From: Clostridia bacterium
Lineage (GTDB): Bacteria; Bacillota; Thermoanaerobacteria; Thermoanaerobacterales; Thermoanaerobacteraceae
NCBI GenBank assembly: GCA_012840485.1
Contig: DULG01000026.1
Span: 1 to 64,000 of the forward strand
Reading direction: 5' to 3'
Length of the DNA: 64,000 bases
Of the stretch, positions 1 through 64,000 are shown one piece after another. The position numbers were made by a program, and so were the translations under genes. The notes below the pieces were generated by a model. It saw only the letters and a program-made list of their open reading frames with translations. It was not told the DNA's origin and searched no databases. Within the stretch, counting starts at the first letter, position 1. Each line of letters begins with the position of its first letter.

Positions 1-218
1 AAAAAGGAATAGAAAAAGGAATAGAAAAAGGAATAGAAAAAGGCATGGAGAGGGGAATAGGAGTAACTGTTATTAAGTTATTAGAGAAGAAATTTGGGAA
101 TGTTCCTGAAGAATATGTAAAGAAAATAGATGGTGCAAACAGGGAAACGTTGATGGATATTGTTGACAATATATTTGATATAGATAAGATAGAGGATTTA
201 GATAGATTTTTGAGATAA
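1..218 (+). CDS. Rpn-family recombination-promoting nuclease / putative transposase, C-terminal part
   Basis: An open frame (codons from base 3) enters from the left edge and ends at TAA 216-218. It begins with four repeats of Lys-Gly-(Ile/Met)-Glu and continues with a short helical tail ending IEDLDRFLR. A KGIE-type repeat followed by a small acidic helical tail is typical of the C-terminus of Rpn (PD-(D/E)xK, formerly transposase_31) proteins of Firmicutes. The catalytic domain lies outside the window, so the call rests on the tail only. A degraded copy of the same tail is found at 2644-2676, before the McrB-like gene. Confidence 0.6.
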   Translation, partial: KGIEKGIEKGIEKGMERGIGVTVIKLLEKKFGNVPEEYVKKIDGANRETLMDIVDNIFDIDKIEDLDRFLR

Positions 219-252
219 AGGGCGCTGTGAAAAATGGCGCCTTTATTTTTTT
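216..252 (+). terminator. Intrinsic terminator after the Rpn gene
   Basis: A GC-rich stem (arms near 216-225 and 236-245, one bulge) is followed by a run of T from 246. It overlaps the stop codon of the upstream gene. Confidence 0.7.
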
Positions 253-331
253 GTGAGATAAAAGGATTTTTGATAAATTTATAGAATAAATAAGGTAGGT
301 TATTGATTAAATGATTTTGAGAGGCATTAGG

Positions 332-652
332 ATGCGAAATAATGATTTAAGGAAGAAATTTTTTATGGATAATTATGTGGATATAGCCATAGAGGAATAT
401 TTAAAGATTAAAGAAACTGAGGATTATGTTGAAAAGTATAAAAGAGAAGTTTTAAGTGAAATAAATAACTATTTAAAGAATATAAAAATTACAGCGGAAA
501 ATGTTTTTGAAATAGTTAAGTACTTTCAGGGTAAAAATCTTGAAGGTAAGAGTTTTATTGATAAGGGTAATTTAGATGATTTATTGGAATATGCGAAAAA
601 GAGACTGGTAGAAGTAGCTGAGTTGTTTAATTATTTGGACGAGGTGGTATAA
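332..652 (+). CDS. Stand-alone paralogue of the N-terminal domain of the McrB-like protein (truncated duplicate)
   Basis: This 106-residue protein aligns without gaps to residues 1-106 of the McrB-like ATPase at 2794. Shared runs include MDNY.DIAIEEYLK, ITAEN, EIVKYFQ and VEVAELFNYL. It then stops two residues after the duplication breakpoint. I chose ATG 332, not ATG 311, because it has GAGAGG about 8 bases upstream and matches the start of the full-length copy. The upstream DNA is also duplicated, so this looks like a segmental duplication truncated in the 5' part of the ATPase gene. Its stop overlaps the ATG of the acyltransferase by one base, so the two are probably translationally coupled. 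It may be a decaying fragment or an independent small protein; no function can be assigned. Confidence 0.6.
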   Translation: MRNNDLRKKFFMDNYVDIAIEEYLKIKETEDYVEKYKREVLSEINNYLKNIKITAENVFEIVKYFQGKNLEGKSFIDKGNLDDLLEYAKKRLVEVAELFNYLDEVV

Positions 653-1692
653 TGAACAAAGAAAGGATTAAGGAAATAGATATATTGAAAGGAATAGCTA
701 TAATTGCTGTTTTGATTATCCACACAACAAGCAGTGCAGTTGTGATATTAAGCAAAACATCAATATCATATTTTGTACTGGCAATAGTCAATAGACTGGC
801 CCAGTTTGCCGTACCTGCTTTTATATTCGCATCTGCTATGCTTCTTATTTACAACTATGGCGATAGTCATGATTGGAGAGTATTCTATAAAAAGCGTTTT
901 AAAAATGTTTTGTTTCCATACATATCATGGACTTTTATTTATGGCGCATACTTAATTATGCTCTATCATATTCCGCTTAGGTCAATATTAACAGTGAGAA
1001 ACCTCTTGCTTGGTGGGATGTTTTATCATATGTATTTCATAGTAATAATAGTCCAGTTATATCTTTTATTTCCTATAATACTTTACATTTATAGACTAAT
1101 AAATAAGAATTTTTATACTGTAGTTATGGCAATAATACTTTTTCAAATAGCAGAAATAATTATATTTAAAAGCTTTATATCTAAGCATTTTAAGGATTCA
1201 TCAGTAATTTTTGCAACATATATTTCATTTATTATAGCTGGCATGTATATAGGCGAAAATATAAAATCATGGATTAAAAAATATAAGTTTATAGGTATTA
1301 TAACATTCGTAATATCTATGATATCGGGGTATTTTTTTATAGGGATATCATTAAATGCTTTTGCAGGTAAAATAATAAATAGTAATTTATTCAATCTATA
1401 TTGGTATACATATACATTAATGGCATCAATATTTTTACTGGTATTATCGGTAGGAATATTAAAATATCCTAGTATAAGTAATTTTATGATAAATACAGGC
1501 AAGCTTTCTTTTGGTATATATTTGATACATCCATTAATACTGGACATTCTTATGCACTTTTTAAAAACAAGTAAATCCTTATTATTTGATATATATACAG
1601 GGGTGGCGTTTATAACGATTTTCATTTTTTCTTATTATATTACAAAATTTATTAAGAAAATGTCCTTAAGTTCTTATCTCGTAGGGAAATAG
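652..1692 (+). CDS. Acyltransferase 3 family membrane protein
   Basis: This is a 346-residue, highly hydrophobic protein with about ten predicted membrane segments. The N-terminus (KEIDILKGIAIIAVLIIH) matches the signature of the acyltransferase_3 (OafA/YrhL/NodX) family, where the Asp, Arg/Lys and His of the first helix form part of the active site. The C-terminal GIYLIHPL motif is also typical. Members O-acylate cell-surface glycans, peptidoglycan or secondary metabolites; the substrate here cannot be told. The start ATG overlaps the stop of the preceding small protein (TAATG). It sits at the breakpoint of the duplicated segment, which suggests it arrived with the rearrangement. Confidence 0.8.
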   Translation: MNKERIKEIDILKGIAIIAVLIIHTTSSAVVILSKTSISYFVLAIVNRLAQFAVPAFIFASAMLLIYNYGDSHDWRVFYKKRFKNVLFPYISWTFIYGAYLIMLYHIPLRSILTVRNLLLGGMFYHMYFIVIIVQLYLLFPIILYIYRLINKNFYTVVMAIILFQIAEIIIFKSFISKHFKDSSVIFATYISFIIAGMYIGENIKSWIKKYKFIGIITFVISMISGYFFIGISLNAFAGKIINSNLFNLYWYTYTLMASIFLLVLSVGILKYPSISNFMINTGKLSFGIYLIHPLILDILMHFLKTSKSLLFDIYTGVAFITIFIFSYYITKFIKKMSLSSYLVGK

Positions 1693-1801
1693 GCCAAATG
1701 ACAGGGGAATGACAATGGGACGTTTCATGCGTCTTATCTGTTAGTGAAAACAATGTAAAAATAATGTAAAATGATTAAAAGCCCCCTATTTTTACGGCAT
1801 A

Positions 1802-2008
1802 ATGGAAAAAGCTAAAAATGTCTATGTCGTACCAGGAGACTTTGGTTGGGATGATGTGAGGAGCTGGACGTCTATAGAAAGGCTCTATGAAAAAGATGAT
1901 AATGGCAATGTCATAAAAGGGAATGTAGTAGGTGTGGATACAAAGAAATGTAACATAAAGGGTAGTGAAAAACTCATTGCATGGGACGTTTTGTTTGCTT
2001 TACGATAG
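1802..2008 (+). pseudogene. Fragment of mannose-1-phosphate guanylyltransferase
   Basis: About 58 codons read like the C-terminal half of a ManC/GMP-type nucleotidyltransferase: a VYVVPGDFGWDDVRSW block followed by KDDNGNVIKGNVVGVDTKKC and a KGSEKLIA block. Both ends are missing. Homology stops near base 1977, where the sequence runs into unrelated DNA containing TGGGACGTTT. A related word (TGGGACGTTTC) also occurs upstream at about 1713-1723, so the fragment may have been cut out by a mobile element. An intact enzyme is about 350 residues, so this piece cannot work. Confidence 0.7.
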
Positions 2009-2045
2009 GAACATTAATCAATCATCCTTTCATTTAATTTTTTTG

Positions 2046-2074
2046 TTGACGTACATAAAAACGTACGTTATAAT
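2046..2074 (+). promoter_or_regulatory. Promoter with YefM-type operator for the yefM/yoeB pair
   Basis: A -35 TTGACG (2046-2051), a 17-base spacer and a -10 TATAAT (2069-2074) form a near-consensus sigma-A promoter. Inside the spacer are two palindromic hexamers, CGTACA (2050-2055) and CGTACG (2062-2067), 12 bp apart centre to centre. This resembles the paired TGTACA-core operator known for YefM-type antitoxins and predicts autorepression. Confidence 0.7.
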
Positions 2075-2096
2075 TAATTTAAAAGGAGTGATTTTT

Positions 2097-2354
2097 ATGA
2101 AAAGAATACCGGTAACAACGGTAAGACAAAATATATACAAAATTTTAGAACAAATAATGGTAAGTAATGAACCTATACAGATAACTTCTAAAAAAGGGAA
2201 TGCAGTCTTAATTTCCGAAGAAGATTGGAATGCTATTCAAGAAACGCTATATTTGTTGTCAGTACCAAATTTAAGAGAAAGCATCATAGAGTCGGATAAA
2301 ATTCCCTTGGAAGAGTGGAAGGATGAAAAGGACTTAGGATGGGATATAAATTAA
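2097..2354 (+). CDS. Antitoxin, Phd/YefM family
   Basis: This 85-residue protein starts at ATG 2097 behind AAAGGAGTG. The N-terminal part (VTTVRQNIYKILEQI) and the KGNAVLISEEDWNAIQETLYLL segment are characteristic of the Phd/YefM fold. That fold binds operator DNA with its N-terminal half and wraps the toxin with its C-terminal tail (here SVPNLRESI...). The gene overlaps the toxin by 16 bases, giving the usual antitoxin-first order, and is preceded by a palindromic operator in its promoter. Function: neutralise the YoeB-like ribonuclease and repress the operon. Confidence 0.9.
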   Translation: MKRIPVTTVRQNIYKILEQIMVSNEPIQITSKKGNAVLISEEDWNAIQETLYLLSVPNLRESIIESDKIPLEEWKDEKDLGWDIN

Positions 2355-2602
2355 AATTTTCTAAATACGCTCTAAAAGATGCAAAAAAATTAGAAGCGTG
2401 TGGACTTGACAAAAAAGCAAAAGAAATTTTAAAAATATTAAAAGAAAATCCGTATCAAAATCCTCCTCCATACGAAAAATTAAAAGGTGATCTCCAAGGG
2501 AAACTGTCAAGAAGAATAAATATTCAGCACAGAATAATTTATGAAATTTTAGAGGATGAACACATTGTAAAGATATATAGGATGTGGACACATTACGAAT
2601 AG
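2339..2602 (+). CDS. Toxin, Txe/YoeB family mRNA interferase
   Basis: This 87-residue RelE-fold toxin ends in RMWTHYE, the Txe/YoeB signature. Residues that match the catalytic set of E. coli YoeB are present: Glu46, Arg65 and a C-terminal His at 85. The family cleaves ribosome-bound mRNA at the A site. The gene begins inside the antitoxin gene, so translation of the two is coupled. The reading frame and active-site residues are intact, so the pair is probably functional. Confidence 0.9.
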   Translation: MGYKLKFSKYALKDAKKLEACGLDKKAKEILKILKENPYQNPPPYEKLKGDLQGKLSRRINIQHRIIYEILEDEHIVKIYRMWTHYE

Positions 2603-2643
2603 GAATGAATGTTGAGGAATTGGTAAGAAATGAATAATGCTAT

Positions 2644-2676
2644 AAAATAGAGAATTTAGATAACTTCTTGAAATAA
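2644..2676 (+). pseudogene. Relic of the Rpn gene tail
   Basis: Codons reading KIENLDNFLK and then TAA match the last residues of the Rpn protein at the left edge (KIEDLDRFLR). The frame is blocked by a stop just upstream. The following 130 bases also match the region after the first copy. This marks the left part of the second copy of a duplicated segment. Confidence 0.55.
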
Positions 2677-2711
2677 AGGTACTATTATAGAAGTAGTGCC
2701 TTTATTTTTTG
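2671..2711 (+). terminator. Intrinsic terminator before the McrB-like gene
   Basis: A 13-bp stem (2671-2683 with 2695-2707, one G-U pair) is followed by T-rich sequence. It is the diverged counterpart of the terminator at 216-252, and separates the toxin-antitoxin pair from the McrB-like operon. Confidence 0.7.
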
Positions 2712-2793
2712 TGGAAATATAAAGGATTTTCAATAAATTTGTAGAATAGATAAGGTATACATATTAATTAAGTGTTTTTAGGGGGATCTTAGG

Positions 2794-5163
2794 ATGAAGA
2801 TTGAGGATTTAAAAGAAAAACTTTTTATGGACAATTATATGGACATTGCTATTGAGGAATATTTAAAGTTTAAAGGGACTAAGGATTATGGTGAAGAATA
2901 TAAAAAAGAAGGTTTAAGTGAGCTGAATGATTATTTAAAGGATAAGAGGATTACTGCTGAAAATATTGTTGAAATAGTTAAGTACTTTCAGAGCAAAAAT
3001 CCTCAAAACGGCAGCTTTGTTGATAAAGATAATTTAGATGATTTATTGAAATATGCAGAAAAGAGAGCTGTAGAAGTAGCTGAATTGTTTAATTATTTAT
3101 ATGAAGAATCGGCAGATTTAAAAGACAGGATAGAGAGATTTGTAAATACTGCGAAAAATTATAACGCTTCAATTAAGCTTGGTACTCCCCTTTTTGGATA
3201 TTTATTGGCAGGATTTAATAGAGAGAAATATCCTTTATACAAAGACAGTGCATTTAAAGAATTTTTGGATTCCTTTGGAATTAGTGAGACTTTAGCGGAT
3301 GTGGCAACCAAATATTTTATTTACTATGAGGTTTGCAGTATTTTACTTGATTATTTTAAACAAAAAAGTTACATAAAAAATCCAAATATGCTGGATGCAC
3401 AGGATTTCATTTATTGTATGACAAATTATAAGGAGTTGTATGTCAAAGTAAGTGTAAAATATCTTTATAAACATTCAAAAGTACTGGATTCTTTTAATAA
3501 GGATATAAATGTTTTTTTAAATTATATAAATAAATTAGATAAAACATATTTACAGGCATTGTACGATAGATACAAGGCAGATGAGAAAGTAAACCGCATT
3601 AGAGCTAGAGTATGTGAAAAAATTATAAACGATGGACAGGTAACTGCTGAAGATTTAGAAAATATAAAGAATGAGGTTGCAAGCGGGTTTAAAGAAGATA
3701 TCTTAAAGTCGTGGAATAACTTTAGAATATTGTTTCCATTGTACTACGAGATATACAAAGAAAGGGTAAATATAGAAATTAGAAAAATTTACAATAGTGT
3801 CAAATCAATATTTGATAATTTTAAATTTAAAGAAAATAAATATATTAGTGATTTTTATGGACCACAGAATTTTGGAGGGAGTAGATGTTGGTTTGCGATA
3901 TATCCCGAAAAGAAAAAAACACATAAAGAAGCTGCTCAGTTATTTTTTACAATTGGGGGAGATGAAACGGAAAAGTATTCTAATATTTCGTATGGTTTAT
4001 ATATAGGTGATAATATTAATAAAATTCTTGAAGAGAAAGGCACCAAAGAACACGATGATATAGAAACCATTGATAACCCTAATGATTTTACATATAAGAA
4101 AATGGTGAAGAAGTTTATTGAAGTTTTTGATAGGTTTAAAAAAATAAATGATATAGGAGATGACCATGGGACGGATAGTGGAGACACTGGAGGAGTAATT
4201 GATTTTGAAAAAGAAGTAAAAATAACAAGTTTGTTTTTTGAAGATGCGGAAGTGTTATCGAAACGGATATCGAATGCTTTAAAATCAGGTAAACACATAA
4301 TATTGGTGGGACCTCCTGGAACAGGCAAGTCCAAACTGGCTAAAGAAATATGTAAAAGTTACGGAGTAAAATACGAAATGGTGACTGCCATGTCCGATTG
4401 GTCTACTTATGATACTATTGGTGGTTATAAACCTGATAGGGATGGGACTTTGTATTTTGATGAGGGCGTATTTTTACGGCTTTTTAAAAATAAGAAAAAT
4501 AGTAATTACAATATCAAGTGGCTAATTATAGATGAAATAAACAGAGCTGATATTGACAAAGCTTTTGGTGCATTGTTTTCTGCATTGACAGGAGACAAAA
4601 TTATATTGAGTTTTAAGTCAAAATCTGGAGAGAATATAGTCATACGTCCGGAGGAAGATGATGAAGAAGAGATAGAAATACAAGAACATGGGTATGTAAT
4701 TCCTAAAGATTTTCGCATTATTGGAACTATGAATACTTACGACAAGACTTCTCTATATGAAATGAGTTACGCCTTTATGAGGCGATTTGCTTTTATTCCT
4801 GTTGGTGTGCCAAAAAACATTGATAAGGACCTTGTTGCGAAATATCTTAATATATGGGGGATAGAGGATAAAAGCATCAACAATGTGGATTTAAAAGAGG
4901 GACTGGCGGAAGTTTGGAATATTATCAATAAATACAGGATAGTTGGACCTGCTATTATTGAAGATATTGCTAGGTATGTGAGTGTAGAAGGAGATTATAC
5001 CTCTGCTGTGATATTATACGTTTTGCCTCAATTTGAAGGTATTATGGAAAATGATATTAGAAAATTTGCAGAGGAATTGTATAAAAGCAGTATAAGAGAT
5101 TTTGCCAGACAAAAGGATAGGTTAGATGGGTTTATAAGTGATTTTTTTGGAATAAAAATGTGA
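2794..5163 (+). CDS. McrB-like AAA+ ATPase/GTPase subunit of a modification-dependent restriction-type system
   Basis: This is a 789-residue protein. The C-terminal third is an AAA_5/MoxR-like module: Walker A GPPGTGKSK near residue 505, the McrB-family block DEINRADIDKAFGALFSAL near 580, and GTMNTYDKTS then AFMRRFAF near 642-660, with the probable arginine finger. About 490 residues precede it: a helical N-terminal domain that is duplicated at 332-652, and a region around residues 350-450 (FGGSRCWFAIYP) that may recognise DNA. In McrBC systems the AAA ring translocates DNA and activates the nuclease partner, which here is the next gene 15 bp downstream. The start is ATG 2794 behind GGGGGATC. 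No methyltransferase is nearby, so this is not a classical restriction-modification system. The DNA mark recognised is unknown. Confidence 0.8.
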   Translation: MKIEDLKEKLFMDNYMDIAIEEYLKFKGTKDYGEEYKKEGLSELNDYLKDKRITAENIVEIVKYFQSKNPQNGSFVDKDNLDDLLKYAEKRAVEVAELFNYLYEESADLKDRIERFVNTAKNYNASIKLGTPLFGYLLAGFNREKYPLYKDSAFKEFLDSFGISETLADVATKYFIYYEVCSILLDYFKQKSYIKNPNMLDAQDFIYCMTNYKELYVKVSVKYLYKHSKVLDSFNKDINVFLNYINKLDKTYLQALYDRYKADEKVNRIRARVCEKIINDGQVTAEDLENIKNEVASGFKEDILKSWNNFRILFPLYYEIYKERVNIEIRKIYNSVKSIFDNFKFKENKYISDFYGPQNFGGSRCWFAIYPEKKKTHKEAAQLFFTIGGDETEKYSNISYGLYIGDNINKILEEKGTKEHDDIETIDNPNDFTYKKMVKKFIEVFDRFKKINDIGDDHGTDSGDTGGVIDFEKEVKITSLFFEDAEVLSKRISNALKSGKHIILVGPPGTGKSKLAKEICKSYGVKYEMVTAMSDWSTYDTIGGYKPDRDGTLYFDEGVFLRLFKNKKNSNYNIKWLIIDEINRADIDKAFGALFSALTGDKIILSFKSKSGENIVIRPEEDDEEEIEIQEHGYVIPKDFRIIGTMNTYDKTSLYEMSYAFMRRFAFIPVGVPKNIDKDLVAKYLNIWGIEDKSINNVDLKEGLAEVWNIINKYRIVGPAIIEDIARYVSVEGDYTSAVILYVLPQFEGIMENDIRKFAEELYKSSIRDFARQKDRLDGFISDFFGIKM

Positions 5164-5178
5164 TTAGGGGATTTCAAG

Positions 5179-6477
5179 ATGAAGACGAGTAAGGAAGTGC
5201 TATTAGAATCTATTAAAGATGAGTTAATAGTATATCTAAAGGCCGGCAAGCTATCCCCCATACCTTTTTTAAATAAGTTAAATTTAAATATAGAGAGAAT
5301 TGAGGATTTGCTAAAGATACATTTTTTATTGAAACCTGAAGTAAGAGATTATATATTAAATCTTCCTACGATGATTAGGGAATTAAAAGTTTCGACTAAT
5401 CTTACGCAGGAGATAAATCATGACAAAATTAGAGGCAGTATAGATTGGAAAGAGACTATAAGGCAGCGGTTAAATACAAATTATAAAGACAAAACTCTTT
5501 TTTCCTGCAATGAGAAAGATAAGCTTTATAATATTAAAGAAAATATAGTTTTAAAAAAGTTTATTGAAATTTTATATAGTATTATTTTTATAGATGTCAA
5601 TATGGAGAGGTTTGTAAGCTATGACTGGTATGTAGAAGGAGAGGAGATAAACAGGATTGTCAAAGAGATATATGAAAAAAATGTTTATATGAGCAGGATA
5701 AATATTGAAGGTATAAATGTCATGGATAGGATGATTGAAGATGTTGCAAAAAACAGGAGTAAACTCTATAGTGATGCAGCTAAGCTTTTAAGAAAATACA
5801 GGCAAATTATAAATTTTAATGATGAAGAGGAGATTAAAAAACTTTTTAAGGAGACTTTTATAGAAATTGCTGATGAAAATACTTTATTTGAATTATATTG
5901 GGTTGTAAGAATTTTAAGAGATAACGCTTGTAATGAAAAAATGTATATCGTTGATGGTACTAATAATAAAATAGCCAGTTGGGAAGATGGGAATTTGTTA
6001 TACAATATTTATCACAACAGCACCGGTTCTGACAATCTAATATTTAGAATAGGGTTTGAGGAAGTAGAAAATATTGAAAATGAGTATTTTAGAAGAAAGT
6101 TAAAAATAGTTAAAAGTACTCACGAGATGGCAGCAAAGCTTTTTGAAGATAATAATGCTTTAAGCAATATTTTTTGGAGTGGCAGGCCAGATATAATTGT
6201 GGAAGTTATTAATAAGAATGAAGGAAGGATAGTAAAAATTATTCTTGGAGAGGTGAAATATACGACAGATAGAGATTACATGATACAGGGTTTAAAGGAG
6301 CTTTTGGAATATATTTATTTTATCAAAGAGAGAACTGTAAAAGGCATGTACGTTTTTGATAATCCGGAAAGTGAAATAGAGGTGGAAGGTATTTTGTTTG
6401 TGGATAATATTGATTTTAAGCCGTTGCAGAATGAGATTGTAAGGGTGTATGGGAGGGATACTAAAGAGATTTTGTAG
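5179..6477 (+). CDS. PD-(D/E)xK nuclease, McrC-like partner of the AAA+ ATPase
   Basis: This 432-residue protein has a C-terminal nuclease core: GRPDII (Asp near residue 337), then ILGEVKYT (Glu and Lys near 358 and 360), followed by a helix rich in aromatic residues. This D...ExK arrangement is that of the PD-(D/E)xK fold. The N-terminal 300 residues are helical and resemble the DUF2357-type regions often found beside McrB-like ATPases. That family name is from memory and needs a profile search. It lies 15 bp after the ATPase gene with the same orientation and probably forms one operon with it. Inferred role: the cleaving subunit of a two-gene defence system. Confidence 0.7.
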   Translation: MKTSKEVLLESIKDELIVYLKAGKLSPIPFLNKLNLNIERIEDLLKIHFLLKPEVRDYILNLPTMIRELKVSTNLTQEINHDKIRGSIDWKETIRQRLNTNYKDKTLFSCNEKDKLYNIKENIVLKKFIEILYSIIFIDVNMERFVSYDWYVEGEEINRIVKEIYEKNVYMSRINIEGINVMDRMIEDVAKNRSKLYSDAAKLLRKYRQIINFNDEEEIKKLFKETFIEIADENTLFELYWVVRILRDNACNEKMYIVDGTNNKIASWEDGNLLYNIYHNSTGSDNLIFRIGFEEVENIENEYFRRKLKIVKSTHEMAAKLFEDNNALSNIFWSGRPDIIVEVINKNEGRIVKIILGEVKYTTDRDYMIQGLKELLEYIYFIKERTVKGMYVFDNPESEIEVEGILFVDNIDFKPLQNEIVRVYGRDTKEIL

Positions 6478-6496
6478 CTTGGTTAGGAGGGATTAT

Positions 6497-6982
6497 ATGA
6501 AGATACTCCACACTGCGGACATACATTTAAGAGAATATGGAGATGAGAGATGGGAAACGATTGAGGAATTAATTAAAATTGGGAAAAAAGAGAAAATTGA
6601 CCTTTTTGTGATAAGCGGTGATTTATTTGATGCAGGAATTAATGCAGAAAATTTAAGACACAGTTTGAGAGGGATTTTTTCGGGTAATGGTTTTAAAATT
6701 GTAATATTACCGGGAAACCATGATAGGGAATCTTATCAAACGGGCATGTATTTTGGCGCAGATGTGGTTATTTTAACTGATTTTAATAAACCTTTTGAAT
6801 ATAAAGACTTGAGAGTATGGGGACTGCCTTTTGAGGACAAAAGCGGCGAAGAGATTGTTAATAAGTTTCGTTCCATAAAAGACAAGCTTATATCTGACAA
6901 GACAAATATTTTGCTTTATCATGGGGAATTGGTTGATAGTTATTTTTCGAGAAGTGATATGACCAATTGTACTTTTCCATAA
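6497..6982 (+). pseudogene. Truncated SbcD/Mre11-like DNA exonuclease
   Basis: The gene starts at ATG 6497 behind AGGAGG and encodes the first part of a calcineurin-like phosphoesterase. The metal-binding motifs are present: HTADIH, SGDLFDAG, PGNHD and YHGEL. The usual SbcD-like protein is 350-400 residues. Here only about 155 residues read correctly, and the frame then runs into the tail of a different gene, giving a chance stop at 6982. A deletion has removed the rest of this gene and nearly all of its ATPase partner. It was probably the third gene of the McrB-like operon. Confidence 0.75.
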
Positions 6983-7202
6983 GGCTTGTTCTTGGGCAAA
7001 AGCTTTTAAAAGATGAAAAAGGATTTTTTATTAAAGCCGATCCAGATAGATTAGTAAGCAGCTTGAAATGGTCAAAAATATTGCCAGAGCAGGATGGCAA
7101 ATCATATACTTTACTGCAAAAGGAGAAGTCAAGGACGCTTTAAGAGAAGATATTGAGAGGGGAGAAATTAGGTACTTTGAAGTGGAGGGTGTATCTTTTT
7201 AA
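6961..7202 (+). pseudogene. Remnant of the C-terminus of an SbcC/YhaN-like AAA ATPase
   Basis: Frame 1 from 6961 reads DQLYFSIRLVLGQKLL, then KGFF, then IKADPDRL. This is the end of an SMC/SbcC-type ATPase, but the Walker B LDDPF between FFI and KADP is deleted in frame. A second indel near 7050 moves the homology into another frame (KQLEMVKNIARAGWQIIYF...), which ends at TAA 7200-7202. The segment therefore carries at least two lesions besides the large deletion that joined it to the sbcD-like gene. Confidence 0.7.
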
Positions 7203-7267
7203 AGGCGTTGATGGGGGTAAGGAGTGTTCATATAATTGATTTAGAAATCGGGAAGGATATTTTGTTT

Positions 7268-7295
7268 TTGTGATTAAGATAAATAGTGTTATAAT
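7268..7295 (+). promoter_or_regulatory. Promoter of the aldo/keto reductase gene
   Basis: TTGTGA (7268-7273), a 16-base spacer and TATAAT (7290-7295). The transcript would have a leader of about 115 bases before the TTG start at 7418. No convincing leader structure was seen. Confidence 0.5.
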
Positions 7296-7417
7296 TGAAG
7301 GTAAGAGAAAAAAGAAAGGTGTAAAATCTTGCATAATGGAGAAAAATAATTCAAGATATTCAGGCGCAACTTGTAAGAAGGAAGAAGTTAAAATAAAAAG
7401 TTAAGGGGGTTTTAAAA

Positions 7418-8335
7418 TTGAAGTATATCAACATTGGCAATGGGGAGATAAAGGCGTCGGCAATTGCATTGGGATGCATGAGAATAGCGGATAAGCCGAT
7501 AGATGAGGTAGCAAAACTTATAGATACAGCTTTGGAGGAAGGAATCAATTTTTTTGACCATGCGGATATATATGGAGGAGGTAAATCTGAAGAGGTATTT
7601 GCTGAGGCAATAAGCAAGAAGGCTGATATCAGAGAAAAGATAATTATTCAAACTAAATGTGGCATAAGACATGGATATTATGATTTTTCAAAGGAGCATA
7701 TTTTGAAATCTGTCGATGGAAGCTTAAAAAGACTCAAAACTGACTACATAGATGTTCTGTTATTGCACCGTCCTGATACTTTGATGGAACCAGAAGAAGT
7801 TGCAGAGGTTTTTTCAATACTACATAGCAGTGGCAAAGTTAGAAATTTTGGCGTGAGCAATTTTAATCCTATGCAGATTGAACTGCTTAGTAAGTATTTA
7901 AACCAAAAGCTTATTATAAACCAATTGCAGTTTAGTATTATGCATACAGGTATGATAGATTCTGGTTTTAATGTGAATATGAAAGTAGATCAGTCTATAG
8001 ATAGAGATGGCAGTGTTTTGGAGTATTGCAGGTTAAAGAATATTACGATACAAGCATGGTCACCCTTCCAATATGGATTTTTTGAAGGCACTTTTTTAGG
8101 TAACGAAAAATTTAAAGAACTTAATGACAAAATTGACGAAATTGCTGCTAAAAAAGGTGTACCGAGTATTGCAATACCTATTGCGTGGATTTTAAGACAT
8201 CCTGCAAAGATACAACCTATTGTGGGTACGACAAATCCTGCTCGATTGAAAGATATATGCAAAGCATCAGAGATTGAACTTACAAGAGAGGAATGGTATG
8301 AGTTATATAGAGCTGCAGGGAATAAATTGCCATAA
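7418..8335 (+). CDS. Aldo/keto reductase
   Basis: This 305-residue TIM-barrel oxidoreductase has the expected tetrad: Asp and Tyr in FFDHADIYGGGKSEE, Lys in QTKCG and His in LLHRPD. GVSNFNPMQIELL and VGTTNPARLKDI are further AKR signatures, the second contacting NADP(H). It resembles the YdhF-type group that reduces aldehydes or ketones in the cytoplasm. The start is TTG 7418 behind AAGGGGGT. It is monocistronic, between its own promoter and a strong shared terminator. The physiological substrate cannot be read from sequence. Confidence 0.9.
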   Translation: MKYINIGNGEIKASAIALGCMRIADKPIDEVAKLIDTALEEGINFFDHADIYGGGKSEEVFAEAISKKADIREKIIIQTKCGIRHGYYDFSKEHILKSVDGSLKRLKTDYIDVLLLHRPDTLMEPEEVAEVFSILHSSGKVRNFGVSNFNPMQIELLSKYLNQKLIINQLQFSIMHTGMIDSGFNVNMKVDQSIDRDGSVLEYCRLKNITIQAWSPFQYGFFEGTFLGNEKFKELNDKIDEIAAKKGVPSIAIPIAWILRHPAKIQPIVGTTNPARLKDICKASEIELTREEWYELYRAAGNKLP

Positions 8336-8344
8336 TTATACATG

Positions 8345-8382
8345 AAATAAAGGTACCGAAAATGGTACCTTTATTTTTGCTT
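8345..8382. terminator. Bidirectional terminator between convergent genes
   Basis: A perfect 13-bp stem (8345-8357 with 8364-8376) with a 6-base loop, flanked by A-rich and T-rich sequence, serves the aldo/keto reductase gene on the plus strand and the gene ending at 8390 on the minus strand. Confidence 0.9.
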
Positions 8383-8389
8383 ATTTAAG

Positions 8390-9511
8390 CTATAATAAAG
8401 CCAAGGGATTTTGTGTACCTTCTCGAGCATCAACAGGGATGACTTTTTCAATTATGCCATTTCTGTGTCCTATAAGATAACTTGTCATATTGGCAGTGGA
8501 GCAGGCGTGGTTTGGTATTATTTCAATTTTGCCACTTACTTTTATGTCAGTGTTACCTGTGACTTTTACTTTTCCAACTTCTTCAGAAAGGCTTTCTATT
8601 ATTAGTTCAGGATGACCTTTGACAATTCCATAGCTCTGTATTAAAGAACTTCCGTGAGCTCCTTTATCTAATCCTAAACCTTTACTTCCCACATTTATTA
8701 TAAACAAGTCTTCCTTGGGATGGGATATTACTGTAGCTAGTACAGTAAGAGCACATTTTTCTAAAGTAGTGACTCCTAGAGCCACTTGTATTGCATCGTA
8801 GAAGACATAATTTCCGGGTCTTAGTATATCGATAATTTTATCTCCAACTACAAAAGATGCTGTAGGAGTGCTTCCAGTTGCTACAATCTCAACGGGATAC
8901 CCTTCTTTTTTTAGAAGGGTTGCAGCTTTTGTGAGCGATTCTATTTCTTCGCGTGCTACTTTTTTTATTTCTTCAATGTTAGTTTTTGAATAAGCATGGC
9001 CTGGATGGGTGGCGATTCCCTTAAGTTTTAGATAGGTTAGTTTTTTTAGTTTTTCAGCAAGTTCAATTGCTTTTTCAGGTGCTACTCCAAAGCGGTGTAA
9101 ACCAGAGTCAATTATTATGAGATAATCAAAATAGGTATCTACTTTTTCACAGGCTTCTTCTACTTTTGTGGCAGCTTCAATTCCATCAAAGCTTAAAATA
9201 ATGTGGGAATTTTTTGCAAGCTTTATTATTCTTTCAATATTTTCTTTTGAGGCAACAGGATAAGCGACCATTATTTCTTTAAAACCTTTTTCTACTAGTT
9301 TTTCTGCTTCATCAATTGTTCCTACTAGAAATCCTTTTGCACCGTGATTTTGTTGTATTTCTGCTATAAAAGTGCTTTTATGGGTTTTGACCATAGGCCA
9401 CAGTTGTTTGCCATTCTTTTTGCACATCTCAGCCATTTCTTTTATGTTTGATTCCAATTTATCTAAGTCCACAAGAAAGGAAGGGGTTGGCAAGTCAAGT
9501 ATATTTTTCAT
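8390..9511 (-). CDS. PLP-dependent D-threonine-aldolase-like / alanine racemase N-terminal-fold enzyme
   Basis: This 373-residue protein belongs to the D-TA/DSD1 group of fold-type III PLP enzymes. The N-terminus LPTPSFLVDLDKLESNI and the MVKTHKS segment (Lys is the PLP Schiff-base residue in the family) are visible. The C-terminal H..C motif (NHACSTANM) holds the likely metal-binding His and Cys of these enzymes. Members cleave D-threonine or deaminate D-serine-type substrates; the exact substrate is uncertain. I prefer ATG 9511 (GAGGAG 11 bases upstream) over GTG 9523, which touches the Shine-Dalgarno. Confidence 0.8.
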   Translation of the reverse strand: MKNILDLPTPSFLVDLDKLESNIKEMAEMCKKNGKQLWPMVKTHKSTFIAEIQQNHGAKGFLVGTIDEAEKLVEKGFKEIMVAYPVASKENIERIIKLAKNSHIILSFDGIEAATKVEEACEKVDTYFDYLIIIDSGLHRFGVAPEKAIELAEKLKKLTYLKLKGIATHPGHAYSKTNIEEIKKVAREEIESLTKAATLLKKEGYPVEIVATGSTPTASFVVGDKIIDILRPGNYVFYDAIQVALGVTTLEKCALTVLATVISHPKEDLFIINVGSKGLGLDKGAHGSSLIQSYGIVKGHPELIIESLSEEVGKVKVTGNTDIKVSGKIEIIPNHACSTANMTSYLIGHRNGIIEKVIPVDAREGTQNPLALL

Positions 9512-9664
9512 AACTATGTACACTCCTCTTTATTTTAAAATTGTAAACCAGTAAAAATAATTGACAATTATATTTTAACATGTTGTTTTAAATTTTAAAA
9601 AAGTTATAAAAGGGATGCAAAAAATCTCAGGATGGGGTATGATTAATTAAAGGTAGTCAAAATA

Positions 9665-9673
9665 TGATATAAT
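9665..9673 (+). promoter_or_regulatory. Extended -10 promoter candidate for rtcB
   Basis: TG, one base, then TATAAT at 9668-9673, with no good -35 upstream. The rest of the 255-base gap 9524-9778 holds a TTGACA at 9561 without a matching -10, a small palindrome AACATGTT near 9578, and nothing else recognisable. Confidence 0.4.
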
Positions 9674-9778
9674 GGAATTGAAGGTAAAATGCTAACGGAA
9701 TGGATAATAATGGGGAGATTATAAGAGATAGCTTTTTAAGTTATAAGGATTAATGGGGGTGAGAACAATGGGGTAGAG

Positions 9779-11209
9779 GTGATTCAGGGTTATACTGTGA
9801 TAAAAGACGGGATAAACAGATGGCGAATTCCTAAGTTTGGGAAAATGAGAGTGGATGCTGTTATTTATGTGAATGATGCGTTAAAAGAGTTTTTGCATGA
9901 GGATCAATCTTTGAGGCAGCTTACAAATGCGGCTAGTCTTCCCGGAGTTGTGGAGCCTGTGATAGGTATGCCGGATATTCACGAGGGATTTGGACTTCCA
10001 ATAGGCGGAGTTATGGCTATAGAAGAAAAAGGGGTTATTTCCGCGGGGGCTGTAGGGTATGACATCAATTGCGGGGTTCGACTTGTGAGAACCAACCTTG
10101 AAGCAGATTATTTTACAAAAGACCTTTTGTATAAGCTTATAGAGCGAATTGAACATTATGTTCCTACAGGAATAGGAAAAAAGGGAAAACACAAGGGTAT
10201 TACACGGGTAATTTTTGATGATGTAGTGCACAGTGGGGTAGAAGCGGTTATTAAAGCTGGTTTTGGGAAAAAATCAGATCTGGAGTATATTGAAGAAAAT
10301 GGTAGACTTTCAGGTGCTGATCTTTCTGCGGTATCAAAGGAAGCACAGGAAAGAGGCGAAGAACAACTTGGCACTTTAGGTGGAGGCAATCACTTTATAG
10401 AGATTCAACGAGTTGATTCTATTTTGGATGAAAAATTGGCAAGACAATTTGGGCTTTTTAAAGGGCAAATTGTTATTATGATTCACACGGGAAGCCGCGG
10501 ATTTGGGCATCAGATTGCTACAGATTATACAAAGGTTTTATGGGAAGCGGCGAAGAAATATGGAATTGAGGTTCCTGAAAAGGGACTTGCAGCTGCTCCT
10601 ATAAAGTCAAAGGAAGGGCAGAATTACTATAAAGCGATGGCGGCTGCAGTGAACTTTGCTTTTTCAAACAGGCAGATAATCATGTTTGATGTGATAAGGG
10701 CTTTTGAGGATGTTTTGAAAAAATCTGAGGAGTCTATGGGGTTCCAACTTGTGTATGACGTTGCTCACAATATTGCTAAATGGGAAGTACATGGCGGTAA
10801 GAGGCTTCTTGTCCACAGAAAAGGAGCCACAAGGGCTTTACCAGCAGGACATCCTCAAAATCCTTCTTTTTACAAAGAATCTGGGCATCCTGCTCTTATT
10901 CCCGGTAGTATGGGTACGGGTTCTTATGTGGTGGTTGGCACAGAAAAAGCGGCAGAGACCTTTTATTCTGTAAATCACGGAGCAGGACGAAGGCTTTCAC
11001 GAAATAAGGCTAAAAAAATCAGTAAAGAGGAATTTGAAAAGGCTATGGGGGATGTAATATACAATGTTCGGTCTTATAAAGATATCGCTGATGAGTCACC
11101 ACTTGCTTACAAAGACGTAGAAGAGGTTGTGTCTGTTCTTGAGAAAAGAGAAATTACTATACCTGTTGCTCGATTTGTGCCTCTTGCAGTTGTAAAAGGT
11201 GCAGATTAA
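9779..11209 (+). CDS. rtcB: RNA-splicing ligase RtcB
   Basis: This 476-residue protein matches the RtcB 3'-phosphate RNA ligase family. Visible blocks are MPDIHEGFGLPIGGV, GYDINCGVRL (the metal-binding Asp-Cys segment), GTLGGGNHFIEIQ (metal-binding His), MIHTGSRGFGHQI, and a C-terminal VNHGAGRRLSR that carries the His used for GMP attachment in the family. RtcB joins 2',3'-cyclic or 3'-phosphate ends to 5'-OH ends, in tRNA or rRNA repair. The start is GTG 9779, with a weak GGGGT upstream. The Nramp gene follows 22 bp downstream, probably co-transcribed, with no obvious functional link. Confidence 0.95.
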   Translation: MIQGYTVIKDGINRWRIPKFGKMRVDAVIYVNDALKEFLHEDQSLRQLTNAASLPGVVEPVIGMPDIHEGFGLPIGGVMAIEEKGVISAGAVGYDINCGVRLVRTNLEADYFTKDLLYKLIERIEHYVPTGIGKKGKHKGITRVIFDDVVHSGVEAVIKAGFGKKSDLEYIEENGRLSGADLSAVSKEAQERGEEQLGTLGGGNHFIEIQRVDSILDEKLARQFGLFKGQIVIMIHTGSRGFGHQIATDYTKVLWEAAKKYGIEVPEKGLAAAPIKSKEGQNYYKAMAAAVNFAFSNRQIIMFDVIRAFEDVLKKSEESMGFQLVYDVAHNIAKWEVHGGKRLLVHRKGATRALPAGHPQNPSFYKESGHPALIPGSMGTGSYVVVGTEKAAETFYSVNHGAGRRLSRNKAKKISKEEFEKAMGDVIYNVRSYKDIADESPLAYKDVEEVVSVLEKREITIPVARFVPLAVVKGAD

Positions 11210-11231
11210 AATTTTAAGATGAGGTGAACAA

Positions 11232-12422
11232 ATGATTACAAAAGTCAAAAATTTATTTAAAGGTAAACATCGCCCTAAACTTATGGCTTTAGATTTTATC
11301 AAATACATAGGTCCTGGGTTACTGGTTACTGTTGGCTTTATTGACCCGGGAAATTGGGCTTCTAATGTTGCTGCAGGGTCGTCTTACGGTTATAAGCTTT
11401 TATGGATGGTGACTTTATCTACTGTTATGCTTATTATACTTCAGCACAATGCTGCACATCTGGGTATAGTTACAGGTTATTGCATGTCTGAAGCTGCAAC
11501 TAAGTTTTTAAAGCCTTTTACTTCGAGGTTACTTCTTATTTCAGCTGTCTTTGCGGCGATTTTGACGGCGATGGCAGAAATTTTAGGTGCCGCGATAGCT
11601 CTTCAAATGCTTTTTAAGATACCTATAAAGATAGGAAGTTTGATTACTGTTGTTTTTGTTTCATGGATGCTTTATACAAATTCCTATAAAAAGTTGGAAA
11701 AGTGGATTATAGGTTTTGTATCTCTTATTGGCATTTCTTTTATATTTGAGCTTTCGCTAGTTGATGTGAAATGGGCAGAGGTAGCTTCATGCTGGGTGAA
11801 ACCAGAATTTCCAGGAGGTTCTATGCCTATAATTATGAGTGTACTTGGTGCTGTTGTTATGCCACACAATTTGTTTTTGCACTCGGAGATAATACAAAGC
11901 AGGCAGTGGAATTTAGAAGATGAGAAAGTCATAGTGAAACAGCTTAATTATGAGTATTTTGACACTATCTTTTCTATGATAATAGGTTGGGGAATAAACA
12001 GTGCTATGATTATTGTTGCAGCATCGGCTTTTTTTACCAATAATGTAACTGTAACTGAGCTTAATCAGGCACAGCAGATGTTAAAACCTCTTTTGGGAAA
12101 TGCATCAGCAGTGGTTTTTGCTTTGGCTCTTCTTTTTGCAGGAATTTCTTCATCTATAACAGCAGGTATGGCAGGTGGAAGTATTTTTGCGGGGATATAT
12201 GGAGAACCATATGATATACACGATGCACATACAAAAGTTGGCGTAGGAATTACATATATTTTTGCAGTGCTAATAATATTCTTTGTAAAAAGCCCCTTTC
12301 AAGGACTGGTTTATTCGCAGATGTTTTTGAGTGTACAGCTTCCAATTACAATCTTTTTGCTTCATTTATTTGACTTCTTCAAAGAAGATAATGGGAAAGT
12401 TTGCAAATACATTGCTTTATAA
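11232..12422 (+). CDS. Nramp-family divalent metal (Mn2+/Fe2+) transporter, C-terminus frameshifted
   Basis: This is a 396-residue, highly hydrophobic protein. VGFIDPGNWASN is the Nramp helix-1 metal-binding motif (Asp and Asn), and MPHNLFLHSEI is the helix-6 consensus transport motif with metal-contacting residues. The frame ends HLFDFFKEDNGKVCKYIAL, but a different frame continues as MGKFANTLLYKVLLW followed by an IIVTVLNVMLLISFVG helix, stopping at TGA 12493-12495. That is the expected final transmembrane helix of the family. A one-base indel near 12385-12395 therefore removes the last helix. The core transport helices are intact, so the product may still work. A sequencing error cannot be excluded. 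Confidence 0.85.
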   Translation: MITKVKNLFKGKHRPKLMALDFIKYIGPGLLVTVGFIDPGNWASNVAAGSSYGYKLLWMVTLSTVMLIILQHNAAHLGIVTGYCMSEAATKFLKPFTSRLLLISAVFAAILTAMAEILGAAIALQMLFKIPIKIGSLITVVFVSWMLYTNSYKKLEKWIIGFVSLIGISFIFELSLVDVKWAEVASCWVKPEFPGGSMPIIMSVLGAVVMPHNLFLHSEIIQSRQWNLEDEKVIVKQLNYEYFDTIFSMIIGWGINSAMIIVAASAFFTNNVTVTELNQAQQMLKPLLGNASAVVFALALLFAGISSSITAGMAGGSIFAGIYGEPYDIHDAHTKVGVGITYIFAVLIIFFVKSPFQGLVYSQMFLSVQLPITIFLLHLFDFFKEDNGKVCKYIAL

Positions 12423-12479
12423 GGTATTGTTGTGGACTATAGGAATTATAGTGACGGTTTTAAATGTAATGCTTCTCAT

Positions 12480-12501
12480 AAGTTTTGTTGGATGATTGAT
12501 A
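12480..12501 (+). repeat. 22-bp direct repeat, left copy
   Basis: This copy is identical at 21 of 22 positions to 13327-13348. It overlaps the end of the shifted Nramp frame and contains the -35 of the promoter for the PIN toxin-antitoxin pair. Confidence 0.7.
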
Positions 12502-12524
12502 CTTTTTTAATTAAATGTTAAAAT
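12496..12524 (+). promoter_or_regulatory. Promoter of the PIN toxin-antitoxin operon
   Basis: TTGATA (12496-12501), 17 bases, TAAAAT (12519-12524). The -35 lies inside the 22-bp repeat. The transcript would start about 60 bases before the antitoxin ATG. Confidence 0.5.
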
Positions 12525-12592
12525 TAAAATGTAAAGATATAAATATTTTGTTTAAGAAAGTTTAATTGAAGTGAAAGCTGAGGTGAGTGATA

Positions 12593-12808
12593 ATGAAATC
12601 AAATTTGAATGAAATACTCAATCTGATAGATAATTTATCATTTGCAAAGAAAAAAATCATTTATAAAAAAATGCAAAACGAGATAAACAGCAAATTGCTT
12701 GATATATTAGAAAAAACTAATGAAAGAGCCGAAAAATACCCCATATCATTAGAAGAAATAACTGAAGAAGTAGAGTATATTAGAGGGAAAAGATATGAAA
12801 AAAATTAA
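12593..12808 (+). CDS. Putative antitoxin of a PIN-domain toxin
   Basis: This small acidic-lysine-rich protein of 71 residues has a helical first half and a C-terminal tail ending EEVEYIRGKRYEKN. It has no recognisable DNA-binding motif. It overlaps the PIN-domain gene by 14 bases, in the usual antitoxin-toxin order. I prefer ATG 12593, with GAGGTG 7 bases upstream, over GTG 12587. The antitoxin call rests mainly on position and size. Confidence 0.65.
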   Translation: MKSNLNEILNLIDNLSFAKKKIIYKKMQNEINSKLLDILEKTNERAEKYPISLEEITEEVEYIRGKRYEKN

Positions 12809-13214
12809 AGTAGTTATTGATAGAAATATTTTTATTAGTGCTTTTCTAGGAAGTAAAAATGCAAAATTTTTAATGAAAGAAATTTTTAACGATGAATATA
12901 TACTCATAATGTCAGCTGAACAATTGCTAGAAATAAAAGAAGTATTGAATCGACCTAAGTTTAAAAAGTATGTTTCTAAGTCAGAAATTGATGCACTTAT
13001 TGAATTGCTTTCTTTGAAAATAGTTGAGCCTGTTATATATCAAAAAATCACAGATTGTAGAGATGAAAAAGACAATATGATTCTTGAAGAAGCTGTATAT
13101 GGAAATGCGGACTATATAATAACTGGTGATGATGATTTGCTTGTATTAAATCCTTATAGATGGATAAAGATTGTTGAACTAAGAAGTTTCTTAAAAGAAA
13201 TGTATGATTTGTAA
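12795..13214 (+). CDS. PIN-domain toxin (COG1569-type)
   Basis: This 139-residue protein has a PIN ribonuclease fold: Asp9 in VVIDRNIFISA, Glu46 in SAEQLLEIKEVL, Asp90/Asp93 in DCRDEKDN, and Asp residues at 112-114 in ITGDDDLL. These are the acidic residues that bind Mg2+ in PIN nucleases. The usual Thr after the first Asp is Arg here. The family cleaves tRNA or mRNA and is paired with a small antitoxin. The gene starts inside the antitoxin frame. The reading frame is intact and the residues needed for catalysis are present. Confidence 0.85.
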   Translation: MKKIKVVIDRNIFISAFLGSKNAKFLMKEIFNDEYILIMSAEQLLEIKEVLNRPKFKKYVSKSEIDALIELLSLKIVEPVIYQKITDCRDEKDNMILEEAVYGNADYIITGDDDLLVLNPYRWIKIVELRSFLKEMYDL

Positions 13215-13326
13215 AGTAGAGATATTTATTTAAGAAAATAAGAAAATGATGATAAATTATGAGAGGGGACCGGTGAGATACCCTTGTTTTTTTTATTAAA
13301 AAATTGAGGTATACTAGTGTTTTGCA

Positions 13327-13348
13327 AAGTTTTGTTGGGTGATTGATA
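13327..13348 (+). repeat. 22-bp direct repeat, right copy
   Basis: This is the second copy of the repeat at 12480-12501, 847 bp downstream. It again supplies the -35 (TTGATA 13343-13348) for the gene that follows. Confidence 0.7.
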
Positions 13349-13371
13349 TGAATACTATAAAATGGTAGAAT
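13343..13371 (+). promoter_or_regulatory. Promoter of the MNT nucleotidyltransferase gene
   Basis: TTGATA (13343-13348), 17 bases, TAGAAT (13366-13371), followed about 30 bases later by the gene start. Confidence 0.5.
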
Positions 13372-13401
13372 ATATGTAAAGAATTTTGTGTGGTGAGGAA
13401 G

Positions 13402-13779
13402 ATGAGTATCACTGATGAAGAGAAAAAGAAAATACGTAAAAATTGGCGGTTAAAGAGTGAAAAAGAGAAAGAAATGCTAGAAATACGAAAAAAGGATGCA
13501 TTAGATAAAGCGTATAAGATTGCTAAATTTTTGAAAGAAAAATATAATGTGAGTAAAGTTGTCTTGTATGGATCACTGGCAAGGGGATTTGATTTTTGGG
13601 AATTTTCGGATATTGATATTTTTGTAGATGATTGGGATGATGATAAGTTTAATTACTGGACAATGTTTGTTGAGATAGAGAATATTGCAAGGCCTTATAA
13701 AGTGAGTATAGTTACACAACGAGATGCTACGGAGGCTTTGTTAAAGGAAATAGAGAAAGAGGGGAGGGAAATAGGGTAG
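13402..13779 (+). CDS. MNT-type nucleotidyltransferase domain protein
   Basis: This 125-residue protein has a lysine/glutamate-rich N-terminal helix and then a minimal nucleotidyltransferase core: VVLYGSLARGFDFWEFSDIDIFV. This is GSxARG followed by DxD, the nucleotide- and metal-binding motif. In MntA/HepT modules such proteins AMPylate a HEPN ribonuclease toxin. No HEPN gene is adjacent, so it is an orphan here. ATG 13402 is preferred, although GTG 13390 is in frame. The gene sits directly right of the 22-bp repeat. Confidence 0.75.
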   Translation: MSITDEEKKKIRKNWRLKSEKEKEMLEIRKKDALDKAYKIAKFLKEKYNVSKVVLYGSLARGFDFWEFSDIDIFVDDWDDDKFNYWTMFVEIENIARPYKVSIVTQRDATEALLKEIEKEGREIG

Positions 13780-13842
13780 TGGATGTGGGTAAGGTAAATA
13801 ATACTAATTGTGTTAAAATAAGAATTTTGGTGGGGTGATAGT

Positions 13843-14049
13843 ATGAAAGTTAAGTTTACTGTAGTTATTCAAAAAGAAGAAAATTGGTATGTAGCAAAAT
13901 GTATTGAAAACAGTGTTGCATCTCAGGGGAAAACTATAGAGGAGGCATTAGATAATCTAAAAGAAGCATTAGAGTTGTATTATGAAAATGGAGAGCTTGA
14001 CCTGGAAGAGAAACCGCTATTTATAACAACAGTGGAGGTAGCAATATAA
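13843..14049 (+). CDS. HicB-family antitoxin
   Basis: This 68-residue protein has the HicB fold. MKVKFTVVIQKEENWYVAKCIENSVASQGKT.EEAL.NLKEALELYYE is the degraded RNase H-like domain that binds HicA. No C-terminal DNA-binding extension is present, as in the short HicB subgroup. The start is ATG 13843 behind TGGGGTG. Its stop overlaps the start of the hicA remnant by one base. Because the toxin is broken, it may persist as a solitary antitoxin. Confidence 0.85.
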   Translation: MKVKFTVVIQKEENWYVAKCIENSVASQGKTIEEALDNLKEALELYYENGELDLEEKPLFITTVEVAI

Positions 14050-14230
14050 TGGGATCGAAATATCCAGTTCTGCCGCCAGACAAAATTTTGAGAGCAGTCA
14101 TATAAAGCTTAAGAACCCAGATGGTAAAGTAGTTATTGTACCGTTACATTATGAGATAGCTAAAGGAACGTTAAAGAGTATTCTCGAACAGGCAGGAATA
14201 TCATTGGAGGAATTTAAAAAACATTTATAA
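14049..14230 (+). pseudogene. Broken hicA toxin gene
   Basis: The first frame (14049-14105) reads MGSKYPVLPPDKILRAVI and stops. The homology resumes in another frame as SSHIKLKNPDGKVVIVPLH, then a helix ending LEEFKKHL at TAA 14228-14230. A HicA protein should have about 12 more residues between the two parts, so a small out-of-frame deletion occurred at about 14090-14098. The catalytic His of the SSH motif is still encoded but is out of frame with the start codon. Confidence 0.8.
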
Positions 14231-14259
14231 TGGTCTATTATTAGAAAGGAGGGAGATTT

Positions 14260-14610
14260 ATGCCAATTGTAAATTTAATTACAAAAGGAAAGATTGCATC
14301 AGAAAAGAAAGAAATTTTAAAGAAAGAATTTGTCGATGTGATGTATGAAGTTGCAGGAAAAAGTGAAAATTGGCTTATGGTAAGATTTACTGAAGAAGAG
14401 GATATATTTTTCCATGGACAACCTCTTGAAGAGGGTGGCATTGTAGAAATAAAGCTTGTTGGCAAACTTCAAAGGGGACAAAAGGAAGAAATATCAAAAA
14501 GGATTTGTGATGTTTTAAGTAAGGTTTTGGGCTATGGAAAAGACAGTATTTATATAGTTATCCAAGAAATAGAGGGACAGAATTGGGGTTATAATGGAAG
14601 CACTTTTTAA
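14260..14610 (+). CDS. MIF-like tautomerase
   Basis: This 116-residue protein begins MPIVNLITKG, so Pro would be N-terminal after Met removal. That is the catalytic base of the tautomerase superfamily. The length and the C-terminal QNWGYNGSTF match macrophage migration inhibitory factor proteins (about 115 residues) and not the 60-70-residue 4-oxalocrotonate tautomerases. The expected activity is keto-enol tautomerisation of phenylpyruvate-like substrates; the biological substrate is unknown. The start is ATG 14260 behind AAAGGAGGG. Confidence 0.8.
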   Translation: MPIVNLITKGKIASEKKEILKKEFVDVMYEVAGKSENWLMVRFTEEEDIFFHGQPLEEGGIVEIKLVGKLQRGQKEEISKRICDVLSKVLGYGKDSIYIVIQEIEGQNWGYNGSTF

Positions 14611-14651
14611 AAATGGAATGCTTAAAAGTGAAAATGATGAGAAGATTTTTT

Positions 14652-14700
14652 AAATCCTTATTATTTCCATAAATTTGGGAAGTGATAAGGATTTTTGTTT
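14652..14700 (+). terminator. Terminator after the tautomerase gene
   Basis: A 10-bp stem (14652-14661 with 14685-14694) carries an inner TTTCC/GGGAA pairing and is followed by TTGTTT. Confidence 0.65.
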
Positions 14701-14719
14701 CAAAAGGTCAAAAAATAAA

Positions 14720-14748
14720 TTGAAATGATGGAGTATTAAGTTTACAAT
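14720..14748 (+). promoter_or_regulatory. Promoter of the Wadjet operon
   Basis: TTGAAA (14720-14725), 17 bases, TACAAT (14743-14748), about 26 bases before the likely transcript start and the jetA Shine-Dalgarno AAGGTGAAG. Confidence 0.55.
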
Positions 14749-14780
14749 ATATATGAAATATAAATGCAAGGTGAAGTGTT

Positions 14781-16268
14781 ATGGAAGATAAACTTGATTT
14801 GAATGTGATAAAACCGATTGAAGAGGTAAAATATTTGTCTGCGGAAAATGCTTCGCGATATCGCCTCATCATGAGGTATTTTTATGAACAGTACCAGAAA
14901 TTTAAATATTGGCTGTACAAAGAGGATGTATATGAATATGTAAGTCAATTTGATGTGTTTTCCGACTATACAATGGAAAAATGTGAGCAGGACTTAAAAG
15001 CACTTACTGAATGGAAAAACCTTATTGCGACACAAGATACCAGTAAAGCTTCTACGATTGACGAATTTAAAAACAAAAAATTCAGGTATCAATTAAGTCC
15101 ATATTCTATTGAGATAGAAAGAATGACCATAAGGCTGGAAAGCATCGTCGGTTATGGTGGGTCACTACAGCCGTCTTTATTTGAAAGGATTTACCGCAAT
15201 TTAATAAAGATAAATGAAATGACGAAAAAAGAGGATTTACAGGAAATAAACAGGTGGTGGGAAGACCTCAATACCGACTTTGAAAATATATATCACAATG
15301 CGACAGATTACATTGCAAGTCTTCAAAGCTCTAACGCTGATGAACTTATGAAGTCAGAGCAGTTTATAATTTACAAAGACAAACTTATAGAATATTTAAG
15401 AGATTTTATAAAAGACCTTCAGAGATTTTCTGTTGCCATAGAGAGCTTTTTGAAAAGGGTGAGTCCGGAGGTTGTCAATTCCGTTGTAGATAAGTTATGC
15501 CAATATGAAATGAGTATCCCAAGAATTGACAGGGTTTTAAATGAAGAGGAAGTAAAAGAAGATTTGATGGATAAGTGGAATAACATATCTTTTTGGTTTA
15601 CGGGACATAATTTTGAAGACAGCGAGGCAGTAAGGCTTCTTAATATATCAAACGAAATAATCAGAAAAATAACAATGTATGCGGCGAGAATAGCAGAAAA
15701 CAGGATGAAAGCTGCCAGCAGAAAGAATGAATATATTGCTCTTTCTAAAATGTTTGCAAAAGCAAGCAATATAAAAGAAGCACACCTTTTGTCTGCGGCG
15801 GTTTTCGGTTGCTTTTACACAAGGCATATAAAGGGTGATTTTGAAAGAAAGACAGAAAGTGTAAACCAGAGTGTATGGGAAGAACCGCCCTTTAAAGTGA
15901 TTATAAAGCCAAAAACAAGGAGCTACAGTAATTCTGTTAAGACAAATGCGATTATTGATAAAAGTGCTGACAAGACGGAGATGCTGATGGACTATCTCAA
16001 TCAGAAAAATATAGAAGATGAAATAATAGCAAGTTGCATTGTTGGCAATAGAATAAGAATAAAGGATTTACCTGTTGTAAAACCTTTTATGAGGGCAACG
16101 ATACTTAAATGGATAGGAAAAGCGATGGCAAGAAATAGCTTTACAGGAAAGACAGAAGATGGCAGAACATACAGACTTCACATGCCAAAGAATGGCGAAA
16201 GAGCAATACTAAAATGCACGGATGGTATTCTTGACATGCCTGATATTGTAATTGAGTTTGTTGATTGA
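14781..16268 (+). CDS. jetA: Wadjet defence system subunit JetA (type II-like, DUF2397/TIGR02677 family)
   Basis: This 495-residue protein opens with a winged-helix-like segment (SAENASRYRLIMRYFYEQYQ), typical of the TIGR02677 family, followed by long helices. It corresponds to the kleisin/MukF-like subunit that bridges the SMC heads. Identification relies both on this N-terminal block and on the invariant four-gene order in which the third gene is an unmistakable TIGR02680 SMC-like protein. JetB starts 10 bp downstream. The system recognises and cleaves closed circular DNA such as plasmids. Confidence 0.85.
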   Translation: MEDKLDLNVIKPIEEVKYLSAENASRYRLIMRYFYEQYQKFKYWLYKEDVYEYVSQFDVFSDYTMEKCEQDLKALTEWKNLIATQDTSKASTIDEFKNKKFRYQLSPYSIEIERMTIRLESIVGYGGSLQPSLFERIYRNLIKINEMTKKEDLQEINRWWEDLNTDFENIYHNATDYIASLQSSNADELMKSEQFIIYKDKLIEYLRDFIKDLQRFSVAIESFLKRVSPEVVNSVVDKLCQYEMSIPRIDRVLNEEEVKEDLMDKWNNISFWFTGHNFEDSEAVRLLNISNEIIRKITMYAARIAENRMKAASRKNEYIALSKMFAKASNIKEAHLLSAAVFGCFYTRHIKGDFERKTESVNQSVWEEPPFKVIIKPKTRSYSNSVKTNAIIDKSADKTEMLMDYLNQKNIEDEIIASCIVGNRIRIKDLPVVKPFMRATILKWIGKAMARNSFTGKTEDGRTYRLHMPKNGERAILKCTDGILDMPDIVIEFVD

Positions 16269-16278
16269 AGGTGAAAAT

Positions 16279-17430
16279 ATGGAAGAACTTCAGATGCTTC
16301 TTGAAAATTTTTGGATACTGAGAGAGGATAGAGAAAATTTCAACAAAATAAGAGATGCTGAGAATAAAATAAAACCTTTTGTTGAAGAAAAATTGGGATA
16401 TAGATTGATTATAAACCCGTATATTATTAAGTTAGAAAAAGTGCCGTCAGATGTTGAAGAGTGGATGGGGATAGATGCATTTCAAATGCCTATGGATTAT
16501 GCATTTTTGTGTTTGCTCTTAGCTTTTTTGGAGGATAAAGGACCAGAAGACCAGTTTGTGCTGTCTAATATAACGGAATACATAGAGGCGCAGTATGATG
16601 GACCTGATAAAGTAGATTGGACGCTTTTTCAGCACAGAAAGTCACTTGTGCGGGTGCTCAATTTTGCTGTAGATATCGGTATAATTAAAATAGATGATGG
16701 TGACCACGAGAGGTTTTCAGAAAGTGAAGATACTGAAGTTCTTTACGAAAACACAGGTATTTCAAGGTATTTTTTGAGGTCTTTTAACAGAGAAATTACA
16801 GAAGACATGAAGATTGAGGATTTTTTGCAGGAGGATTTAAATTTTTCAAACTCCAAAGATGCGGTTATACAGAAAAGACACAGGGTGTACCGAAAACTTA
16901 TTCTTTCACCCGCTGTGTATAGTGAAGGACCTGATGACCAAGACTTCATGTATATAAAAAATTACAGAAATACTATAGCGAAAGATTTAGAGGAGTATCT
17001 TGATGCAAAACTTCACCTCCACAAAACTTCTGCTTTTGTTCTCTTTAATGACAACAAATATTTAAAGTCCTATTTTCCCGACAAAAACAAAAACATATCT
17101 GATATAATGCTGCAGGTAAGTAAAATTATAAGACAAATGATTGAAGATGGAAAACTCACCTATAATCCTGACGATACTATAGATATAACTGAAGCAGAAT
17201 TTATAAATATTATTTTTAAAGTAAAGGAAAGATTTAGTGATGGTTGGTATAAATCTTACAGGGAAATGAGTGAAAAGCAGCTTATAGAAGAGGTCATTGA
17301 AAACATGGAAAGCTTTAAGATGATAAAAAGAGTTGAGGAATTGCATTCTATTAAAATACTGCCTATGGCGGCAAAGTTAATGGGAGAATATCCTCCAGAT
17401 TTTGAAAAAGGAGAAGGTACAAATGAATGA
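16279..17430 (+). CDS. jetB: Wadjet subunit JetB (DUF2398/TIGR02678 family)
   Basis: This 383-residue, MukE/KITE-like subunit is rich in winged-helix-type segments, for example FAVDIGIIKIDDGDH followed by a long acidic stretch and FLRSFNREI. I chose ATG 16279 (GAAGGTG 6 bases upstream), because the longer frame beginning at 16252 lies inside jetA. The gene overlaps jetC by 8 bases. It is expected to bind JetA and the SMC heads to form the motor complex. Confidence 0.8.
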   Translation: MEELQMLLENFWILREDRENFNKIRDAENKIKPFVEEKLGYRLIINPYIIKLEKVPSDVEEWMGIDAFQMPMDYAFLCLLLAFLEDKGPEDQFVLSNITEYIEAQYDGPDKVDWTLFQHRKSLVRVLNFAVDIGIIKIDDGDHERFSESEDTEVLYENTGISRYFLRSFNREITEDMKIEDFLQEDLNFSNSKDAVIQKRHRVYRKLILSPAVYSEGPDDQDFMYIKNYRNTIAKDLEEYLDAKLHLHKTSAFVLFNDNKYLKSYFPDKNKNISDIMLQVSKIIRQMIEDGKLTYNPDDTIDITEAEFINIIFKVKERFSDGWYKSYREMSEKQLIEEVIENMESFKMIKRVEELHSIKILPMAAKLMGEYPPDFEKGEGTNE

Positions 17431-20400
17431 AAGATGGATGATTAACAGGATTGGACTTCTTAATTTTTGGTATTATGATGATGAAATATTTGAGTTTGCA
17501 GATGGAAGGCTTCTTTTAAGAGGTGCTAATGGTTCTGGAAAGTCAGTGACAATGCAGAGTTTCATACCTTTAGTATTAGATGGCAACAAAAGTCCTGAAA
17601 GACTTGATCCCTTTGGCTCAAGGGCGAGAAAGCTTGAGGACTATCTTCTTGGAGAAGAAGAGGCAAGTGAGCTTGATGAAAGAACTGGCTATCTTTTCAT
17701 GGAGTTTAAGAGAGAGAAAAAAGACAGTTACATCACCATAGGCATGGGACTAAAGGCAAAAAGGCATCAAAATATGGACTTTTGGGGCTTTGTAATACTT
17801 GACGGCAGGCGTATAGGTATCGACTTCTTTTTATACAAAATGGAAATAGGCGATGACGGCAAAAGAGTGAAAGTCCCACTTACCAAAAAAGAACTTAAGA
17901 ATAGAATAGGTGAAGGCGGAGAAGTAGTTGAAAGCCAAAAAGAGTACATGGAAATGGTCAATAAATACATTTTTGGCTTTAGTTCTATCGAGGAATACGA
18001 CGAGCTCATAAAACTACTGATACAGCTTAGAAGTCCAAAGCTTTCCAAAGACTTCAGGCCTACTGTGATATATGAAATTATGAAAGCTTCACTGCCTTCT
18101 CTCACAGATGATGATTTGAGGCCTCTTTCAGAAACCATAGAAAACATGGACCAGATTAAGATGCACCTTGATGTTCTTTACAGGAATATGGCTGCAGTAA
18201 AAAAGCTTAAAAATGAGTACGACAACTATAACAAATACATTCTTTATGAAAAGGCTGGGGATTTACTAAAGGCATACAGCGATTTATACGCATCAAAAAA
18301 AGAATACGATAATTTAACTAAAGATATTGAAAATTACAGAAGTACAATAGCAAACTTAGGAAATGACATCATTTCTCTTGAAAGTGAAAGAGAAGCTTTA
18401 AAGAAAAAGGAAGAACAGCTTTCAAGTGGTGATGCTAAAAGAACCCAAAAGGAGTTATTAGAAGAAGAGAATAGATATAAGCAGTATTTGGAGGATAAGT
18501 CTAAAAAAGAAGAAGAACTCCGTAATAAACAAGATAAATATTATGGTTTAGAAAGAAAGATAAAAAACACTGAGGAACAAAAATACAAACTGGATAAAGA
18601 ACTACAGGATAAATTAGAGGATATATCTTCAATTGCACAGGATATAGATTTCATGGAACATGAGTTTTCTGTAAGTGAACTTAAAAAAGTGTATGGAAAA
18701 GAATTTGATTTTACTTATTGGAAAAATGAATTAAAAAAGCATAAAGATAAAATAAAGCGTGCAATGAGTGCATTGAGAGAAGAAATAGAAGCAAATAAAA
18801 GGTATGATGCCGCACTTAAAGAGCAGGAAAGGCTTAAAAAAGAAAGAGAAGACAGGGCTAAAAAGCTTAATGAGGCAGAAAGGCTTTTTGACGAACAAAA
18901 AAGAGAGTACGTTGAGAGAGTTTACAGTTGGTCGCAGGGCAATGCAGAACTTAAGCTTTTAAGTAGCCAACTGGAAGGCTTAAGCCGTGTCATACTGGCG
19001 TATGGAGAGGATAAAGGATTTGACGATATTTTGGCTTTTGTGAGAAAACCCTATGAGGAAATACTAAATGGAATTCAGCAAGAAATTTTAAGATTAGAAA
19101 ATCAAAGAGAGGTAAAAGAAAATCAGCTTCATGAGAAAGAAAAGTTATTGGAGGAATGGAAAAACAAAAAAGATCCTGAGCCTGAAAGAGATGAACAAGT
19201 CATAAACAACAGAAAAAGGCTTAAAGAAGCTGGAATTCCTTACATTCCTCTTTACATGGCGATTGATTTTAAAGAGGATGTGGATGAAGAGACAAGAGGC
19301 AATATAGAAGCTGCGATAGAAGACATGGGGCTTTTGGATGCTCTTATCGTCCCCAAAGAATATTTTGAAAAAGCTCTTCAAATGGACAGCAATATGGCGG
19401 ATAAATATGTTATGCCTGGAAGCTTTAATATGATGTTAAATGTATCTCAATATTTTAGAGTAGTTGACAATGAAGAAGGAGTTTCACCAGAAGATATTTC
19501 AGACGCTTTAAGCAATATATTTGTATCCGAAGAAAGCGGGACAACCTATATTGATTCAAATGGCACATATGGAATAGGAGTAATAAAAGGGAAAGCGCGG
19601 GATAAAGTTAAATCAAAGTACATCGGGAGTGAGTCTAGAAAGCGCTACAGAGAAGAGCTTATTAAATCTATACAAGAAGAAATACAGGCTATAAAAGCTG
19701 AAATATCTGCAATCGATGAGGAAATAAATGCAAAAAAATCAAGGATACAGAGGCTGGATTACGAATATTCGGCATTTCCCGGGAAAGAAGACATTGAAGA
19801 AGCATATAGATATTTAAAAACGGCAAAGGCTGATTATGAATACACCTCTCATAAACTGGATGAACAGCTTTTCACAGTTAAAAACTGTTTTGAGGACCTT
19901 CAGAAAAAGAAAGCTGTTGTAAGAGAATTGACATCTGGCATAAACATACATCCAGATATTGATACCTATTCTTCTGCGTATGAATATGCGGAAGAATACG
20001 CTTCAGGGCTTAATGAAGCAGAAATACTATACAACAAATATGTTTTGCACATTTCAAACGAAGAAATGTTATTGCAGCAAAAACAAGATTTAGAATACGA
20101 TATTGATAACTTAAAGTACGAAATAGACGTACTGGAAAACAAAATACAGAGTTCTGTTAAGAAAATTGAGATGCTAAAAGAGACATTAAAAGAACTTGGA
20201 CTTGAAGAAATTGAAAAAGAACTGGAGATTTGCCTAAAAAGGCTGGAGGAAATACCTAAAGAGATTACAAATAAATCAGCCGAAAAAGCAAAACTTGAGG
20301 AGCGGCTACAGAGAAGCTTAAAAGACCTTTTAAACATTGAAGAAGAGATTAATCTTAAAGAGGAAATTTACAATATTGTTGAAGAGGGTTTAAAAAGGGA

Positions 20401-21577
20401 ATTAGCACTTGGCTTTGTCAAGCAAGAGGTTGAAATGGAGGATATGTTAAAATTAAGTAAAAGCATTCTTTCTGAATACAAAGCCTTTTTTGACAAAGCG
20501 GGCTTTGACAGAGAAAAGTTTACAGAGAGACTTCAAAATGTGTATTTTGAAACTCGCAACGAACTTTTAGAATATGGGCTTTCAATTGGCAATATCTTTG
20601 ATGAAGTTTATGAGGGAGACAATGAAAGAATAAAAGAAGTAAGGAGTAAGCAGAGAAGACTTAATATTACGGCAAATATAAATGGTAAAGTTGTTTCATT
20701 ATATACACTTTATTCTAATATTGAAGAGGATATAATGGCGAATGAAAGCCTTTTAAGAGAGACTGATAAGATTCTTTTTGAAGAGATTATAATGCACAAT
20801 GTGGGAATTAAGATAAGGGCAAAGATTTTTAAAGCAGAAGAATGGGTAAAGAAAATGAACAAACTTATGTCTGAAAGGGATACTTCCAGCGGACTTAAGT
20901 TCTCTATTGAGTGGAGAAGCATTCCTGCTTCCAATGAAGAAGAACTTGATACAAAGGAACTTGTAGACATTTTAAAATCTGATGCTGATATACTGAAAAA
21001 GGAAGTCTTCGATAAAGTTGTAAATCATTTTAGGTCAAAAGTAGAAAGAGCCAGGAGGGCAATGGAGGAAAAAAACAATACAGAAACTTTTCACAAGATT
21101 ATGAAAGAAATATTGGATTACAGGGATTGGTTTGAGTTTAAGCTTTACTACAGAAAAGAAGGGGAAAGCCGCAAGGAGCTTACTGATAATGCCTTTAATA
21201 AGTTGAGCGGCGGAGAAAAAGCGATGGCCATGTATATACCTTTGTTTTCCGCGGTTTACTCAAGATATGAGGGAGCATCGCCGACTGCACCTCGCATAAT
21301 ATCTCTAGATGAAGCATTTGCAGGAGTTGATGACACAAACATAAGGGATATGTTTAAACTGATTGAGGACTTAAGATTTAATTATATAATGAATTCGCAG
21401 GTTTTATGGGGAGATTATGACACTGTTCCCAAGCTTTCAATTTATGAACTTGTAAGGCCCAAAAATGCAAAAGCTGTATTGGTTATGAAGTATTTGTGGG
21501 ATGGAAAGGTAAAGCACCTTATACTTCCTGAAAAAGAGGAGGTTGACGCTCTTGAGGCGGGTGCTGTAAATGAATAA
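17423..21577 (+). CDS. jetC: Wadjet SMC-like ATPase JetC (TIGR02680 family)
   Basis: This 1384-residue protein has an ATPase head split between the two ends. Walker A GANGSGKS is at residues 34-41. The ABC signature LSGGEK is near 1261 and Walker B ISLDEAF near 1294-1299. In between are long coiled coils (roughly 270-560 and 740-1010) flanking a hinge-like segment (about 600-740). LDPFGSRARKLEDYLLGEEE after Walker A is characteristic of the TIGR02680 family. ATG 17423 has GGAGAAGG upstream and overlaps jetB. It is the loop-extruding motor that presents plasmid DNA to the JetD nuclease. The gene shows no frameshift and all ATPase motifs are kept. Confidence 0.93.
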   Translation: MNERWMINRIGLLNFWYYDDEIFEFADGRLLLRGANGSGKSVTMQSFIPLVLDGNKSPERLDPFGSRARKLEDYLLGEEEASELDERTGYLFMEFKREKKDSYITIGMGLKAKRHQNMDFWGFVILDGRRIGIDFFLYKMEIGDDGKRVKVPLTKKELKNRIGEGGEVVESQKEYMEMVNKYIFGFSSIEEYDELIKLLIQLRSPKLSKDFRPTVIYEIMKASLPSLTDDDLRPLSETIENMDQIKMHLDVLYRNMAAVKKLKNEYDNYNKYILYEKAGDLLKAYSDLYASKKEYDNLTKDIENYRSTIANLGNDIISLESEREALKKKEEQLSSGDAKRTQKELLEEENRYKQYLEDKSKKEEELRNKQDKYYGLERKIKNTEEQKYKLDKELQDKLEDISSIAQDIDFMEHEFSVSELKKVYGKEFDFTYWKNELKKHKDKIKRAMSALREEIEANKRYDAALKEQERLKKEREDRAKKLNEAERLFDEQKREYVERVYSWSQGNAELKLLSSQLEGLSRVILAYGEDKGFDDILAFVRKPYEEILNGIQQEILRLENQREVKENQLHEKEKLLEEWKNKKDPEPERDEQVINNRKRLKEAGIPYIPLYMAIDFKEDVDEETRGNIEAAIEDMGLLDALIVPKEYFEKALQMDSNMADKYVMPGSFNMMLNVSQYFRVVDNEEGVSPEDISDALSNIFVSEESGTTYIDSNGTYGIGVIKGKARDKVKSKYIGSESRKRYREELIKSIQEEIQAIKAEISAIDEEINAKKSRIQRLDYEYSAFPGKEDIEEAYRYLKTAKADYEYTSHKLDEQLFTVKNCFEDLQKKKAVVRELTSGINIHPDIDTYSSAYEYAEEYASGLNEAEILYNKYVLHISNEEMLLQQKQDLEYDIDNLKYEIDVLENKIQSSVKKIEMLKETLKELGLEEIEKELEICLKRLEEIPKEITNKSAEKAKLEERLQRSLKDLLNIEEEINLKEEIYNIVEEGLKRELALGFVKQEVEMEDMLKLSKSILSEYKAFFDKAGFDREKFTERLQNVYFETRNELLEYGLSIGNIFDEVYEGDNERIKEVRSKQRRLNITANINGKVVSLYTLYSNIEEDIMANESLLRETDKILFEEIIMHNVGIKIRAKIFKAEEWVKKMNKLMSERDTSSGLKFSIEWRSIPASNEEELDTKELVDILKSDADILKKEVFDKVVNHFRSKVERARRAMEEKNNTETFHKIMKEILDYRDWFEFKLYYRKEGESRKELTDNAFNKLSGGEKAMAMYIPLFSAVYSRYEGASPTAPRIISLDEAFAGVDDTNIRDMFKLIEDLRFNYIMNSQVLWGDYDTVPKLSIYELVRPKNAKAVLVMKYLWDGKVKHLILPEKEEVDALEAGAVNE

Positions 21578-22865
21578 AGAAGAACTTAAATATTTTAAAG
21601 AAAAAAAGGGATACAAGAGGATTTTTGAAGGTATACGGGAAAAGTACAGAAGTTTAGGACGTCTTGGAGGCGTTGTAAAGCTTGATAATCTTACGGAAGA
21701 TGAAAAAGAAGTACTTACAAACCATTTTAAAAAAGACTATAGGACAAAAAAATCTGCATCCATTGATGTGGCAAAGTTTGAAGAGTCGCTAAAAAATACG
21801 CGATTTGAGGAGTATACGCTAAAAGACATACTGGAATACTATTTTGGCGGAAAACTTACAAGCAAAAAAGAGGATATGGAAATATTGTCAAAAGAAAGAG
21901 AAGAGTTCTTTAAAGAGCTCTTCTCTAAATACCAGGAATGTAAGTGCATTGATTGGCTAAAAAGTTTGTATGAGGGAACCGCTGTAGGGGTAAGAACAGT
22001 AAACCAGAGGTATTTAAATGATAGAGATGGGCTAAAAAAAGATATAATGTATGTATGTGATGCTATAAATAATTTGCCTGTTTATAAAGGGAAAAAGAAA
22101 AGGCTGCCGGTGTTTTCATCACAGATTGCACGTAATCCTCACTATTTTGATTCAAATACAGAAGCTGGAAGTATGTTTATAAACGCTTTATGCACTTTAA
22201 TGGGGCTAAATGAAGTAAAAGGAAGTGAAGAAATATCAGAACTTTATTACAACGTTGGCATTTTGATAGATGAAATATCCAATTATGTCACACTCTCAGG
22301 ACTTTTGGCATATGAGGGCGATACGGAAAATCAAGTATTTAAGGCTGCTTATGAAAGCAATCAAGTCTTGCAAGTTCCTCTTTTAAATTTGAGTAAAATT
22401 GAGAGGGTCATAAGCCCTTCTAAGAAGGTGTATGTTGTAGAGAATCCTTCAGTTTTTACATCTTTAATAGATGCTACAAGCAAAGTATTTCCTCTTGTAT
22501 GCACATATGGCCAGCCAAAACTTTCTTCTCTCCTGCTCTTGGACATGCTTTATAAAGAAGGGACAGAGATATATTACTCAGGAGATTTTGACCCAGAGGG
22601 GCTTATGATAGCAGATAGATTGTACAAAAGGTATAGAGACAAGTTTCACTTTTTAAGGTACGGTGTAGAAGATTATTTAAAATCTCTTTCAAATGAAGTC
22701 ATAAATGATGTGAGGATTAGTAAGCTAAATAAGATTGAATCACCTTTACTCTTTGATGTGGCAAAGGAGATGAAAATAATAAAAAAAGCAGGGTATCAGG
22801 AGCTTATAATAGATGATATTATGAATGATATAAAATTGATTGAAGAAGGTAAGGGGGAGTGGTAA
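21570..22865 (+). CDS. jetD: Wadjet nuclease subunit JetD (DUF2399/TIGR02679, TOPRIM)
   Basis: This 431-residue protein has a C-terminal TOPRIM fold: Glu291 in VYVVENPSVF and the DxD pair Asp339/Asp341 in YYSGDFDPEGL. These acidic residues bind the metal that cuts DNA. The N-terminal half (DUF3323-like) is helical and probably binds DNA or the complex. The gene overlaps jetC by 8 bases, so all four genes are translationally linked. The active site is intact, so the system is probably functional. Confidence 0.9.
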   Translation: MNKEELKYFKEKKGYKRIFEGIREKYRSLGRLGGVVKLDNLTEDEKEVLTNHFKKDYRTKKSASIDVAKFEESLKNTRFEEYTLKDILEYYFGGKLTSKKEDMEILSKEREEFFKELFSKYQECKCIDWLKSLYEGTAVGVRTVNQRYLNDRDGLKKDIMYVCDAINNLPVYKGKKKRLPVFSSQIARNPHYFDSNTEAGSMFINALCTLMGLNEVKGSEEISELYYNVGILIDEISNYVTLSGLLAYEGDTENQVFKAAYESNQVLQVPLLNLSKIERVISPSKKVYVVENPSVFTSLIDATSKVFPLVCTYGQPKLSSLLLLDMLYKEGTEIYYSGDFDPEGLMIADRLYKRYRDKFHFLRYGVEDYLKSLSNEVINDVRISKLNKIESPLLFDVAKEMKIIKKAGYQELIIDDIMNDIKLIEEGKGEW

Positions 22866-22906
22866 AATTAAGGTAATAAGTATGCCTTCTTAAAGAGGTG
22901 TCTGTA

Positions 22907-23347
22907 GTGGTTCAGAGAGATTTAAAAGAAGTGGAAGAAATATTTAAGAGAAATTTGCAATATTTAAAGGGTAAATATGACATAAAGTTGATATATGTTT
23001 TTGGCTCATATAGTAAAGGCACTAATACAAAAAATAGTGATCTTGATATTGCGGTACTTTTAGGGAATGGATATGATCCTATGGACAAACTTGCTTTAAT
23101 TGGCGATTTGGTTTCAATATTTAAACGAGATGATATAGATTTGGTAGTATTAAATTCTGCAAATCCAGTGTTAAGGCATCAAGTAATAAAGCACGGCAAA
23201 CTTATTTTTGAAGAAAATGAAGATGTAAAGGTGGAATTTGAGGTTAAAACTCTAAGAGAATATATGGACATGGAATATTTTAGAAAAGTGCAAATGGATG
23301 TTGTTAAAGAATGGGTAAAAAGTGTTGTAGGTGATAGGGAAGAGTAA
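22907..23347 (+). CDS. MNT-type nucleotidyltransferase (MntA-like)
   Basis: This 146-residue protein contains YVFGSYSKGTNTKNSDLDIAVLL, a full GSxxKG...DxD nucleotidyltransferase motif, and DDIDLVVLNSANPVLRHQVIKHGKLIFE, which is typical of MntA antitoxins that AMPylate HepT ribonucleases. No HEPN gene is adjacent. GTG 22907 is preferred (AAAGAGG 8 bases upstream) over GTG 22898, which touches the Shine-Dalgarno. It lies 41 bp after jetD on the same strand and may be read through from the Wadjet operon. Confidence 0.75.
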   Translation: MVQRDLKEVEEIFKRNLQYLKGKYDIKLIYVFGSYSKGTNTKNSDLDIAVLLGNGYDPMDKLALIGDLVSIFKRDDIDLVVLNSANPVLRHQVIKHGKLIFEENEDVKVEFEVKTLREYMDMEYFRKVQMDVVKEWVKSVVGDREE

Positions 23348-23395
23348 ATGGATCGAAGAAAATTATTATTCCTAAATATGAAAGGAGACGTTATT

Positions 23396-25024
23396 GTGAA
23401 AATAAGTTTTTTGGGAGCTGCTAAAGAGGTTACAGGCTCATGCTATTTAGTTGAGACGGAAAAAACTAAGTTTCTTGTTGACTGCGGAATGTTTCAAGGG
23501 GGAGAAGTTGAAGACGAGCTAAACTATCAAGAATTTATTTTTGATGTAAGTGATATTGATTTTGTGCTTTTGACTCATGCCCATATAGATCACAGTGGAA
23601 GAATCCCTCTTTTATACAAGAGGGGATACAGAAAAAGGATTTACGCGACCAAGGCTACTGTGGATTTATGCAGGTATATGCTTCCAGACAGTGGGCATAT
23701 ACAAGAGATGGAAAGTGAATGGAAAAACAGAAAAAGAAAAAGGGCAGATAAGCCTTTGAGAGAATCTCTTTATACTGCTGATGAGGCGAAAGATTCTTTA
23801 AGCATTTTCTATGGAGTAGATTATGGAGAAATAATTGAACCAGCGCAAGATGTGAGAGTTCGATTTAATGATGGAGGACATATGCTTGGTTCATCTATAA
23901 TCGAAGTTTGGGTAAATGAAAAAGGTAAAGAAACTAAAATTGTATTTTCAGGGGATTTGGGGAATAAAAAAATTCCTCTTTTAAAAGAAGTTACACCGAT
24001 TAAGAGTGCGGATTATGTTTTGTGTGAGTCCACATACGGCAATAGGCTTCATGAAGATATTGGAGACAGGGCAAAAAAACTCATGGAGATTATCATAAAA
24101 ACCGTAAAGAGAGGCGGAAATGTCATAATACCTTCTTTTGCTGTTGGAAGGACTCAAGAACTTTTATATGAATTACATAAAAACAGAGAATTGTACAAAG
24201 ACGAAATAGAGTTTTTAAACAACGTACCTGTTTATGTAGATAGTCCACTTGCAACTTCTATAACAGATGTTTTTACTAAACATCCTGAATATTTGGACAG
24301 TGAAGCTCAGGAATACATTAAAAGAGGAGATTTACCCCTCGACTTTCCTAATTTGCACTTTACCCACAGTGTAGAAGAATCAAAAGCATTAAATGAAATT
24401 AAAACACCTGTCATAATCATATCAGCCAGTGGGATGTGTGAAGCTGGGCGAATTAAACACCATTTAAAACACAATTTGTGGAGGCCAGAATGCACGATTT
24501 TGTTTGTGGGGTATCAGGCAAAAGGGACCTTAGGACGTAAACTTTTGGAAGGAGAAAAAAATGTCAAAATATTTGGTGAGGATATTAGCGTAAAAGCTGA
24601 AATAGAATATATTGAAAGTTTTTCTGGGCATGCAGACCAAAAGGGTATATTAGATTGGCTTTCTCAATTTACGGATAAGCCAAGGAAAATATTCATTGTA
24701 CACGGGGAAGATGAAGCGCAGGAAGAGCTGGCAGATAAGATAGAAAGTGAGATTAGAGTAAAGACTTTAATACCTTCAAGATATGATACTTATGATTTTA
24801 ATGAAGATAAGCTTGTAAGAGGAGAGGCTGAGGATAAGTCTAAACTTGAATTGGAGATTACTAACAAAATTGAAGAAATGAAACTGAGAAGTGACAAAGC
24901 ATTGAATAAACTTCAAGAGTTAATAAACAGTAAAGATATAACAAAAGATTTAAGTCCTATTGTAAGTGAGTTAAACAATATAAATGAAAGTTTAATGAAA
25001 TTGTATAGAGAACTTTTAGATTAG
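23396..25024 (+). CDS. Metallo-beta-lactamase / beta-CASP family RNA-processing hydrolase
   Basis: This 542-residue protein has the zinc motif HAHIDHSGRIP, SGDLGN, ESTYGNRLH, the beta-CASP motifs PSFAVGRTQELLYEL and ISASGMCEAGRIKHHL, and SFSGHADQKG with the terminal HGE of the RMMBL domain. This architecture is that of CPSF73-like exo/endoribonucleases in bacteria (YSH1 group). It is distinct from RNase J, which lacks this order. The last 70 residues are a helical extension. The start is GTG 23396 behind AAAGGAG. Probable role: RNA processing in the cytoplasm; the substrate is unknown. Confidence 0.88.
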   Translation: MKISFLGAAKEVTGSCYLVETEKTKFLVDCGMFQGGEVEDELNYQEFIFDVSDIDFVLLTHAHIDHSGRIPLLYKRGYRKRIYATKATVDLCRYMLPDSGHIQEMESEWKNRKRKRADKPLRESLYTADEAKDSLSIFYGVDYGEIIEPAQDVRVRFNDGGHMLGSSIIEVWVNEKGKETKIVFSGDLGNKKIPLLKEVTPIKSADYVLCESTYGNRLHEDIGDRAKKLMEIIIKTVKRGGNVIIPSFAVGRTQELLYELHKNRELYKDEIEFLNNVPVYVDSPLATSITDVFTKHPEYLDSEAQEYIKRGDLPLDFPNLHFTHSVEESKALNEIKTPVIIISASGMCEAGRIKHHLKHNLWRPECTILFVGYQAKGTLGRKLLEGEKNVKIFGEDISVKAEIEYIESFSGHADQKGILDWLSQFTDKPRKIFIVHGEDEAQEELADKIESEIRVKTLIPSRYDTYDFNEDKLVRGEAEDKSKLELEITNKIEEMKLRSDKALNKLQELINSKDITKDLSPIVSELNNINESLMKLYRELLD

Positions 25025-25048
25025 AATGCATTATGCATTCTTTTTTTG
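25023..25048 (+). terminator. Terminator after the beta-CASP gene
   Basis: An 8-bp perfect stem (25023-25030 with 25034-25041) is followed directly by seven T residues. Confidence 0.85.
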
Positions 25049-25065
25049 TATCTATAATGTCCTGA

Positions 25066-25094
25066 TTGACTTGTTATTATTTAATAGATACAAT
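25066..25094 (+). promoter_or_regulatory. Promoter of pdxST
   Basis: TTGACT (25066-25071), 17 bases, TACAAT (25089-25094), 53 bases before the pdxS ATG. Confidence 0.65.
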
Positions 25095-25146
25095 TGATAT
25101 TAAGATACATACAAATACCAAGACAATTGTAAGGAGGAGTAGAACA

Positions 25147-26025
25147 ATGAATGAAAGGTATGAACTAAATAAAAATTTAGCCCAAATGCTAAAGGGTGGA
25201 GTCATAATGGATGTGACAACACCAGAACAGGCAATTATTGCGGAGAAAGCAGGTGCTGTTGCTGTCATGGCACTTGAAAGGGTTCCAGCTGATATTAGGG
25301 CAAGAGGGGGAGTTGCAAGAATGTCAGATCCTAAAATAATAAAGGAGATAAAGGCGGCAGTATCAATCCCTGTTATGGCAAAAGTTAGAATTGGGCATTT
25401 TGTGGAAGCACAGATTTTAGAGGCACTTGGGATAGATTTTATTGATGAAAGTGAAGTTTTAACCCCTGCAGATGAGATGTATCATATAAACAAATGGGAT
25501 TTTAAAGTGCCTTTTGTATGCGGTGCGCGAAACCTTGGAGAAGCACTAAGGCGTATAGGGGAAGGTGCTTCTATGATAAGGACAAAAGGTGAGGCAGGGA
25601 CTGGAAATGTAGTAGAGGCTATAAGGCATATGAGGATGATAAATGCCGAAATAAAAAGGCTTACAACTTTAAGGGAAGACGAACTTATGGCTGCTGCAAA
25701 AGAACTTCAGGCGCCCTATGACCTTGTAAAATATGTTGCACAACACGGAAGACTTCCGGTTGTAAATTTCGCAGCGGGAGGTATTGCCACACCGGCAGAC
25801 GCGGCACTTATGATGCAACTGGGTGCAGATGGTGTTTTTGTTGGTTCTGGAATATTTAAGTCACAAAATCCCGAAAAGATGGCAGAAGCTATAGTAAAAG
25901 CTGTAACCTATTACGACAAACCAGAAATATTGGCAGAGGTTTCAGAAGGATTGGGAGAAGCCATGCAGAGTATTGATATAAGAAAACTTGATGAAAAAGA
26001 TTTATATGCTTCAAGGGGATGGTAG
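25147..26025 (+). CDS. pdxS: Pyridoxal 5'-phosphate synthase, lyase subunit PdxS
   Basis: This 292-residue protein is nearly consensus along its length: [35 protein letters not shown], then [31 protein letters not shown], and GEAGTGN. The two reactive lysines of the family lie in VMAKVRIGH and [10 protein letters not shown]. It builds PLP from ribose 5-phosphate, glyceraldehyde 3-phosphate and ammonia supplied by PdxT. The start is ATG 25147 behind AAGGAGGAG. PLP made here could serve the PLP enzymes KamA and KamDE encoded just downstream. Confidence 0.98.
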
Positions 26026-26026
26026 T

Positions 26027-26590
26027 TTGCGCGTTGGAGTATTGGCAATTCAAGGCTCTGTTAGAGAACATATTGAAAAATTAAATCTTATAGATGGTGT
26101 AGAAGCTGTTTTGGCAAAAGACAAAAATACTCTGCTAAGCTTAGATGCATTAATTATACCGGGTGGCGAAAGTACTGCAATAGGGAAAATGATTGTAGAT
26201 TTTGGACTTAAAGAGGCTATTTTAAAGCTAAATGAGAGGAAAATTCCTATATGGGGCACTTGTGCTGGCATGATACTTATGGCAAAATATATAGTTAATG
26301 ATGACAAAGTGCACCTTGGAATAATGGATATTTCAGTTAAAAGAAATGCTTATGGTAGTCAACTTGACAGTTTTAAAACAAAGCTTATGATACCAGCAGT
26401 TTCTAATAATGAAATAGAGGCGGTTTTTATAAGGGCTCCGTATATAGAAAATGTAGGAAACGGTGTCAGAATACTTGCGAAGCACCAAGGTAAAATTGTA
26501 GCAGCACAGCAGAACAATTTACTTGCTACCGCATTTCACCCAGAACTAACAGATGATATATGCTTTTATAGATATTTTTTAAAGCTTTAA
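26027..26590 (+). CDS. pdxT: Pyridoxal 5'-phosphate synthase, glutaminase subunit PdxT
   Basis: This 187-residue glutamine amidotransferase reads VGVLAIQGSVREH, then PGGESTAIG, WGTCAGMILM (nucleophile Cys) and AFHPELTDD (catalytic His and Glu). The most likely start is TTG 26027, one base after the pdxS stop, with AAGGGGA upstream; this gives the normal family length. It feeds ammonia to PdxS. The downstream gap 26591-26712 has a T-rich stretch but no clear terminator, only the promoter of the next operon. Confidence 0.96.
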   Translation: MRVGVLAIQGSVREHIEKLNLIDGVEAVLAKDKNTLLSLDALIIPGGESTAIGKMIVDFGLKEAILKLNERKIPIWGTCAGMILMAKYIVNDDKVHLGIMDISVKRNAYGSQLDSFKTKLMIPAVSNNEIEAVFIRAPYIENVGNGVRILAKHQGKIVAAQQNNLLATAFHPELTDDICFYRYFLKL

Positions 26591-26632
26591 TTTATAGAGT
26601 TTATTTTAATAAAAAATTTTTTTTATACTATA

Positions 26633-26662
26633 TTGTCAAAAATATTGATGGTGTGATATAAT
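26633..26662 (+). promoter_or_regulatory. Promoter of the lysine fermentation operon
   Basis: TTGTCA (26633-26638), an 18-base spacer ending in an extended TG (26654-26655), then TATAAT (26657-26662). The start point would be near 26669, about 45 bases before the aptamer. Confidence 0.7.
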
Positions 26663-26712
26663 ATAAGCGTAAATGATAAGCTTTACATTAATTTAAAAAA
26701 TTTAATACTTTT

Positions 26713-26893
26713 AAAAGCATAAATAGAGGAGCAGGCAAACAGGTACCTACAAGGTGTTAAGGAGGAGAACCTCCAATACTTGTGGCGAAGGTTTGTCTGC
26801 CGAAAGGTTATACTTGTTCTTGGGTATATCCTTGGGGGTGAACACAAAGTTCACCACTGTCATGGGTGAGAGCCCATGGAGCGCTATTTATGC
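26713..26893 (+). ncRNA. Lysine riboswitch (L box) aptamer
   Basis: A five-helix layout can be drawn. P1 is 26717-26726 with 26884-26893 (10 perfect pairs). P2 is 26731-26740 with 26791-26800. P3 is a hairpin around 26750-26784. P4 is 26806-26813 with 26824-26831. A further stem is 26837-26843 with 26849-26855, and the last hairpin is 26862-26866 with 26873-26877. Conserved L-box sequence is present: GCCGAAAGG after P2, CACTGTCAT before the last hairpin and GGAGCGCTAT at the 3' edge. It binds lysine and lies upstream of genes that degrade lysine. The 3' strand of P1 is also the 5' arm of the terminator that follows, so ligand binding should prevent termination. Confidence 0.92.
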
Positions 26894-26930
26894 AGTGAAA
26901 AGATTTTCATTGCATAAATAGCGCTTTTCT
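26880..26930 (+). terminator. Riboswitch-controlled terminator
   Basis: A perfect 15-bp stem (26880-26894 with 26911-26925) is extended by six more pairs (26895-26900 with 26905-26910) around an AGAT loop and followed by TTTTCT. Bases 26884-26893 are shared with P1 of the aptamer, so P1 and this hairpin exclude each other. Confidence 0.88.
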
Positions 26931-26949
26931 TATGGGAAAGGCTATTTAG

Positions 26950-26981
26950 GCACTGAAAATCTTTCAGTGCTTTTGTTTTTC
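26950..26981 (+). terminator. Second hairpin/terminator before kal
   Basis: A 9-bp stem (26950-26958 with 26962-26970) with a 3-base loop is followed by TTTTGTTTTT. It looks like an intrinsic terminator placed in tandem after the riboswitch terminator, ending about 30 bases before the first gene. Confidence 0.7.
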
Positions 26982-27008
26982 AAAAAAAATACAAGGGGGG
27001 GGATTTAC

Positions 27009-27395
27009 TTGAAGGCGATGATAAGGGTGCGCATGAGTTTGCATGATGCCCACTATGGAGGAAACTTAGTGGATGGGGCGAGAATTTTAAATCTTTTTGG
27101 TGATGTGGCTACAGAACTTTTAATAAGACACGACGGCGATGAAGGACTTTTTAGAGCGTATGATAGTGTTGAATTTTTGGCACCAGTATACGCTGGAGAT
27201 TTTATAGAGGCGACTGGTGAAATAGTACAAGTAGGAAATACTTCAAGGAAAATGGTTTTTGAAGCAAGAAAAGTCATAACAGCAAGACCTGACATTAGCG
27301 ATTCGGCGGCAGAAGTTTTAGATAAACCAATCGTTGTATGTAGAGCTAGTGGTACATGCGTAGTTCCAAAGGATAAGCAAAGGTATAAAAAATAA
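27009..27395 (+). CDS. kal: 3-aminobutyryl-CoA ammonia lyase
   Basis: This is a 128-residue hotdog-fold protein ([20 protein letters not shown]... [30 protein letters not shown]). It corresponds to Kal, which removes ammonia from L-3-aminobutyryl-CoA to give crotonyl-CoA, the last amino-removing step of lysine fermentation. TTG 27009 lies 6 bases after a run of eight G; ATG 27018 is an alternative start. It is the first gene of the operon and would receive any riboswitch-controlled transcript. Confidence 0.88.
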
Positions 27396-27412
27396 ATTGG
27401 AGGGGATAGGCA

Positions 27413-28231
27413 GTGGAAAAGTTGATAATAACTGCTGCCATATGTGGAGCGGAAGTGACAAAAAAGCATAATCCTAATGTACCTTATACAGTAGAAGAGA
27501 TGGTAAGAGAAGCAGAGGCAGCATATAACGCAGGAGCTAGCATTATTCACTTGCACGTCCGCTATGATGATGGGACACCTACTCAAGATAAAGAAAGGTT
27601 TAGGGAAGTCATTGAGGCGATTAAAGCAAAATGTCCAGATGTGATAATTCAACCTTCAACTGGTGGAGCAGTGGGAATGACTAGTGAAGAGAGGTTACAG
27701 CCTATCTACTTAAAGCCGGAAATGGCTTCTTTAGACTGTGGTACTTTAAATTTTGGAGGCGATGAAATATTTGTAAATACTGAAAATATGATAATAGAGT
27801 TTGCGCTTAAGATGAATGAGCTTGGGATAAAGCCAGAACTTGAAGTCTTTGATAAAGGCATGATTGATATGGCAATACGACTTCAGAAAAAGGGTTACAT
27901 AAAGGCGCCTATGCATTTCAATTTTGTCATGGGTGTAAATGGCGGTATTTCGGGAGAAATGAGAGATTTCCTGTTTTTAAAAGAAAGTATTCCAGAGGGC
28001 AGCACTTTTACTGCAACGGGGATAGGAAGATACGAGTTTCCAGTTGCTACAATGGCTATACTGACTGGAGGTCATGTCAGAGTTGGCTTTGAAGACAATG
28101 TGTACATTGCAAAAGGAGTATTGGCAAAATCTAATGGAGAATTAGTTGAAAAAGTTGTAAGAATTGCGAAAGAATTAGGGCGAGAAATTGCCACTCCTAA
28201 TGAAGCTAGAAAAATATTGGGATTAACGTAA
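27413..28231 (+). CDS. kce: 3-keto-5-aminohexanoate cleavage enzyme
   Basis: This 272-residue protein is of the BKACE/DUF849 family. IIHLHVRYDDGTPTQD contains the zinc-binding His-x-His pair, and PEMASLDCGTLNFG and GHVRVGFEDNVYIAKG are family signatures, the last with a metal/active-site Glu. It condenses 3-keto-5-aminohexanoate with acetyl-CoA to give 3-aminobutyryl-CoA and acetoacetate. The start is GTG 27413 behind GGAGGGG, 17 bp after kal. Confidence 0.93.
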   Translation: MEKLIITAAICGAEVTKKHNPNVPYTVEEMVREAEAAYNAGASIIHLHVRYDDGTPTQDKERFREVIEAIKAKCPDVIIQPSTGGAVGMTSEERLQPIYLKPEMASLDCGTLNFGGDEIFVNTENMIIEFALKMNELGIKPELEVFDKGMIDMAIRLQKKGYIKAPMHFNFVMGVNGGISGEMRDFLFLKESIPEGSTFTATGIGRYEFPVATMAILTGGHVRVGFEDNVYIAKGVLAKSNGELVEKVVRIAKELGREIATPNEARKILGLT

Positions 28232-28279
28232 AAAAATTAACATCAAAATTTTTCAAAATAAAGGTAGGAGGAGTTATAT

Positions 28280-29320
28280 ATGATGGGATGCAAATATGGA
28301 AGCCATAGAGTAATTGAACCAAAAGGAGTTTTACCACAAGCTGCATACAAGATTTCTAATGACATGAGTGTACTTTATGATAATGAGATACTCATAGATG
28401 TCATAGCTTTAAACATAGATTCTGCAAGCTTTACTCAGCTTAAAGAAGAGGCTGGTGGAGATGTAGAAAGAATAAAAGCTAAAATTTTAGAAATAGTCCA
28501 TGAAAGAGGTAAAATGCAAAATCCAGTTACAGGTTCAGGCGGAATGCTGATAGGACGGGTTGAAAAAATAGGAGATGCATTGGTAAGAAAGAGAGACTTG
28601 AAAGTAGGAGATAAGATAGCAACACTTGTTTCACTCACACTTACACCTCTTAGAATAGATGAAATTTTATCTATAAAGCTTGGCATAGATAGAGTTGAAA
28701 TAAAAGGTAAAGCTATACTTTTTGAAAGTGGAGTTTATGCTAAGCTTCCTGAAGACATGGAAGAAACTCTAGCATTAGCTGCTTTAGATGTAGCGGGAGC
28801 TCCCGCACAAACTGCAAAACTTGTAAAACCAGGTCAGAGTGTTTTGGTTCTTGGGGCTAATGGAAAATCAGGCATGCTTTGCTGTTATGAGGCAAAAAAG
28901 AGAGTGGGTCCTACCGGTAAAGTTATAGGTGTTGTAAGAAGGGAAGAGGCAAAAAGGAAAGTAGAAGAATTAGACATTTGCCATGAAGTTATAATAGCAG
29001 ATGCTCAAAAACCGTTGGAGGTTTTGAACGAGGTATTGAGAGTAAATAAAGGCAAAGAAGTGGATATTGCAATAAACTGCGTCAATATTCCTAATACAGA
29101 GATGGCTACAATTTTGCCGGTGAGAGATGAAGGAATCGCTTATTTCTTCTCCATGGCGACAAGCTTTACAAAGGCAGCTTTAGGAGCAGAAGGTGTTGGA
29201 AAAGACATCACTATGATAATAGGCAATGGTTATACAAAAGACCATGCGGAAATTACTTTGCAAGAATTACGCGAAAATGAAAAATTAAGAAAAGTTTTTG
29301 AGGGAATGTATGCTAAATAA
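28280..29320 (+). CDS. kdd: L-erythro-3,5-diaminohexanoate dehydrogenase
   Basis: This 346-residue NAD(P)-dependent oxidoreductase reads GCKYGSHRVIEPKGVLPQAA at the N-terminus, then a Rossmann segment VLVLGANGKSGMLCCYEAKK, and NCVNIPNTEMATILPVRDEG. It deaminates 3,5-diaminohexanoate oxidatively to 3-keto-5-aminohexanoate. The start is ATG 28280 behind GTAGGAGGAG; an in-frame ATG follows at once. Its place between kce and kamA is the conserved order of the pathway. Confidence 0.93.
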   Translation: MMGCKYGSHRVIEPKGVLPQAAYKISNDMSVLYDNEILIDVIALNIDSASFTQLKEEAGGDVERIKAKILEIVHERGKMQNPVTGSGGMLIGRVEKIGDALVRKRDLKVGDKIATLVSLTLTPLRIDEILSIKLGIDRVEIKGKAILFESGVYAKLPEDMEETLALAALDVAGAPAQTAKLVKPGQSVLVLGANGKSGMLCCYEAKKRVGPTGKVIGVVRREEAKRKVEELDICHEVIIADAQKPLEVLNEVLRVNKGKEVDIAINCVNIPNTEMATILPVRDEGIAYFFSMATSFTKAALGAEGVGKDITMIIGNGYTKDHAEITLQELRENEKLRKVFEGMYAK

Positions 29321-29354
29321 TATTGAATTTTAGAAAATAGGGGGATTTTTAAGA

Positions 29355-30614
29355 ATGAGAGTAAATAGAAGATATGAACTTTTTGGGCATGTATCAGACA
29401 AAGATTGGAATGATTGGAAATGGCAAATTAGGAATAGAATCGAAACAGTTGAGGAACTAAAAAAGTATTTACCTTTGACAAAAGAGGAAGAAGAAGCGGT
29501 TTCTAAAACATTGCAAACTCTAAGAATGGCCATAACACCTTATTATCTTTCTTTGATAGATCCGAATGACCCAAATGACCCTATAAGGAAAAGGGCGGTA
29601 CCTACAATAGATGAACTTTACAGGGCTCCCGAAGATTTAATAGATCCACTCAGTGAAGATGTAGATTCGCCGGTGCCAGGCCTTACTCATAGATATCCTG
29701 ATAGGGTTTTGATGTTGGTTACTGACCAGTGTTCAATGTATTGTAGACATTGTACAAGAAGAAGATTTGCAGGTCAAACTGATGCACCTGTTCCAATAGA
29801 TAAGATAGAAAAGCAGATTGAGTATATAAGAAATACGCCGCAAGTCAGAGATGTGCTTATATCTGGGGGAGATCCATTAACTCTTTCTGATTCAAGATTG
29901 GAACAGATTATAAAAAAATTGAGAGAGATACCTCATGTGGAAATAATAAGAATAGGGTCTTCTACACCCGTTGTATTGCCACAAAGGATTACGCCAGAGC
30001 TTGTGAATATGCTAAAAAAATACCATCCAATATGGTTAAATACCCACTTTAATCATCCACATGAAATTACTGAAGATTCTAAAAGAGCTTGTGAAATGTT
30101 GGCAGATGCAGGTATACCTCTTGGGAATCAGACAGTGCTTCTAAGAGGAGTAAATGATTGCGCACATGTCATGAAAAAACTTGTTCATGAATTGGTGAAA
30201 ATAAGGGTAAGGCCCTATTACATTTACCAGTGCGATTTGTCATTTGGACTTTCCCACTTCAGAACTCCTGTTTCAAAGGGAATCGAAATTATTGAGGCTT
30301 TGAGAGGTCATACATCAGGATTTTGCGTTCCTACCTTTGTGGTAGATGCACCAGGCGGAGGAGGAAAAATTCCAGTAGGTCCTAATTATGTAATATCTCA
30401 AAGCCATGATAAAATAGTTCTTAGAAACTATGAGGGAGTTATTACGACATATATTGAACCGCAAAATTATACGCCAGGTCCTTGTGTGTGTGATGAAGAA
30501 CCACAGAGGATAACTGGGGTTGCAGGATTAATGCAAGGGGATAAAACTGCTACAATAGAACCTGAAGAGTTAGAAAGGAAAAAGAGAAGGAGAACAAATG
30601 AGCAAGATTCTTGA
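29355..30614 (+). CDS. kamA: L-lysine 2,3-aminomutase
   Basis: This 419-residue radical SAM enzyme carries the iron-sulphur motif Cys126-x3-Cys130-x2-Cys133 in [18 protein letters not shown]-binding and zinc-binding regions follow ([16 protein letters not shown], with the PLP lysine in GGGGKIP, and a Cys-rich tail PGPCVCDEE). It converts L-lysine to L-beta-lysine, the committed step of the pathway. The start is ATG 29355 behind AGGGGGAT. It overlaps kamB by 17 bases. Confidence 0.97.
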
Positions 30615-31620
30615 ATTGATTAAGGAATACCGTACTATTTCTATAATAGGAATGGCAAAAAATGTAGGTAAAACTACTGTGCTAAATCATATTTTGAGTA
30701 AGGCCAGGGGTAAGTATACCCTTGGTCTTACCTCTATAGGAAGAGATGGAGAAGAGTATGATCAAGTAAGTTTTTTTCCAAAGCCGCGGATTTATGTAGA
30801 AGAAGGGAGTTATATAGCTACGGCAAAAGAGGCTTTGTTAAATAGCGATATTACAAAGGAAATAATTGTGACGACAGGATTTTATACTCCAATGGGAGAA
30901 GTAATAATTGCCAAAGCTTTAAGTGATGGCTATGTAGATTTGGCGGGGCCTTCTATAAATAAAGAAATTGCAGAAGTTTGTGAGCTTTTGCTAGAATTAG
31001 GTTCTGATAAGGTCATTATAGATGGAGCATTGAGCAGGAAAACACAGGCTTCTCCTTCTGTTTCAGAAGCTACAATACTGTCTACAGGTGCCGTTTTATC
31101 CTATAATATGGAAGAAACGGTTAAAAAGACAGTTTTTACTGTAAAACTCTTGTCAATTGAGGCGGAGAAAGATCAAGAAGTGGTAAAAGTGGCGGAAAGC
31201 ATTTTAGATACTGCTCGACTGGGATTTATATACAAGAGCAAAAGTTATAAGAGTATAAGAATAGCTACAGCAATAGATTCGTCTAAAGAAATTGTTGAAA
31301 ATTTAAAAGATGTTACTCATGTGGTCATAAAAGGAGTAATTACTGATAGATTAATTGAAGATGTTATGAAAAGTACCAATAAATATAAGGGAGTAACTTT
31401 TCTAGCGGAAGATGCTACAAAGTTATTTTTAAAGGAGGAGACATTTTTAAAGTTTCAAAAAAGTGGAGGAATTTTTAGAGTGTTAAAACCCATAAACTTA
31501 ATTTGTGTCATGATAAATCCTATTTCACCTTTAGGATATTCTTATGATAAAGATGAGTTTTTAACTCAGTTAAAAAAAGAAATTAATTTGCCTGTTTTTG
31601 ATGTGATAGGTGGTGATTAG
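30598..31620 (+). CDS. kamB: Lysine 5,6-aminomutase reactivase subunit KamB
   Basis: This 340-residue protein has an N-terminal P-loop, [10 protein letters not shown], near residues 18-27. The family is found only beside lysine 5,6-aminomutase genes and is thought, with KamC, to exchange damaged cobalamin cofactor; I know this as an annotation rather than from any motif visible here. The start is ATG 30598 within the end of kamA (GAAAAAGAGAAGGAG upstream), and the gene overlaps kamC by about 11 bases. Confidence 0.82.
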
Positions 31621-33088
31621 TATTAAATTTTTAACAGAAAAAGGAAGAGAACAGATAGGGTTTAATTATGTAATAGCAAAATTACAGGTTATAACCCCTT
31701 ATGGGAAAGAGGAGTTAAAGAGCATAGAGCCCTTTAAAAGAGAAGAAAAAGGCAAGCTTTTAAAAGAGTATGAGTATATTGAATCAATGAAGAAAAGTTT
31801 AGAAAAAGACAAAGAGTTATTTTATAAAATTTTAAAAATTCTCTTCAAAATAAAAGATATAAGAAATAGCATAAAGAGATGTAAAAATGGTGAAATTTTA
31901 GATGAAGTAGAACTTTATGAAATAAAATTATTTTGCCTTTTGAGTGAAGAATTGCGCACTATGGTAGAGAGATTAAAACTTGATATAAAAGACATAAAAT
32001 TGAAATCTACGGAATCTATTTTAGACTTGCTTGACCCTCAGAGAAAAAGAATTTCTGCTTTTCACATATATGACGACTATTCTGAAAGGCTGAAAGAGCT
32101 ACGAAAGAAAAAAAGGGAAATTGAAAGGCAAATATTTTTGGAGACGCAAAAAGAGAAAATAGAAGAGTTAAAAGAAAAAAGGTTAGGGGTAGTAATTTTA
32201 GAACAACAGGAAGAATTAGAAATAAAGGAAAAACTCTCTAAAGAATTGTTGGGGTACGCTGATACACTAGAGAAGAATATAAAAGCCATAGGACGTTTTG
32301 ACTTTCTGATGGCAAAAGCTAAATTGGCAGCAGAATATGGGGGAGTAAAACCTAACATAAATGATGATATAAAGATTGTCTTTAAAAATGTGATAAATCC
32401 TCAAGTTTTAGATATTTTAAAGTCTCAAGGTAAAAAATTTACTCCTGTAAGTCTGGAGTTGAAAAAAGGAACTACTGTTTTAACAGGTGCAAACATGGGA
32501 GGAAAAACTGTAACATTAAAAACCATTACGTTAAATCTTTTATTAGGCATGTTGGGTTTTTTTGTGTTTGCTGAAGAAGCTTCTTTTCCAATGTTAGATT
32601 TTGTACATTTTGTTTCTGAGGATTTACAATCTGTCTCAAGGGGATTAAGTAGTTTTGGTGCAGAAGTAATTAAATTGAAAGAGATATTAGAGGATGTAAA
32701 AAAAGGGACAGGATTTATTGCTTTGGATGAGATAGCAAGGGGAACAAATCCACAAGAAGGTGCGCATATTGTAAAAGCTATTTCGCGGTATTTAAATGGC
32801 TTTTCTTCTATAACTTTATTATCTACTCATTATGAAGGAATTGTTGAAGAAGATATGGTCCATTATCAAGTAGTTGGGCTTAAAAATGTCAATTTTGGAA
32901 TGTTAAAACAAAAAATTAATATGAATAGAGGTAATTCTATAGAAATTCTTCAAGATCATATGGACTATAGTTTGGAGAAGGTAGATTCCTTCTGTGAAGT
33001 TCCAAAGGATGCTTTAAATATTTGTAAAATATTAGGGCTAGAAGAAGTTGTAGAACTTGCTGAAAAATACTATGAGAAGGAGGAGTGA
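31610..33088 (+). CDS. kamC: MutS-like ATPase KamC, lysine 5,6-aminomutase reactivase
   Basis: This 492-residue protein ends in a MutS-type ATPase domain: Walker A LTGANMGGKTVTLKT near residue 295, Walker B GFIALDEIARGTNPQEGA, and LLSTHYEG. It lacks the mismatch-recognition, connector and SMR domains of MutS and MutS2. The middle has a coiled-coil lever (RKKKREIERQIF...). In this operon context it is KamC. The start is uncertain between GTG 31610 and GTG 31613, both overlapping the kamB stop. Confidence 0.83.
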   Translation: MVISIKFLTEKGREQIGFNYVIAKLQVITPYGKEELKSIEPFKREEKGKLLKEYEYIESMKKSLEKDKELFYKILKILFKIKDIRNSIKRCKNGEILDEVELYEIKLFCLLSEELRTMVERLKLDIKDIKLKSTESILDLLDPQRKRISAFHIYDDYSERLKELRKKKREIERQIFLETQKEKIEELKEKRLGVVILEQQEELEIKEKLSKELLGYADTLEKNIKAIGRFDFLMAKAKLAAEYGGVKPNINDDIKIVFKNVINPQVLDILKSQGKKFTPVSLELKKGTTVLTGANMGGKTVTLKTITLNLLLGMLGFFVFAEEASFPMLDFVHFVSEDLQSVSRGLSSFGAEVIKLKEILEDVKKGTGFIALDEIARGTNPQEGAHIVKAISRYLNGFSSITLLSTHYEGIVEEDMVHYQVVGLKNVNFGMLKQKINMNRGNSIEILQDHMDYSLEKVDSFCEVPKDALNICKILGLEEVVELAEKYYEKEE

Positions 33089-33091
33089 TAT

Positions 33092-34651
33092 ATGAAAAGC
33101 AAGCTCAATTTAAATTGGGATATCGTAAATAAGGCAAGAGAATGTGCGAGAAATGTGGCAATAGATACACAAAAATTTATTGATGCCCATACTACTGTTG
33201 CGATTGAAAGGACAGTGTGTAGGCTTTTAGGAATAGATGGTGTGGATGACATGGGAATCCCTCTTCCTAATGTTGTGGTTGACAATATAAAAAATGGAGG
33301 GGGACTTTCACTTGGAGCAGCGATATACATTGGCAATGCTATGCTTTATACAGGACTTACTCCTCAGCAAATAGCTGAAAAAATTGGCAGAAATGAGCTG
33401 GACTTAGCTAAAATACCAATGGCAGATCTGTTTGAAATAAAACTAGCAGTGCAAGAAGTTGCAATAAAGACTGTAGAGAAGATAAAAGAAAACAGGAGAA
33501 AAAGAGAAGAACTCTTAAAAAAGTACGGTGATAAAGAAGGGCCACTTCTTTATTTGATTGTAGCGACAGGCAATATTTATGAAGACATTGTGCAGGCTCA
33601 AGCTGCAGCAAGGCAAGGTGCAGATGTCATTGCAGTCATTAGGACTACAGGACAAAGTCTTTTAGACTATGTGCCCTATGGAGCTACTACTGAAGGTTTT
33701 GGTGGTACTTATGCTACTCAAGAAAATTTCCGCCTCATGAGAAAGGCTTTAGATGAGGTTTCTGAAGAGGTGGGAAGGTATATAAGGCTTTGCAATTATT
33801 GTTCTGGCCTTTGTATGCCGGAAATTGCTGCTATGGGGGCTTTAGAGAGATTAGATGTCATGCTAAACGATGCTCTTTATGGGATTCTCTTTAGAGATAT
33901 AAATATGAAGAGAACAATTATAGACCAATATTTTTCAAGGATTATAAACGGGTTTGCAGGTATTATTATAAACACTGGAGAAGACAATTATTTAACAACT
34001 TCTGATGCCTATGAAGAAGCCCATACAGTGTTAGCATCCCAGTTAATAAATGAGCAATTTGCTCTTATGGCAGGAATTCCTGAAGAACAAATAGGATTGG
34101 GCCATGCTTTTGAAATGAATCCTGATATCAAAAATGGATTTTTATATGAACTTGCACAGGCACAGATGGCAAGAGAAATATTCCCGAAGGCACCATTAAA
34201 ATACATGCCTCCTACAAAGTACATGACAGGAAACATTTTTAAAGGTCATGTACAGGATGCGATGTTCAATATCGTGACCATAATGACAAAACAGAAAATA
34301 CACCTTTTGGGTATGCTTACAGAAGCTATTCACACTCCTTTTATGTCAGATAGGGCTTTGTCAATTGAGAGCGCAAGATATATATTTAACAATATGGCAG
34401 ATATAGCTGATGAGATATACTTCAAAGAGGGAGGAATAATTCAGCAAAGAGCTAATGAAGTCTTAATTAAGGCTTATGAATTATTAAAAGAAATTGAAAA
34501 GGAAGGACTCTTTAGAACATTAGAGCAGGGTAAGTTTGCAGGAATTAAAAGGTCAATGAATGGAGGAAGAGGTCTAGAAGGAGTGGTGGAGAAGGATCCA
34601 AACTATTTCAATCCCTTCATAGACCTTATGCTAAGAGGTGATAGGCAATGA
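33092..34651 (+). CDS. kamD: Lysine 5,6-aminomutase, alpha subunit
   Basis: This 519-residue protein reads along the large TIM-barrel subunit of the adenosylcobalamin- and PLP-dependent enzyme. Examples are DAHTTVAIERTVCRLLGIDGVDD near the start, VIRTTGQSLLDYVPYGATTEGFGGTYATQENFR in the barrel, and MPPTKYMTGNIFKGHVQDA later. It moves the terminal amino group of beta-lysine from C6 to C5, giving 3,5-diaminohexanoate. The start is ATG 33092 behind AAGGAGGAG; the stop shares ATGA with kamE. Confidence 0.97.
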   Translation: MKSKLNLNWDIVNKARECARNVAIDTQKFIDAHTTVAIERTVCRLLGIDGVDDMGIPLPNVVVDNIKNGGGLSLGAAIYIGNAMLYTGLTPQQIAEKIGRNELDLAKIPMADLFEIKLAVQEVAIKTVEKIKENRRKREELLKKYGDKEGPLLYLIVATGNIYEDIVQAQAAARQGADVIAVIRTTGQSLLDYVPYGATTEGFGGTYATQENFRLMRKALDEVSEEVGRYIRLCNYCSGLCMPEIAAMGALERLDVMLNDALYGILFRDINMKRTIIDQYFSRIINGFAGIIINTGEDNYLTTSDAYEEAHTVLASQLINEQFALMAGIPEEQIGLGHAFEMNPDIKNGFLYELAQAQMAREIFPKAPLKYMPPTKYMTGNIFKGHVQDAMFNIVTIMTKQKIHLLGMLTEAIHTPFMSDRALSIESARYIFNNMADIADEIYFKEGGIIQQRANEVLIKAYELLKEIEKEGLFRTLEQGKFAGIKRSMNGGRGLEGVVEKDPNYFNPFIDLMLRGDRQ

Positions 34652-35451
34652 GCAGCGGACTTTACTCAACAGAAAGAAAAGATTATGACAAAACACTTGA
34701 TTTGACTAGAGTTAAGCCTTATGGAGATACAATGAATGATGGGAAAGTTCAGTTGAGCTTTACTTTGCCTGTACCTTATGGGGCGAAAGCTGTAGAAGCA
34801 GCTAAGCAGTTAGTGAAGAAGATGGGTTTAGAAAATCCAATGGTAGTGTATCATACTCCTTTGGACAAAGATTTTACTTTTTTTGTTGTATATGGTAGTT
34901 CAATTCACACTGTAGATTATACTTCTATTCATATAGAAGAGCTAGAGATAAAGGCGATGACAATGGAGGAAGTTAATGAATATATTAAGAAACATATAAG
35001 AAGAAAAATTGTAGTAATAGGGGCTACTACGGGTACAGACGCCCATACAGTGGGACTAGATGCTATTATGAACATGAAAGGATATGCAGGTCATTACGGA
35101 CTTGAGAGGTATGAGATGATAGAGGCTCACAATCTAGGAAGCCAGGTTCCTAATGAGGAATTTGTCAAAAAAGCTATCGAATTAAAAGCAGATGCTCTTT
35201 TGGTTTCTCAAACAGTTACGCAAAAGGAGATTCACATAAAAAATTTGACCCATCTTGTAGAACTTCTTGAAGCAGAAGGCATAAGAGATAAGGTCCTTTT
35301 GATATGTGGTGGTCCTAGAATAACCCATGAACTTGCCAAGGAATTGGGATATGATGCGGGATTTGGCCCAGGTAAATATGCAGATGATGTAGCTACCTTT
35401 ATAGTGACTGAAATGGTTAAAAGAGGGATAAAAGGCTTGAGGGATATGTAA
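34648..35451 (+). CDS. kamE: Lysine 5,6-aminomutase, beta subunit
   Basis: This 267-residue subunit has a cobalamin-binding motif TGTDAHTVGLDAI (axial His133) and Lys144 in MNMKGYAG, which matches the position of the PLP-binding lysine of the Clostridium sticklandii beta subunit as I remember it. A distal ALLVSQTVTQKE and LICGGPRI complete the B12 Rossmann-like domain. ATGA overlap with kamD indicates equimolar synthesis. Last gene of the operon. Confidence 0.97.
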   Translation: MSSGLYSTERKDYDKTLDLTRVKPYGDTMNDGKVQLSFTLPVPYGAKAVEAAKQLVKKMGLENPMVVYHTPLDKDFTFFVVYGSSIHTVDYTSIHIEELEIKAMTMEEVNEYIKKHIRRKIVVIGATTGTDAHTVGLDAIMNMKGYAGHYGLERYEMIEAHNLGSQVPNEEFVKKAIELKADALLVSQTVTQKEIHIKNLTHLVELLEAEGIRDKVLLICGGPRITHELAKELGYDAGFGPGKYADDVATFIVTEMVKRGIKGLRDM

Positions 35452-35475
35452 AAGGCTGCATTAGCAGCCTTTTAT
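35449..35475. terminator. Bidirectional terminator after kamE
   Basis: An 11-bp perfect stem (35449-35459 with 35464-35474) with an ATTA loop overlaps the kamE stop and abuts the stop of the convergent phzF-like gene. Confidence 0.88.
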
Positions 35476-36356
35476 CAAAGTGTCCAAATTCCTTTTATTA
35501 AGATAACTGCAGGGCCTCCAACAAGCACTTTTACTCCCTCATCTTTTTTAATCAATTTCACGTATATTTCTGAGGGTCTACCCATACTTTCTCCTTGATA
35601 AATTAGATAGGTTTTGTCTAATTCTTTAATTACTTTGTGTAAATATAGATAATATGTCAAAGCACCATTAGCTGTGCCTGTAGCTGCTTCTTCATTTATT
35701 CCGTAAAGAGGCGCAAAGTCGCGGCAGTTAGCAATAGCCTCTTTTTCATCAAGAGTAAAAACATGAAGGCTTACAGCGTTTTTTTCTTTTGTGAATTTTT
35801 CTAAAGCAGAGAAATTTGGTTTTATTTCAAAGAGGGCCTTTTTTGTTTTAACAGGTACTATTACGTCCCAAAGACCAGTGGAGATTAATTGGGGCTTTAA
35901 GTCGTATTGCGAATCACCGATCATTTCTGTCTCAATCTTTAAAGCTTGTGAAATTTTAAAAAGTTCTTCTTCAGTATCTAATATTTTTCCTACTTTTGGA
36001 AGTGCCTGCTCTAACATAATTTTATCTTCTTCAGCGTATACAGGCAAATCTCCGGCTAATGTGTGCATCCTGCATATACTGTTTGTTTTGACAAGGGCTA
36101 GGTCTTTTAAAACTGTAAAAGAAGCAATTGTAGCATGTCCGCACAAATCAACTTCTGAAGTAGGGGTAAAGAAGCGAATGCGGTAATTTTCACTGTTTAT
36201 CATTTCTATAAAAGCTGTTTCAGAGTACCTCAATTCAGCAGCTAGATTTTGCATAAAAGTTTCATCCACTTTATCGCCTTTCTCCAGTAATACTACACCT
36301 GCAGGGTTTCCCCTAAAAGGTTTTTCAGTAAAAGCATCTGCAATAAAAATTTTCAT
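35475..36356 (-). CDS. PhzF-family isomerase
   Basis: This 293-residue protein begins MKIFIADAFTEKPFRGNPAGVVLLE, with the family GNPA motif. The catalytic Glu lies in YSETAFI, and the second half has EEAATGTANGALTYYL and CGHATIAS. It resembles the diaminopimelate-epimerase-like fold of PhzF; most bacterial members have no known substrate. ATG 36356 with AAAGGGGG upstream is preferred over the longer frame. It runs against the neighbouring genes and has its own promoter region at 36357-36467. Confidence 0.9.
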   Translation of the reverse strand: MKIFIADAFTEKPFRGNPAGVVLLEKGDKVDETFMQNLAAELRYSETAFIEMINSENYRIRFFTPTSEVDLCGHATIASFTVLKDLALVKTNSICRMHTLAGDLPVYAEEDKIMLEQALPKVGKILDTEEELFKISQALKIETEMIGDSQYDLKPQLISTGLWDVIVPVKTKKALFEIKPNFSALEKFTKEKNAVSLHVFTLDEKEAIANCRDFAPLYGINEEAATGTANGALTYYLYLHKVIKELDKTYLIYQGESMGRPSEIYVKLIKKDEGVKVLVGGPAVILIKGIWTL

Positions 36357-36470
36357 ACAAATTTCCCCCTTTTGAACTTGGTTTGTTCGAATAATTATAA
36401 TATAACACAATATTGGTTTTTTTAAAATTTCCATCTACATGCTTGGTTACATAGAATTTGGAATTTCATG

Positions 36471-36499
36471 TTGAATTTTTTAAAAATAAGCTATAGAAT
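36471..36499 (+). promoter_or_regulatory. Promoter of the loaP gene
   Basis: TTGAAT (36471-36476), 17 bases, TAGAAT (36494-36499). The leader before GTG 36522 would be only about 15 bases. Confidence 0.55.
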
Positions 36500-36521
36500 T
36501 ATAAATGTGGGGTGTAGTGGA

Positions 36522-37061
36522 GTGGAGAAATGGTATGTCATTTTTACGCGGACTGGATATGAAAATAGAATAAAAAACATTTTTGATAGTTATTTTGCGC
36601 ATGAGAAAATAAAATTTTGGATTCCTAAAAGAAAGATTATAGAAAGAGCGAAAGGACGCCTGGCAGAGAAAATAAAGCCTTTATTTCCGGGGTATGTCTT
36701 CATAAATGTTGAAATGACTGACAATTTATATTATAGGATATCAGAAATTTTAAAAAAGGGTGTGTTTTTAAAAGAGGGAGAAAGGCCAGCTTCTGTGGAG
36801 GAAGAAGAAATTCGATTAATTTTGTCTCTTACTAAAAATTCTGATTTAATAGATATTTCCAAAGGAATAAAGGAAGGAGACAGAGTGAAGATAATTGAAG
36901 GACCATTAAAAGGATATGAAGGACTCATTAAAAAGATAGATGTCAGAAAAAAAAGAGCAAAGGTTATGCTTAGTGTTGCAAAGCAAATAAAAAGCGTAGA
37001 TTTAGCTATTGAAGTGGTAGAAAAACCTGTTCTACAGCCAAAAGTGCTGATAAAAGTTTAG
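36522..37061 (+). CDS. loaP: NusG-paralogue antiterminator (LoaP-like)
   Basis: This 179-residue protein has an N-terminal NGN domain (EKWYVIFTRTGYENRI..., then PLFPGYVFINVEM) and a C-terminal KOW domain (KEGDRVKIIEGPLKGYEGLIKKID). Housekeeping NusG would sit beside rplKA/secE. This gene instead heads a region with polysaccharide genes, the typical setting of LoaP, a processive antiterminator of long biosynthetic operons in Firmicutes. GTG 36522 (GGGGTG upstream) gives the normal N-terminus. It probably acts on the operon that begins near 38,900. Confidence 0.82.
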   Translation: MEKWYVIFTRTGYENRIKNIFDSYFAHEKIKFWIPKRKIIERAKGRLAEKIKPLFPGYVFINVEMTDNLYYRISEILKKGVFLKEGERPASVEEEEIRLILSLTKNSDLIDISKGIKEGDRVKIIEGPLKGYEGLIKKIDVRKKRAKVMLSVAKQIKSVDLAIEVVEKPVLQPKVLIKV

Positions 37062-37072
37062 GAGGGTAATTT

Positions 37073-38848
37073 ATGAAAAAATCTAGGTTAATAGGGCTTT
37101 TGTTGGTTTTTGTGCTTTTAATAGGCCTTTATTTGTTTATTTCATCTAAGGAAAACAAGAAAGAAAGTGAATTATCAAATAAGGGGAAAGATCCAATTGA
37201 AGAGTTGGCAAGAAATATGTCAGTAGAAGAGAAAATTGGACAGATGTTAATGCCGGCAATATCTGGTACAGAAATGAATTCTCAATTAGAAAAAATAGTA
37301 AAAGATTACCATTTAGGAGGGGTTATTTTATTTTCAGAAAATATACAGACTGTGGAACAAACAGTTAAATTGATAAATGATATTCAAAAACTTTCTCCTA
37401 AAATTCCTTTATTCATAAGTGTTGATCAAGAGGGAGGATTAGTATATAGATTAAGTGAAGGAACTAAATTGCCTGGCAATATGGCGATTGGAGCTACTTT
37501 TTCTGAAAAATTAGCCTATGAAAATGGCAAAGTGATAGGCAGTGAATTAAAAGCTGTTGGAATAAATTGGGATTTAGCTCCTGTAGTTGACGTAAACATA
37601 AATCCGCGCAATCCGGTAATAGGCATAAGATCATTTGGAGGAGATCCTGATTTAGTTGCTAAATTAGCTGTTGCATATATGAAAGGCTTACAAGAAGAGG
37701 GCGTTGCTTCTTGTATAAAGCATTTTCCTGGTCATGGAGATGTAACAGTTGATTCTCATTTAGGTTTAGGAACGGTGGATAAAGATAGGTATACTTTAGA
37801 TGAAGTTGAATTAAAACCTTTTAAAAAAGCGATAAAAGCAGGGGCAGATGCTATAATGACTGCTCATTTAAGTTTTCCGGCTTTAGATAATACAAAGGTC
37901 GTTATGAAGGCACCTGATGGAACGCAAAGAGAAATAACTATTCCTGCAACCCTTTCCCATAAGATTTTGACTGAACTTGTAAGAAAAGAATTGGGGTTTG
38001 AAGGTGTTATTATAACAGATGCAATGAACATGAAAGCCATTTCTGATAATTTTGGACCAGTTGATGCTGCAGTAAGAGCAGTGAAAGCAGGTGCAGATAT
38101 AGTTCTTATGCCAGTAGATTTAGATGGGGCTTTTAATGAGCTTGTAAAGCAGGTTAAAAATGGAGAAATTCCCGAATCGAGGATTGATGAGTCAGTAAAG
38201 AGAATATTGGCTTTAAAATATAAACGTGGTATAATGAATGTTTCTACTTCCAATGTAGAAGAAATGATAAAAAATGCAAAGTTGATAGTAGGTTGTCAAA
38301 ACCATCTTGAAATAGAAAAAGAAACAGCAGAAAAGGCTATAACATTAATTAGAAATGATGGTTCAATCCTTCCCTTGAAAGATAGTGATTCCTCCAAAAA
38401 AATTTTAGTTATCGGTGGAAATAAAAACATAGTCGATAATTTTGTGACACAGATTGAAAAATATCACCCACGGAATAATAATTCGTTAGTGATATCTGAT
38501 AAAATTTTAAATAGCGATAGTAATCTAACAGAAGAAGTAAAAAACGCAATCAATGATGCCGATATAATTATTTTAGCGACTAATAATATAACTCAAAGGG
38601 ATAATCAGATTATAAAAATGGTAAATTATGGTAAAAATAAAATTTTTATTGGAATTGCGGTTCGGAATCCTTATGACATCATGTACTATTCTAATATAGG
38701 AATTTATTTGGCTCAATATGGTTGGAATTTGTGCAATATAAAAGCTAGCGTTGATGTAATATTTGGTCAAGTAAACCCTTCTGGGAAATTGCCGGTAGAA
38801 ATACCAGGTTTTTATCCTTTAGGATATGGACTGACTTGTAATAAGTAA
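37073..38848 (+). CDS. Glycoside hydrolase family 3 beta-N-acetylhexosaminidase (NagZ-like)
   Basis: This 591-residue protein carries a single N-terminal hydrophobic segment (about residues 6-23), a signal peptide or anchor without a lipobox Cys. The GH3 barrel shows DQEGGLVYRL, KHFPGHGDVTVDSHLGL (the His-Asp pair typical of N-acetylglucosaminidases) and VIITDAMNMKAI with the nucleophile Asp. A smaller C-terminal alpha/beta domain follows (VIGGNKNIVDNF...). It would act outside the membrane on peptidoglycan-derived sugars. The start is ATG 37073 behind AGGAGGG, 11 bp after loaP. Confidence 0.88.
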   Translation: MKKSRLIGLLLVFVLLIGLYLFISSKENKKESELSNKGKDPIEELARNMSVEEKIGQMLMPAISGTEMNSQLEKIVKDYHLGGVILFSENIQTVEQTVKLINDIQKLSPKIPLFISVDQEGGLVYRLSEGTKLPGNMAIGATFSEKLAYENGKVIGSELKAVGINWDLAPVVDVNINPRNPVIGIRSFGGDPDLVAKLAVAYMKGLQEEGVASCIKHFPGHGDVTVDSHLGLGTVDKDRYTLDEVELKPFKKAIKAGADAIMTAHLSFPALDNTKVVMKAPDGTQREITIPATLSHKILTELVRKELGFEGVIITDAMNMKAISDNFGPVDAAVRAVKAGADIVLMPVDLDGAFNELVKQVKNGEIPESRIDESVKRILALKYKRGIMNVSTSNVEEMIKNAKLIVGCQNHLEIEKETAEKAITLIRNDGSILPLKDSDSSKKILVIGGNKNIVDNFVTQIEKYHPRNNNSLVISDKILNSDSNLTEEVKNAINDADIIILATNNITQRDNQIIKMVNYGKNKIFIGIAVRNPYDIMYYSNIGIYLAQYGWNLCNIKASVDVIFGQVNPSGKLPVEIPGFYPLGYGLTCNK

Positions 38849-38929
38849 AGATTGTGATATATTGATACAATAAGGTAAAATTGCCTGTAAAATTAATATA
38901 AAAATTTACAGATAAGGAGGTTTAGGTAA

Positions 38930-40297
38930 ATGAAGTTAAATGAGAACATGTTTAGAATGTACGATATTAGAGGAGTATGGGATGAAGATTTAACTGTAAA
39001 GACTGCTGAGATAATAGGTAAAGCTTTTGGGACGTATGTTAAGCAAAAAGGGATTAAAGATGTATTAGTGGGTAGAGATAACAGATTGTCTTCTAAACCT
39101 ATAAGGGATGCTCTAATTAAAGGAATTACATCTACAGGTTGCAATGTGTTGGATGTAGGGGTTTTGACAACTCCAGCTTTCTACTATTCTAATATTTTAT
39201 ATAATTCTCAAGCGGGAATGATGATTACTGCAAGCCATAATCCTCCACAATTCAACGGTTTTAAGGTTATGGTTGGACCTTCTACTATCTATGGAGAAGA
39301 ACTTAAAAAACTTTACCATATTGCAGAAAAAGACGAATTTGAAAAGGGCGTAGGAGAAGTAAAATATGCTTATCCAATTAATTCTTATATTAACATGATA
39401 AAAGACAAAGTTAAATTAGGAAGTAGAAAATTAAAAGTTGTTGTGGACTGTGGCAATGGAACAGGTTCATATTTTTATCCGGATGTAATATACAACTTAG
39501 GTTGTGAAGTCTATCCTCTTTATTGTGAGTCAGATCCTACTTTTCCTAATCATTTCCCTGATCCAGTAAAAGAAGAAAATTTAAAAGATTTGATTGAAGA
39601 AGTGAAAAGAATAAAAGCCGATTTGGGAATAGCGTTTGATGGTGATGGCGATAGGATTGGCGTTGTGGATGAGAAGGGTAATATAATCTGGGGAGATATG
39701 TTAATGATCTTATATTGGAGAGAGATAATAAAAAAGCATCCTGGTGCTGATGCAATTGTGGAAGTAAAATGTTCTCAGGCGTTAGTAGAAGAAATTGAAA
39801 AGCTTGGAGGCAACCCTTTGTTTTATAAAACTGGCCATTCCCTTATAAAAGCTAAAATGAAAGAGATAAATGCGGTGTTCACAGGGGAAATGTCTGGTCA
39901 CATGTTCTTTGCAGACGAGTACTATGGCTTTGACGATGCAGCATATGCTGCTGCAAGACTTTTAAGAATACTTTCTAACACGGATAAGTCCTTGTCTGAA
40001 CTTTTAGCTGATGTTCCCAAATATCCATCAACGCCTGAGATAAGGTTAGAATGTGATGATGATAAAAAATTTAATGTAGTAAAAGGAGTAACTGAGTACT
40101 TTAGAGAAAAAGGTTATAAAATAATTGATGTGGATGGAGCAAGAGTGCTTTTTGATGGAGGATGGGGACTGGTTAGAGCTTCTAATACAGGTCCAGAGCT
40201 TATTGTAAGATGTGAAGCGAAGACAGAGGATAAACTTGAAAAGATTAAAAAAGAACTTTCACAGGCTTTAGCTAAGTTTGATGTAAAGTTTGAATAA
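38930..40297 (+). CDS. Phosphomannomutase / phosphoglucomutase
   Basis: This 455-residue alpha-D-phosphohexomutase reads FRMYDIRGVWDEDL at the start, GMMITASHNPPQFNGFKV with the phosphorylated Ser, AFDGDGDRIGVVDEKG as the metal-binding loop, and EMSGHMFFADEYYGFDDA as the sugar-binding loop. The last loop is RASNTGPELIVRCEA. It interconverts hexose 6- and 1-phosphates for nucleotide sugars. The start is ATG 38930 behind AAGGAGG. The 81-base gap before it holds an imperfect inverted repeat CTGTAAA...TTTACAG (about 38,884-38,911). Confidence 0.95.
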   Translation: MKLNENMFRMYDIRGVWDEDLTVKTAEIIGKAFGTYVKQKGIKDVLVGRDNRLSSKPIRDALIKGITSTGCNVLDVGVLTTPAFYYSNILYNSQAGMMITASHNPPQFNGFKVMVGPSTIYGEELKKLYHIAEKDEFEKGVGEVKYAYPINSYINMIKDKVKLGSRKLKVVVDCGNGTGSYFYPDVIYNLGCEVYPLYCESDPTFPNHFPDPVKEENLKDLIEEVKRIKADLGIAFDGDGDRIGVVDEKGNIIWGDMLMILYWREIIKKHPGADAIVEVKCSQALVEEIEKLGGNPLFYKTGHSLIKAKMKEINAVFTGEMSGHMFFADEYYGFDDAAYAAARLLRILSNTDKSLSELLADVPKYPSTPEIRLECDDDKKFNVVKGVTEYFREKGYKIIDVDGARVLFDGGWGLVRASNTGPELIVRCEAKTEDKLEKIKKELSQALAKFDVKFE

Positions 40298-40326
40298 AAA
40301 GAGAATAAAGGAAGAGGGGAAAGTTA

Positions 40327-41235
40327 ATGAAAATAAAAAAAGCGATAATTCCGGCTGCGGGCCTTGGTACTAGATTTTTGCCTGTTACCAAGGCTCAGCC
40401 TAAAGAAATGCTTCCAATTGTGGACAAGCCGACTATACAGTACATAGTTGAGGAAGCGGTTCAGTCTGGAATTGAAGATATTCTCATAATAACCGGAAGA
40501 AATAAAAGAGCTATAGAAGATCATTTTGATAAGTCTATAGAATTGGAACTGGAATTAAAAAAGAAAAATCAAGAAAGCTTGTTAAGTCTTGTAGAAGATA
40601 TTAGCAATATGGTGAACATTCACTATATAAGGCAAAAGGAGCCTAAAGGATTAGGACATGCTATCTACTGTGCTAAATCTTTTGTTGGAAATGAGCCTTT
40701 TGCAGTGTTATTAGGGGATGATGTAGTGGATGCAGAGGTGCCCGTTTTAAAGCAGATGATTGACCAATATGAGAGATATAATTGCACTATTATTGGAGTT
40801 CAAGAAGTACCAAAAGAAGAGGTACATAAGTATGGCATTGTGAGTGGTACTTTTATTGAGAACAGGTTATACAAAGTGAATGACTTAGTAGAGAAACCTA
40901 AAAAAGAAGAAGCACCTTCTAATATAGCCATTCTGGGAAGGTATATAATTACTCCTAGAATATTTGAAATCTTAGAAAATACACCGCCGGGTGCAGGAGG
41001 AGAAATCCAACTTACAGATGCCTTAAAAACTCTTTTAAATTATGAAGCTATTTATGCCTATAATTTTATAGGTAAAAGGTACGATGTAGGAGATAAGTTA
41101 GGTTACCTTATGGCAACTGTTGAGTATGCTTTAAAAAGAGAAGATTTAAGAGAGCCTTTTAAAAGGTATTTATTAAATGTTGCTGATAGTCTAATGACAC
41201 CTGAAGAAGAAGCGGCAGTTACAGAAGTAAACTAG
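40327..41235 (+). CDS. galU: UTP-glucose-1-phosphate uridylyltransferase
   Basis: This 302-residue protein shows [40 protein letters not shown], the nucleotide-binding loop of GalU/GtaB, followed by LGDDVVDAE (metal Asp), [11 protein letters not shown] and [10 protein letters not shown]. It makes UDP-glucose for exopolysaccharide, teichoic acid or glycolipid. It follows the phosphohexomutase by 29 bp, so the two form a precursor pathway: glucose 6-phosphate to glucose 1-phosphate to UDP-glucose. Confidence 0.97.
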
Positions 41236-41241
41236 TTAAGG

Positions 41242-41274
41242 TAAAAATAAGATAAAAATAAGATAAAAATAAGG
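41242..41274 (+). repeat. 11-bp tandem repeat, three copies
   Basis: The unit TAAAAATAAGA is present three times, the last ending AAGG and running straight into the Shine-Dalgarno GGGGG of the wzz-like gene. Copy-number change would alter the spacer between galU and wzz but not the coding frames. Confidence 0.8.
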
Positions 41275-41285
41275 GGGATTTTTAA

Positions 41286-41966
41286 ATGGAAGAAGAAGTG
41301 GATTTGAGGGAAATTTTTTTGATTATAACAAAGAGGATGAAAATTATAGTAATTATTACTCTTTTAGCTATGATATTAAGCGGAGTACTTTCTTATTTTG
41401 TTATCCCTCCTGTATATAAGGCAAGTACTTCCTTGATAATTAGCAGGTCCCAAAACCTTGCAATTAACAGTCAAATACAAGTTCAAGATATACAGATTAG
41501 TAGAATGTTAGCCGCTACTTATAGTGAAATTGTTAAAAGCAGGAGAGTGTTACAACCGGTAATTGATAAACTTAATTTGCCTGTGACTGTAGAGCAATTA
41601 AAAAATAATGTGGATGTAGCATCTAAAGATAACACAGAAATTATCGAAATAAGCATTAAAGACAGCGATCCAAATAAGGCAGCAGAAATAGCAAATGCTA
41701 TTGCCAATTCTTTTATGGATAATGTTGTAAAAATAATGAAGGTTGACAATGTACAAGTGATTGATAAAGCTATACCACCCACTTCGAAAATCAGTCCAAA
41801 AACAAGCTTAAATATTGTAATAGCAGCCATTTTAGGTCTTATGGTGAGTATTTTTGTTGTATTTTTGATGGAATATATGGATAGGACTATAAAAAGTCCA
41901 GAAGATGTTAAAAAATATCTCGATTTGCCTGTATTAGGTGTTATTCCTGAAATAAAAATTAAATGA
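41286..41966 (+). CDS. Wzz/YveK-type chain-length determinant, modulator of tyrosine kinase
   Basis: This 226-residue protein has two membrane helices (about residues 18-40 and 178-200) flanking an extracellular domain (KASTSLIISRSQNLA... DVASKDNTEIIEISIKDSDP), and the Pro-rich segment DKAIPPTSKISPKTSLNI before helix 2. This is the CapA/YveK/Wzz architecture. It activates the cytoplasmic kinase encoded next and controls polymer length. The start is ATG 41286; the stop overlaps the kinase start (ATGA). Confidence 0.92.
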   Translation: MEEEVDLREIFLIITKRMKIIVIITLLAMILSGVLSYFVIPPVYKASTSLIISRSQNLAINSQIQVQDIQISRMLAATYSEIVKSRRVLQPVIDKLNLPVTVEQLKNNVDVASKDNTEIIEISIKDSDPNKAAEIANAIANSFMDNVVKIMKVDNVQVIDKAIPPTSKISPKTSLNIVIAAILGLMVSIFVVFLMEYMDRTIKSPEDVKKYLDLPVLGVIPEIKIK

Positions 41967-42694
41967 GGGATGTGAAAAGTGGAATGGTTACAACAAAAAA
42001 TCTAATTTTATCAGATCCAAAATCGCCTTTTGCTGAGGCTTTTCGCGCTTTAAGGACTAATTTGCAATTTACCAGTGTAGACAAAAAAATTAAGATCATA
42101 TTGATTACCAGTTCTTTGCCTAATGAAGGGAAAAGTACTATTGTCAAAAACTTAGCTTATTCTGTAGCTTTGACAGGGAATAAAGTCATTGTAATAGATG
42201 GAGATTTGCGGAATCCTACGGTTCATAAAACTTTCAATTTGCCGAATAGCAGAGGTTTGACAAATTTATTAGTTGAAGAAGGAGATTATGAGGCTTATTT
42301 AAATGTAGATACTAGTTATGAGAATTTGCACATATTGACTTCTGGGCCTATTCCTCCAAATCCAACAGAGTTATTAGGTTCTAATAAAATGAAAAAATTA
42401 CTAAACCAAATCAAGGAAAATTACGACTATGTGTTTATAGATACTCCGCCTGTTGTGAATGTTACGGATGCTGTAGTATTGGCACCTGTGGTTGATGGAG
42501 TAATACTTGTCATACAAGCTGGAAAAACTGAAATTGAGGCAGTCAATCGGGCGAAAGAGATTTTGGATAGTGTAAAAGCTAATATTCTTGGAGTGGTGTT
42601 AAATAGAGTAAAAGAAAGTCAGAGAGGGTATTATTACTACTATTACTATTATGGCGACTATAAAAAACAAGATAAGAAAAGAAGGAAAAGATGA
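41963..42694 (+). CDS. Bacterial tyrosine kinase, CapB/CpsD/YwqD type
   Basis: This 243-residue protein has Walker A SSLPNEGKSTIVKNLA, Walker A' VIVIDGDLRNP and Walker B VFIDTPPVVNVTDA. Its C-terminus carries a run of eight tyrosines followed by GDY and a basic tail, the autophosphorylation cluster. It works with the Wzz-like protein in export and length control of exopolysaccharide. The start is uncertain: ATG 41963 shares ATGA with the upstream stop but has little Shine-Dalgarno; GTG 41972 and ATG 41984 are alternatives. Confidence 0.93.
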   Translation: MRDVKSGMVTTKNLILSDPKSPFAEAFRALRTNLQFTSVDKKIKIILITSSLPNEGKSTIVKNLAYSVALTGNKVIVIDGDLRNPTVHKTFNLPNSRGLTNLLVEEGDYEAYLNVDTSYENLHILTSGPIPPNPTELLGSNKMKKLLNQIKENYDYVFIDTPPVVNVTDAVVLAPVVDGVILVIQAGKTEIEAVNRAKEILDSVKANILGVVLNRVKESQRGYYYYYYYYGDYKKQDKKRRKR

Positions 42695-43473
42695 TGGTGG
42701 ACATACATTGTCATATATTACCAAATTTAGATGATGGGTCTGAATCCGTAGATATTTCAAAGGAAATGGCCCTTATTGCAGTAGAAGATGGTATAAAGTC
42801 AATTGTGGCAACTCCTCATTACATAGAATATGAACATGAAGTATCTAAAAAGGCTATTTTAAAAAGTTGCCAGGAGTTAAATCAACTTTTAATTCAAAAT
42901 GGAATAAATTTAAAAATATTACCGGGATGTGAAGCTTTTATTTCTCCTACATTAGTGGAAAGCTATAAAAAAGGAGAAATTATGTCAATAAATGATATGG
43001 GAAAGTACATATTAATAGAATTGCCAGTAACTAATTATCCGGAGTATGTAGAAGATGTAATATTTGACTTTAAGGTAATTGGAGTAATACCTATTATAGC
43101 TCACATAGAAAGGTATTCATATGTTAGGGGAGATTTTGAGGTAATATATAGATTGATTAATAAAGGAGCACTTATGCAAGTAAATTCTACAAGTATTATA
43201 GGTTTATTTGGAGATAAGCTAAAGAATAAGGCGATAGAGCTTGTAAAACACAATATGGTGCATTTCATAGCTTCTGATGCCCATACTACAAGAGGCAGGT
43301 CTCCCAGGATAGCAAGAGCTTTTGAGATTTTAAAAAAAGAAAGAATAAAAGATACTTACATAGACTATTTGATTGCTAATAGTCAAAAAATTATTTATGG
43401 CGAAGATATTAAAATTATAGATCCTATAGTAAAGAAAGTCAGCTGGTTTTACAAAATAAGAAGGCGCTTTTAA
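42691..43473 (+). CDS. PHP-type tyrosine phosphatase, CapC/CpsB/YwqE type
   Basis: This 260-residue metallophosphatase reads VDIHCHILPNLDDGSESVD at the N-terminus, followed by ATPHYIEYEHE, PIIAHIERYSYV and ASDAHTTRGRSPRIARAFE. These His and Asp residues form the trinuclear metal site of PHP-domain tyrosine phosphatases. It dephosphorylates the kinase just upstream, completing the Wzz-kinase-phosphatase trio. ATG 42691 or 42694 can serve as start. It is followed by a terminator. Confidence 0.94.
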   Translation: MMVDIHCHILPNLDDGSESVDISKEMALIAVEDGIKSIVATPHYIEYEHEVSKKAILKSCQELNQLLIQNGINLKILPGCEAFISPTLVESYKKGEIMSINDMGKYILIELPVTNYPEYVEDVIFDFKVIGVIPIIAHIERYSYVRGDFEVIYRLINKGALMQVNSTSIIGLFGDKLKNKAIELVKHNMVHFIASDAHTTRGRSPRIARAFEILKKERIKDTYIDYLIANSQKIIYGEDIKIIDPIVKKVSWFYKIRRRF

Positions 43474-43490
43474 GTGCGTCTTTTTATTTT
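43461..43490. terminator. Terminator after the tyrosine phosphatase gene
   Basis: A 7-bp stem (43461-43467 with 43476-43482, one G-U pair) with the stop codon in the loop is followed by TTTTATTTT. Confidence 0.75.
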
Positions 43491-44398
43491 GTAAAATTTT
43501 GGATCACTTCTTGTAGTTTTTGCATATCAGGTTTCCAGTAGCTTATTCCATTTTGGTGATAAAATTCCCCAGGTACTGCAAATTTTTCTATTGAATTTGG
43601 GGATATATCTTTGATGACATATATAAGAGCTAATATTTGTTCATAGTCGAAATTGGTATAAAGTTTTCCTTTAAATGCATTGTATAGATTTATATAAGTA
43701 GAAACATCTTTTGTTTTGCTTTTCAGATGGTTAAGAAATGCAATTATAAATTTTTGTTGTCTTTTTACTCTATTTATATCTCCCATAGGGTCATATCGCC
43801 AGCGAACATATTGATATACCTTTTGACCATCTAAAATTTGGTAACCCTTATTTAAATTAGCTCCATGGGTATGTATATCTATTTCTACATCTAAAGGGAC
43901 TCCTCCAATTGAATCTACAATTTCAGGAATCGTTTCCATATCCATTGAAATATAATAGGATACTTTAATTCCCAAAAAATTGCTTATAGTTTTTAAACTA
44001 AGGTCATAACCTTTTTCTCCCATACCACCATATGTATACGCAGCGTTTATTTTATCTTTATGAAATCCCGGAATATCTACATATGTATCTCGTGGTATGG
44101 AAAGAATCTTTATTACTTTATCATCTAAATCAACTGAAAATATCATTATTGTATCTGTTCTGAAGCTTCCTAAAGTATGGATTCTTTCTTCCGTTTTGTC
44201 TAAACCTAAAAAAGCAATATAGACTTTGTCATAGTTTTGTTCAATTGTAGAGTTATCATTTTTATCATTCTTATTAAAAAGTTTTTCAGGATGTTGAGTT
44301 ATTTTAGTACATTCTTGGAATCCCAAAAAAATTATAACAACTGCAATAATTAGTATGAGAAAGAAGAAATTTTTCACTTTCATTTTCAATATATTCAC
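43484..44398 (-). CDS. LytR-CpsA-Psr (LCP) family glycopolymer transferase
   Basis: This 304-residue protein has one N-terminal membrane anchor (VKNFFFLILIIAVVIIFLGF). The LCP domain shows FLGLDKTEERIHTLGSFRTDTIMIFSVD and ILSIPRDTYVDIPGF, then KINAAYTYGG and YVRWRYDPMGDINRVKRQQKFI. The conserved Arg and Asp residues bind the pyrophosphate of lipid-linked polymers. LCP enzymes attach teichoic acids or capsule to peptidoglycan, which fits the convergent exopolysaccharide operon. GTG 44398, TTG 44389 and ATG 44383 are all possible starts. Confidence 0.92.
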   Translation of the reverse strand: MNILKMKVKNFFFLILIIAVVIIFLGFQECTKITQHPEKLFNKNDKNDNSTIEQNYDKVYIAFLGLDKTEERIHTLGSFRTDTIMIFSVDLDDKVIKILSIPRDTYVDIPGFHKDKINAAYTYGGMGEKGYDLSLKTISNFLGIKVSYYISMDMETIPEIVDSIGGVPLDVEIDIHTHGANLNKGYQILDGQKVYQYVRWRYDPMGDINRVKRQQKFIIAFLNHLKSKTKDVSTYINLYNAFKGKLYTNFDYEQILALIYVIKDISPNSIEKFAVPGEFYHQNGISYWKPDMQKLQEVIQNFTK

Positions 44399-44449
44399 CC
44401 CATTTGGTGGAAATAGACATATACTATATATTCCCTTATCGATTTTAGC

Positions 44450-44474
44450 CTATTTGCTTATTAAAAGCAAATAG
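44450..44474. repeat. Perfect 10-bp inverted repeat in the divergent promoter region
   Basis: CTATTTGCTT (44450-44459) and AAGCAAATAG (44465-44474) with a 5-base spacer lie between the divergent LCP and ykvI genes. It could be an operator or a weak hairpin; there is no proper T tract. Confidence 0.5.
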
Positions 44475-44545
44475 TTCTCTTAAAAAGAATAATATTTTTT
44501 ATCCTGCCTAAAATATATTTTAATAGAAAGAAAGGCGGGATTTTT

Positions 44546-45595
44546 TTGAGTAAAAATGGAATTTCAACTTTTAAAGTTGCTGCAACTTATATAGGAACAG
44601 TAATAGGAGCAGGATTTGCTTCAGGACAAGAGATATTACAATTTTTTGTCTATCACGGAATTAATGGGATTATAGGTATTTTAATCGCTATTTTTATATT
44701 TGTATTTTATGGATATATAATTTTGAGATTAGGTAACAGACTTAATGCCTCCTCCTATAAAAAGGTCATCATGAAGGCTGGAGGGCCTTTATTTGGAAGG
44801 GTTATAGATTTAATTGTTACATTTTTTTTGTTTGGAGCACTGTCTGCAATGATAGCAGGTTGCGGAGCAATCTTTAAAGAACAATATGAGCTTCCCTTTG
44901 CTTTTGGTAGTATGGTAATGGCAGTATTATCGGTTGTAACAGTATTAACAGGAATTGGGGGGGTCATTTCTGCTATTTCTTTTGTAGTACCTTTGCTTTT
45001 GCTCGCCATAATTATCGTCAGTATTTTTTCACTTTTTTATGTACCAGACATTACGGTTATAACAACTGCTGATTTTCCTCTTAAAGCTGCGGTAAAAAAT
45101 TTTGCTCTATCAGGAATACTTTATGCTTCCTATAATCTTTTGATGGCAGTTGCTATTCTTGCTCCTCTTGGACATAAAACCAACAACAGGTCAAAACTAA
45201 GATGGGGGGCTGTATTAGGAGGAATGGGATTAGGATTAGGAGCGTTTTTAATATTTTTTACAATTCTTATAAATATGCCTACTGCTTCTTTATATGAGAT
45301 ACCTATGCTTTATGTTGCCGGCAAGATTTCGCCAGTTTTGAAATTGGTATACAGTTTTATTTTAATTGCAGAAATATATACTACAGCTGTAGGAAATCTG
45401 TATGGATTTGCAGCGAGGTTTACAGAGGTTGGGTCAATGAAATACAAGATTTTTACTATTACTGCAGGAGGAGCTGCACTTATTGCTAGCGGTTTTGGAT
45501 TTGCAAAACTTGTACATTATCTATATCCTGTAGCAGGATACGGAGGCATTTTGATGCTTATAGGTCTTACCTATGGGATTGTCACACATAAATAA
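44546..45595 (+). CDS. YkvI-like membrane protein
   Basis: This 349-residue protein has about ten membrane segments. It opens FKVAATYIGTVIGAGFASGQEILQFF, a glycine-rich first helix like that of LeuT/APC-type transporters. The sequence is like the YkvI family of Firmicutes, whose substrate is not known to me. The start is TTG 44546 with AAAGGCGGG upstream. It has its own promoter region, with a palindrome 70-95 bases upstream. Confidence 0.75.
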   Translation: MSKNGISTFKVAATYIGTVIGAGFASGQEILQFFVYHGINGIIGILIAIFIFVFYGYIILRLGNRLNASSYKKVIMKAGGPLFGRVIDLIVTFFLFGALSAMIAGCGAIFKEQYELPFAFGSMVMAVLSVVTVLTGIGGVISAISFVVPLLLLAIIIVSIFSLFYVPDITVITTADFPLKAAVKNFALSGILYASYNLLMAVAILAPLGHKTNNRSKLRWGAVLGGMGLGLGAFLIFFTILINMPTASLYEIPMLYVAGKISPVLKLVYSFILIAEIYTTAVGNLYGFAARFTEVGSMKYKIFTITAGGAALIASGFGFAKLVHYLYPVAGYGGILMLIGLTYGIVTHK

Positions 45596-45690
45596 ACGGC
45601 AAAAATTAAATTTTATCAATAAAATGTCGAAAAATGTAGAATAGTATGCTAAAATAATAAATAAGAGCAAAGAAGGACGGAGGTGTAATA

Positions 45691-46350
45691 TTGGGAAAAA
45701 AATATTTATATGAGAAAAAAATTATATGCCCGGTATGCAAACAAGAAGTTACATATAGCAAAGTTCGGACTTCACAATTAAAGGTCGAGGAAAGAGAAAG
45801 GGATTTTTATACAAAGTATAAAGACAATATTAATCCTTTTTTCTACGAAGTCATTGTTTGCTCAAATTGCGGATATGCAGCTTTGGAGGCCGAATTTGAT
45901 AAAATTACTAATGACAAAAAAGAAAAGATTTTATCGCTAGTAAGTAGCAACTGGGTTAAGAGAGATTTTTCAGGTGAAAGAACTCCTCAAAAAGCTTTAG
46001 AAGCTTATTTATTGTCTTTATATTGTTCACAAATAAAAGAGGATAAACCTATTATTTTTGCAAAGACTTGTCTTAGAATTGGCTGGATATACAGGATATT
46101 ACAAGATAAAGAAAATGAAGAAAGATACTTAAAATATGCATTAGACTCTTATGTGAAAGCCTTTAGCGGTTCGGACTTGTATGAAGATGAGGTACTCCTC
46201 ATATATATGATAGCAGAGTTAAATAGGATGCTGGGAAATAGAGAAGAAGCATTAAAATGGTATAATAAAGTTATAAACCACCCGGATAGAGCACGTCATA
46301 ATTTAGTAGTAAATCTCGCTCGAGATGGTTGGCAGAGTTTAAAAGAATGA
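45691..46350 (+). CDS. DUF2225 family zinc-binding protein
   Basis: This 219-residue cytoplasmic protein has a zinc-ribbon-like set, Cys13-x2-Cys16 (CPVCKQEV) and Cys-x2-Cys-Gly near residues 57-61 (VCSNCGYAA), followed by an alpha-helical TPR-like part (ARTCLRIGWIYR..., EEALKWYNKVI). The family is common in Firmicutes and its function is unknown. The start is TTG 45691 behind GGAGGTG. Confidence 0.82.
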   Translation: MGKKYLYEKKIICPVCKQEVTYSKVRTSQLKVEERERDFYTKYKDNINPFFYEVIVCSNCGYAALEAEFDKITNDKKEKILSLVSSNWVKRDFSGERTPQKALEAYLLSLYCSQIKEDKPIIFAKTCLRIGWIYRILQDKENEERYLKYALDSYVKAFSGSDLYEDEVLLIYMIAELNRMLGNREEALKWYNKVINHPDRARHNLVVNLARDGWQSLKE

Positions 46351-46385
46351 GGGCATGTTTTTTAAAATGCCCTCATATTTTATTT
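46348..46385 (+). terminator. Terminator after the DUF2225 gene
   Basis: A 9-bp perfect stem (46348-46356 with 46367-46375) overlaps the stop codon and is followed by TATTTTATTT. Confidence 0.85.
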
Positions 46386-46417
46386 AGAGGGCAAAAAGTT
46401 TAAGAAAGGGGATTAGG

Positions 46418-49093
46418 ATGAATCACAATAAAAAGCAAATGCACCAGGCAGTGTATTATTTTGATAAGATAGATTTTAGAGGTCTAACAAGTCAAGAAGC
46501 ACAAAAGAGACTATTAAAGTATGGTTCTAACGCCTTAGAAGAGGGGCATAAGATTAGTCCTTTGCAAATATTTTTACATCAATTCCAGGATTTTATAGTG
46601 ATGATTTTGCTGGCTGCTACTTTGATTTCTGCCTTAATGGGAGAATTAGCAGATGCTTTGACAATAACTATAATTGTCATTTTAAATGCTGTATTAGGAT
46701 TTATACAGGAATATAGAACGGAGCAATCTTTGGAAGCTTTAAAAAAGCTTGCGGCACCTATTGCAAAAGTTTTAAGAGATGGAGAAGAAAAAGAGATAGA
46801 AGCTTCTCAGGTTGTAATAGATGATATTATTATTTTGGAGGTAGGAGATAGAGTTCCAGCGGATGCTGTACTGATAGAAAGTCACAATTTAGAAGCGGAC
46901 GAATCAATTCTAACAGGAGAATCGGTTCCTGTCCATAAAGAAGCTGTTGCCAATATTAAAAGGTCAACGGTAAATAATAGCAATGTAATATACATGGGTA
47001 CTATTGTTACAAAAGGGAAGGGCAAGGCAATTGTCACGGCTACAGGGATGCAGACAGAAATGGGTAAAATTGCAGGGATGATGAAGGAAATTGAAGAAAA
47101 GGAAACACCTTTACAGAAAAGGCTTAATAAACTTGGGGAAGTACTAGTAATGTGGGCATTGGCTATATGCGGGGTTGTGACGATATTAGGTATAATAAGA
47201 GGAGAACCGGTATATTACATGTTTTTATCAGGAGTGAGCCTTGCTGTAGCAGCTATTCCTGAGGGGCTTCCTGCTGTTGTTACAATTTCTTTAGCAATCG
47301 GCGTACAAAGAATGCTTAAAAGAAATGCTTTGGTAAGGAGATTACCTGCTATAGAAACTTTAGGATGTACTGATGTGATTTGTACTGATAAGACAGGAAC
47401 TTTAACAGAGAATAAGATGACAGTTACAAAAGTATTTTGCGATGAAGAAATTTTTGAGGTGAAGGGCAATAAAGGCAGAGAAATAACAAAAATAAGAAAT
47501 AAAGATAGAAGTGCTTTTAGAAAGATGCTAGAAATAGGGGCTTTATGTAATAATGCAAAAATTAAAGAAGAGAATGTAAAAATTGTAAGAGAAGTCTTGG
47601 CGGAAGAGAAATATATAGGAGATCCTACTGAAGCGGCTATACTTTCTTTTTCAATAAATTCTGGACTTTCTCTAGATTTTTTAAAAAATATTAAAAGAAT
47701 AGAAGAAATTCCCTTTGATTCAGAGAGAAAGAGAATGTCTGTCATTGCGGAGTTAGATGGTGAAAAATATGCGTATGTAAAAGGTGCTCCAGATGTAATA
47801 TTGGACCTTTGTACATATAAGTACATAGAAGGAAGAGAAGTGCCTCTTACGGTCTTTGATAAGAAAAGAATATTAGACATCAATGAAAGTTTTGGGAAAG
47901 AAGCTTTGAGAGTACTGGCTTTTGCTTACAAAAAGCTTCCTCCTAAATTTCCAATGGTTGCGGAGTTTGTAGAAAGAGATTTGGTTTTTGTAGGTTTAGA
48001 AGGGATGATAGACCCCCCCCGCAAAGAGGTATATGATGCAGTTTTAAAATGTAAAATGGCTGGGATAAAGCCAGTTATGATAACAGGTGACCATAAGGTT
48101 ACTGCAACTGCTATAGCAAAAGAGTTAAAAATATTAGGAGAGAAGGACAAAGTAGTGACAGGTAAAGACTTAGATGAAATGGAAGATAAGGAACTTGAGA
48201 AAGTTTGTATAGATGTCAGTGTCTATGCAAGGGTTACACCTAAACACAAATATAGGATTGTCAAAGCGCTTAAAAATCGTGGTTTTACTGTTGCCATGAC
48301 AGGGGATGGAGTAAATGATGCACCTGCTTTGAAAGAAGCAGATATAGGGATTGCTATGGGAAAAGGAGGGACAGAGGTTGCAAAAGAGGCTTCTTCCATG
48401 ATTTTGTTGGATGACAATTTTGCTACTATCGTGGCAGCTGTTGAAGAGGGAAGAATAATTTATGACAATATACGAAAGTTTATACGATTTTTACTTTCTT
48501 GTAATCTTGGAGAGGTTTTGACTATGTTTTTTGCTGCTTTAATGTCCTTAAAATTGCCCCTTGCCCCAATTCAAATATTAATGGTCAATCTTGTTACTGA
48601 TGGGTTGCCGGCTTTAGCTCTAGGGATGGATCCTCCTGAAAAAGATATAATGATGATGAGACCAAGAAATGCTAAAGAAAGTGTGTTTTCAAGAGGGTTG
48701 GGTATAAGAATCATTATAGTGGGATTTTTAATGGCATTGAGTACGCTTGGAGCATATGTATTTGCTTTAAGTTATGGGACATTGGAAAAAGCTAGAACTA
48801 TAGCTTTTGCTACATTAGTGATGGTAGAGCTGATACATGCCTTTGAATGTAGGTCAGAAAGAAATTTAATTTTTGAGATAGGGATTTTTACTAATCCTTA
48901 CTTGGTGTTAGCAGTTTTAACATCATTTTTGCTTTTCTTAGTTACAATATATATTCCACCTTTAAGTGTTGTGTTTAAGACAACAGTGCTTACTGGCTAT
49001 GATTGGCTGGTCGTGGTGTTTTTCTCTTCAATAGAATTTGTATTTAACAATCTTTATACTGCTTATATAGTACCATTAATAAAGGCGAAGTAA
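46418..49093 (+). CDS. Calcium-transporting-type P-type ATPase (P2A)
   Basis: This 891-residue protein shows the phosphorylation motif [13 protein letters not shown], the transmembrane PEGLPAVVT motif, the actuator LTGESVPV, the nucleotide-domain KGAPD and the hinge [22 protein letters not shown]. Calcium-pump features in helices 4-6, such as the PEGL segment and [13 protein letters not shown], put it in the SERCA-like group. It exports Ca2+ (or Mn2+) from the cytoplasm. A run of eight C at 48,013-48,020 encodes the DPPR motif. The start is ATG 46418 behind AAAGGGG. Confidence 0.93.
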
Positions 49094-49112
49094 AGTCACT
49101 TCGCCTTAGTTT
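49082..49112. terminator. Bidirectional terminator after the P-type ATPase gene
   Basis: A 10-bp stem (49082-49091 with 49098-49107) lies between convergent genes and overlaps both ends. Confidence 0.85.
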
Positions 49113-49431
49113 GTAATACTTTTAGAGAATATCGCAATTCTAAATAATTTACTAATTTTGCAATTAAATCTTTTTTGTCACTATCCAACCAGTGCCACTT
49201 ATGTCTGTAGTCTGCTATCACTGTCCTGGCAAATTCTTTTGGAGATTTAAGGGAAAATCTTTTATAGACAAACAACCGTGAAACTTTTCCATCCCCTTTT
49301 TCTAATGTAGAAGGATTTATACCGTAATTTACTTTTTCTTGTTGCACTAATGCATACCAGTTATAATCATCAATTTTTCCGTAAATTATCCCATACCGGT
49401 TATTTTTGCTTTCAATTGTTATTTTGGGCAT
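49096..49431 (-). CDS. Hypothetical protein of 111 residues
   Basis: I do not recognise the family. It starts MPKITIESKNNRYGIIYGKIDDYNWYAL, looks like a small mixed alpha/beta cytoplasmic protein rich in aromatic and basic residues, and ends with a helical basic tail. ATG 49431 has a good GGAGGT upstream and the codon use is like its neighbours, so it is probably a real gene. It follows ndk on the minus strand by 56 bp and may be co-transcribed. Confidence 0.65.
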   Translation of the reverse strand: MPKITIESKNNRYGIIYGKIDDYNWYALVQQEKVNYGINPSTLEKGDGKVSRLFVYKRFSLKSPKEFARTVIADYRHKWHWLDSDKKDLIAKLVNYLELRYSLKVLQTKAK

Positions 49432-49487
49432 ACATATACCTCCAATAGATTTCTCTATTAGAGTTTATGCCCTGTCCACAAAAATAT

Positions 49488-49895
49488 TCATGCTAATTCA
49501 GGAAACCACAGTGCTATCTCTCTTTTTGCAGATTCTATACTATCTGAACCGTGAATAATATTATAGGTTGTTTGAGAGGCAAAATCACCTCTTATTGTGC
49601 CAGGAAGAGCTTCTTCTACTTTTGTAGCTCCGTTTAGCAGTCTTACTAATGTTACTGCGTTTTCTCCTTCTAATACCATTGCGAAGACGGGTCCGGAGGA
49701 CATATACTTTATTAAAGGTTCGTAATAAGGCTTGCCTTTATGTTCCTCGTAATGTTTTTCTAAAAGTTCAATTGTCGGAGTTATTATTTTTGCCGCTTTA
49801 AGTCGCAGTCCCTTATTTTCATATCTTCTTAAAATTTCTCCAATAAGTCCCCTTCTTACGCCATCAGGTTTTACAATAGCAAGGGTGGTTTCCAT
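49488..49895 (-). CDS. ndk: Nucleoside diphosphate kinase
   Basis: This 135-residue protein begins METTLAIVKPDGVRRGLIGEI and holds the catalytic His in YNIIHGSDSIESAKREIALWF. The kinase transfers phosphate between NTPs and NDPs. ATG 49895 has AAAGGA 9 bases upstream and gives the normal length; TTG 49904 is an inferior alternative. The gene begins 6 bases after the stop of the MFS gene, so the two are co-transcribed. Confidence 0.97.
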   Translation of the reverse strand: METTLAIVKPDGVRRGLIGEILRRYENKGLRLKAAKIITPTIELLEKHYEEHKGKPYYEPLIKYMSSGPVFAMVLEGENAVTLVRLLNGATKVEEALPGTIRGDFASQTTYNIIHGSDSIESAKREIALWFPELA

Positions 49896-49900
49896 ATAGA

Positions 49901-51295
49901 TCAATCCTTTCTTTGTATTTTAATACTATCTCTTACAAGAGAAGTAAAAGCACAGATTAGCGAAAAAATACCTGCTGCTATATAAGCTTCTTTAATTGCA
50001 CTCATAAAAGATATATTAAACGATAAGTTTAGAGATTGATAGACCTTTAACCTATTAGTAAATATTGCACCACCTATAGCAATGCCCATTACCATTCCTA
50101 CATTTCTCATTGTTGCAAGGAAGGCGGAGGCTACCCCTAATCTGTTTTTGGGTGCACTTCCCATTACTGCACTGTTATTTGGCGTTTGGAAGATAGCATT
50201 TCCTATTCCAAAAAGCGCAAGGCGAAACATAATGGCAAACATAGTAGATTTTTCCGTTAAAGTTGCCATGAGAAAAAGGGCTGTTGCAGAAATTAGTGCA
50301 CCAATAGTTGATAAAATTTGAGCGCCGTATCTATCAGCTAAAATGCCGCTTAAAGGTGCTACGACGAACATAACGAGAGGAAAAGAAGTCATGATTATAC
50401 CTGTTTTTTCAGTAGTAAATCCTAGATGCTGAAGGAGAAAAGGGGTTAAAAAAGTCATCGTATACTGGGCCATAAAGTTTAGCAGGGTGCTTATATTTCC
50501 AAAAGTAAAAGACCTTATTTTAAAAAGGGAAAAGTCAAACATAGGAAACTCTACTTTGTTTTCTATATTGGTAAAAATTATCAAAAATGCTATTGATGTA
50601 ACTAATGCGACTATGCTTGTAAGAGATGACCAACCCCATGTTCCACCTTCTGAAATAAAAAGCAAAAGGCTTGCAAGAAAAGCAAAAAAAGAAATAGAGC
50701 CATAAGGATCGAATTTTTCAGGTATTCCTTTGTTGTCAGGGACCACAATATGAGCCCATATGTAACCTATTATACCGATAGGTACGTTTATGTAAAATAT
50801 AGAGGGCCATCCTAAGTATTTTAAAAGGAACCCTCCTAATGTGGGGCCTATTGCAAGACCAATTGATATAGACATAGCATTGATGCCAAGAGCTTTGCCT
50901 CTTTCGTTTGGAGGAAAAACAGCTGTAATTATGGCAGAAGACATTGACATAAGCATAGCAGCTCCTACTGCTTGAAAAGCTCTCATAATTATCAACATAT
51001 ATATATTTACGGAAAGACTTAAAATCACAGAAGAAATTGAAAAAGTCAAAAGGCCATATTGATACAGCTTTTTGTAACCTAACATGTCACCAAGTCTTCC
51101 AAAAGTCATCATTAAGCTACTTACAACTAAGAGATATATCATGGAGACCCAGCTTACTGTTGTTATGTTAGTGTGAAAAATTTTTGTGAATTCTGGCATT
51201 GCTATGTTGACAACACTTCCATCGATTGGTCCCATAATACTGCCTATGACGACTGCAGAAAGTATTATCCATTTATTGTAGTGTTTTTGTGTCAT
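49901..51295 (-). CDS. MFS drug-resistance-type exporter (DHA2, EmrB/QacA)
   Basis: This 464-residue transporter has about 14 membrane segments. MGPIDGSVVNIAMPEF in helix 1 is the DHA2 motif D1, and GRLGDMLGYKKLY between helices 2 and 3 is MFS motif A. SIGLAIGPTLGGFLL matches motif C of antiporters. It likely exports hydrophobic compounds in exchange for protons. The start is ATG 51295 behind GGAGGGATATG. A TATAAT with an extended TG lies just upstream. Confidence 0.9.
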   Translation of the reverse strand: MTQKHYNKWIILSAVVIGSIMGPIDGSVVNIAMPEFTKIFHTNITTVSWVSMIYLLVVSSLMMTFGRLGDMLGYKKLYQYGLLTFSISSVILSLSVNIYMLIIMRAFQAVGAAMLMSMSSAIITAVFPPNERGKALGINAMSISIGLAIGPTLGGFLLKYLGWPSIFYINVPIGIIGYIWAHIVVPDNKGIPEKFDPYGSISFFAFLASLLLFISEGGTWGWSSLTSIVALVTSIAFLIIFTNIENKVEFPMFDFSLFKIRSFTFGNISTLLNFMAQYTMTFLTPFLLQHLGFTTEKTGIIMTSFPLVMFVVAPLSGILADRYGAQILSTIGALISATALFLMATLTEKSTMFAIMFRLALFGIGNAIFQTPNNSAVMGSAPKNRLGVASAFLATMRNVGMVMGIAIGGAIFTNRLKVYQSLNLSFNISFMSAIKEAYIAAGIFSLICAFTSLVRDSIKIQRKD

Positions 51296-51349
51296 TCATA
51301 TCCCTCCGCTACAGTAAATTATATCACAAAGTTTGGCAAAAGATAAATG

Positions 51350-51378
51350 TTGAAAAAAAAGGTATTGTACACTATAAT
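51350..51378 (+). promoter_or_regulatory. Promoter of the amj-like gene
   Basis: TTGAAA (51350-51355), 17 bases, TATAAT (51373-51378), about 38 bases before ATG 51417. Confidence 0.65.
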
Positions 51379-51416
51379 TATAAGGGAATTTAAAATAAAG
51401 GATGGCTGGAAAACAA

Positions 51417-52226
51417 ATGATAGATATAAAAAGACTTTTGATAGTAGCTTTTTTTACAATGATAATTAATTTAATTGATACACTTTCTTATTCTATTAGA
51501 CCTTCTGGTGTAAGAACTCGGAAAATTGCTGTTGCTCTTTCTCTTTTTAACATTATGGCTGTAATATCAAGACTATCAAATATGATTCAAGCACCTTTTC
51601 TTGGCAGTATTGTAGATATGGCGATAAAAATGGACAAGGTTCATCTCCTACAAAATGATATGAGAATTGTACTTTTTTCAGCTACATTAGGGGCATTAAT
51701 AGGAGCACCCCTGATGCCCACTTTTGTATCGATTTTTACTGTTGCCATAAATGGAATGGAAGGAGCTGGAACAGTCCCTAAGCTTATTCTTAAGGGATTT
51801 AGATGGAGTAATTTAAAAAAGATAAAGAAAAAGATTGTCATCCCAAGGCTGTCTATGTTAAAAGGTGTGTGGAAGGCTAACATACCAAAAACTTTTTTGA
51901 TATATAACGTTATTATTACTTCTATTTACACAACAGGGATTATATCTTCACTTTATGCCGGAGCTATTATTCCTGAGTATAGAATTACAGCCAGTCAGCT
52001 TTCGGGTATTGTAAATGGATTTGCGACTGTATTGTTTACCGTTGTAGTTGACCCTGTGGCGGCTCTTATAACTGATCAGGCCTTAAGTGGTAGAAGGACC
52101 CAACATGATGTGGACAGTATGGTAGTGCTTCTTGTGTTGGGGAAAATTGTGGGTACTGTGCTGGCACAGCTTATATTTATACCAGCTGCAGATTTGATAC
52201 TGTTTGTTACAAAATTGATAGTTTAG
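51417..52226 (+). CDS. amj: Lipid II flippase, Amj family
   Basis: This 269-residue protein has about six membrane segments and the family block IINLIDTLSYSIRPSGVRTRKIAVALSLFN, with an Arg-rich loop after helix 1. Amj is an alternate flippase for peptidoglycan precursor lipid II in Bacillus subtilis. ATG 51417 fits the family N-terminus; ATG 51402 abuts the likely Shine-Dalgarno. It stands alone behind its own promoter. Confidence 0.88.
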   Translation: MIDIKRLLIVAFFTMIINLIDTLSYSIRPSGVRTRKIAVALSLFNIMAVISRLSNMIQAPFLGSIVDMAIKMDKVHLLQNDMRIVLFSATLGALIGAPLMPTFVSIFTVAINGMEGAGTVPKLILKGFRWSNLKKIKKKIVIPRLSMLKGVWKANIPKTFLIYNVIITSIYTTGIISSLYAGAIIPEYRITASQLSGIVNGFATVLFTVVVDPVAALITDQALSGRRTQHDVDSMVVLLVLGKIVGTVLAQLIFIPAADLILFVTKLIV

Positions 52227-52336
52227 CAAAAAAAATAAAAAAATTTTAATACACTTTTTAAGAAAATGGTGTATAATAAAAATTAAAATAAGATTTAATT
52301 GCTCTAAGCAATTTGCAGTTAAAGGAGATGGGGTTA

Positions 52337-52825
52337 TTGTATTTCACTAGTCCAACCAAAGGGAAAATGCATATAGATAAAATGTTTGAAGATATCATGG
52401 AATTTGTTGAAGGAGACCGGCAATCTAATTATAAATTAATGGTAGGTACAGATTCTCAACCCGGCAAATCTGTTTGCTTTGTTACTGCAGTAATTATATA
52501 TCGCGAAGGGAAAGGTGCGCGGTATTATTATAGGAAATTTTATAATAAAAAAGTACTGTCTTTGAAGCAAAGGATTTTTATGGAGGCTACTTATAGTATT
52601 GAAATAGCAAATCAGCTTTTTGAAAAAATCAATCAAACAAACAAAAAAGATATAAATATACAGATCCATTTAGACGTAGGAGAAAATGGCAAGACAAGAG
52701 ATATTATAAAAGAAGTTGTAAATATGGTTTTAGGATGTGGATTTGAAGCACAAGTTAAACCTGCTTCTTATGGAGCTAGCAAAGAGGCTGATAAACATAC
52801 AAAAAGCATGGCTAATATTGGATAA
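52337..52825 (+). CDS. YkuK-family RNase H-like protein
   Basis: This 162-residue protein starts at TTG 52337, 9 bases after AAAGGAGA. VGTDSQPGKSVCFVTAVIIY with a later acidic LDVGENGKTRD looks like a reduced RNase H fold with probable metal-binding Asp residues. The family is called YkuK/DUF458 in Firmicutes; its role is unknown to me. The gap before it (52227-52336) has a TATAAT at about 52,271 but no clear -35. Confidence 0.8.
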   Translation: MYFTSPTKGKMHIDKMFEDIMEFVEGDRQSNYKLMVGTDSQPGKSVCFVTAVIIYREGKGARYYYRKFYNKKVLSLKQRIFMEATYSIEIANQLFEKINQTNKKDINIQIHLDVGENGKTRDIIKEVVNMVLGCGFEAQVKPASYGASKEADKHTKSMANIG

Positions 52826-52852
52826 GACCTCCCGAGGGAGGTCTTATTTTTA
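52822..52852. terminator. Bidirectional terminator between ykuK and PAP2 genes
   Basis: An 11-bp stem (52822-52832 with 52837-52847) with a CGAG loop is followed by TTTTTA, near the stop of the minus-strand gene. Confidence 0.9.
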
Positions 52853-53719
52853 TGCTTTTATTGCTTTATCGTTTAGTTTAAAAAGATTGAATATATAAGG
52901 TGCCCCAAGAGAAAGCCATAAGCCACAAATTGCATACCTTATAGCGTTAAAAATATTTCCAGAAGGCAACACAAATTTTAATCCCTCTTTAAGTGCAAAA
53001 AATACAATTATGCCAATTAGTAACTTTAAAATTTGCTTTTGAAGAGGAGCATGGACAGTAAAATCAAATTTTTCTTTGTCTATAAAATAACCTATTAAAG
53101 TACCAGAAATTAAGCCCATGTATTCATAAATATCCTTGTGAGGGAAAATTAATATAAAAAGCGCAGGGATTAAAATTGACAAAATAACTTTAAAAGATAA
53201 ACTTATGTTAAAAGTGCTTTCTTTTATAATACTATCAATAAGTTCACTTAAAATTATAATTAAAATAGCTATCAATATTCCTCCAGCAATATCCATTGGC
53301 CAATGGACTCCTAAGTACATTCTGGAGAAGGAGACTAGTAACACAATAGCAGTTCCTACATACCACAACCATTTTTTTTGATAATGCACCATTAAAGTCC
53401 CCCAAAGAGTTGTAGAACCTTGTGCATGACCGCTAGGAAAAGAATATCCTCCTGCCGATTGTGTAAAAATAGACCTTATTCCTGGATATCCTATGGGCCT
53501 GGCTATTTTTGTTGTCTCTTTCAAAACAGTATTTACATAGATAGAGCTTATCAAGATGAGTCCCAGCTTTAAACCAAATCTTTTATCTACACACCAATAA
53601 AAGATTGGAATAAAAATAAAATAAAAACCTGAGCTTCCCAACATGGTTACAGCTATAAAAAAATAATCTAAAAAAGGATTTGAAATTGTTTGAATAGCTT
53701 TTAATATTTCTGCTTGCAT
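52850..53719 (-). CDS. PAP2-family phosphatase
   Basis: This 289-residue protein has about seven membrane segments and the three phosphatase signatures: KIARPIGYPG, SFPSGHAQGS and SRMYLGVHWPMDIAGG, which carry the active-site Lys/Arg, His and Ser-Arg-His. It dephosphorylates lipid phosphates such as undecaprenyl pyrophosphate or phosphatidic acid. ATG 53719 with GAGGTG upstream is preferred over the longer frame to 53749. Confidence 0.92.
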   Translation of the reverse strand: MQAEILKAIQTISNPFLDYFFIAVTMLGSSGFYFIFIPIFYWCVDKRFGLKLGLILISSIYVNTVLKETTKIARPIGYPGIRSIFTQSAGGYSFPSGHAQGSTTLWGTLMVHYQKKWLWYVGTAIVLLVSFSRMYLGVHWPMDIAGGILIAILIIILSELIDSIIKESTFNISLSFKVILSILIPALFILIFPHKDIYEYMGLISGTLIGYFIDKEKFDFTVHAPLQKQILKLLIGIIVFFALKEGLKFVLPSGNIFNAIRYAICGLWLSLGAPYIFNLFKLNDKAIKA

Positions 53720-53868
53720 TTTATCACCTCGATATATATAATTCACCAAAAAAATTTATTTTCCTTCATGGTTAAAAAATTTAACAAAAATTTAAAGAAA
53801 AAAATAAAAAGTGTGGTAAAATTTATATAAGCATAATTTTGAATTTAAAAAATTGGGAGGTTATAGAA

Positions 53869-54615
53869 GTGAATTTTTTAGAGAGATTATATGGGATACT
53901 TTTTCAGCCGGTAGAAACTATAAAAGAGATTGTAAGGGAAAAACCGATTTGGCAAGCTGCTGTTGTCATTATAGTTACAGGACTATTGACTGTGACAAGC
54001 AATTATAGGTTTACAATGGTTGGTACAGATTTTTTTACTTCCAGCTCAGGTATGCCTGATGTTGGGAGGCTAAGAGCTTTATTTGTTCCGATGGCTGTAT
54101 TTGGGAGTATATTTATAGCTCCTTTGACTTACTTTGTTTATGCAGCAGTGTATCACTTTTTAGCGGAAATTTTAGAAGGTAAAATGTATGCTAAAGTGGA
54201 AGATAATGTATCTTTTGATCAAATTGAAGAGAATAATGCTGAAATTGAACAAAAGGCAAGCGGTGAGAAAGAAGAGGTAGTAATAGGTACAGCAAAGGGA
54301 TTGTATTCTGCAATAGGGTTTGCAAAACTTCCCATGATTTTTATGGTTGTTGTAAACTTATTTGTACGTTTGTTAAATTCAAGAGCTGGCTTAATACTTA
54401 CGTATTTATTTTTAGCGATATTTACTGTATGGGTAATTGTTTTAGAAATTATAGCTATAAAGGAAAATTATAAAATGAGTACGGGGAATGCAGTGCTTGT
54501 ATATTTTCTTCCCTACATAGTTTTGGTCGTTTTATTCATCATAATGATAATTTTTGCAGGTGCTGCATTTATAAGCGTGTTTTCAGATATTTTAAAAAAT
54601 GTTCCATTACAGTAG
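53869..54615 (+). CDS. Yip1-domain membrane protein
   Basis: This 248-residue protein has five predicted membrane helices. FLERLYGILFQPVETIKEI followed by a first helix is the Yip1 domain signature in Firmicutes. Helices 2 and 3 are separated by a long acidic cytoplasmic loop (about residues 105-145). GTG 53869 has GGGAGG 8 bases upstream. Function is unknown. Confidence 0.82.
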   Translation: MNFLERLYGILFQPVETIKEIVREKPIWQAAVVIIVTGLLTVTSNYRFTMVGTDFFTSSSGMPDVGRLRALFVPMAVFGSIFIAPLTYFVYAAVYHFLAEILEGKMYAKVEDNVSFDQIEENNAEIEQKASGEKEEVVIGTAKGLYSAIGFAKLPMIFMVVVNLFVRLLNSRAGLILTYLFLAIFTVWVIVLEIIAIKENYKMSTGNAVLVYFLPYIVLVVLFIIMIIFAGAAFISVFSDILKNVPLQ

Positions 54616-54637
54616 AATATAAAGTTACGGACTTTTT

Positions 54638-54675
54638 AAAAGAAGAGGAGATTTTCTCCTCTTCTTTTATATTTT
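54638..54675 (+). terminator. Terminator after the yip1-like gene
   Basis: A 13-bp perfect stem (54638-54650 with 54656-54668) with a 5-base loop is followed by T-rich sequence. Confidence 0.9.
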
Positions 54676-54760
54676 ATTTGTCGAAAATTATTTTCTACTT
54701 TTTAGCAGGATTTTTTAAATTTATAAAGAATATATAATTAATAGATAGGTGGTGTTGAAT

Positions 54761-55252
54761 ATGGGAGAAAATGGGAAAGTATTAATTAAAGATTTAGAAA
54801 AAAAAGATAAAAGTATATTTTCTATATGGTTACAGGATATTAATGTAGTTAAATTTTTAATTGATTTATTTAAAGTATCTAGAGAGAAAGATAATGTTTT
54901 AAATATACCTTTTGGGAAGAATAGAAAAATGTTTGTGTTGGAAACAAAAGAAGGCGTGAAATTAGGATTTTGTATGTTATACGATATTGATTGGCAGCAA
55001 AAGAGAAGCAGTATGTACATTTACATTGAAAAGAAAAAAGATTTAGGGATAGAAACTGCTCAAGAAATAATTCATTCTCTATTAAAGAGAACTGCGTTAA
55101 AGTATAATTTGAAAGATATTGAGGTTCATACAAAAGATGATGTATTTCTCAAATGTCTCAGAGAAATAGAACATTTTAAGAAAGAAGAAGATGGATATAG
55201 TTTTCACATAGCTTTGGATGAAATAAAAATTCCCGCCAATATGGCCCAATGA
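54761..55252 (+). CDS. GNAT-like protein, degenerate
   Basis: This 163-residue protein has the outline of an N-acetyltransferase: a beta-rich start, a KLGFCMLYDIDW strand and a SSMYIYIEKKKDLGIETAQEIIHSLLKRTA segment where the acetyl-CoA loop would be. The usual R/Q-x-x-G-x-G/A is weak. The activity is doubtful. ATG 54761 follows ATAGGTGG. Confidence 0.55.
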   Translation: MGENGKVLIKDLEKKDKSIFSIWLQDINVVKFLIDLFKVSREKDNVLNIPFGKNRKMFVLETKEGVKLGFCMLYDIDWQQKRSSMYIYIEKKKDLGIETAQEIIHSLLKRTALKYNLKDIEVHTKDDVFLKCLREIEHFKKEEDGYSFHIALDEIKIPANMAQ

Positions 55253-55268
55253 GGCCTTTTATTTTTTG
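55242..55268 (+). terminator. Short terminator overlapping the stop of the GNAT-like gene
   Basis: GGCC...GGCC with a 6-base loop containing the stop codon is followed by TTTTATTTTTT. Confidence 0.6.
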
Positions 55269-55315
55269 ACTTTTTGTATTATAATTTTAATAAATTTGGC
55301 AAGAGGAGTGTTTAC

Positions 55316-55822
55316 ATGAATATACCGAACTCCCTCACTTTTATTAGGTTTTTACTTATCCCTTTTTTTGTGTACACTTATTTTTATATGGCTAAGGGTA
55401 ATATCTATGCTGCGATGGTATTTATTTTATCAGGTGTTACTGATATTTTAGATGGATATATTGCTAGACGTTACAATCAAGTCACAAAAATAGGCACTTT
55501 GCTCGATCCGCTTGCAGATAAGTTGATGATATTAACAGTGTTAACTAGTTTATGGATAAAAGGTTTAATTCCCTTTTTTATTATTGCTATCTTGATGATT
55601 AAGGAATTAGCGATGATAATAGGGGCTGGGATACTTTATAAAAAGCAAAGAATTGCTATACCCGCGAATAATTATGGAAAGGCTGCTACCCTTTTCTTCT
55701 ATGTGGCTGTAATTTTTTCAATTTTTGAGTGGCCTTATGCAAATTTTTTGATGATTTTTGCTTTATCTCTGGCTATTTTAGCTTTTTTCATATATGCTCA
55801 CGAATTTTATAAAAGAAAATAA
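55316..55822 (+). CDS. pgsA: CDP-diacylglycerol--glycerol-3-phosphate 3-phosphatidyltransferase
   Basis: This 168-residue membrane enzyme has the CDP-alcohol phosphotransferase motif DGYIARRYNQVTKIGTLLDP followed by LADK, with all invariant residues (D-G-x2-A-R-x8-G-x3-D-x3-D). It makes phosphatidylglycerophosphate, the precursor of phosphatidylglycerol. ATG 55316 is preceded by AAGAGGAG; the open frame begins earlier at 55274 but without a Shine-Dalgarno. Confidence 0.93.
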   Translation: MNIPNSLTFIRFLLIPFFVYTYFYMAKGNIYAAMVFILSGVTDILDGYIARRYNQVTKIGTLLDPLADKLMILTVLTSLWIKGLIPFFIIAILMIKELAMIIGAGILYKKQRIAIPANNYGKAATLFFYVAVIFSIFEWPYANFLMIFALSLAILAFFIYAHEFYKRK

Positions 55823-55886
55823 AAAATTAAACTTTTTATTATAAAAAGACGATATAAAAAAGTAGGATATTTATTCAGGGGGAGAT

Positions 55887-56233
55887 ATGGCTACGAATGC
55901 TATGCAGTCAGCAGGCCAAAGTATTGAAAAGCAAAATCAAGCTGTAGAAGATACACAAAATGCTTTTAGGGAGTTTGAAACTTTTATAAATGAAATTACA
56001 AAGATGATAATATAAATTCTCTTATGAAGGCTATGGAAGAAAAGAAAAATGAGATTGTGATATCTATGGGAAGTATTTCTGCAATTTCAGAAAAGACAGC
56101 AGCTTCTACTGAAGAAGTAAGTGCTTTTGCAGAAGAGCAACTTTCAGCTGTAGAAAATCTTAAAGAGTCGGCTAAAGATTTAGAAGAGGTAGCGATAAAA
56201 TCAGATGAGGCTGTGAAGATTTTTAAAATTTGA
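55887..56233 (+). pseudogene. Remnant of a methyl-accepting chemotaxis protein C-terminus
   Basis: Two adjoining frames, 55887-56015 and 56024-56233, together read like the last 110 residues of an MCP signalling domain: MQSAGQSIEKQNQAVEDTQNAF, then ISAISEKTAASTEEVSAFAEEQLSAVENLKESAKDLEEVA. The join needs a frameshift near 56,010. The receptor's N-terminal sensor and most of its signalling domain are missing. GGGGGAG just before the first ATG may be chance. Confidence 0.85.
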
Positions 56234-56237
56234 TTAT

Positions 56238-56278
56238 AAAAAGTACTCAGAGGGTAAATCCTTTGAGTACTTTTTTAA
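56238..56278 (+). terminator. Terminator after the chemotaxis-receptor remnant
   Basis: A 16-bp stem (56238-56253 with 56260-56275, one G-U pair) is followed by a T run. Confidence 0.9.
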
Positions 56279-56354
56279 GATTTTGTTTCTTCTAACATAT
56301 ATGCTAAAATAGTTATACACAGAATTAATCGCTATACCATAGGGGGGTGTTAGT

Positions 56355-57182
56355 ATAGAAGCGAAAGAAAAGCTTAAGAAATTGAAAGAGTATTTATTGA
56401 AACTAGACAGAATATTGGTTGCTTTTTCTGGAGGGGTAGATAGCACTTTTTTGGCAAAAGTGAGTCATGATGTTTTAGGAGATAAAATGCTAGCTGTGAC
56501 TCTTACCACTCCAATGCATCCCAAAAGTGAATTAGAGGAAAGTATAAAGTTACCAAAAGAAATAGGCTTTCCTCATTTGGCTGTAGAGTTTAATGATATT
56601 CTTAAAATAGAAGAGTTTAAAAAAAATCCTTTAAACAGATGCTATATATGTAAAACTAATTTATTTTCTAGGCTTAAAGATTTAGCCAAAGAAAAGGGCT
56701 TTAAATACATTATAGAAGGTACTAATGCGGATGACGTATCTGACTTTAGACCTGGAAGAAGAGCATTAAAAGAGCTAGGGATTTTAAGCCCTTTGTTAGA
56801 GTGTGGTATAAAGAAAGAAGAGATAAGAATTTTATCTAAAGAGATGAATCTTCCAACATGGGATAAGCCTTCTTATGCATGCCTTGCTTCAAGGATTCCT
56901 TACGGAGAAGAGATAACTTATGATAAGCTTTCTATGGTAGAAATGGCAGAAGAGAATTTGAGAGACTTAGGCTTTATAGGAATTAGAGTAAGATATCATG
57001 GAGATGTTGCAAGGATTGAGCTTCCAAAGGAGCAGATGGAGAGAATTTTTGAAGAAGGTATAAGGGAAGAAATTGTAAAGAGAATTAAAAATGCTGGCTT
57101 TAAGTATGTAGCACTGGATTTAGAAGGATACAGAACTGGCAGTTTAAATGAACCTCATGTGAAGGTGGTAAAAAATGTATAA
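56355..57182 (+). CDS. larE: ATP-dependent sacrificial sulfur transferase LarE
   Basis: This PP-loop ATPase has AFSGGVDSTFLAKV, RCYICKTNLF (candidate sulphur-donor cysteine), GTNADDVSDFRPGRRAL and SYACLASRIPYG. It adds sulphur to the pyridinium ring during synthesis of the nickel-pincer nucleotide cofactor. In-frame sequence upstream of TTG 56382 (EAKEKLKKLKEYLLKLD...) fits the LarE N-terminus and has a strong AGGGGGGTG six bases before ATA 56355. The coordinates assume the ATA start; TTG 56382 would give a shorter protein with little Shine-Dalgarno. The 3' end overlaps larB by 8 bases. Confidence 0.88.
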   Translation: MEAKEKLKKLKEYLLKLDRILVAFSGGVDSTFLAKVSHDVLGDKMLAVTLTTPMHPKSELEESIKLPKEIGFPHLAVEFNDILKIEEFKKNPLNRCYICKTNLFSRLKDLAKEKGFKYIIEGTNADDVSDFRPGRRALKELGILSPLLECGIKKEEIRILSKEMNLPTWDKPSYACLASRIPYGEEITYDKLSMVEMAEENLRDLGFIGIRVRYHGDVARIELPKEQMERIFEEGIREEIVKRIKNAGFKYVALDLEGYRTGSLNEPHVKVVKNV

Positions 57183-57936
57183 TGAAAGGATATTAGAGGT
57201 TTTGATGAATTTTAAGCAAGATAAAATATCTAAAGAAGAAGCGTTAAAAGCATTAAAGAAACTTCCTTATGAGGATTTAGGATTTGCTAAAATTGATTAT
57301 CATAGAGAAGTAAGGAAGGGATTTCCTGAGGTAATTTTTTGCGAAGGTAAGACTCCGGAGCAGGTTAAAGAGATAGCCTTGAATATGCATAAAAATGGAA
57401 GTGACGTTTTAGGGACAAGAGCATCAAAAGATCATTTTAAAGCAGTGAAAGAAGTAGTAGATAAAGCGGTATATTATAAAGAGGCTCGCATAATTTCTAT
57501 TAAAAATACACCAGTGAAAAAGACAAAAGGCATAATTGGGGTAGTAGCTGCAGGGACTTCTGATTTACCTATTGCGGAAGAAGCGGCTGTTACTGCAGAA
57601 CTTATGGGAAACAGTGTAAAAAGGTTTTATGATGTAGGGGTTGCAGGACTACATAGGCTTTTAGATAAATTAGATGAAATTAGGCAATGCCGAGTGCTAA
57701 TTGCAGTTGCTGGAATGGAAGGAGCCCTTCCTACTGTTTTAGGAGGATTGGTAAGTGTTCCTATAATTGCAGTACCTACAAGTGTAGGATATGGTACTAA
57801 TTTTCATGGTTTGTCAGCCCTTTTAGCAATGCTTAATTCCTGTTCCAGTGGAGTAAGTGTTGTAAATATTGACAATGGTTTTGGGGCGGCTTATTCGGCA
57901 ACTTTAATAAATAAAATAGGGGAGGAATCAAAATGA
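57175..57936 (+). CDS. larB: Pyridinium-3,5-biscarboxylic acid mononucleotide synthase LarB
   Basis: This 253-residue protein has a PurE-like C-terminal half (GVVAAGTSDLPIAEEAAVTAELMG, AVAGMEGALPTVLGGLVSVPIIAVPTSVGYG). The N-terminal part reads DYHREVRKGFPEVIFCEGKTPEQV. It carboxylates and hydrolyses nicotinic acid adenine dinucleotide in the first step toward the nickel-pincer cofactor. ATG 57175 overlaps larE; the gene ends in ATGA with larC. Confidence 0.95.
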   Translation: MYNERILEVLMNFKQDKISKEEALKALKKLPYEDLGFAKIDYHREVRKGFPEVIFCEGKTPEQVKEIALNMHKNGSDVLGTRASKDHFKAVKEVVDKAVYYKEARIISIKNTPVKKTKGIIGVVAAGTSDLPIAEEAAVTAELMGNSVKRFYDVGVAGLHRLLDKLDEIRQCRVLIAVAGMEGALPTVLGGLVSVPIIAVPTSVGYGTNFHGLSALLAMLNSCSSGVSVVNIDNGFGAAYSATLINKIGEESK

Positions 57937-58673
57937 AAATATTGTATTTTGACTGTTTTGCTGGAATTTCTGGAGATATGACTATTGCTTCACTGCTTTA
58001 TCATGTTGATGAAGAAGAGTTTAAAAAACAGGTCAAGAAAATCGCTTTGGATAATTTTGATGTAAAAATAGAGCAGACGCGTAAAAAAAGTATAAATGCT
58101 AAGACTTTTAAGGTATTGTATGAGGAGGAGCACCATCACCATCACAGACATTTAAAGGATGTTAGAGAAATTATAGAAAAAAGTGATTTAGAAGAAGAAG
58201 TCAAGAAAAAGAGTATTGAGATGTTTGAAAAGTTGGCAGAAGCGGAGGCAAAGGTACACGGAAAAAGTGTGGAAGAAATACATTTTCATGAGGTAGGAGC
58301 AGTTGATTCAATTGTAGATATAATAGGGACTGCAATTCTTATACACATGATAAAGCCTGATAAAATTGTATCTTCTCCACTTCCTGTAACATCCGGTTTT
58401 GTAAAGACACAGCATGGTCTTATGCCTGTTCCCGCACCTGCAACAGCAGAGCTTTTAAAGGGTATACCTGTTTACAAGAGCGATATAGAAGGAGAAATTG
58501 TGACTCCAACTGGAGCTGTTATTATAAAGACTTTGGCGAATGAATTTAGTGGAGTACCAGATATGACAATACACTCTATAGGTTATGGAGCTGGCAATAA
58601 GGAGTTGGAAATACCTAATTTGTTGAGAACATATGTAGGGGAAGAGGAAGTAAAAAAAAACCTGAGCCGTTGA
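57933..58673 (+). CDS. larC: Nickel insertion protein LarC, N-terminal part (LarC1 frame)
   Basis: This 246-residue frame reads KILYFDCFAGISGDMTIASLL, then a His-rich EEEHHHHHRHLKD segment likely to hold nickel, then HFHEVGAVDSIVDIIGTA and VTPTGAVIIKTLA. Close relatives have a second half, which here lies in the -1 frame beginning at or before 58670. A slippery A-AAA-AAC at 58655-58661, just before the frame-0 stop, suggests that full-length LarC is made by programmed frameshifting. LarC inserts nickel into the pincer cofactor. Confidence 0.93.
   Translation: MKILYFDCFAGISGDMTIASLLYHVDEEEFKKQVKKIALDNFDVKIEQTRKKSINAKTFKVLYEEEHHHHHRHLKDVREIIEKSDLEEEVKKKSIEMFEKLAEAEAKVHGKSVEEIHFHEVGAVDSIVDIIGTAILIHMIKPDKIVSSPLPVTSGFVKTQHGLMPVPAPATAELLKGIPVYKSDIEGEIVTPTGAVIIKTLANEFSGVPDMTIHSIGYGAGNKELEIPNLLRTYVGEEEVKKNLSR
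58637..58661 (+). promoter_or_regulatory. Probable programmed -1 ribosomal frameshift site in larC
   Basis: Nine A residues (58652-58660) followed by C give a slippery A-AAA-AAC in correct phase (58655-58661). AGGGG (58637-58641) and GAGGA (58644-58648) lie 6-14 bases upstream, as in the Shine-Dalgarno-like stimulator of dnaX. After a -1 shift the product continues KKKPEPLIVLETNIDDM, which is the normal family sequence. In Lactobacillus plantarum larC is also expressed as two frames. Confidence 0.82.
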
Positions 58674-59110
58674 TAGTTTTAGAGACTAATATAGACGACA
58701 TGAATCCTGAATTTTATCAGTATTTATTTGACAGGCTTTTTGAAAATGGGGCGTTGGATGTATTTTTGACCCCTATTATTATGAAAAAACAAAGGCCCGG
58801 TACACTTTTGAAAGTAATTTGTGAGAAAGAAAAATTTGAAAGGTTGAAGGAAATAATTTTTAAAGAAACTTCCACTTTTGGGATAAGGTATTATGAAGTT
58901 TTAAGGCATAAACTAGATAGGAATTTTGAAAACATTGAAACTTCTTATGGAAATATAAGGGTGAAAAAGGGATATCTTAATGGTAAGCTTATTAAAGCTT
59001 ATCCTGAATATGAGGATGTAAAAGCTATTGCACAGATGTCAGGACAGTCAATAAGCGATATATATAGAAATGCGATGAAATATATAGAAGAGATGTTTTT
59101 CAAATTTTAA
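58670..59110 (+). CDS. larC: Nickel insertion protein LarC, C-terminal part (LarC2 frame)
   Basis: This frame is 146 residues when counted from TTG 58670, but it is probably translated as a fusion from the upstream frame. LETNIDDMNPEFYQYLFDRLFENGALDVFLTPIIMKKQRPGTLLK is conserved in LarC C-terminal domains, as is YGNIRVKKG. No Shine-Dalgarno of its own is placed well, although the upstream GGGGAAGAGG could serve. No larA (lactate racemase) gene is in the window, so the cofactor's user is encoded elsewhere. Confidence 0.92.
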   Translation: MIVLETNIDDMNPEFYQYLFDRLFENGALDVFLTPIIMKKQRPGTLLKVICEKEKFERLKEIIFKETSTFGIRYYEVLRHKLDRNFENIETSYGNIRVKKGYLNGKLIKAYPEYEDVKAIAQMSGQSISDIYRNAMKYIEEMFFKF

Positions 59111-59140
59111 AAGCGGGAATTATTTCCCCGCTTTTAAAGT
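59107..59140. terminator. Bidirectional terminator after larC
   Basis: An 11-bp perfect stem (59107-59117 with 59127-59137) overlaps the larC stop and lies at the end of the convergent sensor-kinase gene. Confidence 0.9.
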
Positions 59141-60478
59141 TAAGTAAAAAGTTGTTCCTACACCTTCTTGACTTTGTATACCGTATTTACTGCCGTGGAG
59201 TGTCAATATCTCTTTTACTATTGCAAGGCCAAGTCCTGTACCCGATTTATTCCCTTTATAATATCTATCAAAAATATGTTCTAAGTCTTTTTGAGGTATA
59301 CCACATCCAGTGTCTGATATCTTGATTAACACTTCACTGCCTTGAAGTTGTGACGTTATAGTTAGGACTCCACCATTTTCCATACTCGCTATAGCATTGC
59401 TTATTATATTTATAATTGCCCTTTTTATCATTTCTCTATCTGCTATCACTTTGAGTTTTAGATTTTCAAGCTTTACTTCAATGTTTTTTTCTAAAATTTG
59501 AATTTCAAATATGTCCAATGTCTCAAATATTAGTTTTTCTAAATCGATGTTTTCTTCTTTTATTTCTACCATTCCCGATTGAAGTTTAGAAAGTTGCAGC
59601 ACGTCATCAACTAATTTGGACATTCTCTCAGTTTCTTTAATCACTGTGTTTAAATATTTTTCTCTTTTTTCTTTGTCTTCTCCATAGTAGTCCAAAAGCA
59701 TTTCAGAGTATCCTCTTATGAGACCCAAGGGAGTTTTTAAATCATGGCTTATATTTGCGATTAAATCTTTTCTAAATTTATCTGTAATAGACAATTGTTT
59801 TACCATGGTATTCATAGACTTTGCTAGGTCTCCCAATTCGTCGTCTTCTCTGTAGTTTATTTTGACATTTAAATTTCCTGAAGCTATTTGATGAGCTGCA
59901 TTTTTTAAAATTTGTATAGGGCGGGTAAATTTCTTGGACATGGAAATTGATATGAATAAAATTGCGACTATTGTCAACGCAAAAATCCACCAGAAGACCT
60001 CTTTAAAAAGGTTAACAGAGTCATTTATAGCAGCCATAGGTAAGCTCATTATTAAAGTAGCTGGTTTGCCATTGTATAAAAAGGGCTTTACAATTGAGAG
60101 GTATTCTATGTGTAAAAAAGGATGTTCATATTTTACAACTTTAACAGTGCCTGTAGGGTGCAAAAGTGCTTCAGGAATTCCTAACCCTCTCATCCCATGA
60201 CTCCTATTGTTTCCAGCAATTACTATATTGTTTTCTGTTATTGCTATAACGCGCGCATTGGATTTGTCAATAAGTTCACTTATGAGCATTTCATTGTTAT
60301 TATTTATGGCTTGTACTATTTGTTCACTATAATTTTTAAGTTGATTTATTTTGTAATATTCATAGATTTTATTGATAAAAACTACTTGCGTAAGCCAGAA
60401 CATACCAAGTATTATTATTCCTACTGAAAGATAAGATATAAAAAGTTTTTTTCTAATGCCTTTCAAGTTATTCACCAT
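59120..60478 (-). CDS. Sensor histidine kinase
   Basis: This 452-residue membrane kinase has a first helix at about 12-35, an extracytoplasmic sensor of about 125 residues, a second helix at about 158-180, a HAMP domain (FTRPIQILKNAAHQIASGNL) and then HisKA with His245 in NISHDLKTPLG. N, G1 and G2 boxes follow (IISNAIASMENGG, DTGCGIPQKDL, KSGTGLGLAIVKEI). It pairs with the response regulator whose gene ends within its start: ATG 60478 overlaps by 11 bases. Confidence 0.95.
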   Translation of the reverse strand: MVNNLKGIRKKLFISYLSVGIIILGMFWLTQVVFINKIYEYYKINQLKNYSEQIVQAINNNNEMLISELIDKSNARVIAITENNIVIAGNNRSHGMRGLGIPEALLHPTGTVKVVKYEHPFLHIEYLSIVKPFLYNGKPATLIMSLPMAAINDSVNLFKEVFWWIFALTIVAILFISISMSKKFTRPIQILKNAAHQIASGNLNVKINYREDDELGDLAKSMNTMVKQLSITDKFRKDLIANISHDLKTPLGLIRGYSEMLLDYYGEDKEKREKYLNTVIKETERMSKLVDDVLQLSKLQSGMVEIKEENIDLEKLIFETLDIFEIQILEKNIEVKLENLKLKVIADREMIKRAIINIISNAIASMENGGVLTITSQLQGSEVLIKISDTGCGIPQKDLEHIFDRYYKGNKSGTGLGLAIVKEILTLHGSKYGIQSQEGVGTTFYLTLKAGK

Positions 60479-61145
60479 CCAATTTATAACCTATTCCCCA
60501 AACAGTTTTTATAAGACTTCGCTTTTCTCCCAGTTTTTCTCGCAACTGTTTTATATGGGTGTCCACTGTCCTTAAGTCTCCATAAAAATCATATCCCCAT
60601 ACCTCATTGAGGCACTTTTCACGGGATACGACCTTTCCTTTATTATCCACTAAAAGCTTTAAAAGGTCAAATTCCTTTGGAGTGAGGTCAATTTTTTCTC
60701 CATCTACAGTAACTTCACGAGAATGCACATCTATAGAAATTCCTTTGTATTCTGTCTTTCCATCATCTTCTTGTTGAGCGCCATATGTCCTTGATAAAAT
60801 TGCTTTAACGCGTGCTATTACCTCTTTGGGACTAAAGGGCTTTACCACATAGTCATCTGCTCCTAATTCGAATCCCAAAAGTTTGTCGTATTCTTCACCT
60901 CTTGCTGTTATCATCATCACAGGGACTTTTGATTTTTCTCTGATTGTCTTTAAAAGGCTCCAGCCACTTATGTCTGGAAGCATTATGTCCAAAAGGATTA
61001 TACTTATATCTTTATTATTATTAAAAAGTTCAAGACCTATTTTTCCATTTTCTGCTATTAACACCTGATACTCATTGTTTTCTAAATAAGTTTTTAATAT
61101 ATCTCTCATTCCTTCTTCATCTTCAATCACTAAAACTTTATGCAT
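60468..61145 (-). CDS. OmpR/PhoB-family response regulator
   Basis: This 225-residue regulator has a receiver domain with the phospho-acceptor Asp53 (ILLDIMLPD) and Lys102 (DYVVKPF), and a winged-helix DNA-binding domain (LTPKEFDLLKLLVDNKGKVVSREKCLNEVWGYDF, RTVDTHIKQLREKLG). OmpR-type dimers bind direct repeats with 11-bp spacing. Such repeats stand just upstream of the divergent gene at 61306 and again at 62257-62295. ATG 61145 follows AGGAGG. Confidence 0.95.
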   Translation of the reverse strand: MHKVLVIEDEEGMRDILKTYLENNEYQVLIAENGKIGLELFNNNKDISIILLDIMLPDISGWSLLKTIREKSKVPVMMITARGEEYDKLLGFELGADDYVVKPFSPKEVIARVKAILSRTYGAQQEDDGKTEYKGISIDVHSREVTVDGEKIDLTPKEFDLLKLLVDNKGKVVSREKCLNEVWGYDFYGDLRTVDTHIKQLREKLGEKRSLIKTVWGIGYKLDGE

Positions 61146-61212
61146 GAAAACACACCTCCTAATTTTAGTTTACTTATTTTTCGGCAAGTTTACAATATTT
61201 TAAATTAAACTT

Positions 61213-61265
61213 TCACACTTTCCTCACAAATTATAAAAAATTATGTCAAACTTTAGGGATATTAT
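61213..61265 (+). promoter_or_regulatory. Response-regulator-type direct repeat and promoter, copy 1
   Basis: TCACAC (61213-61218) and TCACAA (61224-61229) are 11 bp apart. Exactly 30 bases separate the second half-site from TATTAT (61260-61265). No consensus -35 lies in between, as expected of an activator-dependent promoter. It shares the word TCAAACT..AGGG with copy 2. Confidence 0.75.
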
Positions 61266-61305
61266 AAAAATGAAACCCGATAAATTAAAAAGGAGGTGTT
61301 GAAAA

Positions 61306-62199
61306 ATGAAAAGAAGTAAGTGGCTTATAGCTCTAGCGGTGGTATTAGCATTAGCAATTCCTTTGACAGTTTTTGCAGCAAATACCAATTCGCCAGTTGT
61401 AAACAGCATAAAAGGCTTTTTGGGGATTGACACATCAAAACTTACACCAGAGCAAAAGCAAATAATTACTGATTACAACAAAAAAATTGCTGACCTTGAG
61501 AAAGAGTTTATAAACAAACTCTTATCAGAAGGGCTTATAACGGAGCAGCAGGCGGACAATATAATCAAAAATATTGACAGCAAAGTTTCAAAAGCAAATC
61601 AAGACAATGTTCCCTTCTTCATTGGTGGCGGAAGAGGATTTGACAAAGGATATTTTGGAATAGGCCCAATTGATACTTCAAAGCTTACAGAACAACAAAA
61701 AGCAGCTTTGACAGAAATATACAAACAAATGGCGTCACTTCAGAAGGATATAGTAAACAAATTGGTATCTGAAGGATTATTGACTCAAGACCAAGCAAAC
61801 AAAATCACAAGTGCGATAGATAATGCAATAGCTAATGCTGATAAAAAAGGCTATGCTATGTTCGGTGGCAACGATGGATTAGGGTTTATTTTGAGAGGTG
61901 TTGATCCATCTAAATTGACAGACCAGCAAAAGAATGAGTTAATCAATTATTACAAACAAATGGCACAATTGCAAAAACAATTAGTTGATAAATTTGTAAG
62001 CTTTGGAGTTATTACTCAGGACCAAGGAAATACGATTAAAAATAGAATTGATACAATGGTAAAAAATATGGAACAAAACGGATTGCCTCAAGGATTTTTC
62101 AAACATTTTGAAGGAAAAAGAGGAGATTTTAAAGGTAAATGGCATAAATGGAATGAACAAACCAATACTGCTCCTCAAGGATATAACAATTCACTTTAA
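61306..62199 (+). CDS. Secreted protein with three DUF2680-type repeats
   Basis: This 297-residue protein has a signal peptide (SKWLIALAVVLALAIPLTVFA, cleavage near AANTN). Three repeats of about 70-80 residues follow, each DTSKLTPEQK... or DPSKLTDQQK..., then LQKDIVNKLVSEGLLTQDQAN and a short aromatic Gly-rich linker. The repeats fit the DUF2680 family of short helical hairpins. The tail is basic and Gln/Asn-rich. The start is ATG 61306 behind AAGGAGG. It is divergent from, and probably controlled by, the response regulator. Function is unknown. Confidence 0.82.
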   Translation: MKRSKWLIALAVVLALAIPLTVFAANTNSPVVNSIKGFLGIDTSKLTPEQKQIITDYNKKIADLEKEFINKLLSEGLITEQQADNIIKNIDSKVSKANQDNVPFFIGGGRGFDKGYFGIGPIDTSKLTEQQKAALTEIYKQMASLQKDIVNKLVSEGLLTQDQANKITSAIDNAIANADKKGYAMFGGNDGLGFILRGVDPSKLTDQQKNELINYYKQMAQLQKQLVDKFVSFGVITQDQGNTIKNRIDTMVKNMEQNGLPQGFFKHFEGKRGDFKGKWHKWNEQTNTAPQGYNNSL

Positions 62200-62211
62200 C
62201 TGATATAATTT

Positions 62212-62237
62212 AGGATGGCTAAATGCCATCCTTTTTA
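62212..62237 (+). terminator. Terminator after the three-repeat secreted protein gene
   Basis: An 8-bp perfect stem (62212-62219 with 62225-62232) is followed by TTTTT. Confidence 0.85.
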
Positions 62238-62256
62238 AGTTTTACAAAAAAGAGTT

Positions 62257-62331
62257 TCACACTATTTTGTAAGAAAACTCACACATACTTCACAAATTCA
62301 ATATAGGAACATCAAACTAAAGGGTTATTAT
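62257..62331 (+). promoter_or_regulatory. Response-regulator-type direct repeats and promoter, copy 2
   Basis: TCACAC at 62257 and 62279 (22 bp apart) and TCACAA at 62290 (11 bp further) keep one helical face. Again 30 bases separate the last half-site from TATTAT (62326-62331). Confidence 0.75.
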
Positions 62332-62379
62332 ATAAGTGTAGCAAATAAAAAAACAAAATTTAAAAAGGAGTGGTTTTAA

Positions 62380-62937
62380 ATGAATATGAAAAAAACATTG
62401 GCAGTAGTACTTACAGGGGGTATGCTTTTAAGTGGAATAGCAGCTTATGCAGCAACAAATGGAGACACAACTAATTCCTCTGCAGCAGGTCAATATTCTA
62501 CAACAGCGCCAAGATATGGCATGTCTAAAAATGCAGATTTTCTTGCAAAACTGACTGGTAAGACAGCAGATGAAATTTTAAGTGAACTTCAATCAGGAAA
62601 AACAATGGTTCAGATTGCAGAAGAGAATGGCATAACACTTGACAATTTGAAAAAGGCATTGATTGAACAAAAAGAAGCGCTTATAGACCAGTTAGTCAAA
62701 GAAGGAAAAATAACGCAAGATAGAGCCAATACGATGAAGAAAAACATTGAAGAAAGAATGAATTCTTGGGATGGAACCTGTCAATATGGCAAAGGAGCAG
62801 GTACAGGTTTAGGAATTGGATTTGGTAAAAATAACAATGGAAAAGCAGGGACAGGCTTAGGTTCAGGTTTTGGTGCTAAAGGGGCTCATAAGGGATCAGG
62901 CTATAGAGGAAGCATTGGAGTAGGTATTAACCAGTAA
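62380..62937 (+). CDS. Secreted DUF2680-like protein with Gly-rich tail
   Basis: This 185-residue protein has a signal peptide (KKTLAVVLTGGMLLSGIAAYA, then ATNGD), a Ser/Thr-rich spacer, and a domain with LAKLTGKTADEILSELQSGKTMVQIAEENG and ALIDQLVKEGKITQDRANTMKKNIEERM. The second part resembles the repeat of the preceding protein. The last 55 residues are Gly-, Lys- and Asn-rich. The start is ATG 62380 behind AAGGAGTGG. Function is unknown; it is probably regulated with its neighbour. Confidence 0.8.
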   Translation: MNMKKTLAVVLTGGMLLSGIAAYAATNGDTTNSSAAGQYSTTAPRYGMSKNADFLAKLTGKTADEILSELQSGKTMVQIAEENGITLDNLKKALIEQKEALIDQLVKEGKITQDRANTMKKNIEERMNSWDGTCQYGKGAGTGLGIGFGKNNNGKAGTGLGSGFGAKGAHKGSGYRGSIGVGINQ

Positions 62938-62967
62938 AAGGCAAGGAATTATCCTTGCCTTTTTTCA
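62937..62967. terminator. Bidirectional terminator between the secreted-protein gene and bioY
   Basis: An 11-bp stem (62937-62947 with 62952-62962) with an ATTA loop and TTTTT on the plus strand lies between convergent genes. Confidence 0.88.
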
Positions 62968-63497
62968 TATTCTCCTACAACAGGTCTTAACTTTAAAGTC
63001 AAATATGAGGCTATAGCTGCTTTAATTAAGTCTCCAGGTATAAAGGGAAGTGCTCCAACTAAAAAGGCTGTTTTATATGACATTCCAGTGACAAGAAAAA
63101 GCTGAGTTATACCTAAAATATAAACAAAAATTATTCCGAACAAAAGATAAGTTATAAATACATTAATAAAATTTACTCTTTTATTTTTTAAAATCAAAGA
63201 GGTCAGAAAGGCTGCAAAGGGCCAGCTTAAAATATAACCACCTTTTGGTCCTACGATGACATTTAATCCTCCTGTCATGCCAGAAAAGACAGGTATTCCA
63301 ATAATACCTAAAAGGTCAAAAATAAAAAGGCTTAAAAACGCAGTTATAGGATTTAAAAGTCCACCAGCTAACATTACTGCAAAAGTTTGTCCAGTGATAG
63401 GCACTGGAGAGAAGGGTAAAGGTATTTTCACAAGTCCCATTATAAAAGTAATAGCTGCAAATAAAGATGCTAAAATCATGTCTTTAGTTTTTATCAT
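62949..63497 (-). CDS. bioY: Biotin transporter BioY (ECF S-component)
   Basis: This 182-residue membrane protein has about six helices. FSPVPITGQTFAVMLAGGLL and GGYILSWPFAAFL match BioY. The substrate-binding Asp of the last helices is in FIPGDLIKAAIASYL. It binds biotin and partners with shared ECF AT modules encoded elsewhere. ATG 63497 follows AAGGGGG. It is controlled by a BirA-type operator. Confidence 0.93.
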   Translation of the reverse strand: MIKTKDMILASLFAAITFIMGLVKIPLPFSPVPITGQTFAVMLAGGLLNPITAFLSLFIFDLLGIIGIPVFSGMTGGLNVIVGPKGGYILSWPFAAFLTSLILKNKRVNFINVFITYLLFGIIFVYILGITQLFLVTGMSYKTAFLVGALPFIPGDLIKAAIASYLTLKLRPVVGEYEKRQG

Positions 63498-63535
63498 AAT
63501 TTTCCCCCTTATTTTATTATTTTTACTATAACTCC

Positions 63536-63590
63536 ATTATATTTTTTTAGAAAATAATTGTCAACTATTTTTTAAAATCGGTTAACAATT
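63536..63590 (-). promoter_or_regulatory. bioY promoter with BirA operator
   Basis: On the minus strand, TTGACA (63559-63564) and TATAAT (63536-63541), 17 bases apart, form a near-perfect promoter. The inverted repeat AATTGTCAAC (63556-63565), 15 bases, GTTAACAATT (63581-63590) has 9 of 10 matched positions. It fits the Firmicute biotin operator, and the left arm covers the -35. Confidence 0.85.
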
Positions 63591-63593
63591 ATC

Positions 63594-63628
63594 ATAAAAA
63601 AATAAAGCCTCCCACCTTTTTGGGAAGC
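63594..63628 (-). terminator. Terminator of the bifunctional-nuclease gene
   Basis: An 8-bp stem (63607-63614 with 63621-63628, one G-U pair) is followed on the minus strand by a T-rich run. Confidence 0.8.
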
Positions 63629-63642
63629 ACAACTTAAATATT

Positions 63643-64000
63643 TTAGCTGTTTCCATCTTCAAATTTCAAGTCTGCCATGTCATAAGTGAATTCTGCCAAG
63701 CGCACATTTAAGAAGATTGGCATACCAGTTCGCATTGCTAAAGCTATAGCATCACTAGGTCTTGAATCTAATTTTATGAGCTTATCACCTTGTTTTATGT
63801 GAACCTCTGCGTAATAGGTGTCGTCTCTCAAATCAGTAATTACTACTTTTTCTGGCTTCCCTCCCAGCTCTTCAATTGCAGATTTCAAAAGGTCTGGAGT
63901 TAAAGGGCGAGGTGGTTTTATTCCTTGAAGAGGTATAGCGATGTTTTGTGCTTCCAAAGGACCTATGACAATAGGCAGTACTTTCTTTTCCTCTTCGTCT
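63643..64000 (-). CDS. Bifunctional nuclease family protein, partial
   Basis: The frame is open to the right edge, so the N-terminus lies outside. The visible 119 codons read VLPIVIGPLEAQNIAIPLQGIKPPRPLTPDLLKSA, then AEVHIKQGDKLIKLDSRPSDAIALAMRTGMPIF. This is the DUF151/BFN domain, with the PSDAIALA signature. Members are suggested to have nuclease activity; the role is unclear. The start is not visible. Confidence 0.88.
   Translation of the reverse strand, partial: DEEEKKVLPIVIGPLEAQNIAIPLQGIKPPRPLTPDLLKSAIEELGGKPEKVVITDLRDDTYYAEVHIKQGDKLIKLDSRPSDAIALAMRTGMPIFLNVRLAEFTYDMADLKFEDGNS

Follow-up and report, generated by a model that had tools for sequence, protein, structure and literature searches.

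A lysine riboswitch placed ahead of genes that consume lysine raises the question of how a single ligand-binding domain could let RNA polymerase pass when two predicted intrinsic terminators lie between it and the first gene. Such a leader is present in the window (the whole stretch of 64,000 nucleotides analysed here), which belongs to a Thermoanaerobacter-type genome. The initial annotation had read this leader as an ON switch, in which lysine stabilises the closing helix of the aptamer, P1, and blocks a terminator. The anatomy of the leader, the conserved overlap of P1 with the terminator and the content of the operon all speak for that reading; it is nevertheless incomplete, as the exchange between P1 and the first terminator (T1) leaves a second one (T2) unexplained.

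The Lysine Riboswitch and Its Operon

The following elements make up the upstream part of the leader.

26633-26662, + strand: promoter TTGTCA-18-TATAAT with TG before the -10 element (11/12 consensus match; -10 region conserved in six congeners)
26716-26894, + strand: lysine riboswitch aptamer (RF00168; 90.8 bits, E 1.4e-22; lysine binding predicted)
26717-26726, + strand: P1 5' strand GCAUAAAUAG (ten Watson-Crick pairs with 26884-26893)
26884-26893, + strand: P1 3' strand CUAUUUAUGC, common to the 5' arm of T1 (sequence and folding)

The Rfam lysine covariance search, proposed as a check when the leader was first described, matched RF00168 over its full length (model positions 1-182), with a score far exceeding the gathering threshold (30 bits), and this match was the only one to RF00168 in a search of the whole genome. 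Membership in the lysine class is indicated both by this match and by the eight lysine-related genes downstream. The ten perfect pairs reported earlier for P1 were all recovered (10/10 Watson-Crick). The interval between promoter and aptamer carries a block, TGATAAGCTTTACAT (window positions 26676-26690), that is invariant in 6/6 kal-type leaders of Thermoanaerobacter. Directly upstream of the riboswitch lie pdxS and pdxT (25066-26590), involved in PLP synthesis; lysine aminomutases use PLP, so this neighbourhood may be functional.

Downstream, the operon kal-kce-kdd-kamABCDE comprises eight genes, and each product (8/8) exceeds its NCBIfam cut-off for a lysine-fermentation function.

27009-27395, + strand: kal, 3-aminobutyryl-CoA ammonia lyase (NF052388; TTG start by homology, aligned in two congeners)
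27413-28231, + strand: kce, 3-keto-5-aminohexanoate cleavage enzyme (NF052387)
28280-29320, + strand: kdd, L-erythro-3,5-diaminohexanoate dehydrogenase (NF052381)
29355-30614, + strand: kamA, lysine 2,3-aminomutase (TIGR03820)
30598-31620, + strand: kamB, aminomutase reactivase subunit (NF052386)
31610-33088, + strand: kamC, aminomutase reactivase ATPase (NF052383)
33092-34651, + strand: kamD, lysine 5,6-aminomutase alpha (NF052384)
34648-35451, + strand: kamE, lysine 5,6-aminomutase beta (NF052385)

None of the eight was seen to encode a CoA-transferase, so the "complete" lysine fermentation path ascribed to the operon is complete for the lysine-specific steps only.

A Strand Shared by P1 and the First Terminator

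26879-26926, + strand: terminator T1, 22 pairs, tail TTCTT (-31.6 kcal/mol, z -10.3; terminator scan)
26912-26921, + strand: strand C, a segment of the T1 3' arm, GCAUAAAUAG, with the same sequence as the P1 5' strand

The terminator had been described as a 21-bp hairpin at 26880-26925; it exists, with the slightly larger extent given above. Its z-score was computed against dinucleotide shuffles, and at this value a terminator arising by chance was rejected as unlikely. Sequence and folding agree with the earlier statement that the P1 3' strand lies within the 5' arm of the terminator, where its partner is C. As C and the P1 5' strand are identical, the three strands can form either P1 or T1, two mutually exclusive helices. 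For the leader ending at 26931, the predicted energy is -98.3 kcal/mol with T1 and -80.1 kcal/mol with P1 enforced. T1 is thus better than P1 by about 18 kcal/mol at equilibrium, which means that the switch must be kinetic.

The location of the P1 3' strand inside the terminator 5' arm, conserved in congeners, is the hallmark of ON switches of the pbuE type. In lysine riboswitches of the OFF type, the P1 3' strand acts as the antiterminator by pairing with the terminator 5' arm, and there is no overlap of P1 with the terminator; here the strand does overlap it.

Comparison within the genus points the same way. Conservation of the overlap in relatives had been named as a check, and the same arrangement was found in 6/6 kce-bearing Thermoanaerobacter genomes, each of which has it in the second, kal-type riboswitch, while four congeners lacking kce carry only the other, non-kal-type lysine riboswitch. 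In one of the six (G010), a C-G to T-A change affects both sides of the terminator stem and leaves a G-U pair in P1. The remaining 19 genomes searched in the family each contain a higher-scoring lysine riboswitch of the non-kal type, and the one examined (L004) precedes lysA. The window genome retains lysA, 83% identical to that of a congener, and the RF00168 search found no lysine riboswitch before it (L229 1000-1500, contig C6 of G000). In a sister genus, a kce gene of 71% identity (G017:C1:2798942-2799751) coexists with a sole lysine riboswitch located elsewhere, so the linkage of riboswitch and pathway is not constant.

A Second Terminator and the Proposed Helix X

26948-26972, + strand: terminator T2, 11 pairs, tail TTGTTTTT (terminator scan; predicted probability 0.94 with P1 open, 0.01 with P1 closed)
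26900-26962, + strand: helix X, proposed antiterminator, pairing the C region (26900-26930) with 26934-26962 (27 pairs, probability 0.94; z -8.0; covariation in relatives)

T2, an intrinsic terminator between T1 and the kal start (27009), had been overlooked, as had its connection to P1, helix X. If the leader worked through the P1/T1 switch alone, T2 would end transcription with or without lysine. The C side of T1 is complementary to the 5' flank and arm of T2, GGCUAUUUAGGCACUGAAAA. In folding calculations with the P1 3' strand blocked, the remainder was predicted to fold as one long hairpin, with the probability of helix X rising from 0 to 0.94 and that of T2 falling from 0.94 to 0.01; with P1 open, T1 and T2 were predicted together. 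Folding at 65 C weakened the effect and left its sign unchanged (T2 at 0.86 open vs 0.27 closed). In a length-by-length trace, helix X appeared from about 26945 and reached 0.88 by 26960, ahead of the synthesis of the T2 3' arm. The difference between the T1 and P1 states shrinks to 9.6 kcal/mol for the leader ending at 26984, because helix X stabilises the P1 state. Both components of a two-terminator relay are hence found in the leader, namely a downstream intrinsic terminator and a pairing of C with the T2 5' side that removes T2, the latter predicted by folding and accompanied by covariation in relatives. In these models, helix X may also double as a latch against re-invasion of P1 by C.

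A simpler ON switch would do without the relay: lysine would block T1 via P1 only, T2 would be weak or vestigial and mostly read through, and helix X would have no role. The conserved overlap of P1 and T1 is what such a switch requires, and both folding and the terminator scan rate T2 much weaker than T1. Against it, the window has an intact T2, as do two congeners (G002 and G003), and in all three kal is the first gene; in G007, G008 and G010, whose first reading frame downstream is something other than kal, T2 is missing or not clearly recognisable, so it does not occur throughout even this genus. The wider set of leaders bears on the same question.

Leaders of kal and kce Genes in a Wider Set of Relatives

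A set of 64 leaders was assembled from kce loci in GTDB genomes with RF00168 matches mapped alongside by coordinates, and was enlarged by searching Clostridiaceae and the Vallitalea group for KAL; the aptamers were located by Rfam matches, except in L224 and L225, where a regular expression was used. In 64/64 leaders, a hairpin was found that overlaps the P1 3' strand. T2 was detected in 46 of the 64; the first hairpin is followed by a T-rich stretch in 14 of these and lacks one in 32. The 18 leaders in which T2 was not detected indicate that the P1/T1 pair alone can suffice, as the simpler switch would have it. In the 32 leaders without a T-run after the P1-overlapping hairpin, on the other hand, no terminator other than T2 was detected, so that switching there may depend chiefly on the relay. 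Alternative rules for calling T2 gave 47 T2-like terminators rather than 46 and chose a different hairpin in L037 and L203.

In 42/46 leaders with T2, the expected number of pairs in helix X was 8 or more when P1 was closed and below 3 when it was open. These values were scored on transcripts ending at the T2 loop, since equilibrium folding with the whole of T2 failed to separate the two states in most Clostridiaceae. In full-length folding with P1 closed, T2 was still predicted to dominate in 34/46 of these leaders; helix X would there have to be metastable and act, if at all, during transcription.

Two variants deserve mention. In a Eubacterium MAG (L050), kce is preceded by two lysine aptamers, at 8959-9133 and 9730-9905, both with a P1-overlapping hairpin and the second less than 100 nt from the gene. 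In four other leaders (L051, L079, L081 and L091), the second terminator, some 55-135 nt beyond the P1 3' strand, repeats the 3' end of the aptamer (AAGCGCTATTG or GAGCGCTATTG), and the sequence of these four suggests that T2 may have originated by partial duplication of the aptamer tail.

Covariation of C with the T2 Flank

The duplex of the T2 flank with the outer half of C was compared with duplexes formed after swapping flanks among leaders. Across 28 dereplicated leaders, a leader's own flank gave -6.10 kcal/mol and swapped flanks -3.73 kcal/mol (z -6.5, p 5e-5), a comparison in which kinship is only partly controlled, by dereplication. The signal persisted at z -3.4 to -6.0 under stricter dereplication and without Thermoanaerobacter, and the other side of the hairpin, used as a negative control, gave z -0.1. 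Different leaders maintain the pairing with different sequences, e.g., GATGGC with GCCATC, GGATAG with CTATCC, and ATTAATAG with CTATTAAT. The complementarity of C and T2, part of which could descend from a duplication of T1, appears from the covariation to have been maintained after its origin. This covariation of C with the T2 flank, together with the leaders in which T2 is the sole detected terminator, makes the switch without a relay an unlikely account.

Other Lysine Riboswitches as Controls

As controls, 32 further lysine riboswitches were taken from these genomes or from the family. A terminator-like hairpin overlapping P1 was found in just one (1/32), where it is weak and followed by a stronger, non-overlapping terminator. 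Closing of P1 changed the sequestration of the terminator 5' arm by a mean of -0.19 in the controls and +0.20 in the kal/kce leaders, i.e., with opposite sign (Mann-Whitney p 3.7e-7). In most OFF leaders among the controls, as in the kal/kce leaders where T2 persists, a terminator was predicted to dominate in either P1 state. Ordinary OFF logic was rejected as unlikely for the window leader, given the lack of P1 overlap in the controls and their opposite sequestration sign.

More broadly, it is very improbable that lysine raises termination here in the manner of biosynthesis leaders, or that the aptamer has lost lysine binding and no longer responds. Such a loss would accord with the scores of Thermoanaerobacter kal aptamers, which reach 84-98 bits against RF00168 vs 128-134 bits for the other lysine aptamers of the genus; the score in the window is nonetheless far over the gathering cut-off. 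P1 and T1 share a strand, so that a ligand stabilising P1 opposes T1, the sign of sequestration is contrary to that of other lysine riboswitches, and the target genes consume lysine.

Proposed Mechanism

We propose, with a probability of roughly 0.7, that the riboswitch of the window activates transcription in response to lysine, its single aptamer governing two consecutive intrinsic terminators by chained strand exchanges. The exclusive pairings and the conservation of helix X were computed; we infer lysine binding, the sequence of steps and the sign of regulation. Without lysine, the P1 3' strand would pair with C to form T1, and in transcripts that extend beyond T1, C would stay occupied and T2 would form as well. 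With lysine, P1 would retain its 3' strand and T1 would remain incomplete. The free C would then pair with the 5' flank and arm of T2 as helix X, blocking T2 and preventing T1 from re-forming, and with both terminators off, polymerase would proceed into kal-kce-kdd-kamABCDE.

The core of this proposal, a relay from a single aptamer in which P1 held by lysine frees C as the antiterminator of a separate downstream terminator, is somewhat more probable than not. Many Clostridiaceae would use the relay alone, their first hairpin being no longer a terminator, and the window would combine both terminators as a double lock. Partly translational or RNA-stability control, with X and T2 acting mainly on RNase cleavage or on the accessibility of the kal start site and termination being secondary, would fit the kal ribosome site some 20-25 nt after T2 and the relative L037, which has an overlapping hairpin beside the kal start, no T-run and no T2, but it is highly improbable in view of the T-rich tails after both window hairpins and of the GGGGGGG site lying outside all predicted hairpins.

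The relay, if true, would explain how a leader can be inducible despite a second strong terminator, and could tighten OFF states. The leader illustrates how a class of aptamers known mainly from OFF switches can be rewired to ON, and relatives provide natural variants with a direct terminator, a relay, or both. Short leader variants can be assayed in vitro and could become lysine-induced parts for engineering.

Comparison with Known Systems

The initial annotation had left it doubtful whether this case had been described. The idea of ON control of lysine catabolism is in print: the accessible text of PMC5584792 presents kal/kce genes of two Thermoanaerobacter species, Clostridium sticklandii and Fusobacterium as positively regulated by lysine riboswitches, and that of PMC2258182, citing Rodionov 2003, mentions certain lysine riboswitches with ON logic that buries terminator stems. 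The ON switch as such is already known for kal/kce, including Thermoanaerobacter, and is well supported here by the leader sequence and its comparison with relatives. A riboswitch with two terminators or a relay was not found in the literature searched, whose coverage excluded most subscription journals and Rodionov 2003.

The published kal/kce riboswitches resemble the window in aptamer class, genes, genus and proposed positive regulation (PMC5584792), whereas the accessible descriptions (PMC5584792, PMC2258182) feature neither a second terminator nor helix X. In Thermoanaerobacter, the OFF riboswitch before lysA (L004 and others) shares the RF00168 class and occurs in genomes bearing the kal type; unlike the window leader, it lacks overlap between P1 and the terminator 5' arm, precedes a biosynthesis gene and is absent from the window genome. 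The pbuE adenine riboswitch of B. subtilis is, in the available portion of PMC7707468, an ON switch under kinetic control with a toehold hairpin, in which strand exchange through P1 makes the terminator. The window leader is likewise a proposed transcriptional ON switch with strand exchange through P1, and a kinetic decision is argued for both, but pbuE has another aptamer and ligand, one terminator and, within that portion, no described downstream relay helix. Finally, tandem riboswitches, among which the accessible text of PMC9481103 lists double lysine riboswitches with terminator stems, also make more than one termination decision in series; according to that text they employ several aptamers, each with its own platform, whereas in the window one aptamer is followed by two terminators.
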